Made by a program: the position numbers and the translations under genes. Below, one piece after another: positions 1 through 42,018 of a stretch of DNA of 42,018 nt. The notes under the pieces are model-generated. The model saw nothing but the letters and a program-made list of their open reading frames with translations, was not told the DNA's origin and did no database searches. How positions within the stretch are numbered: position 1 is the first letter of the stretch; each line of letters starts with the position of its first letter. The DNA is taken from positions 1-42,018 of the IMG/VR virus record IMGVR_UViG_3300036857_000306; one strand, 5' to 3'. Source of the DNA: a virus.

Positions 1-127
1 GCCTGCAGCGCCACGACTCCATTGCCGATTGCCCGAAGGGAATCGATTCTGGCTGCGTCCACCACCACGGCATGCCCATCAACCAGGCAGCGAAAGCCGG
101 GTTCAATCGCCGGCGCGAGCCACGGCT
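1..127. repeat. Terminal redundancy, left copy (contig circularisation overlap)
   Basis: The first 127 bases are identical to the last 127 (41892-42018). A methyltransferase gene runs off the left end in frame and is completed across the join, so this is one locus seen twice. The length of 127 equals a common assembler k-mer, so I read it as an assembly overlap of a circular or circularly permuted molecule rather than a biological terminal repeat. Confidence 0.95.
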
Positions 128-1030
128 CGTCGCGGAGGATTCGCTCCCATTCGAGGGAGTCCGGCCCGGGCGCGAAAATTTCATCTCCGCCGCCTCGTCC
201 AGCTGGCCGCGCCGCTGGCCTTCCCGAGCCGAGCCCTTGTGATCGTTCGCTCCCGTCGTTGGCCATCGATTGACCGCAACCGTCAGGTCCGCATAACCGT
301 CCGTCCGCGAGCGCGACGGACCGCCGCAATTGTTCGCGTTGTCCTCGATCGGCGTCGGCCAAAATCTCGCCTGCTGGTCGAGGCCCATTTCCTGCGAGCG
401 TTCGCCGCTCCTCGATCGGAACGAATCCGCTGACGGGGTCTGCCACAGTTCCGCTTGGCGATTCAGAAAAACTTCCTCGTTCCGTTCCCCTCCGCGATTC
501 GAGCGTTCCTCGCTGGTCGGCGTTTGCCACAGCCGAGCCTCGCTCGATAAATCCATCCCCGCGTGGCGCGTCTCCGATATCTCCCGCGCCAGATCGTTCT
601 GCCCTTCGACTCGCGGAGTCGCCCATTGCGACGTTTCCCGATTGAGACAGCGGCCCATCGTCGACGTCACACCGCCCTCGTCCGCAGTCGGCGTCGCCCA
701 CGAGGCCGATTGTTCCCGCAGATTCTGGAAACCGTTGTGGCCGTTGGAATAACTCGCCGTGTTCGCATCCGGCGTCGACCAGGTCCGCGCCTGCTGATTC
801 AGGATCGCGCCGTCCTTGCCCGGATTGCCTTCCGCCGTCCGGCTGCCGTCCTTGCTGTCCGCTCGCGGCGTCGCCCAGCTGCGCGTCGCGCCAGTCAGCG
901 AATCGTTCGCTGATGGATGATTGCCGCAAGATTCCGCGTCCTCGGACCGCGTCGACGGCCAAAATGAAAATGCGCTCGCGGAGATGCGAGGCTCCCACGG
1001 CGGCTGCGGATAGATGACACCACTCCGCAT
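1..1030 (-). CDS. Overlapping W-x-T-P repeat reading frame inside the cytosine methyltransferase gene; continues at 41830-41891
   Basis: Shifted +1 relative to the methyltransferase frame, this strand is open from ATG 1030 (GAGG five bases upstream), across the contig join, to TGA 41830: 363 residues. Between bases 961 and 263 it holds nine evenly spaced units of the form L-x-x-x-A-x-x-W-x-T-P-x-x-x-D/E (seven exact W-x-T-P; the first is WPST, the last WPTT), then a C-terminal LNPAFAAWLMG-MPWWWT segment. Such W-x-T-P units and an LNP..W.MG.P..WT ending are, from memory, found in phage cytosine methyltransferases. A hand count over bases 961-752 gives third-position G/C of about 80 percent here against about 69 percent in the methyltransferase frame. 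Its stop overlaps the next start as ATGA. It is either the true C-terminal half reached by a frameshift, or a dual-coded protein; a shadow is less likely. Confidence 0.55.
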   Translation of the reverse strand, partial: MRSGVIYPQPPWEPRISASAFSFWPSTRSEDAESCGNHPSANDSLTGATRSWATPRADSKDGSRTAEGNPGKDGAILNQQARTWSTPDANTASYSNGHNGFQNLREQSASWATPTADEGGVTSTMGRCLNRETSQWATPRVEGQNDLAREISETRHAGMDLSSEARLWQTPTSEERSNRGGERNEEVFLNRQAELWQTPSADSFRSRSGERSQEMGLDQQARFWPTPIEDNANNCGGPSRSRTDGYADLTVAVNRWPTTGANDHKGSAREGQRRGQLDEAAEMKFSRPGRTPSNGSESSATSRGSRRRLNPAFAAWLMGMPWWWTQPESIPFGQSAMESWRCR

Positions 1031-1466
1031 CGAAGCCTCGGTCGGCAAGATTTCGCAGGACGCAATTAAGTCCTCGTCCAGTAAGGAGGCCTGGCACATT
1101 CTCAAGAAAAACCGTGGGCGGTTCGACGTCTCCGATGATTCGGTCGATGGCCGGCCACAGCCATCGCTCGTCGTCGAAACCCTGCTGTTTTCCTGCGGCG
1201 CTCCACGGCTGGCACGGAAACCCCGCAGTAATGCAGTCCACTGCTCCACGCCACTCCCGGCTTCTGAAATCTTCAAGAGGTCCGCACCAAACAGGTGCCG
1301 CGCCCAGAGCCGCATCCTCCATCCGCGCCAAGAGAAGTCCCTCAGCGTGGGCTTCCCGCTCGACGAAACCCACAGTCCGCGCTTCGGGCAAAGCGATGCG
1401 AATTCCCTCATCGAGCATCGCTGTGCCGGAACAAAGGCTGAGCACAAAGAAGTCGGAATGAGCCAC
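1..1466 (-). CDS. DNA (cytosine-5) methyltransferase, N-terminal and central part; gene continues at 42018/41891
   Basis: This gene crosses the contig ends; joined with 41849-41891 it reads 502 residues. It starts at GTG 1466 after an AAGGAGG site. Seen in order: motif I (SLCSGTAMLDEGI), motif IV with the catalytic cysteine (AGFPCQPWS), the ENV motif VI (FLENVPG), motif VIII (ASHLRERIF) and, across the join, a motif X-like AIGNGVVALQAA. It should methylate cytosine C5 in DNA, for protection from host restriction or as an orphan methylase; the target is unknown. The part between motifs VIII and X is Arg/Gly-rich, with about ten spaced L/V-x-D-A elements. The same DNA is open in a second minus-strand frame (separate entry), so the product past about base 960 is uncertain: it may stay in this frame or switch. 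The catalytic half is secure. Confidence 0.9.
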   Translation of the reverse strand, partial: MAHSDFFVLSLCSGTAMLDEGIRIALPEARTVGFVEREAHAEGLLLARMEDAALGAAPVWCGPLEDFRSREWRGAVDCITAGFPCQPWSAAGKQQGFDDERWLWPAIDRIIGDVEPPTVFLENVPGLLTGRGLNCVLRNLADRGFDAEWCHLSAAAVGASHLRERIFILAVDAVRGRGILRQSSISERFADWRDAQLGDAASGQQGRQPDGGRQSGQGRRDPESAGADLVDAGCEHGELFQRPQRFPESAGTIGLVGDADCGRGRCDVDDGPLSQSGNVAMGDSASRRAERSGAGDIGDAPRGDGFIERGSAVANADQRGTLESRRGTERGSFSESPSGTVADPVSGFVPIEERRTLAGNGPRPAGEILADADRGQREQLRRSVALADGRLCGPDGCGQSMANDGSERSQGLGSGRPAARPAGRGGGDEIFAPGPDSLEWERILRDEPWLAPAIEPGFRCLVDGHAVVVDAARIDSLRAIGNGVVALQ

Positions 1467-1469
1467 AAT

Positions 1470-1616
1470 TCAGTCGGCCTCCTTCGGGAAAAAATGAAAT
1501 TGCAATCCGAAAAAACTCCACGCATCGCAGCGCCGGCACGAGCAGATCAGCCGCCGCGGTATCCAGCGGAATTGCTGGTTCTGTCCGAAACGCGAAATGG
1601 CGTACACGCGCAACAC
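1470..1616 (-). CDS. Small Cys-containing protein, 48 residues
   Basis: GTG start right after the stop of the upstream gene; its TGA lies three bases before the methyltransferase GTG, and the methyltransferase SD sits in its last codons. Predicted product begins MLRVYAISRFGQ and holds CSCRRC, a possible metal-binding knuckle, followed by an aromatic-rich end. I do not recognise a family. The tight packing supports it, but it is short and has no strong SD of its own. Confidence 0.45.
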   Translation of the reverse strand: MLRVYAISRFGQNQQFRWIPRRLICSCRRCDAWSFFGLQFHFFPKEAD

Positions 1617-1617
1617 G

Positions 1618-1896
1618 TCAAAAATGCTCCTCGCTCAATCGCGTCTGCAGAATTCCGGTGAAGCACGCCGGATGCATCGCGGCGAGCTCGCCGTGCTCCC
1701 GAAACAAAATGATCGGCACTTCGCAGAGTTCGCATCCCGCGCAAAACTCGTCGTGGTCCGCGTGGCGCGGATCTTCCTCCGGCGCTCCAATCGGGCGAGC
1801 GCAAACCGCGCAAACGCACGACTCGCAGCTGCAGCCCGGCAGTCCGCAGTAGTGCTTGGCCCAGCGGAGAATCTTCGAGCTGTCGACAATGAACAT
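1618..1896 (-). CDS. Cys-rich small protein, putative zinc-binding, 92 residues
   Basis: The product carries about a dozen cysteines in an ordered series: a cluster CGLPGCSCESCVCAVC, then CAGCELC, then HPAC. This layout suggests two zinc fingers or a ribbon with a second site, as in many small phage proteins. The start codon follows directly on the stop of the neighbouring gene (TGA then ATG at 1899-1894), so translation is probably coupled. No catalytic motif is visible. It sits just before the DNA methyltransferase in the early operon. Function unknown. Confidence 0.8.
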   Translation of the reverse strand: MFIVDSSKILRWAKHYCGLPGCSCESCVCAVCARPIGAPEEDPRHADHDEFCAGCELCEVPIILFREHGELAAMHPACFTGILQTRLSEEHF

Positions 1897-2271
1897 TCAG
1901 GCCGCCTTGCCGCCGAGCTTCCACACAATCGAAAAACGACCGCTCTCGCCTTTGCGCTTTTCGCCGGAATCGCGGATCAGGTTTTTCTCCACCAGCGGAC
2001 GGAAACGCGGACTGATACTCACCAGCTGCACGTCGAGCCGCTCCGCGACTTCGTGCGAGGTCAAACCGTCCGGCGCTTTCGCCAGCGTCTCCACAACTTT
2101 CAATTCGAGCTCGGCGGTCTTGACGCTGTGAGCGGCATCCTTCGCCGTCGCCGGATCGTTGCCGCGAGAGCGGCCATACTCGGTGCGCCACTTCTTGCGC
2201 CGGCGCGGACGCGGCGCCTCGGCGAAAAGACTGCCCTGACCGGCAGGCGGCGCGGTTTTCTTGCGCTTCAT
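1897..2271 (-). CDS. Winged-helix DNA-binding protein, 124 residues
   Basis: I start it at ATG 2271, which overlaps the previous stop as ATGA. The first 35 residues are very basic (RPRRRKKWR). Residues about 52-121 look like a winged-helix domain: a helix (ELKVVETLAKAPDGLTS), a recognition-helix region (HEVAERLDVQLVSISPRFRPLV) and a wing (RKGESGRFSIVW). This matches the general plan of phage proteins with a MarR/Gcr-like domain that tests a species-barrier style helix. It may regulate early genes or act in replication. No closer family assignment is possible by eye. Confidence 0.8.
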   Translation of the reverse strand: MKRKKTAPPAGQGSLFAEAPRPRRRKKWRTEYGRSRGNDPATAKDAAHSVKTAELELKVVETLAKAPDGLTSHEVAERLDVQLVSISPRFRPLVEKNLIRDSGEKRKGESGRFSIVWKLGGKAA

Positions 2272-2537
2272 GACGGAGTCCCCGGCGCCGCGGATTCGGC
2301 GATGAGCGCGTCTCGAAATTCGTAGGCCTCGCGGCGCAAGGCCGAAATTGTCTCGGTCGCCTTTTTCAGATCGCCGGTGCGTTGGCACTCGAACATGGCC
2401 TCGTCCATAATCCCGACGGTCGCGACAGCGCCGGCCATGAACACCTTGTGCACGCGGTCGATGTCTTGCGGAGACAGGCGGCTGAGGTCTTGTGGCGAAG
2501 CAAAGTCCGTCCAGGCCTTGAGCAGAGCGCGGATCAT
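2268..2537 (-). CDS. Hypothetical helical early protein, 89 residues
   Basis: Starts at ATG 2537, overlapping the preceding stop as ATGA; a start eight residues upstream is possible but lies inside the neighbour. The product is mostly helical, with a middle segment (DIDRVHKVFMAGAVATVGIMDEAMFECQRTGDL) that looks amphipathic, and no transmembrane run or cysteine cluster. It ends with an ATGA overlap into the winged-helix gene. I do not recognise the family. Confidence 0.75.
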   Translation of the reverse strand: MIRALLKAWTDFASPQDLSRLSPQDIDRVHKVFMAGAVATVGIMDEAMFECQRTGDLKKATETISALRREAYEFRDALIAESAAPGTPS

Positions 2538-2806
2538 TTCGGCACCGCCGCGACTGGCCACGCGAGGCCGTGTTTTTGCGCGAATTGTTCCGCGTGGACC
2601 GCGCAGAAGTGGCGCGTCGCAATGGTGCGGCGGCCTTTGATTCCGGTCGTATAGGAATAAGCGCCGGCGAAAAGAATTGGGAGATGGCAGGGATGGCGCG
2701 GGAAAGAGCCGGAGCAGATCGAGTAACCCTTGGCTCGCTGGTCCGCGTAAAACGCGACGTCAGCCGGCGAGAGCGCCGCGAGGGTAAATTCGGAGGCCGA
2801 TGACAT
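2534..2806 (-). CDS. Hypothetical protein with Cys/His pairs, 90 residues; first gene of the early operon
   Basis: The first minus-strand gene downstream of the attP region, so probably the head of the early operon. It holds CSGSFPRHPCHLP in the middle and HFCAVHAEQFAQKH near the end, a C-H-C-H arrangement consistent with one zinc site. The N-terminal ALSPADVAFYADQRAKGY segment is helical. Family unknown. No clear sigma70 promoter could be placed in front of it: the 160 bases upstream hold the attP repeats instead. Confidence 0.75.
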   Translation of the reverse strand: MSSASEFTLAALSPADVAFYADQRAKGYSICSGSFPRHPCHLPILFAGAYSYTTGIKGRRTIATRHFCAVHAEQFAQKHGLAWPVAAVPK

Positions 2807-2842
2807 GCCGCAAACCCCTACTCCGAACGAGCTGCGCGGCCT

Positions 2843-2863
2843 CCGCGTATCAGCCGCGTATCA
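2843..2863. repeat. Paired direct repeats CCGCGTATCA, left arm of attP
   Basis: Two copies of CCGCGTATCA at 2843-2852 and 2854-2863, spaced 11 bp (one helical turn) from start to start. The same unit recurs as a pair with the same 11-bp spacing at 3014-3034 on the other side of the tRNA-like core. Paired, helically phased repeats on both sides of a core are what arm-type integrase sites look like. Confidence 0.7.
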
Positions 2864-2864
2864 A

Positions 2865-2900
2865 GTTCTAGGATTTTTAGGGGTTCTAGGATTTTTGGGA
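2865..2900. repeat. Tandem 18-bp repeat (GTTCTAGGATTTTT unit)
   Basis: Two copies of an 18-base unit at 2865-2882 and 2883-2900; the first 14 bases, GTTCTAGGATTTTT, are identical. It lies between the left arm repeats and the attP core, a usual place for excisionase or host-factor (IHF/HU-like) sites. AT-rich compared with its surroundings. Confidence 0.6.
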
Positions 2901-2931
2901 GTTTGCGTTTTCAATAACTTACGAAATCCCG

Positions 2932-2968
2932 GTCGCGGGAGAGGGTACGAATCCCACCCTCTCCGCCA
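2932..2968 (+). other. attP: attP core: 3' end of a tRNA-Ser-like gene
   Basis: The plus strand reads like the T-arm, acceptor strand and CCA end of a tRNA: TACGAAT as T-loop, then CCCACCCTCTCCGCCA with CCTCTCCG as the acceptor 3' side. CTCTCCGCCA is typical of bacterial tRNA-Ser. There is no tRNA 5' half, so this is not a complete gene. A phage copy of a tRNA 3' end, 310 bp from the integrase stop and flanked by arm repeats, is best read as the integration core that restores the host tRNA gene on insertion. Confidence 0.8.
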
Positions 2969-3013
2969 TCCTAAAGCCCCCTCGTTTCAACACTTTGCTG
3001 AACGCGGTCGCCG

Positions 3014-3034
3014 CGAAGTATCAACCGCGTATCA
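3014..3034. repeat. Paired direct repeats, right arm of attP
   Basis: CGAAGTATCA (3014-3023, two or three mismatches) and CCGCGTATCA (3025-3034) repeat the left-arm pair in the same orientation and with the same 11-bp spacing, 46 bases beyond the tRNA-like core. Candidate integrase arm-binding sites. Confidence 0.65.
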
Positions 3035-3131
3035 AACCCAAAAAAAGCGCCGGCGCGAGCGCCCGTCGCCTGCAGGCATTCCCCGCGCAAGCCGCGAAAA
3101 GGCCGCCAGTGAGCCGCTGTGACGCGAGAAA

Positions 3132-3179
3132 CGCTAACCGTGGCGCTCACCGCACCGCTCACCGCACCGCTGACCGTGA
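3132..3179. repeat. Four degenerate 12-bp tandem repeats
   Basis: Two perfect copies of CGCTCACCGCAC (3144-3155, 3156-3167) with a diverged copy on each side (around 3132-3143 and 3168-3179). It lies between attP and the end of the integrase gene. It could be a protein-binding array or simple slippage; I see no gene here that I trust. Confidence 0.6.
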
Positions 3180-3206
3180 CGCGCCGCGCACGGTACAAAA
3201 GCGCCG

Positions 3207-3235
3207 AAGGCACCTGACAAACCGTCAGATGCCTT
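3207..3235 (-). terminator. Hairpin after the integrase gene, possible terminator
   Basis: AAGGCACCTGAC and GTCAGATGCCTT form an 11-of-12 bp stem with a five-base loop, about 45 bases past the integrase stop on the minus strand. The T-run after it is poor (only a later CTTTT), so termination may be weak, or the hairpin may stabilise the integrase mRNA end. Confidence 0.45.
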
Positions 3236-3277
3236 CCGAACGAAACCGCTCCGCGACTTGAGGCCGTACTCATTTTC

Positions 3278-4537
3278 CTATTTGGCCTTTCGCCACGCTA
3301 CCAGCTTGCCGTTTTTCGGCGCGAGCGCCGCGAGCGTCTTGTTGCCTTTCCACGTCGACGCAATGGCCTCGTCGAGCCGCGCCTGCCGCGTCTTACTCCA
3401 AGGATTGTAGTGCTTCTCGGCAACCGCGAGCGTATCGCCGAGCGCATCCGCGACTTCCTGCATGCTCTTTCCGGCCTCCAGCATGGCGACGGCAAACGTA
3501 TCACGAAACCGATGTGCGTGGCCTTGTTGAATTCCCGCGAGCCTGAACATTGCCGAGAGTTCGCCCTGCCAATGTTTCGTAGCCGTTTCGAGTTGACCGT
3601 TGCCGCTCCAGAACCAAAAGAGATCGCTCATCGGCGGACACTCCGCGAGCGCCTTCAAAACTTCCGGCGGCAGCGGCACATCGATGGTCCGGTCGGTCTT
3701 CCGGCAGTGCGCGATGCGGACGCGTCCCTCGCTCACCCACTCCATCTGGCAGCTGACCGCGTCGCTGATTCGCAAGCCGGAGAAAAGCAGGAAAAGCACC
3801 AGAGCGCGGAGCCGGACCGCGCTCACGCCGCCATCCTTCACGTCCGCGTCGAGCGTTTCCAGAATCTTCTTGAGTTCGGCGTCGGTGAACGGCGGCTTTT
3901 GCTTGTGCTTCACCTTCATCGGCCTCACCGTTTTCATCGGATTGGTTTTAATCCAATCGCGGTTGTGGAGGAAACGGCAAAATTGACGAAACCGCTCCAG
4001 CTTCTTCGCCGCCGCTTTCGGATTGTCCATGACCGTGCGGCCATTGGTCGGATGCAAGCGCTTCTCCGTCCAGGATGCGCGAAACGCGGCGATGAACGTG
4101 GCGTCGAGATCGCTCACCAGCGTCACGCGCCGCGCTTCGGCGAACACCGTGAGCTGGCCCGGCTTGTAGCATTCCTCCTTAGCCGGATCGCGCCGGAGGC
4201 CGTGCGGAGCCAAAAGCGTGCGGTGCTTCCGGCGCGTGGATTCGCGGAGCTTCAGGATTTCGGGATCGCGGAAATACTCGTGCAGCGCATGGTCGAGCGT
4301 GACCGGACCGGAGGCCGCTTGCTTGACGGCGACGGCGCTCAGGCCGCTGGTCCGGCGCTCGAACATAATGCGCTCGGCTTCATGCAAATCCCGCGTGTCG
4401 AGGGTCTCGAAGCCGCCGAATGGCCGCAGGTCGAGCGTGAACGCGCAACCGCATTTAAATTGCTTGCGGCGGTTCGGAACACCTTCCTGCGCGAGCGGAC
4501 AATCCTGCACGTGCCGCTTGATGAGGGTTATCGCCAT
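3278..4537 (-). CDS. int: Tyrosine-family site-specific integrase, 419 residues
   Basis: Catalyses attP x attB recombination for integration. Visible in order: an N-terminal CP...CGC zinc-like pair (residues about 13-31), a core-binding domain (about 80-200, with a typical FRQFCRFLHNRDWI stretch), and the catalytic domain with Arg256 (SGLRISDAV), Lys280, H342-x-x-R345 (AHRFRDTFA) and the nucleophile Tyr377 (AEKHYNPW). The usual second His (the GH before the Tyr) is Asp368 here (LGDTLAVAEKHY), a substitution tolerated in the family. It follows the excisionase gene by ten bases (SD GAGGAG), and its end faces attP 310 bp away, the standard integration cassette. Confidence 0.96.
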   Translation of the reverse strand: MAITLIKRHVQDCPLAQEGVPNRRKQFKCGCAFTLDLRPFGGFETLDTRDLHEAERIMFERRTSGLSAVAVKQAASGPVTLDHALHEYFRDPEILKLRESTRRKHRTLLAPHGLRRDPAKEECYKPGQLTVFAEARRVTLVSDLDATFIAAFRASWTEKRLHPTNGRTVMDNPKAAAKKLERFRQFCRFLHNRDWIKTNPMKTVRPMKVKHKQKPPFTDAELKKILETLDADVKDGGVSAVRLRALVLFLLFSGLRISDAVSCQMEWVSEGRVRIAHCRKTDRTIDVPLPPEVLKALAECPPMSDLFWFWSGNGQLETATKHWQGELSAMFRLAGIQQGHAHRFRDTFAVAMLEAGKSMQEVADALGDTLAVAEKHYNPWSKTRQARLDEAIASTWKGNKTLAALAPKNGKLVAWRKAK

Positions 4538-4547
4538 GACGCGCTCC

Positions 4548-4799
4548 TCACCCGGCCTCGGAGAGCTCCTTGTGTTTCCGGCGCACTACCGTGGCCGGAA
4601 CACGGAACGTGCGATAGGCACGGCGCGAGAATTTCGCCTTGCCCGTAATCACCAGCACGCCGGGCTCGTGCTCGAAGATTTTCCTCACGATTTGCTCCGA
4701 AAGATTCCACATCCGCGCAATCTCGATCACCGAATAATGCGGCTCCTGCGCTAGGTCTTCCCGCAGCTGCGCCTGAGCCGCCGATTGGTCGTTCGACAT
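4548..4799 (-). CDS. Excisionase-like HTH DNA-binding protein, 83 residues
   Basis: Residues about 20-55 form a MerR/excisionase-style helix-turn-helix (HYSVIEIARMWNLSEQIVRKIF), followed by a basic wing (GKAKFSRRAYRTFRVPATVVRRKHKEL). It is directly upstream of and co-oriented with the integrase, so a recombination directionality factor or an integrase regulator is likely. The SD is AAGGTGGG. An alternative is a small transcription regulator; the position favours Xis. Confidence 0.8.
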   Translation of the reverse strand: MSNDQSAAQAQLREDLAQEPHYSVIEIARMWNLSEQIVRKIFEHEPGVLVITGKAKFSRRAYRTFRVPATVVRRKHKELSEAG

Positions 4800-4866
4800 G
4801 GCCCACCTTGCTTGTTCGTCCTAAGATCACCTGTTTTCTCCCTTGCGTTTGTAGAGACTCAAACAA

Positions 4867-4902
4867 GTGTAATGCTATATCGAAACCGCTTCGTTTAGCA
4901 AG
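4867..4902 (-). promoter_or_regulatory. Promoter of the xis-int operon, sharing a conserved element with two other phage promoters
   Basis: On the minus strand, -35 TTGCTA (4902-4897) and -10 TATAGC (4880-4875) with a 16-bp spacer; an overlapping TACACT at 4872-4867 is an alternative -10. The stretch ACTTG..AAACGAAGCGG and the leader CGCAAGGGAGAAA also occur at the promoters near 28572 and 29115, so a common regulator is likely. The intergenic stretch 4903-5180 beyond it shows no gene I trust. Confidence 0.7.
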
Positions 4903-5180
4903 TCCGGCACACCCCTAGTGTGGCGGCGTGATTAACCCCTTGCACCTGAGCGGAATCCCCGTCTGCTGCGGAGGGAAGGCCAAACGGAAGCGCGTGTCGC
5001 GGCTGCGTGGGAGAGGCCGAGCCGAAATCTGAGAGCTCGCGCCGGAGTTAGAAAAGGGACAGCGCTTCCGAATTCCAGGCCCTTGCAGCGCTCGCAAGGA
5101 AAACAGGGAGTGAATCGGCGGTCAAGTGCAAATATTACGAGAGAGTACTACCGCCCTGTGGAAAAGTATTCGCGGCTCCA

Positions 5181-5200
5181 ACCTGTCAGTATTGACAGGT
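5181..5200. promoter_or_regulatory. Perfect inverted repeat, candidate repressor operator
   Basis: ACCTGTCA-GTAT-TGACAGGT: eight-base arms around four bases, fully symmetric. It sits in the about 500-bp gene-free region between the integrase promoter and the end of the late operon. Such a 20-bp dyad is the size of a phage or LexA-type operator. No promoter clearly overlaps it. Confidence 0.6.
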
Positions 5201-5241
5201 GCATCCGCGAATCGCCGCATAAAACGTGCTTGATAATCGAA

Positions 5242-5273
5242 ACGGCTTAAGCCGTTGGACGGCCTCTTTTTTT
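5242..5273 (+). terminator. Rho-independent terminator, probably bidirectional, at the end of the late operon
   Basis: On the plus strand GCCGT-TGG-ACGGC (5251-5263) is followed by CTC and seven T (5267-5273). Overlapping it, AACGGCTTAAGCCGTT (5241-5256) is a 16-base palindrome that can also fold on the minus strand, where late transcription arrives. No convincing plus-strand gene lies upstream, so its main use may be to insulate the late operon from the integrase region. Confidence 0.6.
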
Positions 5274-5309
5274 CCACAGGCACTGCCAATTATTTTTCTG
5301 GACAGCCCT

Positions 5310-5423
5310 TCATCCCTGTGCTGGTGGACGCGGTGATTTCTTTTTGCGCCATAGGTACACTCCTGCCACTACCAGCGTGGTTGCGATTGCAAGCAAGACC
5401 ACGAGCCAAATAGCGTGCGCCAT
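5310..5423 (-). CDS. Single-span small membrane protein, 37 residues; last late gene
   Basis: ATG 5423 follows a near-perfect SD (AGGAGGTGAG) 18 bases after the stop of the tail-tip gene. The product starts MAHAIWLVVLLAIATTLVVAG, a single hydrophobic span, then YLWRKKKSPRPP, a basic tail that would stay in the cytoplasm. No family recognised. Its place at the very end of the late operon would suit a lysis or membrane-interaction role, but nothing in the sequence proves it. Confidence 0.7.
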   Translation of the reverse strand: MAHAIWLVVLLAIATTLVVAGVYLWRKKKSPRPPAQG

Positions 5424-5440
5424 GACTCACCTCCTGTTTT

Positions 5441-8152
5441 TCATAACATTGCGGTCGTAAAGAGCTGCGGCTCGAAGCTATCAAGGCCTGCCGGAGCCGC
5501 TGCGCCAGTGTGGGAAAAGACCTTCAGCGTCGGCGCGAGCGTTGCGGTCGGATCGTCCAGCAGGTATTGCGCGTGCGTGTATGTGTAGGTCTCGACCGCA
5601 ATGGCGTCCACGCGCCGCTTCAAAGCGCCGCCGAGCCAAATTTCGACACTGAACGTCTGGCCGCTCTCGCCGGCGATATCGCCGGCATCCTGCAGCACCA
5701 GCGTCTGGTTCGCCGTTTGCGTCAGCCGATTCCGCGAGCTCCACGTGAACGTCAGATCGCCAGTGACGGACGGAGGCCGCACGCCGTAGCCGTTGCCTTG
5801 GATTCGGAGATTGCCGGGAGCAAACGGACGCAAGTAGCGCGAGCGCGTCGCCACGCTGACCGCCGCTGCGCTGGCGAGCGGATAGGTTCCTTTATTGTTG
5901 ACCGGCAAAAGTTTCGCCTGCACCGTCTGGTCAGCCGGATACACGTTCGTCTGCGTGAGGCCTTCGGCGAGCGAGAAAAACCAAACCAAAGCGCCCTGCG
6001 CGTGATCGGCAGGCACGGTGTCGAGCACGCCGCGCAACACGTCGGAAAAAGTAATGGAGCCGTCGCCATTCACGGTCTTGGTTTTCCACGAAATGATTTC
6101 GTCGTCGATCAGCGCGAGATTCGCGCCGGCGAAAAGTCCGGCATTGTCGGTCGAGGCCGGCAGCGTCAGATCTGCGCCCGTCGGTCCGACCGTGAAACCT
6201 GTGGCATCCCGCGCCGGCGTGGCCGCGTTGTAGGCCGCGGTGAGAATGCCGACTGGACAGAACGCCGCGAGGTCATTGGTCTCCGAATAGGTGCCGCTGA
6301 CGTTCTGCCAAACCTGAAAGTCGGTCGGCGTTCCATCCTGCCTCGCGCAAAGCGCGTACACCAGAATTCCCGCCGTCTGTCCCACCAGCGCGAGCGAATA
6401 CGGCACCTCCACGAGCCGCTGGAAGATCGGCGCGAGCGGAGGCCCGGACGGATTCACCCATCCCGAGGCCGGAGGCGGAGCGAAAGCCGCCGCCGAGATG
6501 CCGAACACGTCCTCCACGCACTCGATGCTGATTTTACCGTCGAGGAGCTCGCCCCAGGCGATGCGCGTGATGCGATAGATCAGCGCATTGATGCCGAGCG
6601 GCGTCCACGTGAATTTAAAGACGCCTCCGACGCGCCATTTCCAAGCGACGCGATTAGCCGCCAGCGTGAGCTTCGACAGTGGATAGGTCACCGCACGGAG
6701 CGCACGCGTGGCGATGAGCGCGGCGTCGGCGGAGTTCGACAGCATCTTAAAATCCATCGTTTCCGGTCGAGTCTCTCCGGTCAGCACCACGTTGGCGAGA
6801 TCGTGATTTTGCACCGTGCGCATCTGGTAGTCGGCGCCGCGGTCGATGTATTGCACGAAAATCTGATTGATCGTTTCGCCCCACTGCGCCCGCGAAAACT
6901 TCGGGAGCCCAAGAACGTTGTCCACGGTCAGCACCGGCACCGTCGACGGATCGTAATCGGCGCGGGCGAGCGTGATTGTCCACAGTCCGGTCAGCGGCTC
7001 CACGTACAGGAAACCGTCGATGTGCCGGAGGATTTCCGCGATGATCGAATCGGCGCTCGATGGCGTGTCCACCTGCGTGGAAATCCCGAGTCCCTCGTTT
7101 GCGAGCGTGACCGCCGCAGCTTTGAAATTATTGGCGTCGATATTCCCGAGCTGGACGCCCAAACCGTAATCGACGTTGGTGAGCAGATCGTGGATCGCCA
7201 GCACCGGATTGGCGTCCGCGCCGCCAGCGCCATCGGTATTGAGCCGAGCCACGCTGTTGCCCTGGCCGAACGGATCAGGGCAGCGCCGCACCACGAAATT
7301 GATCGGCTTCGGATACGCGCTGGTGCCGACATAAAACTGGTTCAGCACCGCGTAACACAGGTTTTTATAGTTCGGCGACACCCGCGCCGGCGTGGTCACC
7401 ACTTGGAATTGATCGTTCGTCACGAATTGGATGGAGCCTGTGGTGATCAAAAAATTTATTTTGCTCGAAGCGAAATTGGTGTCCGCAACCGCCGTGCCGA
7501 TGGAGCCGGAGACGGAGCCGGTCACCGAAAATTGCATGTGGCCGCTCGAGAGCGTTGTGGCTTTGATGGTGATCGTTTCGTTGACGCTGCCGGTGCCGGG
7601 CGCGAGAAACGCGAGGAAACCGTTGCCCGTTCCCGAATACGTCGGCGTCGACGGCACCGCGGTCTGCTTCGCCGAAAGATACGCGTCGCTCGGCTGCGTT
7701 TTCGTGCCGCGATAAAACGTGATCGTGCCGGCGAGGCCGCCACCCGATTTGTCGCCGCCGAAAAGCGATTTCTGGTCGACCGTCAGCGTCTGCGGATCGG
7801 AGCCGGAGCTGGTGTACGGCACCGGCTTGGCGTCGCATTGCAGCGCGAGCAAGTCCACGATTCCCTGACAGAGCGCGTATTGCACGCCGATGTAATACTT
7901 GTAGCCGACAACCGTCCCTCCGATTCCCAAAAAACTCCCGGCTTTCATCCCCTCGCTTCGCAGATCGCCCCACCAGACGGTGTTCCCTCCGGTGAGTTTG
8001 ACGGTGCCGAAAACTACCGGAATGGCGCGGCCCTCCTCCGCGGTCGGAAATTGGAAGTCGCCGAGAGCGCTCGGGCGCGTTTTATTCTTCGCCGCGAGCA
8101 GCGCGGAGATCACCGTCGTGGCCACGTATATGAGAAGCATTACCCAAAACAT
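5441..8152 (-). CDS. Central tail-tip / host-specificity protein, 903 residues
   Basis: Tail-tip baseplate hub, analogous to lambda gpJ and to the gene-transfer-agent tip protein. The N-terminus is hydrophobic (LLIYVATTVISALLAA), then FPTAEEGRAIPVVFGTVKLTGG, the usual start of this family. Residues about 265-560 resemble the phage-tail_3 hub region (AIHDLLTNVDYGLG; LYVEPLTGLWTITL; SRAQWGETINQIFVQYIDR). The rest is beta-rich and fibronectin-like, probably surface-exposed. Residues about 174-254 are an extra module that is shared with the tail protein at 11669-12844. It is preceded directly by the DUF2163-type tip protein, the standard order. Confidence 0.9.
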   Translation of the reverse strand: MFWVMLLIYVATTVISALLAAKNKTRPSALGDFQFPTAEEGRAIPVVFGTVKLTGGNTVWWGDLRSEGMKAGSFLGIGGTVVGYKYYIGVQYALCQGIVDLLALQCDAKPVPYTSSGSDPQTLTVDQKSLFGGDKSGGGLAGTITFYRGTKTQPSDAYLSAKQTAVPSTPTYSGTGNGFLAFLAPGTGSVNETITIKATTLSSGHMQFSVTGSVSGSIGTAVADTNFASSKINFLITTGSIQFVTNDQFQVVTTPARVSPNYKNLCYAVLNQFYVGTSAYPKPINFVVRRCPDPFGQGNSVARLNTDGAGGADANPVLAIHDLLTNVDYGLGVQLGNIDANNFKAAAVTLANEGLGISTQVDTPSSADSIIAEILRHIDGFLYVEPLTGLWTITLARADYDPSTVPVLTVDNVLGLPKFSRAQWGETINQIFVQYIDRGADYQMRTVQNHDLANVVLTGETRPETMDFKMLSNSADAALIATRALRAVTYPLSKLTLAANRVAWKWRVGGVFKFTWTPLGINALIYRITRIAWGELLDGKISIECVEDVFGISAAAFAPPPASGWVNPSGPPLAPIFQRLVEVPYSLALVGQTAGILVYALCARQDGTPTDFQVWQNVSGTYSETNDLAAFCPVGILTAAYNAATPARDATGFTVGPTGADLTLPASTDNAGLFAGANLALIDDEIISWKTKTVNGDGSITFSDVLRGVLDTVPADHAQGALVWFFSLAEGLTQTNVYPADQTVQAKLLPVNNKGTYPLASAAAVSVATRSRYLRPFAPGNLRIQGNGYGVRPPSVTGDLTFTWSSRNRLTQTANQTLVLQDAGDIAGESGQTFSVEIWLGGALKRRVDAIAVETYTYTHAQYLLDDPTATLAPTLKVFSHTGAAAPAGLDSFEPQLFTTAML

Positions 8153-8947
8153 CTAGACAATAGCCTCCGTGAAGGGATTGGTCAGCGGCACCAGATCGAA
8201 ACCTAAAAAGTTCGGCACGTTGTTATAGGACTGGCAAGCGGCATAGGTCAGCTGACAGCCTGCCGTTCCAGAGCAGGGATCGCCGCCCGCGAGGCCGGAG
8301 ATCGGCGAGAGCAGCGTGATGTTCGCGCCGGCTTGCGCGAGGATCATTCTCACGTCGCTGCCGCGCCTGAAATAGCCGCCTGCGAGCGAATGCGTCAACC
8401 CGGCAAACGCCGGCACCGTGACCGTGAGCCCGTCCGCGCTCACCGCCGAAACCAGGCCGGAGGTCGTGAAGTCGTTCAAATTGATTCCGCATCCCGCGTC
8501 GCCGAACACGTGGACGCACGGCGACTGGTACAGCTGCTTCGGGATTTTGCGCTGCAGAATGTACTGGTCGGAATTGACGATGATTTCGCATTCCGTCTCG
8601 ATCGCGGCGCTCGAAACCTTCCCGCTGAAAAGCGTTACCACTTCGGAGTCGCCATAGTGGCCTCCGAAAAGCGTGACCTGCATCGGCGAGGGTGTGAGAT
8701 ACGGGATCAGGAGATCGGCAATTTGCGAGTCCGGCGGTACATAGATTTTCAGCTGGCCGGAAATGACTTCGTTGGAATGTTCCACTTCCGAGCGCCGGAT
8801 CGTCGACGCCACATAGAGCTGGCCCAAGTAGGTCACATCGTCATCCGCGCTCGTGAGATAGAACGTCTGCTGGCCGGGTATGGCGAATTTGTAGAGCTCG
8901 AAGGCCTGCGATTGCGCGGTCGATTGTTCGACGCCGTCATAACTCAT
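8153..8947 (-). CDS. Tail-tip assembly protein of the DUF2163/BR0599 family, 264 residues
   Basis: Equivalent in order to lambda gpL, a tip protein known to bind an iron-sulfur cluster. N-terminal half: FELYKFAIPGQQTFYLTSADDDV and the beta strands of DUF2163. C-terminal half: the BR0599 pattern with SPCVHVFGDAGCG, then DPCSGTAGCQLTYAACQSYNNVPNFLGF. The conserved cysteines could hold a cluster or metal. The stop is next to the tail-tip start, and its own start overlaps the upstream gene (ATGA, 8944-8947). It acts at the distal end of the tail between the distal tail protein and the central tip. Confidence 0.88.
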   Translation of the reverse strand: MSYDGVEQSTAQSQAFELYKFAIPGQQTFYLTSADDDVTYLGQLYVASTIRRSEVEHSNEVISGQLKIYVPPDSQIADLLIPYLTPSPMQVTLFGGHYGDSEVVTLFSGKVSSAAIETECEIIVNSDQYILQRKIPKQLYQSPCVHVFGDAGCGINLNDFTTSGLVSAVSADGLTVTVPAFAGLTHSLAGGYFRRGSDVRMILAQAGANITLLSPISGLAGGDPCSGTAGCQLTYAACQSYNNVPNFLGFDLVPLTNPFTEAIV

Positions 8948-10656
8948 GGCAGTTCCCTCGGGAGCTCGCGCATCTCGATCACCGTCTGCGCGAGGTCATT
9001 GTTGAGCCAATCGATCTCCACGCTGTCGGCGTCGAGCCGCGCAAAGATAAGAAACGAAACCATCGTGGTTTTTGCCGGAAACGCCTTGGTCGAGATGGCA
9101 TCAAACACCAGCGTCTCGGTGCCGTCGCCGTTGTCGGTGGAGGTCGCAATTTTCCGGTACATGTTCGCGCTGCCGTCCATCGGGATCAGCGCCACATAGT
9201 GCCGAGCGTTCGCCGGGAACATGAAGCGCGAATAAAACTCGCTCTGGATTTTCATGCCGGTGTCGCTGAGCGCGACGTCCTGCGCGAGCACCAGGTCTTG
9301 GTCCCACGTGGGAATCCAGAACGGCTTCAGCTTGCCGAAACGGGCGAGGAAAAAAGCGCGGAGCGACGTGACCTGCGAATGATTCAGCATCAACCAGGGA
9401 AACGGCTGCGAGGTGATCGGCGTGCCGCCTTTGTCGATCACCGTGATCGGTCCCACCTGCGGATCGATGTGAATCAGGGAGCGCGAATATTTCCGCTTGA
9501 GATCGTCCGGCCATTGCGCCGGGAGCTCCAGCACGTCAAATCCCTTGTACTGCGTTAAAGATATCGCCGGAGCCGGAGCGTTCTGGCCGGCTTCGCCGGC
9601 GAAGTCCAGATCGATTTGATCGGCGCCGGAGAACAGCCGCGTCACGTCGATATCGTCCGGCAAGCGGCACAAAAAAACGGGCATGACCAGCGTCGTCGGT
9701 CCGGCCTTCCACGCATTCTGCGTGGGCGACGCGAGCGTCAGCGAAGTCGGTCCGACCGCAGTGACCTGCACGGCCTCGAATGTGAATTCGTCTTTCCACA
9801 GCGCGGCGATGCCGTTAGCCGCGAATTGGAAGTCGGTTGTATTTACTTGTATAGCTGTCGCGCCTGCCGCGGCATCGGCGAGCAGCGGAGAAACGTCCGG
9901 CCACCAGAGCACGCCGAACGGCTGCTGCTGCCATCCGAAGATCTGTGTCTCGACCGCGGCTGCTTCCCGAGCCGTCAATCCCTTGGCGCGGAAAGAAAGT
10001 CCACGGCGCGGCTGCTGCCGGAGCGCGCGCCGTTGCTCGGCGTCGGAATATGCCGGCAGCACGTCGGTGAGATATTCGATTTTTTCCTTGACGCCGTAGT
10101 CCCAATCGATGGGCGCGGAGAAAAGCACAATGCGCGAGCCGATGACAACCGTGTCCGCGCCTTGCTCGCCGCTCTGCCAGATAAACTCGATGTCCGCGTC
10201 GATTTGCGGACCGCCAGTGTGCGACACCAGCACCTGATAGACGCGAGAATGCTGCGCCCCATAGAACGTCGGGAGCGCGAAAGGATTCTGCACCACGATA
10301 TCGCCCGGTCCCAACACATCGATGGCCGAAAGAATTTTTCCGATGTTGCGGAAAGTGTTCCAGGCCTCCACGGCAAACTGCGTGTCGGTAATCACGAAGC
10401 CGACATTTGCGGTGCGCGGATTCACCAGAATGCGCTCGAAGATTTGTCCTCCGGCGAGCTCCTCGTAAATCCCAGGAATCGAACCTGTGACCGGATGCAC
10501 CACGCCCGGTCCGGTGTTCGCGCCGCAGAACGAACGCACGCGCTGCGTGACGCCGAGCGTTCCGGCAGTAAACAAGATCGTCGAGAGATCGCCGCTTACG
10601 TTGAACGGCGCAATCCGCACGCCGCCTCTCAGATCGATGCCGGAAAAGTCCGCCAT
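8944..10656 (-). CDS. Distal tail protein, 570 residues
   Basis: Lies between the tail fibre-like paralogs and the tip proteins, the position of a distal tail/lambda gpM-like protein. It begins with GIDLRGGVRIAPFNVSGDLS and has a middle segment (VKEKIEYLTDVLPAYSDAEQR, then GWQQQPFGVLWWPD) typical of phage tail proteins that adapt the tube to the tip. Beta-rich throughout, no membrane span, few cysteines. The homology is judged from order and style, not from a clear domain, so the exact structural role is uncertain. Confidence 0.75.
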   Translation of the reverse strand: MADFSGIDLRGGVRIAPFNVSGDLSTILFTAGTLGVTQRVRSFCGANTGPGVVHPVTGSIPGIYEELAGGQIFERILVNPRTANVGFVITDTQFAVEAWNTFRNIGKILSAIDVLGPGDIVVQNPFALPTFYGAQHSRVYQVLVSHTGGPQIDADIEFIWQSGEQGADTVVIGSRIVLFSAPIDWDYGVKEKIEYLTDVLPAYSDAEQRRALRQQPRRGLSFRAKGLTAREAAAVETQIFGWQQQPFGVLWWPDVSPLLADAAAGATAIQVNTTDFQFAANGIAALWKDEFTFEAVQVTAVGPTSLTLASPTQNAWKAGPTTLVMPVFLCRLPDDIDVTRLFSGADQIDLDFAGEAGQNAPAPAISLTQYKGFDVLELPAQWPDDLKRKYSRSLIHIDPQVGPITVIDKGGTPITSQPFPWLMLNHSQVTSLRAFFLARFGKLKPFWIPTWDQDLVLAQDVALSDTGMKIQSEFYSRFMFPANARHYVALIPMDGSANMYRKIATSTDNGDGTETLVFDAISTKAFPAKTTMVSFLIFARLDADSVEIDWLNNDLAQTVIEMRELPRELP

Positions 10657-10660
10657 AGGC

Positions 10661-11659
10661 TCACTGCTTCACAACCGCGAAATTCGGAAACATCTTGTAA
10701 GTGGTGGTGCCTACGGTGTACTCGGAGGCCGGCGAAAAACCGTTGCCTACTCCGTTCGCATAGAACACATTCGGCACCGAGCCGAGCAGACTGCGCTGGC
10801 CGGCATCGCGCTGCGCGAAAAGAAAAATCGGCAACAAGTTCGCACGTCCGTCGAGCGTGCTGGTCTGCGTGTACTGAAATTCGTAGGTCGCGCCGGTGCC
10901 TTGCGTTTCGTAAGTGGGGATCGCGGCGTCAATGGTATTGTTGCTCACCGCTTGGACGATCATGCTCAGGTTGCGTCCGGTGTAACCGTTCACCCCGCCG
11001 GAAACCCCGGTGCCTACGCCGTTCCATTTGCCGGTGAACGTGTCCACGTCCACGCGCACAAATCCGAACTGATTGTTGAGGGTGTCGCCGTTTGAGCAGG
11101 GACAACTTGAGGTGAGCGTCAACCCCGCGCCGGCGCTGCCGCTGCTGCTCGTGAAACACCCACAACTGCCGAAAAAGTACTGCCCGTTTGTCCACGTGCC
11201 GCATTTCGAGAGCGAAGCGCCCCATCCGAGATAAACGAAAACACCCGCCGTCTTTTCCACCACCACGACAATGTTGTCGCCCGTCGCGTCGGAAAAAAAA
11301 TAGTAGTTCTGGATTGCGCCGCTCGGCAGCGTCGCGCTGACGCCAACCACGTTTGTCACCGAGCCGTTCTGATACGGCGGCGTGCCGGGCTGTTGATTCC
11401 ACGCGGAGCCGCTCGCAAACGCCGTGCTCATATAGAGATTGAGGCCGGTCATGCCGACGCCTCCGGCTTGCGCTTGCCAAACAACCTCGTTAAGGCCAGC
11501 GCGGAGGTGCGCGTAATTGCCGCCGCGGTGCAGGTGCGCTCGCCAACCTGCGCCGTCCGCTTGGCTCATGTCCTGCGTCCATCCGTTCGCCACGAGAAAC
11601 GTGACGAGCGTCTGCAGCAAATTCGTCGGCGAGCTCGCGGTGCCAGTCTGGTAAGACAT
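10661..11659 (-). CDS. Tail surface protein, 332 residues, paralog of the next gene upstream
   Basis: Starts MSYQTGTASSPTNLLQTL-VTFLVANGW, which matches the start of the protein at 11669-12844 (MSWVTGTATDHGDLLNKLDT). The pattern T-G-T-A....L-L..L..F-L...G is known to me from phage tail appendage proteins. The middle is Gly/Ser/Cys-rich (CGCFTSSSGSAGAG; SSCPCSNGD). The pair then diverges but keeps short shared segments such as WNQQPG/FNQQPG and IVV/VIV strands followed by YLG. Probably a beta-rich virion surface protein. Seven cysteines in the centre are unusual for a tail protein. Confidence 0.75.
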   Translation of the reverse strand: MSYQTGTASSPTNLLQTLVTFLVANGWTQDMSQADGAGWRAHLHRGGNYAHLRAGLNEVVWQAQAGGVGMTGLNLYMSTAFASGSAWNQQPGTPPYQNGSVTNVVGVSATLPSGAIQNYYFFSDATGDNIVVVVEKTAGVFVYLGWGASLSKCGTWTNGQYFFGSCGCFTSSSGSAGAGLTLTSSCPCSNGDTLNNQFGFVRVDVDTFTGKWNGVGTGVSGGVNGYTGRNLSMIVQAVSNNTIDAAIPTYETQGTGATYEFQYTQTSTLDGRANLLPIFLFAQRDAGQRSLLGSVPNVFYANGVGNGFSPASEYTVGTTTYKMFPNFAVVKQ

Positions 11660-11668
11660 GTGTGGCTC

Positions 11669-12844
11669 CTAAATCAATCGCACGGTGCAAAAGTCGTTCA
11701 TGCCGACGCGAAACACGTTCGGCACCACGAGATGAATGGCCTTACCGATGGTGATGGTGTTCTCCGCGCCGTTCTGAAACCCGGTGACCGCGCCGACTCC
11801 TTCCGGCTCGCCGTATTGATTCGGACTGGTCGGCACCTCGTAGTAAACGACCGGAAAAATCGAATAGCCGCCGTCCATGTTCTTTCCCCAGTTTGTCCAG
11901 CCGGTGTGGTACGGATACACGCGTCCCATGTTGGAGCCGGGATTTAAACCCCGCACGAAACCAATCCACGCGCCGTCAGCGCGGCGCAACCGCGGCGAGC
12001 AGGTCGATGGGGCACTTGGATTGCCGGGAAAGCCGAATGGAAAATTCTCCATTTCGTTTCCGGTGTAACTCCAGCGCCAGTTCGCCGAAGTCGCCGCAGG
12101 CTCCGCCGCGAATGCTTCCGAACCGCCGACTACCAGCGGATAAGGGAAAGCCGATGGGCTCATGTACGACGACAAAAAACCGAGATATGCCATCGTGTAC
12201 ACGGTCGAAACCTTCGCAATGACGATCACGCGCCGCCCGTTTGCAATGAACCAATAACCCATCGGCTGGTTCCACAGATTCAGCACCGGCGACGGCGACG
12301 ACTGTCCAGCGCCGCCCACGTAACCCGGCTGCTGATTGAATACCAGCGCATTGTCGAAAGCCGTGAATCCTCCAAGCCGCCAGTTGTAATAGTCGCCGGT
12401 CGCGTTGGAAAAAACGGACGCGCCCACATAGATCGTGGAAAGTCCGTCGTTGCCCGGAGCTTTCCAGATCATCTCCGTGCCGCTCGTGCGCCGCATCGAA
12501 GTCCACGGCGGCGCGGTCGAGAACGTAAACGCATCGCCGGCGACAAACGCGGTCGCGCCCGCAGTGATCGTGAAATTGACCTTGGTGGAAGCAAAAGCCG
12601 TGCCTACCGTGCCGGAGCCGATAGAGCCGCTGGTCGAGCCGGTCACATTGAAGGCCGTCGCGCTCGTGAACGTGACGGTGATGTTTTCCGCGATGGACGC
12701 GGAGCCACCGTCGAGCAGCGTAATCGGACCGTCGCCCGTTCCCGCAAAAGCCGGGTACGTCGTCTTCCCGGTTGCGGTGAGAAACGTGTCGAGCTTATTC
12801 AAGAGATCGCCGTGGTCGGTCGCCGTGCCAGTAACCCATGACAT
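11669..12844 (-). CDS. Tail surface protein, 391 residues, with a module shared with the tail tip
   Basis: Paralog of the 332-residue protein just downstream (same TGTA...DLLNKLDTFL start). Residues about 35-110 (GTGDGPITLL ... FNVTGSTSGSIG ... FASTKVNFTITAG) are clearly homologous to residues about 174-254 of the 903-residue tail-tip protein, and are missing in the 332-residue paralog. The C-terminal two thirds, rich in aromatic residues and Asn/Gly, are likely a surface beta domain. It sits right after the tape measure gene, with one base between stop and start. Confidence 0.75.
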   Translation of the reverse strand: MSWVTGTATDHGDLLNKLDTFLTATGKTTYPAFAGTGDGPITLLDGGSASIAENITVTFTSATAFNVTGSTSGSIGSGTVGTAFASTKVNFTITAGATAFVAGDAFTFSTAPPWTSMRRTSGTEMIWKAPGNDGLSTIYVGASVFSNATGDYYNWRLGGFTAFDNALVFNQQPGYVGGAGQSSPSPVLNLWNQPMGYWFIANGRRVIVIAKVSTVYTMAYLGFLSSYMSPSAFPYPLVVGGSEAFAAEPAATSANWRWSYTGNEMENFPFGFPGNPSAPSTCSPRLRRADGAWIGFVRGLNPGSNMGRVYPYHTGWTNWGKNMDGGYSIFPVVYYEVPTSPNQYGEPEGVGAVTGFQNGAENTITIGKAIHLVVPNVFRVGMNDFCTVRLI

Positions 12845-12845
12845 A

Positions 12846-14825
12846 TCAGTCCGTCCTTGAGAGCGCCCGCTGCGCCCCTTTGGGATTGTTGGTGAGCTGC
12901 TGCAGGATCACTTTCCCTGCGGCCTTCGAGCCGAGATGCCGGAGGATCAAACCTTCGTCGAGGCCGATGCCCATCGAAATGTTGCTGTTGGTGGTGAGAT
13001 CGCCACCGACAAAGCCGCCGCTCGCAAGATGCGGAATGCCGGAATTGATCGCGTCGAGATTCGCCGCGCCGATGGCCTTGACGGTGTCCGCGCTCATGAC
13101 AAACTCGCCGGAGGAAAGCATCGCCGGAACGGAATCGCTCTTCGGACCGCCCGGACCGCTGACAAACCCTCCGGTCGCGAAGTGGCCGCCGCCGAGAGCG
13201 CCGATAATGCCTCCGAGAAACCCTCCGAATCCACCACCACCACCACCGCCACCTTCGCCTTCGTCGGTGTCGCCGAGCAATTTCTTTTTGATCGCCGTCA
13301 GTACGAATTCCGCAGCCATGCGCTGCAGATCGCCCACGATGGATCGCGCCAGATTCGCAAAGGCCTCGCCGAACGAATGCGCCTGCGTGATTCCCTCGGT
13401 GAAAAAATTGGTGATGTCGCCGCCGATGCTCCGCTGCGCTTCCTGAAAAACGCTGAGGTGCCGTGCGCCTTCGTCGAGCGCCGCTGACGTTTCGCTGTTG
13501 AATTTCGTCTGCGCTTGCGATTTTTGCTCCTGCAGGCTGGTGTACAGTTCCAGGTCTTTCGCATAAGCGTCCGCGTCGTCGGTGAGCATCCGGTCGGATA
13601 CTTCCTTCAACCGTGCGTCGAGATAGGCCGTCTCGATGTCGAGTTTTTTCTGCGCGAGTTCCTGCAGCTGCGCGGCCTCTTCCGCGCCGGAGATTTGCCG
13701 CAGCGCCGCTCGGCGTTGCACCTCGCGCTGTTCCAGGCTGATGGCGTCGACCGCGGCCTTTTCGGCCTGCGCCCCGACTGCGGTGCGGTATTTCGCCTCG
13801 GCCTCCAGGCGCGTCTCGATCGATTTGGTTTCTGCGGCAGTTTGCAGCGCAATCGTTTTGTTCTGGTCCGCGATGGTTTTCTGATTTTGCGTGGCCCAGT
13901 AATTCGTGACGTCGGTCGCCAGCGTCTTCTGCTGTTCGCCGAGCTGCGTCCATTTGTCGGCCTGCGCCGAAAGAGAATTGATGATTCGTTCGTTGCTGGC
14001 TTCGCGCTCCTTGGACGCCTTCTTTTCTTCCTCGGACGCGATCTTTTGTGCATTGCGAAGTTCGGCGGCTTTGTCAGCGGCGTCCCCTTCCGCTTTCTCG
14101 TGCGCGGCCCCCACTCGGGCAAGGCCTGTCTCGATACCTGCCGTCGCCGAAGCGCCGATGGCTCCACCAATGCCTCCGGTGACAAACCCTCCGAGGCCGG
14201 CTTTCAATTGCTCCCACATCCCGGCCTCGGGCAGCGGCGCGGTTAAATTCTGTCGCGTCCTCTCGAGTTCCTCGTTGGCGGCACCGAGCTCTTTGTTCAG
14301 ATCGCGAATATTGAGCAGCGCGACTTGCAGAGCGCTCTTGCCGATGCGCTCGTATTGCTTGTTGAGCTCCTCCAGCCGGTCGCGATGCTTGACGAGCTCC
14401 TTGTTGCGTTCGACTTCAATCTCATAGGCCTTCTTCTGGTCCTCGGTGTAAATCAGGAGGTCCGAGACAACTTCCGTCATCTTCTCCGCGACTTGGGAAA
14501 TGACTTCAATGAAGCCGACAGCGGCGATGACCGGGAAAGCCGCAGAGAGAGCAGGCCCGAGCAGTTCCGACTCGGCGACCAGGCCGCGCAAGTGGCGGCT
14601 CAGTTTGATTCCCGTTTCCTCGCCGAGTATCGCGGCGGCGGCTTTCGAGTGCTCCATCGAAGCCGCGAGTTCTTCCTCGCCTGCAGCAGCGACCTGACTC
14701 GAACGGGCGAGCTCGTTCTGCTGCGTCACGAGCTGCTCCATTTGCACGTTGAGGGTCTTCAGCGCAGCGGATAGGCCGCGGTCCTCCGCAGTGAAGGCAA
14801 CCGTTACTTGTGGCGGCGTCGCCAA
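12846..14825 (-). CDS. Tail tape measure protein, 659 residues
   Basis: Sets tail length and is ejected during infection. Long helical and coiled-coil regions (about 25-60, 140-200, 240-460), a hydrophobic stretch (LSAAFPVIAAVGFIEVIS, about 92-109) and a Gly-rich end (GGGGGGGFGGFLGG). The C-terminal GGFVSGPGGPKSDSVPAMLS with SSGEFVMSADTVKAIG is a hallmark of tape measure ends. The start is TTG 14825, which just follows the chaperone extension stop (TAA) with AGGAG upstream. It is short: at about 0.15 nm per residue, the family rule, the tail would be roughly 100 nm. Confidence 0.93.
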   Translation of the reverse strand: MATPPQVTVAFTAEDRGLSAALKTLNVQMEQLVTQQNELARSSQVAAAGEEELAASMEHSKAAAAILGEETGIKLSRHLRGLVAESELLGPALSAAFPVIAAVGFIEVISQVAEKMTEVVSDLLIYTEDQKKAYEIEVERNKELVKHRDRLEELNKQYERIGKSALQVALLNIRDLNKELGAANEELERTRQNLTAPLPEAGMWEQLKAGLGGFVTGGIGGAIGASATAGIETGLARVGAAHEKAEGDAADKAAELRNAQKIASEEEKKASKEREASNERIINSLSAQADKWTQLGEQQKTLATDVTNYWATQNQKTIADQNKTIALQTAAETKSIETRLEAEAKYRTAVGAQAEKAAVDAISLEQREVQRRAALRQISGAEEAAQLQELAQKKLDIETAYLDARLKEVSDRMLTDDADAYAKDLELYTSLQEQKSQAQTKFNSETSAALDEGARHLSVFQEAQRSIGGDITNFFTEGITQAHSFGEAFANLARSIVGDLQRMAAEFVLTAIKKKLLGDTDEGEGGGGGGGGFGGFLGGIIGALGGGHFATGGFVSGPGGPKSDSVPAMLSSGEFVMSADTVKAIGAANLDAINSGIPHLASGGFVGGDLTTNSNISMGIGLDEGLILRHLGSKAAGKVILQQLTNNPKGAQRALSRTD

Positions 14826-14826
14826 G

Positions 14827-15146
14827 TTAGGCTCCTTTCAAAATCTTCGGGAGAGCTGGCGCGTTCGATTTGCGTTTCTGATATGGCGCGAGCACGGCCC
14901 ACACCAGCATGTCGACGAAATATTCCTGACGCGCCAGAGCGCGGAGCTGCTCCAGATAGGCGAGCAGGAGATCGCGCAACGGCCAGCACCGCACCACGTC
15001 CACGCGAGCCGGATCGTGGCCTGCTACGCTGCGGATAATGAGGGAGAAGCTTCCGAGATCGGCGCTTCCGCGTTCGCGGTATCGCGGTCCGCGCCGTTCG
15101 GGCTGGAAGATTTCTGGGAAGTCTCCGATGATTCCCCCTCGAATCG
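14827..15146 (-). CDS. Tail assembly chaperone, -1 frameshift extension (lambda gpT-like part)
   Basis: In the -1 frame after the T8 run of the chaperone gene the sequence stays open to TAA 14827, directly before the tape measure. The last part (CWPLRDLLLAYLEQLRAL, then EYFVDMLVWAVLAPYQKRK) is clearly protein-like and has no good independent start (only GTG codons with no SD). Lambda-type phages make a gpG-T fusion this way: the T part contacts the tape measure and the tube. Fusion length would be about 220 residues. Confidence 0.8.
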
Positions 15147-15491
15147 AAAAAAAAGCGCGATGTGGCGCATCACCTCGGAATTCATGGCGAGTTTTTCTTC
15201 GGTCTTGGTGATGGCCGCGAAACGCGCGGCGTTTGTGTCCGCTTCGGTCTGCGTCCATGTGTGGCCTTCTTCCGTCAACAAACCCGCGAGCAGTTTGTAT
15301 TTGCGTCCGCTTTCGCGGAGTCGCCGGAAAGCTTCCACGGAGCGTTCCGCTCGCTGCTCCTGCGAAAGTCCCTTTAACTGCGACAGCATCTCCATCGCGC
15401 CGGAGCGCTCCAGCTGCGTCAGAACGTAGTCGTCCTGCACCGCGGTCATCGCTTCGGTTATGCCGTGAAATTCCCTTTCGTCGAGTTTCAT
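15024..15491 (-). CDS. Tail assembly chaperone (lambda gpG-like), 155 residues
   Basis: Unshifted product. Start at ATG 15491 (MKLDEREFHGITEAM), SD GGAGGAG; a start five residues upstream is less likely. Helical body (DYVLTQLERSGAMEMLSQLK), ending with a disordered Ser/Glu/Ala tail after the T8 slip site (ESSETSQKSSSPNG), which is what one expects if the true function needs the shift in a fraction of translations. It coats the tape measure before tube polymerisation. Confidence 0.85.
   Translation of the reverse strand: MKLDEREFHGITEAMTAVQDDYVLTQLERSGAMEMLSQLKGLSQEQRAERSVEAFRRLRESGRKYKLLAGLLTEEGHTWTQTEADTNAARFAAITKTEEKLAMNSEVMRHIALFFRFEGESSETSQKSSSPNGADRDTANAEAPISEASPSLSAA
15147..15154 (-). 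promoter_or_regulatory. Programmed -1 ribosomal frameshift site (T8 run)
   Basis: On the minus strand the zero frame reads GCG-CTT-TTT-TTT-CGA, which contains T-TTT-TTT in the correct X-XXY-YYZ phase. It lies two thirds of the way through the tail chaperone gene, upstream of the tape measure, as in most long-tailed phages. The alternative is a homopolymer sequencing error, but both frames make sensible products. Confidence 0.8.
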
Positions 15492-15634
15492 GTGTCTCCT
15501 CCACATCGCAGCGAAGGCCGGGACTCGGCCTCCGCTGCCTCACCTGGCGCCGGAGACATGCCGACGTAAGGGCACGGCGGCGATGGAAAAAGAGAGCGCC
15601 AAGCAAGATGAAAAAAAGGGATTGGGGATTCCAT
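15488..15634 (-). CDS. Small hypothetical protein between tube and chaperone, 48 residues
   Basis: ATG 15634 has a strong SD (GGGAGGAG, four bases away), and its TGA overlaps the chaperone ATG as ATGA, so it is probably translated and coupled. The product starts MESPIPFFHLAWRSLF and is then Pro/Glu/Ala-rich. No family recognised; it could be a leader that sets chaperone translation. The gap 15635-15729 holds nothing I can name. Confidence 0.5.
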   Translation of the reverse strand: MESPIPFFHLAWRSLFPSPPCPYVGMSPAPGEAAEAESRPSLRCGGDT

Positions 15635-15729
15635 CGGTCTCCTCCCGAATCGGCGAAAGCGGAGCGCCGCGCCGGGCAGCGCATTGGCGTTCCGCTCGCG
15701 CCTGCTTCCTGTCGTCCCGCCGAGAGACG

Positions 15730-16524
15730 TCAGAAAAACGTGGCTTGGTAGTAGGGCGCAGACGGATGATTTGCGGTGTCGTCGAGGATCATCCCCTTAA
15801 GGCTCCAGTTCCCGTAATCGTCGGCAATGAGCCCGAGCACGCCGTCTGGATTGAGATTGACTTTCCAGATATCCACGGCGATTTTTTGCCCGTCGGTCGG
15901 ATCGGGATCGAAAAGCAGACGGCCTTTGATGTACGGCTGCGTCGCGCCCTGCACGACTTTGTTCGTCGCGGCGAGCGTCTTGTAATCGATGGTCACGGCG
16001 GTCGTGTCGATCACCGCGCTGGCGAGCGGGAAATAAATCAGGCCCAAAGCCGCGTCCGCGATGATGTAGTCCGTTCCCTGAATGAGCGTTCCCACGCCTT
16101 GATGCACAACCGTGTTGGCCGGCAAGGTCACGTCGAGATTGCCGTTGAGCGTGCGGAAAAATTTTCCTTTCTTCGTCGGCGTCGCGCCCACGAGCGCTTC
16201 CGCTGTGATCGTTTGCACCGTCTGGACATTCGACACTACTCCCGCGGCCATCATGACGATAGCCATGTGTTCCGCCGAAAAGTCCGTGCCGGTGATGCTG
16301 ACGGATGGCTCGCGCTTTTTCAGAGCCGACGCGATGAGCGACACACTCTTGTTGATCGACTGAAAAAGCGTGGCGATATCGTCCTTTACGTCGAGTTCCA
16401 GTTTGGTGCAATTGCCGAGGTGCTGCAGGCCGGTCGAATTTCCTGCTGCGTCGAACACGTCAAACAGGATCGAACCTTTCCCGAGCATCGGCAGGTGCGG
16501 CACCGGATACTGTAGTCCTGGCAT
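15730..16524 (-). CDS. Major tail tube protein, 264 residues
   Basis: Forms the tube of the tail around the tape measure. The order (tail terminator, tube, chaperones, tape measure) fits. Seen: LGNCTKLELDVKDDIATLF, the GxTKLEL-like strand of tube proteins; VSITGTDFSAEHMAIVM; a C-terminal half with LFDPDPTDGQKIAVDIWKV and GVLGLIADDYGNW, which recall the tube domain end. Beta-rich, with no cysteine beyond one near the start. The SD is AGGAGG. Confidence 0.85.
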   Translation of the reverse strand: MPGLQYPVPHLPMLGKGSILFDVFDAAGNSTGLQHLGNCTKLELDVKDDIATLFQSINKSVSLIASALKKREPSVSITGTDFSAEHMAIVMMAAGVVSNVQTVQTITAEALVGATPTKKGKFFRTLNGNLDVTLPANTVVHQGVGTLIQGTDYIIADAALGLIYFPLASAVIDTTAVTIDYKTLAATNKVVQGATQPYIKGRLLFDPDPTDGQKIAVDIWKVNLNPDGVLGLIADDYGNWSLKGMILDDTANHPSAPYYQATFF

Positions 16525-16533
16525 GGCGTCCTC

Positions 16534-17022
16534 CTAAGATTTCGGGTCTTTCTTTGTGGGATCGGCGATGGCCGTCCTGAATTTCACGGTGAAGTTCAGC
16601 GCCGCCGCTGCAATCGGCACGTCGCCCTCCCGCGAAATGGAAGTCCTGCGTCCTTCAACACAGCCATTCGCCAAACCGCCAAACTGTTCGCTGCCCATGA
16701 TCACCTGCACGGCCCAAACGAAAAGTGGGTCGAGCACGGTGCTCGGCGCTTTGTCAGCCGGACATTGCGCGCGGCACTCGATCGCCAGCGCCAGCTGCCG
16801 CTCCACCAGCGGCGACTTGTAGTTCTGCGCGTCGGTCGAGCGCGGCGGATCTTCATCCTCGTGGATGATAATGGCCGGCAGCATCTCTTTCTCCAGAGGC
16901 CGCAACCGCTCGCGATAAATCGTCAAAGGAGACGGCTTCGCGTCGCCCGTCGGCGACGTCGCGCCATTCAGCAAAATCTCGAGTTGCTGAACGATTTGCT
17001 CGCGAATGGAGAAACCCGGCAT
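16534..17022 (-). CDS. Tail terminator protein, 162 residues
   Basis: Ends the tail tube and joins it to the head (lambda gpU role). Seen: an N-terminal helix (REQIVQQLEILLNG), the strand LPAIIIHEDEDP, a basic/acidic strand pair (VERQLALAIECRAQ), then DPLFVWAVQVIMG and the end LNFTVKFRTAIADPTK, all typical of the tail terminator family with the form ..Y/FRT...DP. It sits just before the tube gene, the standard place. Confidence 0.82.
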   Translation of the reverse strand: MPGFSIREQIVQQLEILLNGATSPTGDAKPSPLTIYRERLRPLEKEMLPAIIIHEDEDPPRSTDAQNYKSPLVERQLALAIECRAQCPADKAPSTVLDPLFVWAVQVIMGSEQFGGLANGCVEGRRTSISREGDVPIAAAALNFTVKFRTAIADPTKKDPKS

Positions 17023-17025
17023 CCG

Positions 17026-17382
17026 TCACACCTTCGTCGGTGGAGCCGTGCCGCCCCATCCGGTCGCGTCATCGTAAAACATGCCGGCGAACGAAGCCGG
17101 ACCTTTCCCGGCAATCTCCGCGTTGCGATTCGTCCACAACTGCAAAAGAATTCCCTCGACTACCGCGGCATCGCCCCCGCGCGGCGCTTGATAGCTGCCG
17201 AGTTCTTCGAGCACGTCGCCGGATTGAATCGCCGCGTTTTCCTCGACACTCGCGCCCGGCCACGCGCTGCCGCTGTCGCGCTTTTGCTGGCCGCTCGTAA
17301 TCGGAAACCAAAAGGCATACGTCAAGATCGCAGAGCTTCCGTCCTGAATCTGCGAGCCGAGAATGATGATTTGCTTTGCCAC
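17026..17382 (-). CDS. Hypothetical virion-cassette protein, 118 residues
   Basis: Begins MAKQIIILGSQIQDGSSAIL and ends with a Gly/Pro-rich tail. An AFWFP strand and a helical middle (VEGILLQLWTNRNAEI) are visible. Lies between fibre-like genes and the tail terminator; stop and start spacing is a few bases. A similar N-terminus (xILGSxxxxDG) occurs in phage proteins of unknown structure role, as far as I recall. No function assigned. Confidence 0.65.
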   Translation of the reverse strand: MAKQIIILGSQIQDGSSAILTYAFWFPITSGQQKRDSGSAWPGASVEENAAIQSGDVLEELGSYQAPRGGDAAVVEGILLQLWTNRNAEIAGKGPASFAGMFYDDATGWGGTAPPTKV

Positions 17383-17391
17383 GTTTTTCTC

Positions 17392-18045
17392 CTATCGCCC
17401 GAAACCCGTTAGCATTCGCCGCCCACCGCCGAGCCGAAACGCAAACAGTGCGCATTGCCAATCGTAGATGCCGCCGCCTGTCGCAGTCGCCGCGTAAGTG
17501 CCCGGTGCGCCTGCCGTCCTATCCCACAGCGAAGCAAACGGACCGTTGCTGCCAGTGCGGAAAACGGCCCCGTCAGTCATCGTTGTGGTCGCTGGAACGC
17601 CTTGGTTAACGTTCGTGTATTCGATGAGCAGGTCGTTTGGTGAAGAGAGCGTAACGTTTCCGCTATTCAGAGCTGCGCTGTGACCTATCGCAATGGGCGA
17701 ATTGTTGTCGAGTCCGGCAATTCGGTCGCTGTAGTTCAAACCAAACACAGTAGGAAATGAACTACCCGGACTCGTGAAAGTGACCGCACCTGTGCCGCCT
17801 TTCGCATTTAGCGCGTACCAAACGCTCACGCCGTCCGCCGAATTGTGATTGGTGCGGAAATTGTTGAGAATATTTATCCAATTCTGACCGCCCAGTGTGT
17901 CGGTGAGAGTAGCGACGCCTGGGCTCCACGTATTCACTTTCGCCCATACGAACAAGAAAGAGCCGGGCGCGATGGTAACTGCTGGCGTCGAGCTAACTAC
18001 TCCTCCTCCAGCTACTTGTCCTCCAAATTGTTGTGTAAAACTCAT
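17392..18045 (-). CDS. Beta-rich virion surface protein, 217 residues
   Basis: Nearly all strands and loops rich in Thr, Ser, Gly and Asn (PAVTIAPGSFLFVWAKV; GAVTFTSPGSSFPTVFGL; LSSPNDLLIEYTNV), a jelly-roll or lectin-like look. A single SD-led gene between fibre-like proteins. No domain identified. The codon use has more A/T-ending codons than neighbours, which could mean a recent arrival, as is common for receptor-binding or decoration proteins. Confidence 0.65.
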   Translation of the reverse strand: MSFTQQFGGQVAGGGVVSSTPAVTIAPGSFLFVWAKVNTWSPGVATLTDTLGGQNWINILNNFRTNHNSADGVSVWYALNAKGGTGAVTFTSPGSSFPTVFGLNYSDRIAGLDNNSPIAIGHSAALNSGNVTLSSPNDLLIEYTNVNQGVPATTTMTDGAVFRTGSNGPFASLWDRTAGAPGTYAATATGGGIYDWQCALFAFRLGGGRRMLTGFGR

Positions 18046-18046
18046 T

Positions 18047-19195
18047 TCACACCAACACGTACTGGTAACAGCCGCCGACCGCAGTTGCCGCGCTCAAATT
18101 GATGTCCAGTTCTTCGCCTACGTTCGTTTCAAACCATCCGAACGGATTGAAGGGCGCGACCGCGCCACCTTTAGAATCGCAATAGAGCAAACCTGTGAGG
18201 TCGCCACCCGCGCCACTCGCGCCGGATTGAAACTTCACGTTAACCGCCGCACTCGCCGTCACGATAAAAGCGAGCACGCGAATTTTCTTTCCCGCTGTCG
18301 CCGCGAGGAGTGTCTGTGCGCCGTTCGACGCCGCCGCGAGAGCAGCACGAACAGGAGTCAGCGCCGTGGTGCCGTTATAGAGGGTGCTCGTGTCTGGCGA
18401 GGCCGCGACCTTGCCCAAAAGATTCGTGCCCGCTGGAATCGCCGCCGTCACTGCGACGTTTTGCGTGGCCGGAAAATTGGAGACGGCCACGTTGCCGCTG
18501 ACTGGTTGCGTCGCCGGAAAATTCGCAACGGTGACGCCGAGGCCGGCTACGAGCTTGTCGTATATCGAACGGAGCCAACCGCGAATCCCGGTGCCGGGAA
18601 TTGACGGCGGAGCCGCGCCATCGGTGCCGAGACTGGCCTCCGTCGCCGCACCTGCAGGCAGCGGGAGCGCCGCCGCGCTGACGGGCTGCGTCGCTGGAAA
18701 ATTCGAGACAGCCACGACTCCGGTCGTGCCGATGCCGTCCTCCAGCTTACTGAGAATATTTGCAAGTTGTGTGGAAGCATCCGCGTCGTGCGTCGAGAGT
18801 TCGCTCGCCGCCGTGGTCACGAGCCGGGTAACTTTTCCGTCCGGCCCAATTGCGCCAATCTGTACGGGCGGTTTTGTCGGCACCGCACCAGGCGCGTCCG
18901 GCCCGGAAACGACCGGATCTGCCGCAATCCATTTGCCCTGCGACTGGTCGTAAATCAGGACATCGCCATCGGTCGGCGCGTCCGGCGCGATAGGCACGCC
19001 GCCGATGCTGTCCGCATCGCTGGCAATAGGAACGACGTCCTCACCTGCGCCCATTCCCGAAAAGAGCCGATGCGAGTCGAGACAAAATAAAAACTCGCCC
19101 TCCGCTGCTTCGGGAGGGAGATCGGCTTCTGGACCGCGACGAATTTGAATCGTCGTCTTGGTTTCGCCGCTCGCGAATTGTGCGTTGTCCATCAT
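18047..19195 (-). CDS. Fibre-like appendage protein with NFPATQ repeats, 382 residues
   Basis: The N-terminus KTTIQIRRGPEADLPPEAAEGEF is the hub motif found at the start of many phage tail fibres. The middle holds three V-S/A-N-F-P-A-T-Q repeats (around residues 166-246), a repeat known from phage structural proteins. The C-terminal part (AGKKIRVLAFIVTASAAVNVKF ... GELDINLSAATAVGG) is a beta domain ending in a Tyr-Val strand. Its position among the head-tail connector genes, before the tail terminator, is unusual for a fibre. Confidence 0.75.
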   Translation of the reverse strand: MMDNAQFASGETKTTIQIRRGPEADLPPEAAEGEFLFCLDSHRLFSGMGAGEDVVPIASDADSIGGVPIAPDAPTDGDVLIYDQSQGKWIAADPVVSGPDAPGAVPTKPPVQIGAIGPDGKVTRLVTTAASELSTHDADASTQLANILSKLEDGIGTTGVVAVSNFPATQPVSAAALPLPAGAATEASLGTDGAAPPSIPGTGIRGWLRSIYDKLVAGLGVTVANFPATQPVSGNVAVSNFPATQNVAVTAAIPAGTNLLGKVAASPDTSTLYNGTTALTPVRAALAAASNGAQTLLAATAGKKIRVLAFIVTASAAVNVKFQSGASGAGGDLTGLLYCDSKGGAVAPFNPFGWFETNVGEELDINLSAATAVGGCYQYVLV

Positions 19196-19198
19196 GGT

Positions 19199-19597
19199 TT
19201 AGAAACCGCCGCCGTCCGGGCTTCTGCCGATTCCACCAGAGCCATCGAATTCGCCGCCGTCGATAACGTCCGGTGGTGGTGGTGGTGGTGTTCCCTCGGC
19301 GATGCCGAGAAACAATTTCGTGAGGCCGCCATCGCCGTATTTGAATCGCTCGCGCACCGTGTACCACTTCCCGTCGATCACTACGAACGAATCGACCTTG
19401 GCGTTCGGGAAAGCCGATGTCTGAATCGTCAGCATCGGCTGTCCCAAAATCACCTGAGCACGCCCGACGTCGCCCACGGCGAGCTCGTCGTTCCAATCCA
19501 TCAAGGCGATGCCGTCCACGCCGTCAATCGTGCAAGGGACGCCGCCCGTCGCCAGAATCAGCGAAGGAATGTCGCCGTCCCTCCAGATCGTGCTCAC
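19199..19597 (-). CDS. Head-tail joining protein, 132 residues
   Basis: GTG start overlapping the preceding stop (19594-19597). The segment GRAQVILGQPMLTIQTSAF and the hairpin FVVIDGKWYTVRERFKYGDG match the general form of lambda FII-type connector proteins, which seal the portal and receive the tail. The C-terminus is a proline run followed by a Gly/Asp-rich tail (TPPPPPP; GSGGIGRSPDGGG), odd for this family and likely flexible. Confidence 0.7.
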   Translation of the reverse strand: MSTIWRDGDIPSLILATGGVPCTIDGVDGIALMDWNDELAVGDVGRAQVILGQPMLTIQTSAFPNAKVDSFVVIDGKWYTVRERFKYGDGGLTKLFLGIAEGTPPPPPPDVIDGGEFDGSGGIGRSPDGGGF

Positions 19598-19842
19598 TTT
19601 TTCTTGTCAGCCGTTTCCGGCGCCGCCGAGCTCACGCGCCGCGGCGCGGGATCGCCGTGCTCGGGAGTCTCGACCGTGACGGAATAATTCGCGCGCGCAC
19701 CGTCGACTAGGACCGCGAGCTGGTCGCCCACCAGCAAAGCGGCATCGGAGCGTGAAACCTCGAACACATCGCCCACGTGGCCGTCCTGGCCTCCGACAAT
19801 GACGTCTCGAATCAACTTCACCCGCAAAGTTTTCTTTTCCAT
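19594..19842 (-). CDS. Small head-completion-like protein, 82 residues
   Basis: Starts at ATG 19842 (SD AAGGAG). The form LRVKLIRDVIVGGQDGHVGD-VFEVSRSDAALLVGDQLA is that of a small SH3-like phage protein found between capsid and connector genes. It is a paralog of the core of the next upstream gene (19922-20398). Its C-terminus ends in KKK. Function unknown beyond a probable head role. Confidence 0.75.
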   Translation of the reverse strand: MEKKTLRVKLIRDVIVGGQDGHVGDVFEVSRSDAALLVGDQLAVLVDGARANYSVTVETPEHGDPAPRRVSSAAPETADKKK

Positions 19843-19921
19843 CGCTTTGTCTCCTTGTGAAAAAAAGTGGCCACTGAAAAACTGCCGGCGCTCAATGGCC
19901 GAAGCGCCCCCACAGGACTTT

Positions 19922-20398
19922 TTAGCTGGAAGCCGGAGCCGCCGATGGATCTGTCGAGGCCGGCGTCGCCGATGCACCGGAGCCTGCGCCCGAGCCCAAG
20001 CCCGAGCCAGAGCCTGCGCCCGAGGCCGGAGGTGTCGTCGAGCCAGAAGCCGGAGGTGTCGTCGAGCCAGAGCCCGAGCCGCCCGAGGCCGCTGCGTCGT
20101 TTGCTTCCTTGGCCTTTGCGGCGTCCTCTTCGGTTTGCGCCGTGCCGTCGCCGAGCAAGATGGATGCGACGTTGGCGTCGAGCTCCACGGTGTCGCCGAT
20201 GTTGGCGTCCTTGCCGTCGACAATCGTCGCCTTCACCAGCACGACTTTTTTCTTCGGCTCCACGCGGAAACCGGCCGGCAAACTGGCAGCCGCGGCGGCG
20301 GCATCGTCTGGAGCTGCTGAGGCTGTCGGCGATGTCGCCGGAGCCGATGGATCGGGCGCCGCGGCTGAACCCGCTGGCGTTGGTTGCGTAGTACTCAT
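19922..20398 (-). CDS. Low-complexity head protein, 158 residues, paralog of the 82-residue neighbour
   Basis: The core (KKVVLVKATIVDGKDANIGD, then TVELDANVASILLGDGTAQ, about residues 49-90) matches the small protein at 19594-19842. It is wrapped in low complexity: an Ala/Pro/Ser N-terminus and a C-terminus with SGSTTPPA twice plus GSG/GSGA repeats. Such tails suggest an exposed, flexible linker, for example on a decorated capsid surface. The gene follows the capsid gene after a strong hairpin. Confidence 0.75.
   Translation of the reverse strand: MSTTQPTPAGSAAAPDPSAPATSPTASAAPDDAAAAAASLPAGFRVEPKKKVVLVKATIVDGKDANIGDTVELDANVASILLGDGTAQTEEDAAKAKEANDAAASGGSGSGSTTPPASGSTTPPASGAGSGSGLGSGAGSGASATPASTDPSAAPASS
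20025..20071. repeat. 24-bp tandem repeat coding for SGSTTPPA
   Basis: GCCGGAGGTGTCGTCGAGCC (first 20 bases) recurs at 20025 and 20049 with an exact 24-base period, coding for the repeated octapeptide in the low-complexity head protein. Repeat number could vary by slippage. Confidence 0.75.
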
Positions 20399-20441
20399 GG
20401 ACTGCTCCTCTCGAATAAAAATATTTAAATACTTAAATCGG

Positions 20442-20465
20442 AGGGAGCGGATTGCTCCGCTCCCT
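20442..20465 (-). terminator. Perfect 10-bp hairpin with GNRA-type loop after the capsid gene
   Basis: On the minus strand AGGGAGCGGA-GCAA-TCCGCTCCCT folds with no mismatch and a GCAA tetraloop, 18 bases past the capsid stop. It is followed by an AT-rich stretch (ATTTAAGTATTTAAATA) but no clean T-run. It could be a partial terminator or a 3' mRNA stabiliser that keeps capsid mRNA above the downstream genes. Confidence 0.6.
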
Positions 20466-20482
20466 GAATCGAAAAAAGAAAA

Positions 20483-22621
20483 TTAGGTGAGCGCGATGTA
20501 CTTGGAAACGACGAACGCGCTCGGATACTTGAGCGTGACGTCGCACATCATGAACGTGGTGAGCTCGATCATGCCCTGCTTCTTGTAGAGGTACGGGTCG
20601 ACCACGAGCTCGAATCCATTCCCCCACATAGACACCACCATCGTCTCGAAGATTCCGCGGATCAGCGTGTGCAGGTTGGTGCCGGTGCCTTTCGTTCCGT
20701 TTGAAGGCACCTGATTGGTGGACCGCGCTTCATAACCGTCGACGGTGTTGTCGTCGGCCCAGATCGGCAGCGCAATCGTGTTCGACAGCCGCGCCGTGTT
20801 CTTCATAACCGTCTTGACGCCCGGAGTCGTGAGCCACGCGCCGGCGCCGAGCTGGTCGGCGTTAACCTCTTCGAGCTTCTGCGTCATCATCGTGACGTCT
20901 TTCCACGTGACGTGGCCGCCATTGCCGGAGTCATCGATCATGACGTAAAGCTGCACGCCGGTGGTATTCAAAATGCCGAGCGGCTGCAGCGTTCCGGTGC
21001 CGCTGATCGCCGCGCTGTCCACGGCAAGGGCAAGGTCCGTCGCCAAGTCCTCGCGGACCAGCGTATCCACGTCGATGACCGATTGCGCGAGCAGCTGCCG
21101 CGAATAGGCCGTCGAGGATTGATAGGTTTTGGGCGAGCTCGGGATTTGCGCGAGCGTGAGCGCGGTGTTGGTCACATCGGTGCCGGGATTTTCGGCAACC
21201 CATGAGCCGGTCGCACGGCCCGTCTGTTTCGGATACGCGACGTTATCGCGGAGGCCGGTGATGGTGCGAGCGCCCAGCGCTTTAACCCACATTCGGTTGT
21301 ATAGGAATTGGATGAATTCGCCGGGTTCGACAAACACCAGAGCGCCGCCAGCGGCGGTCGTTTTGGTGTCGAGGCTTCCGGTGAGGCCGACGCGCTGTCC
21401 GAACATTTCCCCTCGAACGGCTGCGCTGCGCTGCGAGGCCTCAAACAATTTCGGATATTTTTTTTCGAGATCGCTGTCCATCGCGTGCCGGATGCTCCAC
21501 GGAACGAACATCCCTCCGTGGCCACCGCCCTTGTGGCGCTTCTCGATCGCGTCCGAAATCTCGAGTTCCAGGCAGTTCACGCGCTTGGTGGAATTGCCCT
21601 CTTTCAGTTCGCGGTTTTGCACCATCGCCATGATGCCGCGGGCGATGTTGTATTCCTTCTGCTCGCGGTCGGTCAGTTCGACGGCGGCGTCGACCTGCTC
21701 GGCGTTCGGCTGCGCGAGCGGCTTTCCTCCGCGTTCCGAAATGGTTGCGAGGATTCGCTGCGATGCTTCAGCCGGCGTGACGCCTTCCGCAAGCATCTTG
21801 GCGATTTCCTCCGAGTCGATGTTGTGCCGCTTGCCGAGCCGAACGATTTCAGCCGCGGCGGTCTGGATTTCCTTTACCTCTACTGGCATGGCGACCTCCG
21901 ATGGATTCGGCTTGGAAGCCGGATTTAAACTGCGAATTTGAACCGGGAAAAGTCGGTGCTCCTTACGGTTGTGTCCAACCGTCGGATCGGCAGGCACGCC
22001 AACCGAGCTGGCCTCCAGCGGAGTCCAGCCTGTGGCGCGATAGGTGTTCCCATCGTCCGATGATTTTTCCAGTACAAACTCTTTGACCATGTAACCGACG
22101 GAAACAAAGCGCCGGATGCCGTCTTTAATGTCGCGCTTGACGGCTTGCGCCGGCGCATTGGCTGAAAAGCGCACGTTACCGCGAAGTTTTTTGTCCTCGT
22201 CGACACGGATGTTTTCGATGATTCCCACGACGTCGCGGGAATCGTGGTCTAGCAAAAAAGACAGGCCGCGCTTGGCGCGGGAAAGATCGATGGCGTCCGG
22301 CGAATGGTCGAGGATTTCCGTGCCAAACCAGCGTTTGACCGGGTACTCGCTGGAGATTGCAATCTCCATTGATTCGCTATCGCCGTCGCCGTCCGGGTCG
22401 TCGGCGCGTTTCCCGCTGGCCGGAGCTGCCGCTGCAGGGTCTGCCGCTGGCGGCGCCGCTCCGGCTCCTGCGGGATCTGTTGCCGGTTGCGCTTTCGCTT
22501 TGGCCGGCACGCGGAGCGAGAGCTCCACGATTTCAAATTCTCGCGCTTGCACTTCGAGGAGTTGGCCGTCGTGCAATTCCTTCGTTGCGTCGTTCGTCGG
22601 CGGCGTCGCGGTCGTAGTCAT
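20483..22621 (-). CDS. Fused prohead protease and HK97-type major capsid protein, 712 residues
   Basis: The N-terminal part (to about 215) is an S78-type prohead protease: catalytic His126 (SFLLDHDSRDVVG) and Ser174 (RFVSVGYMV). The Ala/Pro-rich stretch at 38-80 is an insertion. A helical delta-like region (about 250-340) follows, then the HK97 capsid fold from about 370 (FVEPGEFIQFLYN; ATGSWVAENPGTDVT; LAVDSAAISGTGTLQPLGIL). The enzyme should cut itself and the scaffold from the capsid. Within the frame, ATG 21889 has GGAGG five bases upstream and would give a separate 468-residue capsid precursor. It overlaps the portal gene as ATGA. Confidence 0.92.
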   Translation of the reverse strand: MTTTATPPTNDATKELHDGQLLEVQAREFEIVELSLRVPAKAKAQPATDPAGAGAAPPAADPAAAAPASGKRADDPDGDGDSESMEIAISSEYPVKRWFGTEILDHSPDAIDLSRAKRGLSFLLDHDSRDVVGIIENIRVDEDKKLRGNVRFSANAPAQAVKRDIKDGIRRFVSVGYMVKEFVLEKSSDDGNTYRATGWTPLEASSVGVPADPTVGHNRKEHRLFPVQIRSLNPASKPNPSEVAMPVEVKEIQTAAAEIVRLGKRHNIDSEEIAKMLAEGVTPAEASQRILATISERGGKPLAQPNAEQVDAAVELTDREQKEYNIARGIMAMVQNRELKEGNSTKRVNCLELEISDAIEKRHKGGGHGGMFVPWSIRHAMDSDLEKKYPKLFEASQRSAAVRGEMFGQRVGLTGSLDTKTTAAGGALVFVEPGEFIQFLYNRMWVKALGARTITGLRDNVAYPKQTGRATGSWVAENPGTDVTNTALTLAQIPSSPKTYQSSTAYSRQLLAQSVIDVDTLVREDLATDLALAVDSAAISGTGTLQPLGILNTTGVQLYVMIDDSGNGGHVTWKDVTMMTQKLEEVNADQLGAGAWLTTPGVKTVMKNTARLSNTIALPIWADDNTVDGYEARSTNQVPSNGTKGTGTNLHTLIRGIFETMVVSMWGNGFELVVDPYLYKKQGMIELTTFMMCDVTLKYPSAFVVSKYIALT

Positions 22622-29551: not shown

Positions 29552-29865
29552 CGCCCGCTGCGCTTTTCCCATTCTTTCACGGCGGCGTCGGCGGCCTGCC
29601 GTGGCGTCATTCCAGACGGATCGCCTTCCGTCGAGCCGGACACAAAACAACTGCAGCGCCGTTGCTGGTGCGCGACGCTGCCGATGATTCCGCGAAGGAA
29701 ACAATTCTTGTGCGCGACCGGACCGTTGGCGTAAGCGATGCCGGTGTCGCCTTTCTGGATCGGCTCGCTGCAGTGATAGCAGGCGGCGCCGACTGGCGTT
29801 TCGATTTGCGGACAGTCCTCGCACAGCGTCGACGGCCAGCGCCGCCCGAACCATCGCATGGTCAT
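29548..29865 (-). CDS. Conserved phage zinc-binding protein, 105 residues
   Basis: I start at ATG 29865 (MTMRWFGRRWPSTLCEDC); an in-frame start at 29958 would add 31 residues with a weaker SD. It shows LCEDC ... PVGAACYHCSEPIQKGDTG ... AHKNCFLRGIIGSVAHQ ... CSCF ... GMTPRQAADAA. From memory this set (CxxC, H-x-x-C-F-x-R-x-x-x-G-S-v-x-H-q, C-x-C, MTxRqAA) is a conserved zinc protein common in actinophages and other siphoviruses. Last gene of the terminase operon. If the shorter start is right, 29866-30065 is free of genes. Confidence 0.78.
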   Translation of the reverse strand: MTMRWFGRRWPSTLCEDCPQIETPVGAACYHCSEPIQKGDTGIAYANGPVAHKNCFLRGIIGSVAHQQRRCSCFVSGSTEGDPSGMTPRQAADAAVKEWEKRSGR

Positions 29866-30065
29866 CTGCCGTTTCCTTTCCTCGAATTCGGCGCGTGCGA
29901 CAATTTGCGCCTCGGTGAGCCGTCCGCGAAGATACGAGCAATCGTGTCGTGCATACATGTTTTTTGTTACCCTGTGGGATGGGCGGCGGGTTCCCGAATC
30001 TGCGCCGCCGAATCTCACCGAGCAAGGGGCAGGACCGTGGCGCGGGCTGCCCTCCCTCCTTTCGA

Positions 30066-30269
30066 TTATTTGTTTTCCGTTTGCACCTGCCGGATTTTCA
30101 TCTGCACCTCGCGGAGCTGCTTTCCGCGGATCGCGTCGCGCTTGCGGATCACCCGCAAGCCGCGGCGAGCCGCGAGCGCGAGATCTGGAGCGTCCACGCT
30201 GCAGGATTGATAAGCCTGATGCGCCGGCACCAGGCCCGGAAAAAAAGCCGTGACTTCAAATGACTTCAT
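30066..30269 (-). CDS. Small hypothetical protein, 67 residues
   Basis: ATG 30269 overlaps the preceding stop (ATGA). Begins MKSFEVTAFFPGLVPAHQAY with a beta start, then SVDAPDLALAARRGLRVIRK, and ends in a basic helix (REVQMKIRQVQTENK). The V-x-A-p-d-x-a-l-A-A-r-r-G pattern is a known small phage fold of unknown function. Confidence 0.72.
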   Translation of the reverse strand: MKSFEVTAFFPGLVPAHQAYQSCSVDAPDLALAARRGLRVIRKRDAIRGKQLREVQMKIRQVQTENK

Positions 30270-30418
30270 CGCCGCGCCGCCTTCCTGCGGTCGGCGTAGT
30301 AGCGCCGCCGCGAGTACCATTTGCAGAATTTCGGACCGCAGACAGCCACGGACACCAGCGTGCCGAGCCATGTGGCGGCCAGCGCCAGCCCTACAATCCA
30401 CGGCTTACACCCGCCCAT
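30266..30418 (-). CDS. Small single-span membrane protein, 50 residues
   Basis: Starts MGGCKPWIVGLALAATWLGT at ATG 30418; SD GGAGGG. One hydrophobic span (residues about 7-28), followed by CGPKFCKWYSRRRYYADRR, a basic tail. ATGA overlap with the next gene. Sits directly behind the large terminase. It could be an anchor or holin-like helper; no family recognised. Confidence 0.72.
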   Translation of the reverse strand: MGGCKPWIVGLALAATWLGTLVSVAVCGPKFCKWYSRRRYYADRRKAARR

Positions 30419-30433
30419 TTGCCGCCCTCCCGC

Positions 30434-32353
30434 CTAACCTTTCCATCCGTACACCCATCCCGAGGCCTTGCCCCTCGGCCCTGCGCCGCCCGGCCCTTGC
30501 TTGCCCTCGCCGCCCGCTGGTGGTTCTTCGGGCGGCTCCTCCATCGCCTTGGCGAGCTCGCCGAGCTTGCGGAGCGTGGCGCCGCCGAGCACATAGAGCG
30601 CCGCGAGATTGTAGACTTCGAGGTCGAGCGCTTCGTTGCGAGCGCGAGTCTTAACGTACTCGCGCACCACGCCGCGGCCTCGTTTGTAGCGCCGGATGGC
30701 TTTCTCGGACGTCAGCTGCGCGAGATATTCCTCTTCCGTCCAGTCTGGAAGATGGATGAAACCAGGACCAGGCGCGGGAATTTTCAGCCGGGCGAAGATG
30801 CGGTCCTTTGCGGTGTCGGTGCCGATGCTGAAAAGTTTCACGCGGTATTGGTTATTCGTGGAAAACTTGCCGAGGATTTCCTTTCCCGTTTCGCTTGAGC
30901 CTTTCAAACAGAACACGCGCCGGTGCTGGCGCGGCATGACAAAGCGATAGGCCGAATCGGTGTGCAAGCCGCCCGAATCGACCATGACGCTGGCGAGCTT
31001 CGCGGCGCGACCGGACTCGGTGTGCCATTCGCCGGCGAGAAACGCGTCGAGTTCCATCCATACCTGTTCCTGCCCCGGATCGCCGAAAAAAGTCTGGTAA
31101 GCGATGAGCCACGATTCCTCGCCCGCGCCCCATCCCTTTACAACCGTTTCCAGCCGGTCGTTCTGCACGTCGACCGCGCCGGTGAGCAGGCCGACTCCGC
31201 GAGGGAGCTCGGCGTTGTACGGCTCCATGCGCTGCTTCAGCGTGATCTGTTCGACGGCCTCGGCTTCTTCTTCCCACGTTTCGCCGAGCCGGAGATTGAT
31301 GAACGCTTTTAGGAGATCGGGATTTTTCTCGTGCGTCGCGGTGTTCCACTCGCGGGCGAGCGCCGTCCAATTCGCTCTCCAGGGAGAATACAATGCGTTC
31401 AAATGGAAGCCGATGACGTTGCGCCCAGGGAAAGTTGGAAGCCAATCGCCTTCATCCAGCATCCGCTGTTTGAATCGTTCGGAAATTTTCTGTTTGCAAC
31501 GGGCGCAAACATACGCGACGGAATCGTCGATGACTTGCCGCGACGCGTCGAGTTCGTAATAGAGCCGGTACTCCTTCGTCTCCGGGTCTTTCCACCAGAG
31601 CACCTGACGAAAATTGCAGAATGGGCAAGGGACGTAAAAACGCCGCTGGTCACTGCGCTCGAAATCGCGCTCCACCCGGCTGATGCCTTTGGGCTTCGCC
31701 GGCGTGCTTCCTTTGAAAATTTTGTAATTGGCGTAAGCATCGGTGCGCCGTGTCCCGATTTCCAAGGGATCGCCCTCGCCCTCAACGTCCAGCGGATAAC
31801 CGTCAACCTCGTCAAACAGAACGATTGGCACCGGATCGGAGCGCAACCCGGCGCCGGAGTTCGCGCCGGTGAGCTTCAGGAAACCGCCCGGGAATTCTTT
31901 AAGAGCGAGGGTGTTGCCGGCGCGGCGCGAAGTCGGCGGTTTGATGCGTTCGCGCAGCACGGAGCAGGCTTCTATCATCGGGGTGATGCGCTTTTTGCCG
32001 TAATCCTTCGCGTTGTCAATGGTCGGCTGGACCATCATGATCGGCTGCGGATCAGCGTGGATGTAGTAGCCGACAATATTGTTTAGAACGCCGTCCGAAT
32101 AACCCATCTGCGAATTTTTCACGACTACGATTTCGTGGACCTGCGGCGACAGGATCACGTCCATCATCTCGATCTGGAATTTTTCGGGAATGAACGGACC
32201 GGGGCGCGAGGTCGTGCCTTTCGGCAGCACGCGGTGCTTCATGGCCCACTCGGAAACGGTCAGCGACGGCGGCGGCAGGAAACGGTCATGAACGCGCCGG
32301 CTTATTTGGTTCCAGCGGAGAAACGCGTTCGGATGTGTCAGCGCCTGAGCCAT
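30434..32353 (-). CDS. terL: Terminase large subunit, lambda gpA family, 639 residues
   Basis: ATP-driven DNA packaging motor and nuclease. N-terminal LPPPSLTVSEWAMKHRVLP is typical. ATPase: an atypical P-loop (VVVKNSQMGYSDG, about 76-88), as in lambda gpA, and Walker B (VPIVLFDEVDGYP, Asp181-Glu182). A zinc pair pair follows (CPFCNFRQVLWW; CARCKQKISERF). The nuclease part begins AVDVQNDRLETVVKGWGAGE with the expected acidic residue. FGFHLNALYSPW-type text (VIGFHLNALYSPWRANW) is the gpA hallmark. Start overlaps terS by 68 bases, as in many phages. Confidence 0.96.
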   Translation of the reverse strand: MAQALTHPNAFLRWNQISRRVHDRFLPPPSLTVSEWAMKHRVLPKGTTSRPGPFIPEKFQIEMMDVILSPQVHEIVVVKNSQMGYSDGVLNNIVGYYIHADPQPIMMVQPTIDNAKDYGKKRITPMIEACSVLRERIKPPTSRRAGNTLALKEFPGGFLKLTGANSGAGLRSDPVPIVLFDEVDGYPLDVEGEGDPLEIGTRRTDAYANYKIFKGSTPAKPKGISRVERDFERSDQRRFYVPCPFCNFRQVLWWKDPETKEYRLYYELDASRQVIDDSVAYVCARCKQKISERFKQRMLDEGDWLPTFPGRNVIGFHLNALYSPWRANWTALAREWNTATHEKNPDLLKAFINLRLGETWEEEAEAVEQITLKQRMEPYNAELPRGVGLLTGAVDVQNDRLETVVKGWGAGEESWLIAYQTFFGDPGQEQVWMELDAFLAGEWHTESGRAAKLASVMVDSGGLHTDSAYRFVMPRQHRRVFCLKGSSETGKEILGKFSTNNQYRVKLFSIGTDTAKDRIFARLKIPAPGPGFIHLPDWTEEEYLAQLTSEKAIRRYKRGRGVVREYVKTRARNEALDLEVYNLAALYVLGGATLRKLGELAKAMEEPPEEPPAGGEGKQGPGGAGPRGKASGWVYGWKG

Positions 32354-32828
32354 CGCCGTTCCCGTTCCCCTGCGCGAGGATTGTCAGTACTTCCTTCAGC
32401 GCTCGATCGAGACGCGTTTCGATTACCACGCGCCCCTCGCCTTCGAGCTGCGGCGCGAGCCGGTTGGGCAGCGCGAGCAGCCGCGCCTTGGTCATGATCA
32501 CCAGATCGCTCATGAGTTTTTCCACGTCCGTGAGCGCCATGAATTCGCCGCGCTCCCGCGCCAATTCGAGCTCCCGCAATTCCGCGTCGGCGCGGAGCAG
32601 CCGGAGCCGCTCCTTGCGTTCCGCGTCGGCCTCCCCTCCGACCAGGTCGACGTTCGGCGAGAGCCGGGAGATCTGTCCCTGCAGATAACGGATGTACCAG
32701 AACATGCACTTCACGCCGTCGTATTCGCCGCGTTTCTCCTTGGGCAATCCTTCCTTCACCAGCTGGTGGACGCGCTGCGGCGTGAGATTGAGAAGGCCGG
32801 CAACCTGATCGATTTTGACCGTGGGCAT
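32286..32828 (-). CDS. terS: Terminase small subunit, Nu1-like, 180 residues
   Basis: Recognises the packaging site. N-terminal winged HTH (QVAGLLNLTPQRVHQLVKEG, about 9-28) as in lambda Nu1, then a hydrophobic link (CMFWYIRYLQ) and a long charged coiled coil (AERKERLRLLRADAELRELE). The C-terminal end is acidic/Gly-rich, a contact to TerL in the family. Starts three bases after the methyltransferase stop. Confidence 0.9.
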   Translation of the reverse strand: MPTVKIDQVAGLLNLTPQRVHQLVKEGLPKEKRGEYDGVKCMFWYIRYLQGQISRLSPNVDLVGGEADAERKERLRLLRADAELRELELARERGEFMALTDVEKLMSDLVIMTKARLLALPNRLAPQLEGEGRVVIETRLDRALKEVLTILAQGNGNGDGSGADTSERVSPLEPNKPARS

Positions 32829-32831
32829 GGA

Positions 32832-34151
32832 TCAAACGCGTTTCTCCCGCTTGGCCGTTTTTCCGGTCGCCTCTTCCCATCGCCTGACGATCACGTCGCA
32901 AAAGCGCGGGTCGAGTTCGGCGCAATACGCGGTGCGCCCGTTCTTCTGGCAGGCGATGAGCGTCGAGCCGGAGCCGGCGAACGGATCGAAAATCAGATCG
33001 GCCTTGCGGCTGGAATTGCCGAGAAATTTCTCGATGAGAGCAACCGGCTTCATGGTCGGGTGTTCTTCGGAGCGTTTCGGACGCGCCACTTTTGCGACCG
33101 TCGTCTCGAGTTCCTCGACTTTCAATTTCTCGCCGGAGATGAGAAACCATCGGTCGCCGAAACGCGCTCTCCACGTGCGCTCGTCGACCTGCGTGAGCGG
33201 AGCGTCCATCATGATTTCCGAAATGGTGGTGGCCTTGCGCGAGCCGTACCACTTGTGCGGCTGCGTAGGTTTCCAACCGTAAAGAATCGGCTCGTGCTGC
33301 CACTGATAATCGGAGCGCCCGAGCACCATCGAATCCTTGCACCAGATCAGGCAGCCGGAGAGTTTGAATCCCGTCGAGGAAAACAGCGAACGGAAACGGA
33401 GGCCTTCGGTGTCAGCGTGGCAAACATAGATCGCGCCGCCGCCTTTCAATTGCCGGAACATGACCGCATACGCGCGGCGCAAGAATTCGTGGAACGCGGC
33501 TTCCTTCTGGTGGTCGTTTTTGATTTTGAGCGCGTCCGCGGTTTTGCCGACATAGTCCACGTTGTACGGAGGATCGGTGAAAATCATGTCCGCCTTCGCG
33601 CCCGCGAATAGTTCCTCGATCGCATAAGGGTCGGTGGAATCTCCGCAGATCAGGCGGTGCTTGCCGAGCTGCACCACATCGCCGGGAAACGTCTCCGGTG
33701 TTTCCGGCACCGGAGGTACGGCGTCTTCGTCGGTACTAGGGAGCAAACCGTCTTCCGGCGTGAGCAGCGCGGCGAGCTCGTCGGCGTCGAATCCGGTGAG
33801 CTTCAGATCGAAGCCGAGATGCGAGAGATCGCCGAGCTCCAGCTTCAAGAGCTCCTCGTTCCACGTGGACTCCTCGTGCACGCGGTTGTCGGCGAGACGG
33901 TACGCTTTGATTTGCGCGTCGTTCAGTTCGTCGGCGACATGCACCGGCACCTCGCGCAAGCCGAGCCGGAGCGCCGCGAGCAAACGCGTGTGGCCGGCCA
34001 CGACGGTCATGGATTTGTCGACCACGATAGGCTGCCGCCATCCGAATTCCCGAATGGACTCGGCGACTTTGTCGACCGCAGCTTCGTTGACGCGAGGATT
34101 CCGTCTGTACGGATGAACCTTGGCGATTGGAACGGCTACAACTTTAAGCAT
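32832..34151 (-). CDS. ParB-domain adenine-type DNA methyltransferase (class beta), 439 residues
   Basis: N-terminal ParB/Srx-like domain (residues about 1-110, with VVAGHTRLLAALRLGL, Gly-His-Thr-Arg) followed by an N6/N4 DNA methyltransferase: DPPY at 193-196 (motif IV) comes before the SAM-binding FDPFAGSGST (about 388-397, motif I), the beta-class order. An HPTMKPVALIEKFL segment before motif I is typical. It probably methylates adenine to protect phage DNA or mark the packaging region. With the C5 methylase this phage carries two DNA methylases. Confidence 0.92.
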   Translation of the reverse strand: MLKVVAVPIAKVHPYRRNPRVNEAAVDKVAESIREFGWRQPIVVDKSMTVVAGHTRLLAALRLGLREVPVHVADELNDAQIKAYRLADNRVHEESTWNEELLKLELGDLSHLGFDLKLTGFDADELAALLTPEDGLLPSTDEDAVPPVPETPETFPGDVVQLGKHRLICGDSTDPYAIEELFAGAKADMIFTDPPYNVDYVGKTADALKIKNDHQKEAAFHEFLRRAYAVMFRQLKGGGAIYVCHADTEGLRFRSLFSSTGFKLSGCLIWCKDSMVLGRSDYQWQHEPILYGWKPTQPHKWYGSRKATTISEIMMDAPLTQVDERTWRARFGDRWFLISGEKLKVEELETTVAKVARPKRSEEHPTMKPVALIEKFLGNSSRKADLIFDPFAGSGSTLIACQKNGRTAYCAELDPRFCDVIVRRWEEATGKTAKREKRV

Positions 34152-34152
34152 G

Positions 34153-34314
34153 TCACACTTCCCGAAAGCAAAACCAAATCCACTCCGAACATTTCAGTCG
34201 CTGGTCAAATTCCGCACGCGCCGTCACCCGCGAAGTAGCCCGGGCGGGGTGTAGTACCTTGTGGATACATACCTGCGGGATTAAAAAATCGCGGACAAAG
34301 CCTGGGAGACTCAT
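34153..34314 (-). CDS. Small protein between the HNH and methylase genes, 53 residues
   Basis: ATG 34314 overlaps the HNH stop as ATGA, and its TGA is one base from the methylase start. Begins MSLPGFVRDFLIPQVCIHKV, ends with an aromatic run (CSEWIWFCFREV). Not recognised; coupling is the main support. Confidence 0.45.
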   Translation of the reverse strand: MSLPGFVRDFLIPQVCIHKVLHPARATSRVTARAEFDQRLKCSEWIWFCFREV

Positions 34315-34964
34315 GGATCAACCTTGGCCGCGCCGTCAGCGTCGACATGCGCCCACTTAACGCCACGTATGATGCGATGAACGTGCTGCTTTGATAGTCC
34401 ATACATACGTGCAATGACCGCAAAGGAATGCGACGGCCACAGCGTCCGCATGGTTCGGACTTCATATTCACTTACTTTGTGGTTCGCCATCTGCGTGCCG
34501 CGTGGCTTCGGTTTGCGATTCGCTAAACGCGATGGCGCGGAACGAAAGATGCGCCGCCGCGCACGCGCTCTTTCTTCGCTAAGGATTCGTTCTTCCTCTG
34601 ACATCGTCGGCCATCGTCCACCAGCCACGGCATGAGCGACGTTTTCCTTTTGCGTCACCCATTCAAGATTGGATTCGTGATTGTTTCGTTTGTTGAAGTC
34701 CTTGTGGTTAACCTCGATGCGAGAGCCCTCGCGCTCCTCCGGCTTCAAACCGTGAAATGTGCGTGCGACCAAACTATGAATCGCAATCTGCGTGCACGTT
34801 CCGTTCTCGTAGAGTTTGATTTTCAGATAGTCGCCGCCTTTGCCTTTGGGGTGTCCGCGCAATTCGCGCCAAGCGCCTGCCCGAGATTTCTGCGAGAAAA
34901 TCCGTCCCTCTCGAGTGACGCCGTAATGGGGAAAGCCGGGAATAGGTGTGATGCCTTCCTTCAT
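34311..34964 (-). CDS. NUMOD4/HNH endonuclease with HTH C-terminus, 217 residues
   Basis: Homing-endonuclease style. N-terminal NUMOD4-like part (IPGFPHYGVTREGRIFS), then the HNH core (EVNHKDFNKRNNHESNLEW, about 84-102; catalytic His87 with Asn95/Asn99) and TQKENVAHA, then a C-terminal HTH (VRTMRTLWPSHSFAVIARMY, GLSKQHVHRIIRG). Start ATG 34964 (SD GAAGG). Either a selfish mobile gene inserted between the packaging genes, or a packaging-related HNH; the NUMOD and HTH parts favour the first. Confidence 0.88.
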   Translation of the reverse strand: MKEGITPIPGFPHYGVTREGRIFSQKSRAGAWRELRGHPKGKGGDYLKIKLYENGTCTQIAIHSLVARTFHGLKPEEREGSRIEVNHKDFNKRNNHESNLEWVTQKENVAHAVAGGRWPTMSEEERILSEERARARRRIFRSAPSRLANRKPKPRGTQMANHKVSEYEVRTMRTLWPSHSFAVIARMYGLSKQHVHRIIRGVKWAHVDADGAAKVDP

Positions 34965-35308
34965 GACGGTTTTCTTTCGCCGCGGCTCGGATCGCGGAGC
35001 AAACCGTCGATAAAATCCATGAAATGCGAAATGAGGCTGCGGTCGTGCTCGAACATACCGGCGCTCGGATCGTGGGCCCAATCGCGGATTGCTTGGACAG
35101 CGGTCGGGACGCGAAGTTCGGTCGGCGCCGATGCCAGCGCGTAGCGCGGATATTTCTGTTTCATCTGCAAAAGCACAGGCCGGAGCCGTGAGTAATTGTC
35201 GGCGTCAGCGCGGAGCGCCGCCGATGCCAGCGTGCGAAGAAAATCCCCGGCTTCGCCGGTCACATTCAAAAGCCAATCGATGAGAGACGGGTCTTCGTGA
35301 GCAATCAC
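34961..35308 (-). CDS. Conserved hypothetical phage protein, 115 residues
   Basis: Residues 20-55 (AGDFLRTLASAALRADADNY, then SRLRPVLLQMKQKYP) are a form I know from many phage and prophage proteins of unknown function that occur in early operons. The C-terminal half is helical. ATGA overlaps with both neighbours. Confidence 0.75.
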   Translation of the reverse strand: MIAHEDPSLIDWLLNVTGEAGDFLRTLASAALRADADNYSRLRPVLLQMKQKYPRYALASAPTELRVPTAVQAIRDWAHDPSAGMFEHDRSLISHFMDFIDGLLRDPSRGERKPS

Positions 35309-35601
35309 GAATCACCTCCGGCAAGAAGCGCCTGCCACGGCATGGTTTCAAGGTCAGCTGCGGTGCATTTCTTGGACGCGAGCAGCGCCACGGCTGCGAA
35401 CATCCGCAATGCGATGGCATCCGTCCGCGAATTCATCTTTCTTCGTTCTAGGTACGCCAATTGAGCGCTCCAGCTGTCGCCGGCGCGGCTTATCGCTCTA
35501 TCTAAATGGTTACAGGCCAACCGCACGCTGCGGTTGCCGTAGATTTCTGCGGCAGCGTCGCACACGCGGTGCTGTAGTTCTTCGACGGAAAGCGGCTTCA
35601 T
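35305..35601 (-). CDS. Hypothetical helical protein, 98 residues
   Basis: Begins MKPLSVEELQHRVCDAAAEI, with helices through HLDRAISRAGDSWSAQLAYLERR. No strand region, one Cys pair far apart. Overlaps at both ends (ATGA). Family unknown. Confidence 0.72.
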   Translation of the reverse strand: MKPLSVEELQHRVCDAAAEIYGNRSVRLACNHLDRAISRAGDSWSAQLAYLERRKMNSRTDAIALRMFAAVALLASKKCTAADLETMPWQALLAGGDS

Positions 35602-36302
35602 TTCAATTTCCCTGCGATGTGTTCGGCGCGTTTCATGATTTCCTTTTCGTATTCTTCGGAAAAGATTTCAGGAAACCGCTGCGCCCAGCGTTCGTACATG
35701 GCCTCGCGGAGCTGCATGCGCGTTTCGAGCGGTGCGCTTGGCCGGAAAAGATAAACGAGCGCAGTCTTCGTTGGATCTGTGGTGACGAATTTGTGGCGGT
35801 TTTTGTCCCATACGCGCCCACCTGGCCCGAGCCGCTCGAACACGCCCACGCCCGGAACGACAAACGTGCGCTTGCGGCCTTTGCCCTGATTGAGCCGCAA
35901 ATTGAGATACCGGAAAGCGGTCAGAACGGGCGAAACGAACGACGGGCGAGCCGGACCTGCGGTCATCGGGATCGCGAGGCCGGAGCCGTGCAGTGGGTGT
36001 TTCGTGCCGCCTTGGCCTTGCTCGAAATAGCCGAGCAGTAGCGGAGCGCCCTGCACGCGAGGATTGATGCCGAGCACGGTCGTGAGATTGCCGGCGCGAG
36101 CATAAGACAGGATTTGCACCCGGCTGATAATCCAATTCTTGCGAACGACAAAATGCTTCGACACTTCCTCGCGGCCTGCGATGAGCGCTTCCCGAGCCGT
36201 GCGTGTCATGGCGTTGGCTATCGCAAAGGGCATCTGGCGAATCGCGTTCTGCAGCGTTTTGGTGCCGACCTGAACGCCGAGCAGTTGGATGTTTGCGCTC
36301 AT
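35598..36302 (-). CDS. Virion morphogenesis-like protein (minor tail type), 234 residues
   Basis: Starts with a short strand, then LQNAIRQMPFAIANAMTRTA-REALIAGREEVSKHF (long helix with the phage gp10/minor-tail-Z form) and KNWIISRVQILSYARAGN. A basic loop (RLNQGKGRKRTFVVPGVGVF) and C-terminal helix follow. It resembles tail or head completion proteins, though it lies before the terminase, far from the tail genes. ATGA overlaps on both sides. Confidence 0.65.
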   Translation of the reverse strand: MSANIQLLGVQVGTKTLQNAIRQMPFAIANAMTRTAREALIAGREEVSKHFVVRKNWIISRVQILSYARAGNLTTVLGINPRVQGAPLLLGYFEQGQGGTKHPLHGSGLAIPMTAGPARPSFVSPVLTAFRYLNLRLNQGKGRKRTFVVPGVGVFERLGPGGRVWDKNRHKFVTTDPTKTALVYLFRPSAPLETRMQLREAMYERWAQRFPEIFSEEYEKEIMKRAEHIAGKLK

Positions 36303-36520
36303 ATCGCGGCGTCTCCCTCGGGGTCGACTCCCTCATTGGAATTGCGGCGGTCTTGTTCCTCACGCGCTTGGCACCAGGCCTCCAGCGCGTCGGCACCAGG
36401 CTTGCCGCACGTGTCGACTACATACTTGAGCGCCAGCGCGAGCCGCGTCAGCCGGAACGGCACCAGCGGGTGAGCCAAAGCGCCGTCATTCAAGAGTTGG
36501 TTAAATCGTTCGTCGGTCAT
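36299..36520 (-). CDS. Hypothetical protein, 73 residues
   Basis: Begins MTDERFNQLLNDGALAHPLV, then PFRLTRLALALKYVVDTCGK, a helix typical of small phage proteins, ending with an acidic tail (EGVDPEGDAAI). ATGA into the next gene. No known function. Confidence 0.72.
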   Translation of the reverse strand: MTDERFNQLLNDGALAHPLVPFRLTRLALALKYVVDTCGKPGADALEAWCQAREEQDRRNSNEGVDPEGDAAI

Positions 36521-36523
36521 AGG

Positions 36524-36688
36524 TCACTTCTCCAGCAAAATAAAAAAACAATTCATCAAAATCACCACGAGAAAATTCAGCACGCAAAACATCTTCCATT
36601 GCATGCGGTGCCGCCGATAGTCGTGCCACGTGAGCAGCGCCACGGTGCCGAACGAAATGAAGAGACGGAATGTCACTTCGTCAAACAT
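36524..36688 (-). CDS. Two-span small membrane protein, 54 residues
   Basis: Starts ATG 36688, eight bases inside the upstream gene. Span 1 FRLFISFGTVALLTW, a basic turn (HDYRRHRMQWK), span 2 MFCVLNFLVVILMNCFFILL. Short two-span proteins with a basic loop are typical of class II holins, but it lies in the middle of early genes rather than in a lysis cassette, so I leave the function open. Confidence 0.72.
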   Translation of the reverse strand: MFDEVTFRLFISFGTVALLTWHDYRRHRMQWKMFCVLNFLVVILMNCFFILLEK

Positions 36689-37685
36689 GCGGATACTCGC
36701 TCCATTCCTTGCCGTCGAGCTCGCGTCCGGCATCGGCTTTGCCGGCGCGAAAAACCATCAGCGGACGGTTGCGCGTGTCCGGCGAAACATAAGTGTGTTT
36801 CCATTCGCGGAGATTGCCGTTGCGGAAAAGCCGCACGTTCTGGTCGAGCGGAATCCACTCGCCCCATTGTTTGAAGAAAAACGGGATGCCGTACTGCTGG
36901 CAGGCATCGCGGATCGCACGCGCCCAATCGGGATGCATCGGGCGAGCGTCTGGACCGGACTCGCCGCCGACTACAATCCAATCCGGCCTGCGAGTTCCCT
37001 CGGGAATACGGAGCCGGATGGGCCCGAGCAGCGGCTCCAGACTCCACCAGATCACGCGTGCGTCGGCGATTTCGAGATCGCGGCGCCGTGCGTCGTAGGT
37101 CTCCTGATCTTCCGCGCTCGCGCCAATCCAGATGTGCCGGAGCGGCCAATCCTCAAGCCAAGCATCGAAATAGGGATGGGCGATGTCCTCGCCGCGTTCG
37201 GCGGCGATGCGTTCGGCGGCGCGGGCGATGGATGCCAGCGGAGAATCGGTCATGCGCGGACCGCGAGATTGGCTCAGATACTCCATCATGCGAGCGGTGC
37301 GCTTGGTCAGCACCTGAAACACGTGCCGGTCGGCGAGCGCCATGACCGCGAAGATTTTGTCGATGTGCGACACGGCGAGCTTTTCATGGAAAAGATCGCT
37401 GGTGGAGTTCACAAAGATGCGTCGAGGCCGGCGCCACGCCAGCGGAATCAAAAGCCGGTCCGGTAAAAACCTGACTTCGCCAGTCCATCGCGCCTCGATC
37501 TTCACGAGGCCGCTGCCGTCTCGAATTTCTTTTCTAGTGGCTAACCCATCGTAAGGCTCGCCGGAGCCGCAGAATCGCCCCGCAAGCCGTTCTGCGTAGC
37601 AATTACGGCAGCCCTCGGACACGCGAGTGCAACCTCGGATGGGATTCCAGGTCGCCTCAGCCCATTCAATCTTTGTGCGGTCCAT
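36681..37685 (-). CDS. DUF5131 (phage Gp37/Gp68 family) protein, 334 residues
   Basis: Three-Cys motif protein. Seen near the N-terminus: IEWAEATWNPIRGCTRVSEG with CRNCYAERLA, giving C-x6-C-x2-C, the likely iron-sulfur ligand set of a radical-SAM-like enzyme. Typical family segments follow (VNSTSDLFHEKL, FQVLTKRTARM, WSLEPLLGPIRL, VVGGESGPDARPMHPDW, PFFFKQWGEW). The start is ATG 37685. A partner (TcmP) is known for some members, and I saw none here. Substrate unknown; likely acts on nucleic acid or nucleotides. Confidence 0.9.
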   Translation of the reverse strand: MDRTKIEWAEATWNPIRGCTRVSEGCRNCYAERLAGRFCGSGEPYDGLATRKEIRDGSGLVKIEARWTGEVRFLPDRLLIPLAWRRPRRIFVNSTSDLFHEKLAVSHIDKIFAVMALADRHVFQVLTKRTARMMEYLSQSRGPRMTDSPLASIARAAERIAAERGEDIAHPYFDAWLEDWPLRHIWIGASAEDQETYDARRRDLEIADARVIWWSLEPLLGPIRLRIPEGTRRPDWIVVGGESGPDARPMHPDWARAIRDACQQYGIPFFFKQWGEWIPLDQNVRLFRNGNLREWKHTYVSPDTRNRPLMVFRAGKADAGRELDGKEWSEYPHV

Positions 37686-37845
37686 CGGACTCGCTCCGGC
37701 TTGTGGTTTTGCTTGCGGGCGGGGTCTCCTGCGCGGAGCCAAAATCATGCTCGAATTGCAGTTCATCGGCAAGCGTTTCGATGTTTTGCTCGCGTTCTTT
37801 CCTGACTCGTCTCAAATCGCATTCACTTCTCGGTCTCCATTCCAT
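37666..37845 (-). CDS. Small charged protein, 59 residues
   Basis: Start at ATG 37845 (MEWRPRSECDLRRVRKEREQ), though the frame is open upstream to 37893. Very rich in Arg/Glu/Ser, ends SESDGPHKD. It overlaps the DUF5131 start by 20 bases. SD weak. Moderate support only. Confidence 0.5.
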   Translation of the reverse strand: MEWRPRSECDLRRVRKEREQNIETLADELQFEHDFGSAQETPPASKTTSRSESDGPHKD

Positions 37846-37909
37846 GCCCGGCGCTCTTTCTTTCTGCGATTTCCACATCCAAGAACGGCGCAAACCGCGA
37901 AGCGCCGCT

Positions 37910-37990
37910 CTGTACTTTTAGTTTTAGTAGTTACTTCTATTAAGATACGATGCGCCACTTGTGGCACATCTGATGTGCCACTTGTGGCAC
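37910..37990. other. Candidate replication origin: two 14-bp iterons beside an AT-rich stretch
   Basis: GCCACTTGTGGCAC occurs twice (37954-37967 and 37977-37990), 23 bases apart in the same orientation; each unit contains the dyad GCCAC-TT-GTGGC. Beside them 37913-37950 is strongly AT-rich (TACTTTTAGTTTTAGTAG ...). They lie in and just behind the 3' end of the winged-helix replication protein gene, the place where many phages keep their origin. Confidence 0.55.
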
Positions 37991-38383
37991 CTCGCGTTTT
38001 TCATATATCTCAGGTTTGTCACAGGCTTTTCCTCTGGTTATCAACAGCGGATCGGGAGCCGGAAAAAGCGGCAGCTGGCGCGGCGGGAATTTCTTCTGGT
38101 GCAGAATCCGAACAAGGAAACCGTGTCCGGTCCGCGTCGTCGAGATATAGCCTCCGGCGCGGAGCCGCTCCATCCATCGCGCCAGCGTCCGCCGCTTGGT
38201 GCCGGCGAAACGCCGCTGAATCCATCCGTAACTGATCGGCTTTCCATAGTTCACCGTCCCGTCCGCATCGCGCTGGTGGTGGACCAAAAACAAGAAAAGC
38301 ATCTCGGCCTTGCCGATAGCCTCCACGTGTTTCTGTTCCGCGAGTCCAGGCGCAACCGCGATGTATGGAATTCGCTCGCTCAT
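37940..38383 (-). CDS. Winged-helix replication initiator-like protein, 147 residues
   Basis: Residues about 18-100: KHVEAIGKAEMLFLFLVHHQ, then a helix-turn-helix (SYGWIQRRFAGTKRRTLARW) and a wing (GGYISTTRTGHGFLVRIL). This layout (H-x-x-x-i-G-k-A-x-x-x-F-L-x-L) is that of a helical and winged-helix replication or plasmid/phage initiator family. C-terminal tail basic, with the iteron DNA under its last codons. SD GGAG, four bases before ATG 38383. A second ATG at 38434 with a stronger SD (AAGGAG) opens another frame over the same DNA. Confidence 0.8.
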   Translation of the reverse strand: MSERIPYIAVAPGLAEQKHVEAIGKAEMLFLFLVHHQRDADGTVNYGKPISYGWIQRRFAGTKRRTLARWMERLRAGGYISTTRTGHGFLVRILHQKKFPPRQLPLFPAPDPLLITRGKACDKPEIYEKREVPQVAHQMCHKWRIVS

Positions 38384-38446
38384 CCTGCTCCTGCCTCGAA
38401 CGTGCGAGCTCTTGCTGGCGAGCCTCCGCGTTCATGTTTCGCTCCT

Positions 38447-38947
38447 TCACAAACGGCGCAAACGAATCGTGTCGCCGTCTTTCTCGATCAGATTTGCCGA
38501 GTTCAATTTGAAAATGTTCTGCGTGAACGCCCCGCCGGATTGCTGTCCGGTGAATCGCATGAGCTGCGCTCGCGTCAGTCCGTTCTCGTATTTGAGGAGC
38601 GCGTCGATCATCTCCGCGCACTTGCCCCGGAATTTTTCCTTCCAGGGAGCCCACAAAGCCGGGTCGAGCGGACCATTCGAGGGATCGGCGGCGGCCGCAG
38701 TAGCAGCGCCGGCAATCTCGAGTTCTCCGAAGATTCCGCGAAACGCGTCGTAAAGCGGCTGCAGCTGCGTGCGGAGACGGGCGAGCGCCCGATTGGTTGC
38801 CGAGTTTTTCTCGCGTTCAGCGAACAGCGCGTCGCGCATGTCCTGCAGATCGCCTTCGAGCCGCGCCACTTTGTGGCGCAACACGCTGGCCTCGGCCTCG
38901 GCGTCGACAGCGGCGCGGGATTCAGGGAGCAGTCGTGGTTCCGGCAT
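38447..38947 (-). CDS. Coiled-coil plus winged-helix-like protein, 166 residues
   Basis: N-terminal coiled coil (VLRHKVARLEGDLQDMRDAL), an Ala/Pro linker (GAATAAAADPSNG), then a winged-helix-like end (MIDALLKYENGLTRAQLMRF ... NSANLIEKDGDTIRLRR). The end is the form of phage proteins that use GLTRAQL-x-x-x-T-G as a wing start. Likely DNA-binding, replication- or regulation-related. Overlaps the J-domain gene end by 26 bases. Confidence 0.75.
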   Translation of the reverse strand: MPEPRLLPESRAAVDAEAEASVLRHKVARLEGDLQDMRDALFAEREKNSATNRALARLRTQLQPLYDAFRGIFGELEIAGAATAAAADPSNGPLDPALWAPWKEKFRGKCAEMIDALLKYENGLTRAQLMRFTGQQSGGAFTQNIFKLNSANLIEKDGDTIRLRRL

Positions 38948-39584
38948 TTGCGGCCTCCGGCTCCGGCTCGGGCTCGGGCAAAGCGGCGAAACCTTGGTAA
39001 GCGCGCTCCAGCAAGGCCGACGTGCCGCACCGGGCGATTTGCCGGAGCGCCGCGAGAGTTAGCCGGATCGCGCACATGTTGAGCCGCACTTCTTTAAACT
39101 GGTCGCAAGCGATGACCTGCTCGTGCGCCGCGCCATAATCTCCGGTCACATAGGCGCGAGCGTTGGCGCGGTGCTGATTGAGCGCGTGATACATTTCGAC
39201 GTCGCCGGTCAGCTGATTGTCGGGGTGATATCGCGCCGCGAGCTTACGAAACGCGTCCTCGATATCGGCGAGCTTCGGATCTGGCGTGTGGATATCGAGC
39301 GCGTCCTGCCAGCTGAAATCTTCTTTCGGAGGCCGGCCAAAATAGACGGCTACGCCCATGTCGCGTGGCTCCATGCCTCGCGGCGGCGTGAGATTCCCGC
39401 GGTCGTTCATTGGAACGTTCGTCGAAATGACAAACGTCCGCACGCCGAGCATTTTCAATTCGCGTTCGATTTGTTTCTGGTACTGCAGAGCGGTCTTTTT
39501 CCACGAGCCCTGAGTCTTGCGGTCCTGCGGTCGCGTGCGCGGCCAACCTTGCGGCCATGCGAGCGGAAAAGCTTCTTTCAGCAT
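38922..39584 (-). CDS. J-domain (DnaJ-like) phage protein, 220 residues
   Basis: Start ATG 39584 (SD AGGAGA). A conserved phage/plasmid scaffold (FPLAWPQGWPRTRPQDRK at 5-22; FVISTNVP; GVAVYFGRPP at 77-86; IACDQFKEVRLNMCAIRLTL, then ALLERAYQGFAAL) is interrupted at about 100-146 by a J-domain: IEDAFRKLAARYHPDNQLTG with His120-Pro-Asp, the motif that stimulates Hsp70 ATPase. It may draw the host DnaK to phage replication proteins, as lambda does with DnaJ. The C-terminal Pro-Glu run is flexible. Gene-free stretch 39585-39755 lies ahead of it. Confidence 0.85.
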   Translation of the reverse strand: MLKEAFPLAWPQGWPRTRPQDRKTQGSWKKTALQYQKQIERELKMLGVRTFVISTNVPMNDRGNLTPPRGMEPRDMGVAVYFGRPPKEDFSWQDALDIHTPDPKLADIEDAFRKLAARYHPDNQLTGDVEMYHALNQHRANARAYVTGDYGAAHEQVIACDQFKEVRLNMCAIRLTLAALRQIARCGTSALLERAYQGFAALPEPEPEPEAANAGTTTAP

Positions 39585-39755
39585 CGGAGTCTCCTGATTT
39601 TGTTTTGGTGCCGGAATTGGATGGACTCGGCGCCGTCTTCCATTCCACGCAAGGGAGAAATCTCGAATGGAACGAAAGAATGGTGTTCTCTTCACCAAAT
39701 CGGCGCCGCGTCCTTTCCCGCCGGGGCGCTCAAACCTCCAGCGGGTGAGAAGTCG

Positions 39756-39917
39756 CTAATGCAGGTGGATCGCGGCGTTCGCGTAGCCGAGCGCCAAGCC
39801 AAACACGCCGGCAGCGAACGTGAGTCTCCCAAGTTCGCTCACTTTGGGATGTTTTGCCAGCGCGTAAACGACCGCTCCCACCAGGATCAGCACTATCGGA
39901 ATGACCGCTGTAAGCAT
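39756..39917 (-). CDS. Small membrane protein, two hydrophobic segments, 53 residues
   Basis: ATG 39917 with AAGGAG eight bases before. MLTAVIPIVLILVGAVVYAL is span 1; then KHPKVSELGRLTFAAGVFGL and ALGYANAAIHLH form span 2. The form (span, A-x-N/H-P-K-v-x-E-l-G-r-x-x-F-x-x-G-l) is known to me from small conserved phage membrane proteins of unknown function. Located among early genes. Confidence 0.78.
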   Translation of the reverse strand: MLTAVIPIVLILVGAVVYALAKHPKVSELGRLTFAAGVFGLALGYANAAIHLH

Positions 39918-39940
39918 GTGTTCGCTCCTTCCCGAGTTTT

Positions 39941-40678
39941 TCAGGCGACTACTTGCACCTGTTTGTCTCCGAAAGTGACGCGGAAAAACCGCGCCAAGTT
40001 CTCAATTGCCGTCACGCGCCATTGGCCGCCATCGGCCTCGAACAGCGCGAGCTCGATGCCCTCGCCGCGATTCCGCGCCCGCAATACGAATGTCGAGAGC
40101 GCCTGCGGCACTTCCGTGAACGTGCGGAACGGCGCCAGCTTCACGCGAGGCTGCACCGTCTCCGAATCTTTCAAATGGATGCCGCGCCGCACGGCGATTT
40201 TTTGGGAGATGCCGTCGTCCTCGCTGGTCTGCACCTGTTCGGCGGCGATGGTCGACGCGATTTTCAGAACGTAGTCCAGATCGTCATTGCCCTGCTTCTC
40301 AATCCGCGACTGAGCGCAGACGATAAACTGGTCCGGGTCGAGATAGTTTCCGAACGGAAACGTCTGGATGCCCTCGCCGTACTTCGCCCTCGCCCAAACA
40401 TGGCGTCTCCCCTCTTTGTCGGCGGAGCCGGACAGCATCTCCACCATCGTGGGTGAAACGATATGAATCAGAACGTGGGCTGAGTCCGCGAGAAGTTTGT
40501 CGAGGTCCGCATTGTAGAGATCGAAAATTCCCTTAAGCGTTGTCACCGTCACGGTCGGAGCTTCCGGTGCCGTCACCAGCGTCAACGGTTTATCGGTGAA
40601 TTTCAGATCGCCGATTTGTACCTCGTTTGGTTTCCCGAGTTCGAGCAGCCTGTCGATAGTTTCAGAGGTAAGGCTCAT
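39941..40678 (-). CDS. Conserved early phage protein, 245 residues
   Basis: Recognisable as a conserved phage early protein often near recombination or replication genes: a degenerate N-terminal half (GDLKFTDKPLTLVTAPEAPT; TTLKGIFDLYNADLDKL; VLIHIVSPTMVEML), then FPFGNYLDPDQFIVCAQSRI, and the strongly conserved TSEDDGISQKIAVRRGI, KLAPFRTFTEVPQALSTFVL and ALFEADGGQWRV. I cannot name a biochemical activity. It is followed upstream by its usual companion. Confidence 0.8.
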   Translation of the reverse strand: MSLTSETIDRLLELGKPNEVQIGDLKFTDKPLTLVTAPEAPTVTVTTLKGIFDLYNADLDKLLADSAHVLIHIVSPTMVEMLSGSADKEGRRHVWARAKYGEGIQTFPFGNYLDPDQFIVCAQSRIEKQGNDDLDYVLKIASTIAAEQVQTSEDDGISQKIAVRRGIHLKDSETVQPRVKLAPFRTFTEVPQALSTFVLRARNRGEGIELALFEADGGQWRVTAIENLARFFRVTFGDKQVQVVA

Positions 40679-40694
40679 GTTTTTGTCCTTTCGG

Positions 40695-41051
40695 TCACAT
40701 CACGTCTTTCTTTTTGTCGCCTGCCGCTGCGTCCTTGCCGCTCGGCTCGAAAAGCCGCGCCTGCTTCGGATCGTGCGCGATGGCCACAAAACCTGTGCCG
40801 CGGCGCGTGAAAAACGCCGTGCCGGACGCCGCTTCCGCGGGAGCCTGCTTCGACGAACACGCGAAAATCACCTTTGCTCCCGAACGGTCCTCGAACGGGA
40901 AAAACGTGAATTCAAACGTGATCTTGCGCTTGGCCTCCGCATCCGTGTTGATGTCCGAAATGTTCGCCAGCACCTGCGTGAGCTCGCGCTGAAAAACTTC
41001 TTCAACCGCGCCTCCGCAAATGTTTTGCAGATTGAGAGTTTCAGGTTCCAC
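40695..41051 (-). CDS. Conserved companion of the 245-residue early protein, 118 residues
   Basis: I choose GTG 41051 (VEPETLNLQNICGG), ten bases behind AAGGAGG; GTG 41084 would add 11 residues. Contains NICGGAVEEVFQRELTQVLA, then NISDINTDAEAKRKITFEF, a strand set with FFPFEDRSGAKVIFAC, and PKQARLFEPSG at the end. The N-I-x-D-x-N-T-x-x-x-x-x-R-x-I-t pattern is the hallmark of this phage family. Function unknown; the pair is frequent beside exonuclease or RecT-type genes, which I do not see here. Confidence 0.8.
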   Translation of the reverse strand: MEPETLNLQNICGGAVEEVFQRELTQVLANISDINTDAEAKRKITFEFTFFPFEDRSGAKVIFACSSKQAPAEAASGTAFFTRRGTGFVAIAHDPKQARLFEPSGKDAAAGDKKKDVM

Positions 41052-41109
41052 TGGCTGCGTTCCTCCTTCCTTTCTGTGAATCACCCTCGCCGGAGCGAGA
41101 ATGAATGCG

Positions 41110-41325
41110 CTATTGGCTCCCGCAAGCGATGGCCGCGTTCGCGGTCATAACCGCTTCCCGCACCTTGCGGAGCGCCGCCGTCTGGTCCGCGCCTTCCGGC
41201 GTGTTCTCCACGATCACGCCGGCGAAAAACAGGCCTGCGTCGCGGATTCGCTCGTAAGCGGGAATCTGCGCCGGCGTCGGCGCGTGATAGGTAAACCAAT
41301 TCCGCAATTGGTCTGCGGTAATCAT
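41110..41325 (-). CDS. Acb2-like (anti-CBASS) family protein, 71 residues
   Basis: Short helical protein with the pattern NWFTYHAPTPAQIPAYERIR ... FFAGVIVENTPEGADQTAAL ... REAVMTANAAIA. This is the Acb2/Tad1 helical hairpin family (formerly a DUF). Acb2 of a Pseudomonas phage is a known hexameric sponge for cyclic di- and trinucleotides that blocks CBASS defence. Here the length (71) is a little below the known one, and the usual conserved R/N-F-T-Y-H-P-P start is present as NWFTYHAPT. Function inferred from the family alone. Starts four bases inside the gene before (ATGA). Confidence 0.75.
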   Translation of the reverse strand: MITADQLRNWFTYHAPTPAQIPAYERIRDAGLFFAGVIVENTPEGADQTAALRKVREAVMTANAAIACGSQ

Positions 41326-41546
41326 GTTTTTGGCGCGGGAGCCGGAGCCTCTTCTGCCGGCGAGACGGGCTCGGCCTTTTCGATTACTTTTTCGTAGGCT
41401 TGCGTGCCTACCAGGCGGTACTCGCCTATCATCGTTGGTCCGTCGTCCTCGATCGCTTCACCCGCCGACTGGAAAGCCTCGACAAGGCCTTCTTCGTCGC
41501 CGATGCGAACAAAAACGGTGTGCGGAAAATCCTCCGGTTTAGTCAT
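41322..41546 (-). CDS. Small beta-type hypothetical protein, 74 residues
   Basis: ATG 41546 follows the HTH gene. MTKPEDFPHTVFVRIGDEEG starts with a strand, then a helix, then MIGEYRLVGTQAYEKVIEKA, ending in an Ala/Pro/Glu-rich tail. From memory such EYRLVG/EY.L.. proteins lie next to Acb2-like proteins in several phages. Role unknown. Confidence 0.75.
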   Translation of the reverse strand: MTKPEDFPHTVFVRIGDEEGLVEAFQSAGEAIEDDGPTMIGEYRLVGTQAYEKVIEKAEPVSPAEEAPAPAPKT

Positions 41547-41554
41547 GTTGCGAT

Positions 41555-41833
41555 TCACCTCCGTGAAGTAACTCGGCGCCGCGAAGCGCCGAAAGAGTCG
41601 CGAAAATTCGCGTATACGTCGTCGAGCGAGATGGAAAAGCCGTTGGTGCGTGCCACGGTTTGAATCTGCAGCGCCAAAGAAGCGCGCGGAGAATTCTCCC
41701 CGCGCAGCCAGTGATAAACGGCGTGCCGCGAGACGCCCACTTCGTCGGCCAGTTTTTCCGCGCCGAAACGCGAAACGAAACGTCCGAATTTGGAATTCCA
41801 GCGGCCATCCTCCGAACGCGCTCCGAACCTCAT
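41555..41833 (-). CDS. Cro/XRE-like HTH regulator, 92 residues
   Basis: ATG 41833 overlaps the end of the methyltransferase-region frame (ATGA); SD GGAGGAG. Residues about 17-48: SKFGRFVSRFGAEKLADEVG then VSRHAVYHWLRGENSPRASL, a clear helix-turn-helix of the YdaS/Cro type, followed by helices (LALQIQTVARTNGFSISLDD). Probably an early regulator, possibly Cro-like; a full-length CI-type repressor was not seen. It may bind the dyads listed here, but nothing shows which. Confidence 0.82.
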   Translation of the reverse strand: MRFGARSEDGRWNSKFGRFVSRFGAEKLADEVGVSRHAVYHWLRGENSPRASLALQIQTVARTNGFSISLDDVYANFRDSFGASRRRVTSRR

Positions 41834-42018
41834 GAGCTCCTCCCGTTTTCAAACTCCGAGACGCCGAGCAAGTACGACAAACGCAACCGCAGCCTGCAGC
41901 GCCACGACTCCATTGCCGATTGCCCGAAGGGAATCGATTCTGGCTGCGTCCACCACCACGGCATGCCCATCAACCAGGCAGCGAAAGCCGGGTTCAATCG
42001 CCGGCGCGAGCCACGGCT
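41830..42018 (-). CDS. C-terminal end of the W-x-T-P repeat frame (joined to 1-1030)
   Basis: Continuation of the frame from base 1. It contains the C-terminal segment with LNPAFAAWLMG, MPWWWT and MESWRCRLRLRL and ends at TGA 41830, which overlaps the HTH gene start (ATGA at 41830-41833). Bases 41892-42018 repeat 1-127. Confidence 0.5.
   Translation of the reverse strand, partial: SRGSRRRLNPAFAAWLMGMPWWWTQPESIPFGQSAMESWRCRLRLRLSYLLGVSEFENGRSS
41849..42018 (-). CDS. C-terminal end of the DNA cytosine methyltransferase (joined to 1-1466)
   Basis: Continuation of the C5 methyltransferase frame across the contig join: DSLRAIGNGVVALQAAVAF and VVLARRLGV, with a motif X-like GNGVVALQ, ending TGA 41849. 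The whole gene is then 1,509 bases. Bases 41892-42018 repeat 1-127. Confidence 0.75.
   Translation of the reverse strand, partial: PWLAPAIEPGFRCLVDGHAVVVDAARIDSLRAIGNGVVALQAAVAFVVLARRLGV
41892..42018. repeat. Terminal redundancy, right copy
   Basis: Exact second copy of bases 1-127; see the left copy. Removing one copy gives a circle of 41,891 bp. Confidence 0.95.

Follow-up and report, generated by a model that had tools for sequence, protein, structure and literature searches.

Two full-length genes seldom overlap over a long distance on the same strand, and gene callers usually exclude such cases. M.EcoHK31I (YGGCCR) is a naturally two-polypeptide C5 methylase, and M.EaeI is said to be similar. 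The gene for the small subunit of M.EcoHK31I reportedly lies inside the large-subunit gene, in another reading frame. The large subunit carries motifs I-VIII and X, whereas the small polypeptide carries motif IX only; the recognition domain (TRD) is predicted to lie in the large subunit (PMC3404938). In M.AquI (CYCGRG), also a two-subunit C5 methylase, the catalytic and recognition parts are on separate polypeptides (PMC3404938).

The DNA analysed here, referred to as the window, is a 42,018-nt stretch of viral DNA (positions 1 to 42,018 of IMG/VR record IMGVR_UViG_3300036857_000306). Its sequence and that of its relatives make it very probable that two overlapping genes on one strand together encode a C5 cytosine methyltransferase of two polypeptides. 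The first, f0, would provide the large domain (motifs I-VIII, a long unconstrained spacer and motif X), while the second, f1, in the +1 frame and with its start 2 nt upstream of that of f0, would provide a target-recognition region of W-x-T-P units together with motif IX. We infer that f1 is translated, that the two chains, each initiated separately on one mRNA, would assemble into one enzyme, and that this enzyme would methylate the phage DNA, most likely as protection against host restriction.

The closest known case is M.EcoHK31I, although f0/f1 is not a proven member of that kind. Like the large subunit of M.EcoHK31I, f0 carries motifs I-VIII and X without IX, and a motif IX-like segment (LNPAFAAWLMGMPWWWT) is found in the predicted second polypeptide, f1, in the +1 frame and under selection. 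Three features are new relative to M.EcoHK31I: constraint between motifs VIII and IX (region B below) lies in the small-subunit frame rather than in the large subunit, where the TRD of M.EcoHK31I was placed; the two starts nearly coincide, 2-4 nt apart in most loci; and the arrangement is broad, being conserved over a large phage and prophage clade. The genes also span the whole locus. The window differs from M.AquI in having motif X on the catalytic subunit and in the complete overlap of its two genes. A small subunit with both IX and X, as in the M.AquI type, was found instead in three relatives (L011, L015 and L159). Likewise, the M.AquI-like actinophage pairs Alma gp83/82, TaylorSipht gp40/41 and ArV1_067a/b have motifs I-VIII in one protein and repeats, IX and X in the other.

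The same f0/f1 pair is present in the P. larvae phage Shelly (gp55/gp56), where f1 is recorded as “g55 internal gene” and matches phrog_1008 (8e-74). Unlike that of the window, the f1 start of Shelly is internal to f0 and has a Shine-Dalgarno (SD)-like sequence of its own. The overlap is not discussed in the P. larvae phage paper that was checked, and a literature search, with subscription papers outside its reach, found no paper describing it. By HMM, phrog_1008 and phrog_27243 are the f1 family; they are labelled only “DNA methyltransferase” and unknown, respectively, and the PHROGs library does not state that their genes overlap those of phrog_363/phrog_29583. Related phages are usually annotated with one half only, mostly f0.

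Two overlapping frames in a circular record

Bases 1-127 of the window are exactly identical to 41892-42018, which makes the record circular; a minus-strand reading therefore runs from base 1 to base 41891. The features of the locus are as follows.

1-127, no strand: direct terminal repeat
1-1466, minus: f0, C5 cytosine methyltransferase catalytic subunit (predicted); GTG start at 1466, TGA stop at 41849 beyond the circular join, 502 aa
41849-41891, minus: C-terminal end of f0, past the join, after motif X
1-1468, minus: f1, predicted overlapping +1-frame protein; TTG start at 1468 (NTGTGG), through the join to TGA at 41830, 509 aa
41830-41891, minus: C-terminal end of f1, past the join; ATGA shared with the next ORF
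906-1448, minus: region A, with the f0 motifs I-VIII; constrained in f0, and over some stretches in f1 as well
107-905, minus: region B, W-x-T-P-type units in f1; f1-constrained
56-106, minus: motif IX-like segment in f1; f1-constrained, window versus five relatives
3-26, minus: motif X, GNGVVALQ, in f0; f0-constrained, window versus five relatives
1478-1482, minus: GGAGG, SD-like, lying upstream of both starts by about 9 nt (f1 TTG) and 11 nt (f0 GTG)

From stop to stop, f0 spans 1469-41849. The f1 frame lies one base ahead and covers all of f0. The original prediction had a second frame of 363 codons from 1030; that frame is open, as claimed, and it is larger, running end to end over f0 for more than 500 codons (1525-41830 and slightly more upstream). 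Other details of that prediction were reproduced: nine W-x-T-P units (seven exact and two degenerate, the first just upstream of region B, near 961), the hand-counted third-position G/C content of bases 961-752 (computed as 0.80 in f1 and 0.68 in f0), and a terminal ATGA, at 41833-41830, that overlaps the next ORF. This small ORF (41555-41833, minus) follows f1 directly and is repressor-like (phrog_35, 1e-7). A tyrosine-type integrase at 3278-4537 (minus; phrog_1, 3e-32) suggests that the phage is temperate. The first f1 start facing f0 is the TTG at 1468, and the GGAGG at 1478-1482 could act as a single SD-like site for both genes. That f1 of the window begins with TTG rather than ATG is a point against the two-chain model.

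The f0 product contains, in one chain, the motifs expected of a C5 methyltransferase (PF00145): I, IV (PCQ), VI (ENV), VIII and X (GNGVVALQAA). The TRD and motif IX expected between VIII and X of the same chain were not found in it. It matches PF00145 (1.5e-25), phrog_29583 over its full length (4e-52), TIGR00675 (2.2e-20, under its curated cut-off) and the solved M.HhaI (2e-9). In an AlphaFold2 model of an f0-f1 fusion, the catalytic domain is confident, with M.HhaI as its best match; the W-x-T-P region of that model has a pLDDT of about 35, from shallow alignments. Modelled by itself, again from shallow alignments, f1 gave no confident fold (pLDDT 53.5, pTM 0.22). It matches phrog_1008 by HMM (4e-15) and has no match in Pfam or NCBIfam; an f1 profile found nothing in the PDB, and the W-x-T-P region has no sequence likeness to any solved structure. 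The names motif IX and TRD are provisional for f1, being drawn from position, fusion order and similarity by eye rather than from a profile match.

Conservation of both open frames

No relatives were found with full-length f0, and relatives were found with an alignment of its catalytic domain. Both frames are full-length, as in the window, in the Acidovorax phages Alfacinha1 and 3 and in IMG/VR relatives. A scan with an f1 alignment yielded 80 viral and 77 bacterial loci, and the +1 frame carries a motif IX-like segment in 165 of 174 loci found through f1. Catalytic domains in this 174-locus set come from Proteobacteria, Firmicutes, Myxococcota, Planctomycetota and others, and GC content ranges from 35 to 71%. 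A second scan used the f0 catalytic domain alone, avoiding a choice based on f1, and gave 80 loci, or 86 with six phage and plasmid loci added; at least 65 of these 86 further loci have this +1 frame as well. Within the limited sequence collections from which loci and pairs were drawn, well over 200 loci thus share the arrangement, among them loci of isolated phages, RefSeq phages and chromosomes. An overlap of about 500 codons would then be conserved over phages and prophages of many phyla.

Whether the frames are kept open was assessed by fixing the protein of one frame, shuffling its synonymous codons and counting stops in the other. With f0 fixed, 88 f1 stops were observed in region A against 315 expected (122 non-redundant loci), and f1 was stop-free over region A in 93 of the 122 loci, with 17 expected. 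With f1 fixed, f0 had 82 stops in region B (VIII to IX) where 418 were expected (119 loci), and was stop-free there in 106 of 119 loci (12.7 expected). The third frame was near expectation in both tests (653 versus 721 for region A; 659 versus 599 for region B). The result did not depend on selection through f1: the 64 of the 86 further loci classed as f1 had 9 f1 stops over the catalytic domain against 168.6 expected, and 60 were stop-free (5 expected), while the control frame in this ascertainment check had 530 stops (464 expected). Even the 19 of the 86 loci missed by the motif pattern had only 10 f1 stops, compared with 61 expected. In the window, with f1 fixed, f0 had no stops over the 270-codon repeat region, where 8.1 were expected (0 of 400 shuffles were stop-free). 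Shuffling the codons of the whole of f0 in the window alone gave only moderate significance (P 0.014), since f1 already shapes the codon set, and the multi-locus test was used instead. Where f0 stops early after motif VIII (e.g., L027, L037, L065, L147 and L159), f0 stops in region B return to expectation, which argues that f0 does not stay open there passively.

It is extremely improbable that f1 is open through base composition or a one-base sequencing error. The window does have high GC content and repetitive sequence, and f1 stays open in 12% of trials when f0 codons are shuffled synonymously within the window's catalytic half only. However, f1 is open in loci with overall GC down to 35%, in RefSeq phages and in chromosomes, the third frame has the expected stops, and substitution patterns (below) reflect amino-acid-level selection on f1. 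The two overlapping frames of the original prediction are therefore real; the concern that homologs might keep only one frame open was examined across relatives, and the overlap stood.

Selection, initiation and frameshifting

Substitutions were counted by f0 codon position in independent close pairs. Differences in region A fall at f0 positions 1/2/3 in proportions of 29/16/55%, and those in region B in proportions of 65/20/15%, equivalent to 20/15/65 at f1 positions; homologous flanking ORFs, used as a control, gave 18/13/69%. Bins covering motif IX follow f1, and the motif X bin follows f0 (14/10/76%). In three bins of region A (A2, A3 and A7) the third-position share drops to 0.47-0.50, which suggests dual constraint where f1 has a conserved segment, GKP..SWRGW..LSG..LxPSTA. 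The comparison of the window with five relatives gave.33/.20/.47 for region A,.51/.26/.23 for region B,.75/.21/.04 for motif IX (counts 18:5:1) and.20/.16/.64 for motif X (counts 11:9:35), again at f0 positions 1, 2 and 3. Thus, constraint on f0 covers motifs I-VIII and X, and that on f1 covers the W-x-T-P region and motif IX, a complementarity that can be read position by position. With constraint changing frame after motif VIII and again at X, information for the enzyme runs f0, f1, f0 along the DNA.

A programmed +1 frameshift after motif VIII, yielding a single f0-f1 chain with f1 never initiated alone, could explain why f1 takes over from f0 as the constrained frame directly after motif VIII, and single-ORF fusions have the same order. 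We consider it improbable. Upstream of the switch such a mechanism needs neither openness of f1 nor an f1 start, yet f1 is mostly stop-free over region A, and among the 223 loci where f1 is open across region A, 187 have an f1 start that lies -2 (NTGTGG) or +4 (NTGAATG) nt from the nearest f0 start. Nor does it need f0 to be open in region B, as it is in nearly all loci, and motif X in f0 would demand a second shift back. The only conserved bases in the consensus of the A/B boundary, ..TgGCc, are accounted for by Leu-Ala in f0 and Trp-Pro in f1; no slippery sequence was seen in this consensus, and f1 has its own starts.

Separate initiation of f1 is favoured over frameshifting by these start offsets and by SD-like sequences at internal f1 starts, found in 20 of 26 loci where f1 starts inside f0. 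At many loci of the +4 class a TGA lies directly 5' of the f1 ATG, making this ATG the first possible f1 start. The actinophage loci L011, L014 and L015 (63-70% GC) encode ENVRG of f0 with AGA/GGA-type codons, which creates GAGAGG before a GTG start of f1; a codon-choice test of this actinophage SD is no more than suggestive, since its hits are probably, for the most part, related phages.

The original prediction had weighed a frameshift fusion near 961-970, a one-base error at 955-975 and two proteins from one DNA. The last is strongly supported, with f1 open over the catalytic half and furnished with its own start. The fusion was rejected, since f1 is open upstream, f0 is open to motif X, and IX is in f1 but X in f0, as was the error, given recurrence across so many loci. 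The boundary near 961 is nonetheless real: selection switches from f0 to f1 around 961-905.

Proposed division of labour between the two products

A further alternative is that f0 is a self-sufficient methylase and f1 a real, overprinted protein of unrelated function. The usual annotation of f0 alone, its full-length match to a phage family and the lack of Pfam and NCBIfam matches for f1 would fit this reading. However, f0 over region B is open, low in hydrophobic residues and without visible protein selection. The fraction of hydrophobic residues between VIII and X is 0.195, compared with 0.349 in region A, and with the missing constraint this makes the region a poor recognition domain. A stop-free yet unselected spacer fits a translated linker to motif X. 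Moreover, the motif IX-like segment is in f1, the f1 family sits between VIII and X in the fusions, and split relatives carry motif X in f1. Independence of the two proteins is therefore unlikely.

The fusions are natural single ORFs in methylase order. A 419-aa ORF of Pelosinus (L174) resembles f0 over residues 5-174 (53% to f0 of a relative), f1 over 205-357 (51% to f1 of a relative) and f0 again over 365-406 (64%); it matches both phrog_363 and phrog_1008, as does Babsiella gp54. In split forms (L011, L015, L159, L072, L163, Alma and TaylorSipht), f0 terminates after motif VIII, and motif X (and IX) is in f1. Fusion order and split forms together indicate that f1 is the part for recognition and motif IX.

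Single-chain, split and nested forms coexist among the relatives, which offers a test case for the origin of overlapping genes. In L013 (prophi91-4), L017 (Babsiella), L086 and L174, repeat units or motif IX are in the catalytic frame rather than +1, apparently through single indels. In L027 (2879-4046), L037 (2855-4424), L140 and L156, f0 has at least one stop between VIII and IX, f1 is continuous, and motif X is conserved downstream in the f0 frame as a separate ORF. The two-chain model leaves this last form unexplained; a third polypeptide or recoding might be involved. In L008, comparison with the close relative L007 shows a frame shift in f0 near 4500, immediately ahead of motif X, from either an assembly error or a recent mutation.

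If the two-polypeptide model is correct, many phage “DNA methyltransferase” annotations would change, because part of the enzyme is missing as annotated, and failed activity from a single ORF could be explained.

The predicted f1 products of the window's clade are about 320-510 aa long, with modular W-x-T-P units. Counted by pattern, unit number varies from 0 to 7. Loci whose catalytic domains have diverged share near-identical units (66-93% over 30 aa), as if cassettes had been swapped. Unit number and unit sharing raise the possibility, which we hold only tentatively, that f1 is a modular, recombining recognition subunit with swappable cassettes and that the pair is multi-specific, the f0 frame there being only an open linker to motif X. 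Methylase specificity would then change by shuffling units in one frame of shared DNA. Similar or near-identical f1 region B units across diverged methylases were seen in many loci, for example L112, L121 and L190; L019 and L022; and the window with L007, L009, L035 and L069.

Follow-up and report, generated by a model that had tools for sequence, protein, structure and literature searches.

The window analysed here, a virus record of 42,018 bp, codes for a lambda-type portal, a gpA terminase, and capsid and tail proteins, and carries an exact direct terminal repeat of 127 bp (1-127 and 41892-42018). The length of this repeat is that of a common assembly k-mer and the first bases of the record recur at its end; the genome is therefore most likely circular and complete, with 41,891 bp. 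Near one end of the window, a small predicted DNA-binding gene and a tyrosine integrase gene lie on the minus strand, followed past the integrase stop codon by a compact region in which a tRNA-Ser 3' end is flanked by paired direct repeats (Table 1). We assign a probability of about 0.93 to the reading that 2843-3035 is a complete attP, which serves the integrase encoded at 3278-4537 in a temperate soil virus whose hosts are probably Acidobacteriota. Because the record is circular, the attP is intact, and the presence of both arms inside one circular genome is the unintegrated form of such a site. Arm repeats occur on both sides of the core, as in a lambda-type attP, and the site is of this type with a family-specific layout. 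The first-pass annotation, made from the letters alone, had described a complete-looking attP located 310 bp from the integrase stop; both statements hold, given the intact parts, the circular record, the family-standard distances, and the interval between the end of the core (2968) and the integrase ORF (3278).

Table 1. Features of the attachment region and the adjoining genes (positions in the 42,018-bp window)
Feature	Position	Strand	Remark
P-arm pair, predicted integrase arm-type sites: two direct CCGCGTATCA, 11 bp apart	2843..2864	+	Same place in 8/8 attPs
Array of tandem repeats (2 x 18 bp = 4 x 9 bp), predicted to dock a directionality factor	2865..2900	+	Lag-9/18 periodicity at this place in other attPs
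IHF-like bend site TTTCAATAACTTA, 8/9 consensus positions	2909..2921	+	Function putative
Core: 10-bp inverted half-sites, 9/10 complementary, around predicted 7-bp overlap CGAATCC (2948-2954)	2938..2964	+	Cut positions predicted
Exact tRNA-Ser 3' end, T-loop C56 to CCA, CGAATCCCACCCTCTCCGCCA	2948..2968	+	21/21 bp
IHF-like bend site TTTCAACACTTTG, 8/9 consensus positions	2985..2997	+	Function putative; family matches cluster at same offset
P'-arm pair, predicted: two GTATCAA, 11 bp apart	3018..3035	+	
Tyrosine integrase (419 aa) with a predicted arm-binding domain at its N-terminus	3278..4537	-	
Winged-helix protein, 83 aa, directly upstream of the integrase gene; candidate directionality factor	4548..4799	-	Function predicted

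The arm repeats of the window are unusual in both quality and arrangement. Exact copies of CCGCGTATCA are found at 2843, 2854 and 3025 and nowhere else in the window, and the copy at 3014 (CGAAGTATCA) is identical at 8 of 10 positions. Two pairs of this 10-bp repeat with 11-bp spacing had been noted as likely arm sites: the pair at 2843/2854 is exact in both copies, whereas in the pair at 3014/3025 only the second copy is, and the pair is better placed at 3018/3029, where GTATCAA is exact. The segments 2847-2864 and 3018-3035 are identical at 17 of 18 positions. A four-copy arrangement of such quality at lag 11 (copies starting 11 bp apart) occurs once in the window and is absent from all 5000 simulated 240-bp regions and all 40 simulated 42-kb windows. 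The 18-bp tandem repeat previously reported at 2865-2900 is real (the copies at 2865 and 2883 share 16 of 18 bases), but a weaker 9-bp period is present besides, and the segment is better read as an array of that period. Matches to eight of nine positions of the IHF consensus number 13 in the whole window; apart from the two listed in Table 1, two further matches, at 2859 and 3019, overlap the arm repeats. Between the integrase stop and the attP lie tandem 12-bp repeats (3132-3191; CGCTCACCGCAC) and a 13-bp inverted repeat with a 5-bp loop (3206-3236), possibly the end of the integrase transcript.

The core had been delimited as a tRNA-Ser-like stretch at 2932-2968, of which only the exact tRNA-Ser end stands and the remainder is phage sequence. 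Position 2947 is A where the tRNA has T at position 55, and 2938-2946 is an inverted repeat of 2956-2964 and not a T-stem. As expected for an attP, ARAGORN found no intact tRNA and Rfam gave no match in the window. The core dyad taken alone is within chance, with seven such dyads in the window against 2.85 expected. The first-pass annotation proposed to search for a host tRNA-Ser ending in 2939-2968, but 2939-2947 is not host tRNA sequence and a literal search would therefore fail. Insertion into a host tRNA-Ser gene, as claimed there, is supported by relatives residing at tRNA-Ser with the same 21-bp end (beside integrase relatives in L203, L216 and L221). Among the eight complete attPs described below, three (L002, L297 and L336) retain TTC at the C56 boundary, and in the other five (the window, L217, L230, L259 and L302) the base before C56 is not the T of the tRNA, with tRNA identity running from C56 onward. 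Since strand exchange needs identical bases, the overlap is placed from C56 onward, and exchange would occur within CGAATCC in the window; the overlap length of 7 bp is presumed by analogy with lambda Int.

The exact 28-bp tRNA-Ser 3' end GTGGGTTCGAATCCCACCCTCTCCGCCA was identified in 128 of 297 Acidobacteriota genomes, but at least 119 viral stretches from many different sources contain its last 21 bases, so the tRNA-Ser end does not name the host. The virus is probably one of Acidobacteriota because of its integrase family, whose members come almost exclusively from genomes of this phylum. Neither an integrated copy of this exact phage nor a close host genome was found among the genomes searched. 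Relatives of the portal protein were detected in 11 of 396 Acidobacteriota genomes; a related integrase is present on 1 of 16 contigs carrying portal relatives, and no tRNA end was found near the integrase of that contig.

The integrase matches Pfam PF00589, and its residues R256, K280, H342, R345 and Y377, corresponding to the catalytic R, K, HxxR and Y, are invariant or nearly so among 31 sequences. Its structural model (mean pLDDT 89.5) comprises strands at residues 4-7, 33-37 and 42-45 and a helix at 51-63, followed by core-binding and catalytic domains, and its best structural match is full-length lambda Int (1z1b, E 7e-10; 14-15% identical). The protein is thus predicted to be a lambda-type (heterobivalent) integrase with an arm-binding N-terminal fold. 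Inside this predicted domain, residues 9, 13, 29 and 31 are H, C, C and C, nearly invariant in 31 relatives, and could form a metal site. Residue 368, after LG, is Asp in the window integrase and its three closest relatives, where the family consensus has His. A single-protein search of viral contigs yielded no relatives of the integrase; plasmids contained no match, nor did the PDB when searched by sequence. In a collection of species genomes, 44 loci with integrase relatives were identified, 42 of them titled as Acidobacteriota groups and two (L189 and L220) from one bin titled Betaproteobacteria; relatives in genomes are 28-52% identical on the best segment. On contig L105/L169, which encodes a 48% identical integrase, the tRNA-Ser end is the same as in the window, and a separate pair with 11-bp spacing lies past the integrase stop codon.

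Junctions between tRNA genes and integrase genes are numerous among these relatives. In a set of 91 loci (L169-L231 and L244-L271, from species genomes, viral sequences and further Acidobacteriota), a complete tRNA T-arm faces the integrase within 700 nt in 61; together with the window and L105 these make 63, or 49 regions after removal of redundancy. Intact target tRNAs of the relatives include those for Ser, Leu, Cys, Lys, Phe, Ala and Met. The tRNA lies on the C-terminal side of the integrase gene in 22 of the 49 regions (the class of the window) and on the N-terminal side in 27. A search with the arm pattern GTATCANCCGCGTATCAA matched one viral contig (L272), which was discarded as a relative attP for lack of a tRNA-like core, by eye, in the matched stretch.

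Across this family the spacing of the arm repeats is fixed and their letters are not. A direct repeat of at least 6/7 identical bases at lag 11 is present in 42 of the 49 regions, compared with 1-5 regions at each other lag from 7 to 29, and a perfect 7/7 repeat is present in 24 regions at lag 11 and in 0 to 1 at other lags. Pairs whose first copy lies 60-80 nt from the T-loop occur at lag 11 in 38 regions and at lags 8-10 and 12-16 in 0-4; 37 of these 38 pairs start 68-72 nt from the T-loop, ties having been broken toward 69. This conservation of spacing and position supports the earlier assignment of the repeats as likely arm sites. The repeat itself is element-specific (GTGTACC, GTATCAA, TGTGCCA, CGTTCCA, TTGTGCT, TTGCCTT and more). 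Eleven regions have no pair at the expected place (L175, L198, L205, L211, L218, L227, L231, L252, L253, L264 and L267), some of which have a pair of 5/7 or at another offset. IHF-like sites matching the consensus at 8/9 or better occur in 19 of the 49 regions (shuffle mean 3.2, maximum 8); ten plus-strand matches, that of the window included, start 38-40 nt from the T-loop. The window and several other attPs have such sites on either side of the core. In a co-evolution test of 28 members, similarity of the arms correlated with that of the N-terminal domain given the catalytic domain (partial r 0.19; 13/1000 permutations). This does not demonstrate a specific link between the two, as the catalytic domain given the N-terminal domain correlates as much (partial r 0.23), suggesting that the arms mainly follow descent.

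Complete attPs were sought by scanning loci for two lag-11 pairs 150-200 bp apart. The gap between pairs is 171 bp in the window, 172 in the isolated Tunturiibacter phage Tunturi_4 (L002; PP885687), 168 in L217, 169 in L230 and 179 in L259. A later scan of 35 new contigs, of which 20 offered 900 bp on either side, recovered three with the arrangement near the integrase at lag 11 (L297, 172; L302, 172; L336, 168) and none at lags 9, 10, 12 or 13. All eight attPs follow one plan, consisting of an arm pair, a 9-bp-periodic array, a core beginning at C56 and a second arm pair; counted from C56, the P pair starts between -105 and -101 and the P' pair between +64 and +77 in 8/8. In the spacer separating the P arms from the core, six of the eight (L002, L217, L230, L297, L302 and L336) have lag 9 as their strongest period; in the window it is second to its double, 18, and in L259 third after 10 and 19. 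Pooled over the eight attPs, the match is 0.56 at lag 9, 0.51 at lag 18 and 0.20-0.31 at other lags, and none of 2000 shuffles reaches the lag-9 value. For single attPs, the number of 2000 shuffles reaching the observed value is 0 for the window, L002, L302 and L336 and 5 for L297; it is 50 for L217 and 52 for L230, which are weak and mutually related, and 229 for L259, which is not significant. The idea of a 9-bp period came from the first five attPs and the spacer bounds were set after all eight had been printed; the last three (L297, L302 and L336) were picked by the arm rule alone.

Several further candidates were set aside. Two other phages (L047, at 8837, and L078, at 5196) carry lag-11 pairs on either side of a tRNA-Ser core, but at different distances, and no relative of the integrase was found there; they were not accepted as family attPs, and their pairs indicate that 11-bp pairing is wider than this integrase family. 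Four hits of the four-copy scan (L071, L109, L113 and L134) were dropped as low-complexity or repeat runs by look. In L239, a 9-kb island (595-9598) lies between two copies of the tRNA-Ser end, and its genes look, by eye, like AbiEi/AbiEii-type defence pairs; it was not accepted as a clean case of attL and attR, since the arm-like repeats at its two ends differ, and these ends seem to derive from different elements.

The protein encoded directly upstream of the integrase gene, whose ORF ends 10 bp from it, is a candidate and probable directionality factor. It has no Pfam match above the cut-off and no NCBIfam match, and its model adopts a winged-helix fold (pLDDT 82). Fold neighbours at Z 4.3-6.8 include RacA, BldC, MerR proteins, Pukovnik Xis, RdfS and a P2 protein (4lhf), with Z 6.2 for BldC, 5.3 for Pukovnik Xis and 5.0 for RdfS, scores similar to those for MerR proteins; Foldseek with the model gave 0 matches at E <= 0.001. 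P2 Cox is a winged-helix protein that acts in excision and has Cox boxes. The winged-helix proteins BldC and RdfS act on 9-bp direct repeats or in excision, according to the available text of PMC11963761. Compared with P2 Cox, BldC and RdfS, the similarity of the 83-aa protein is low (Z 4.3-6.2) and shared with other MerR-like folds. Winged-helix relatives are encoded within 900 bp of the integrase gene in 23 of 49 loci (48 att loci and Tunturi_4), as counted with a profile built from some of these same loci. Where found, the gene lies upstream on the integrase strand in 12/12 loci of the C-terminal class, and downstream and convergent with the integrase in 10/11 of the N-terminal class. In Tunturi_4, an ORF of this family lies about 65 bp past the integrase match on the minus strand (hmmsearch 4.8e-11) and does not appear as such in the annotation; gp99 of this phage was rejected as a relative, since hhalign with the winged-helix alignment gave nothing.

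The array probably provides docking sites for the directionality factor, but its position alone does not name its binder, and a Fis-like protein, extra integrase or a phage repressor might occupy it instead, in which case the remaining attP reading would stand. This alternative deserves to be taken seriously, though we consider it the lesser prospect: a search of the 46 loci with room for it left 23 in which no winged-helix gene was found within reach, and the structural search returned no significant match. On the other hand, the winged-helix class includes oligomerising directionality factors, BldC binds 9-bp direct repeats (PMC11963761, available text), and the gene moves with the att side in the two classes. 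On balance, we lean towards the view that this Acidobacteriota integrase family obeys one rigid att rule, which fixes the distances but leaves the letters of arms and array free to drift, and that a hitherto unnamed winged-helix factor encoded next to the integrase reads the array.

Two other readings concern the site itself and are both improbable. The window site might be the decayed att remnant of an earlier element rather than the working attP of this phage, since its tRNA match spans only 21 bp, its left half-site is not tRNA sequence, and its core lies 310 bp from the integrase gene, compared with 17-206 nt between T-loop and integrase match in C-terminal relatives. However, none of the parts is damaged and their distances are those usual in the family, four further attPs likewise have a left half-site that departs from the tRNA just 5' of C56, and the record is circular, which makes decay very unlikely. 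It is hardly credible, either, that the lag-11 repeats are sites of an integrase regulator and flank the core only incidentally. In the N-terminal class the pair does lie just upstream of the integrase gene, where autoregulation of the KplE1 type acts (PMC2951348, available text), yet in the C-terminal class, the window included, it lies past the 3' end of this gene at the same distance from the tRNA, indicating that the position of the pair follows the core and not the promoter.

The working model for the attP resembles that of lambda, with protein binding, cut positions and the identity of the factor as predictions. For integration, the N-terminal domain of the integrase would grip the paired arm sites on each side, as in lambda, an IHF/HU-like bending protein would fold the stretches separating these arms from the core, and the catalytic domains would exchange strands in CGAATCC with the same seven bases of the host tRNA-Ser gene. 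The phage 3' end would take the place of the identical host one, so the tRNA would stay intact. For excision, the winged-helix protein encoded beside the integrase probably binds the 9-bp array between the P arms and the core.

In the lambda attP, both P and P' contain arm sites, IHF has the sites H2 and H', and Xis the sites X1, X1.5 and X2 (in part after PMC4880445). The window shares with it a two-target integrase with a predicted N-terminal arm-binding fold, arms, putative bend sites and inverted half-sites, a predicted small DNA-binding gene beside the integrase and an attP past the 3' end of the integrase gene, and its array sits at the place of the lambda Xis sites, where a factor may likewise bind. 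It differs in that its arms form two pairs, each exactly 11 bp apart and at fixed distances, its array has a 9-bp period and its target is a tRNA T-loop. Adjacent arm-site pairs on each side of the core are also a feature of the L5 attP (paired arm-type sites) and of Tn916 (paired DR2). The likeness of the window to mycobacteriophage L5 and Tn916 noted here is in this pairing, and their integration systems are not known to be related to that of the window. In KplE1 (IntS/TorI) and other prophages the target is a tRNA, and both orientations of the gene relative to att occur (PMC2951348, available text). The window shares the tRNA gene target, and the N-terminal class of its family has the KplE1 layout, whereas the window itself is oriented as in lambda and its arm and factor sites are arranged differently. 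Tunturi_4 has the same attP plan as the window with a 24% identical integrase, but uses another tRNA 3' end as core, a different arm repeat (TTGGGAAAG) and an att site on the N-terminal side of the integrase gene. In the available text of the Tunturi_4 paper (PMC11924767) no word begins with 'att', so the att site is not described there.

The attP itself is lambda-type; the novelty lies in a layout held constant across the family, in the array of 9-bp period and in the candidate factor, and the open-access literature searched yielded no paper describing an attP of an Acidobacteriota integrase at a tRNA. Attachment sites are usually mapped phage by phage, and recognising a directionality factor is difficult. 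The common geometry of the dozens of natural sites described here directly reveals the arm sites, the core and the probable array for the factor. If the proposed rule holds, the attP, the factor and its sites would be predictable from sequence alone for any family member. Genetic tools are scarce for Acidobacteriota, and the family offers targets that can be tested for building integration tools in this phylum. Its members also form a natural series in which changes in the specificity of integrase arm-binding domains can be studied. Elsewhere in the window, an ORF on the minus strand (3-1466) crosses the end of the circle; its start resembles a cytosine-C5 DNA methyltransferase, and its long middle part contains many repeated GDA/ADA-like motifs.
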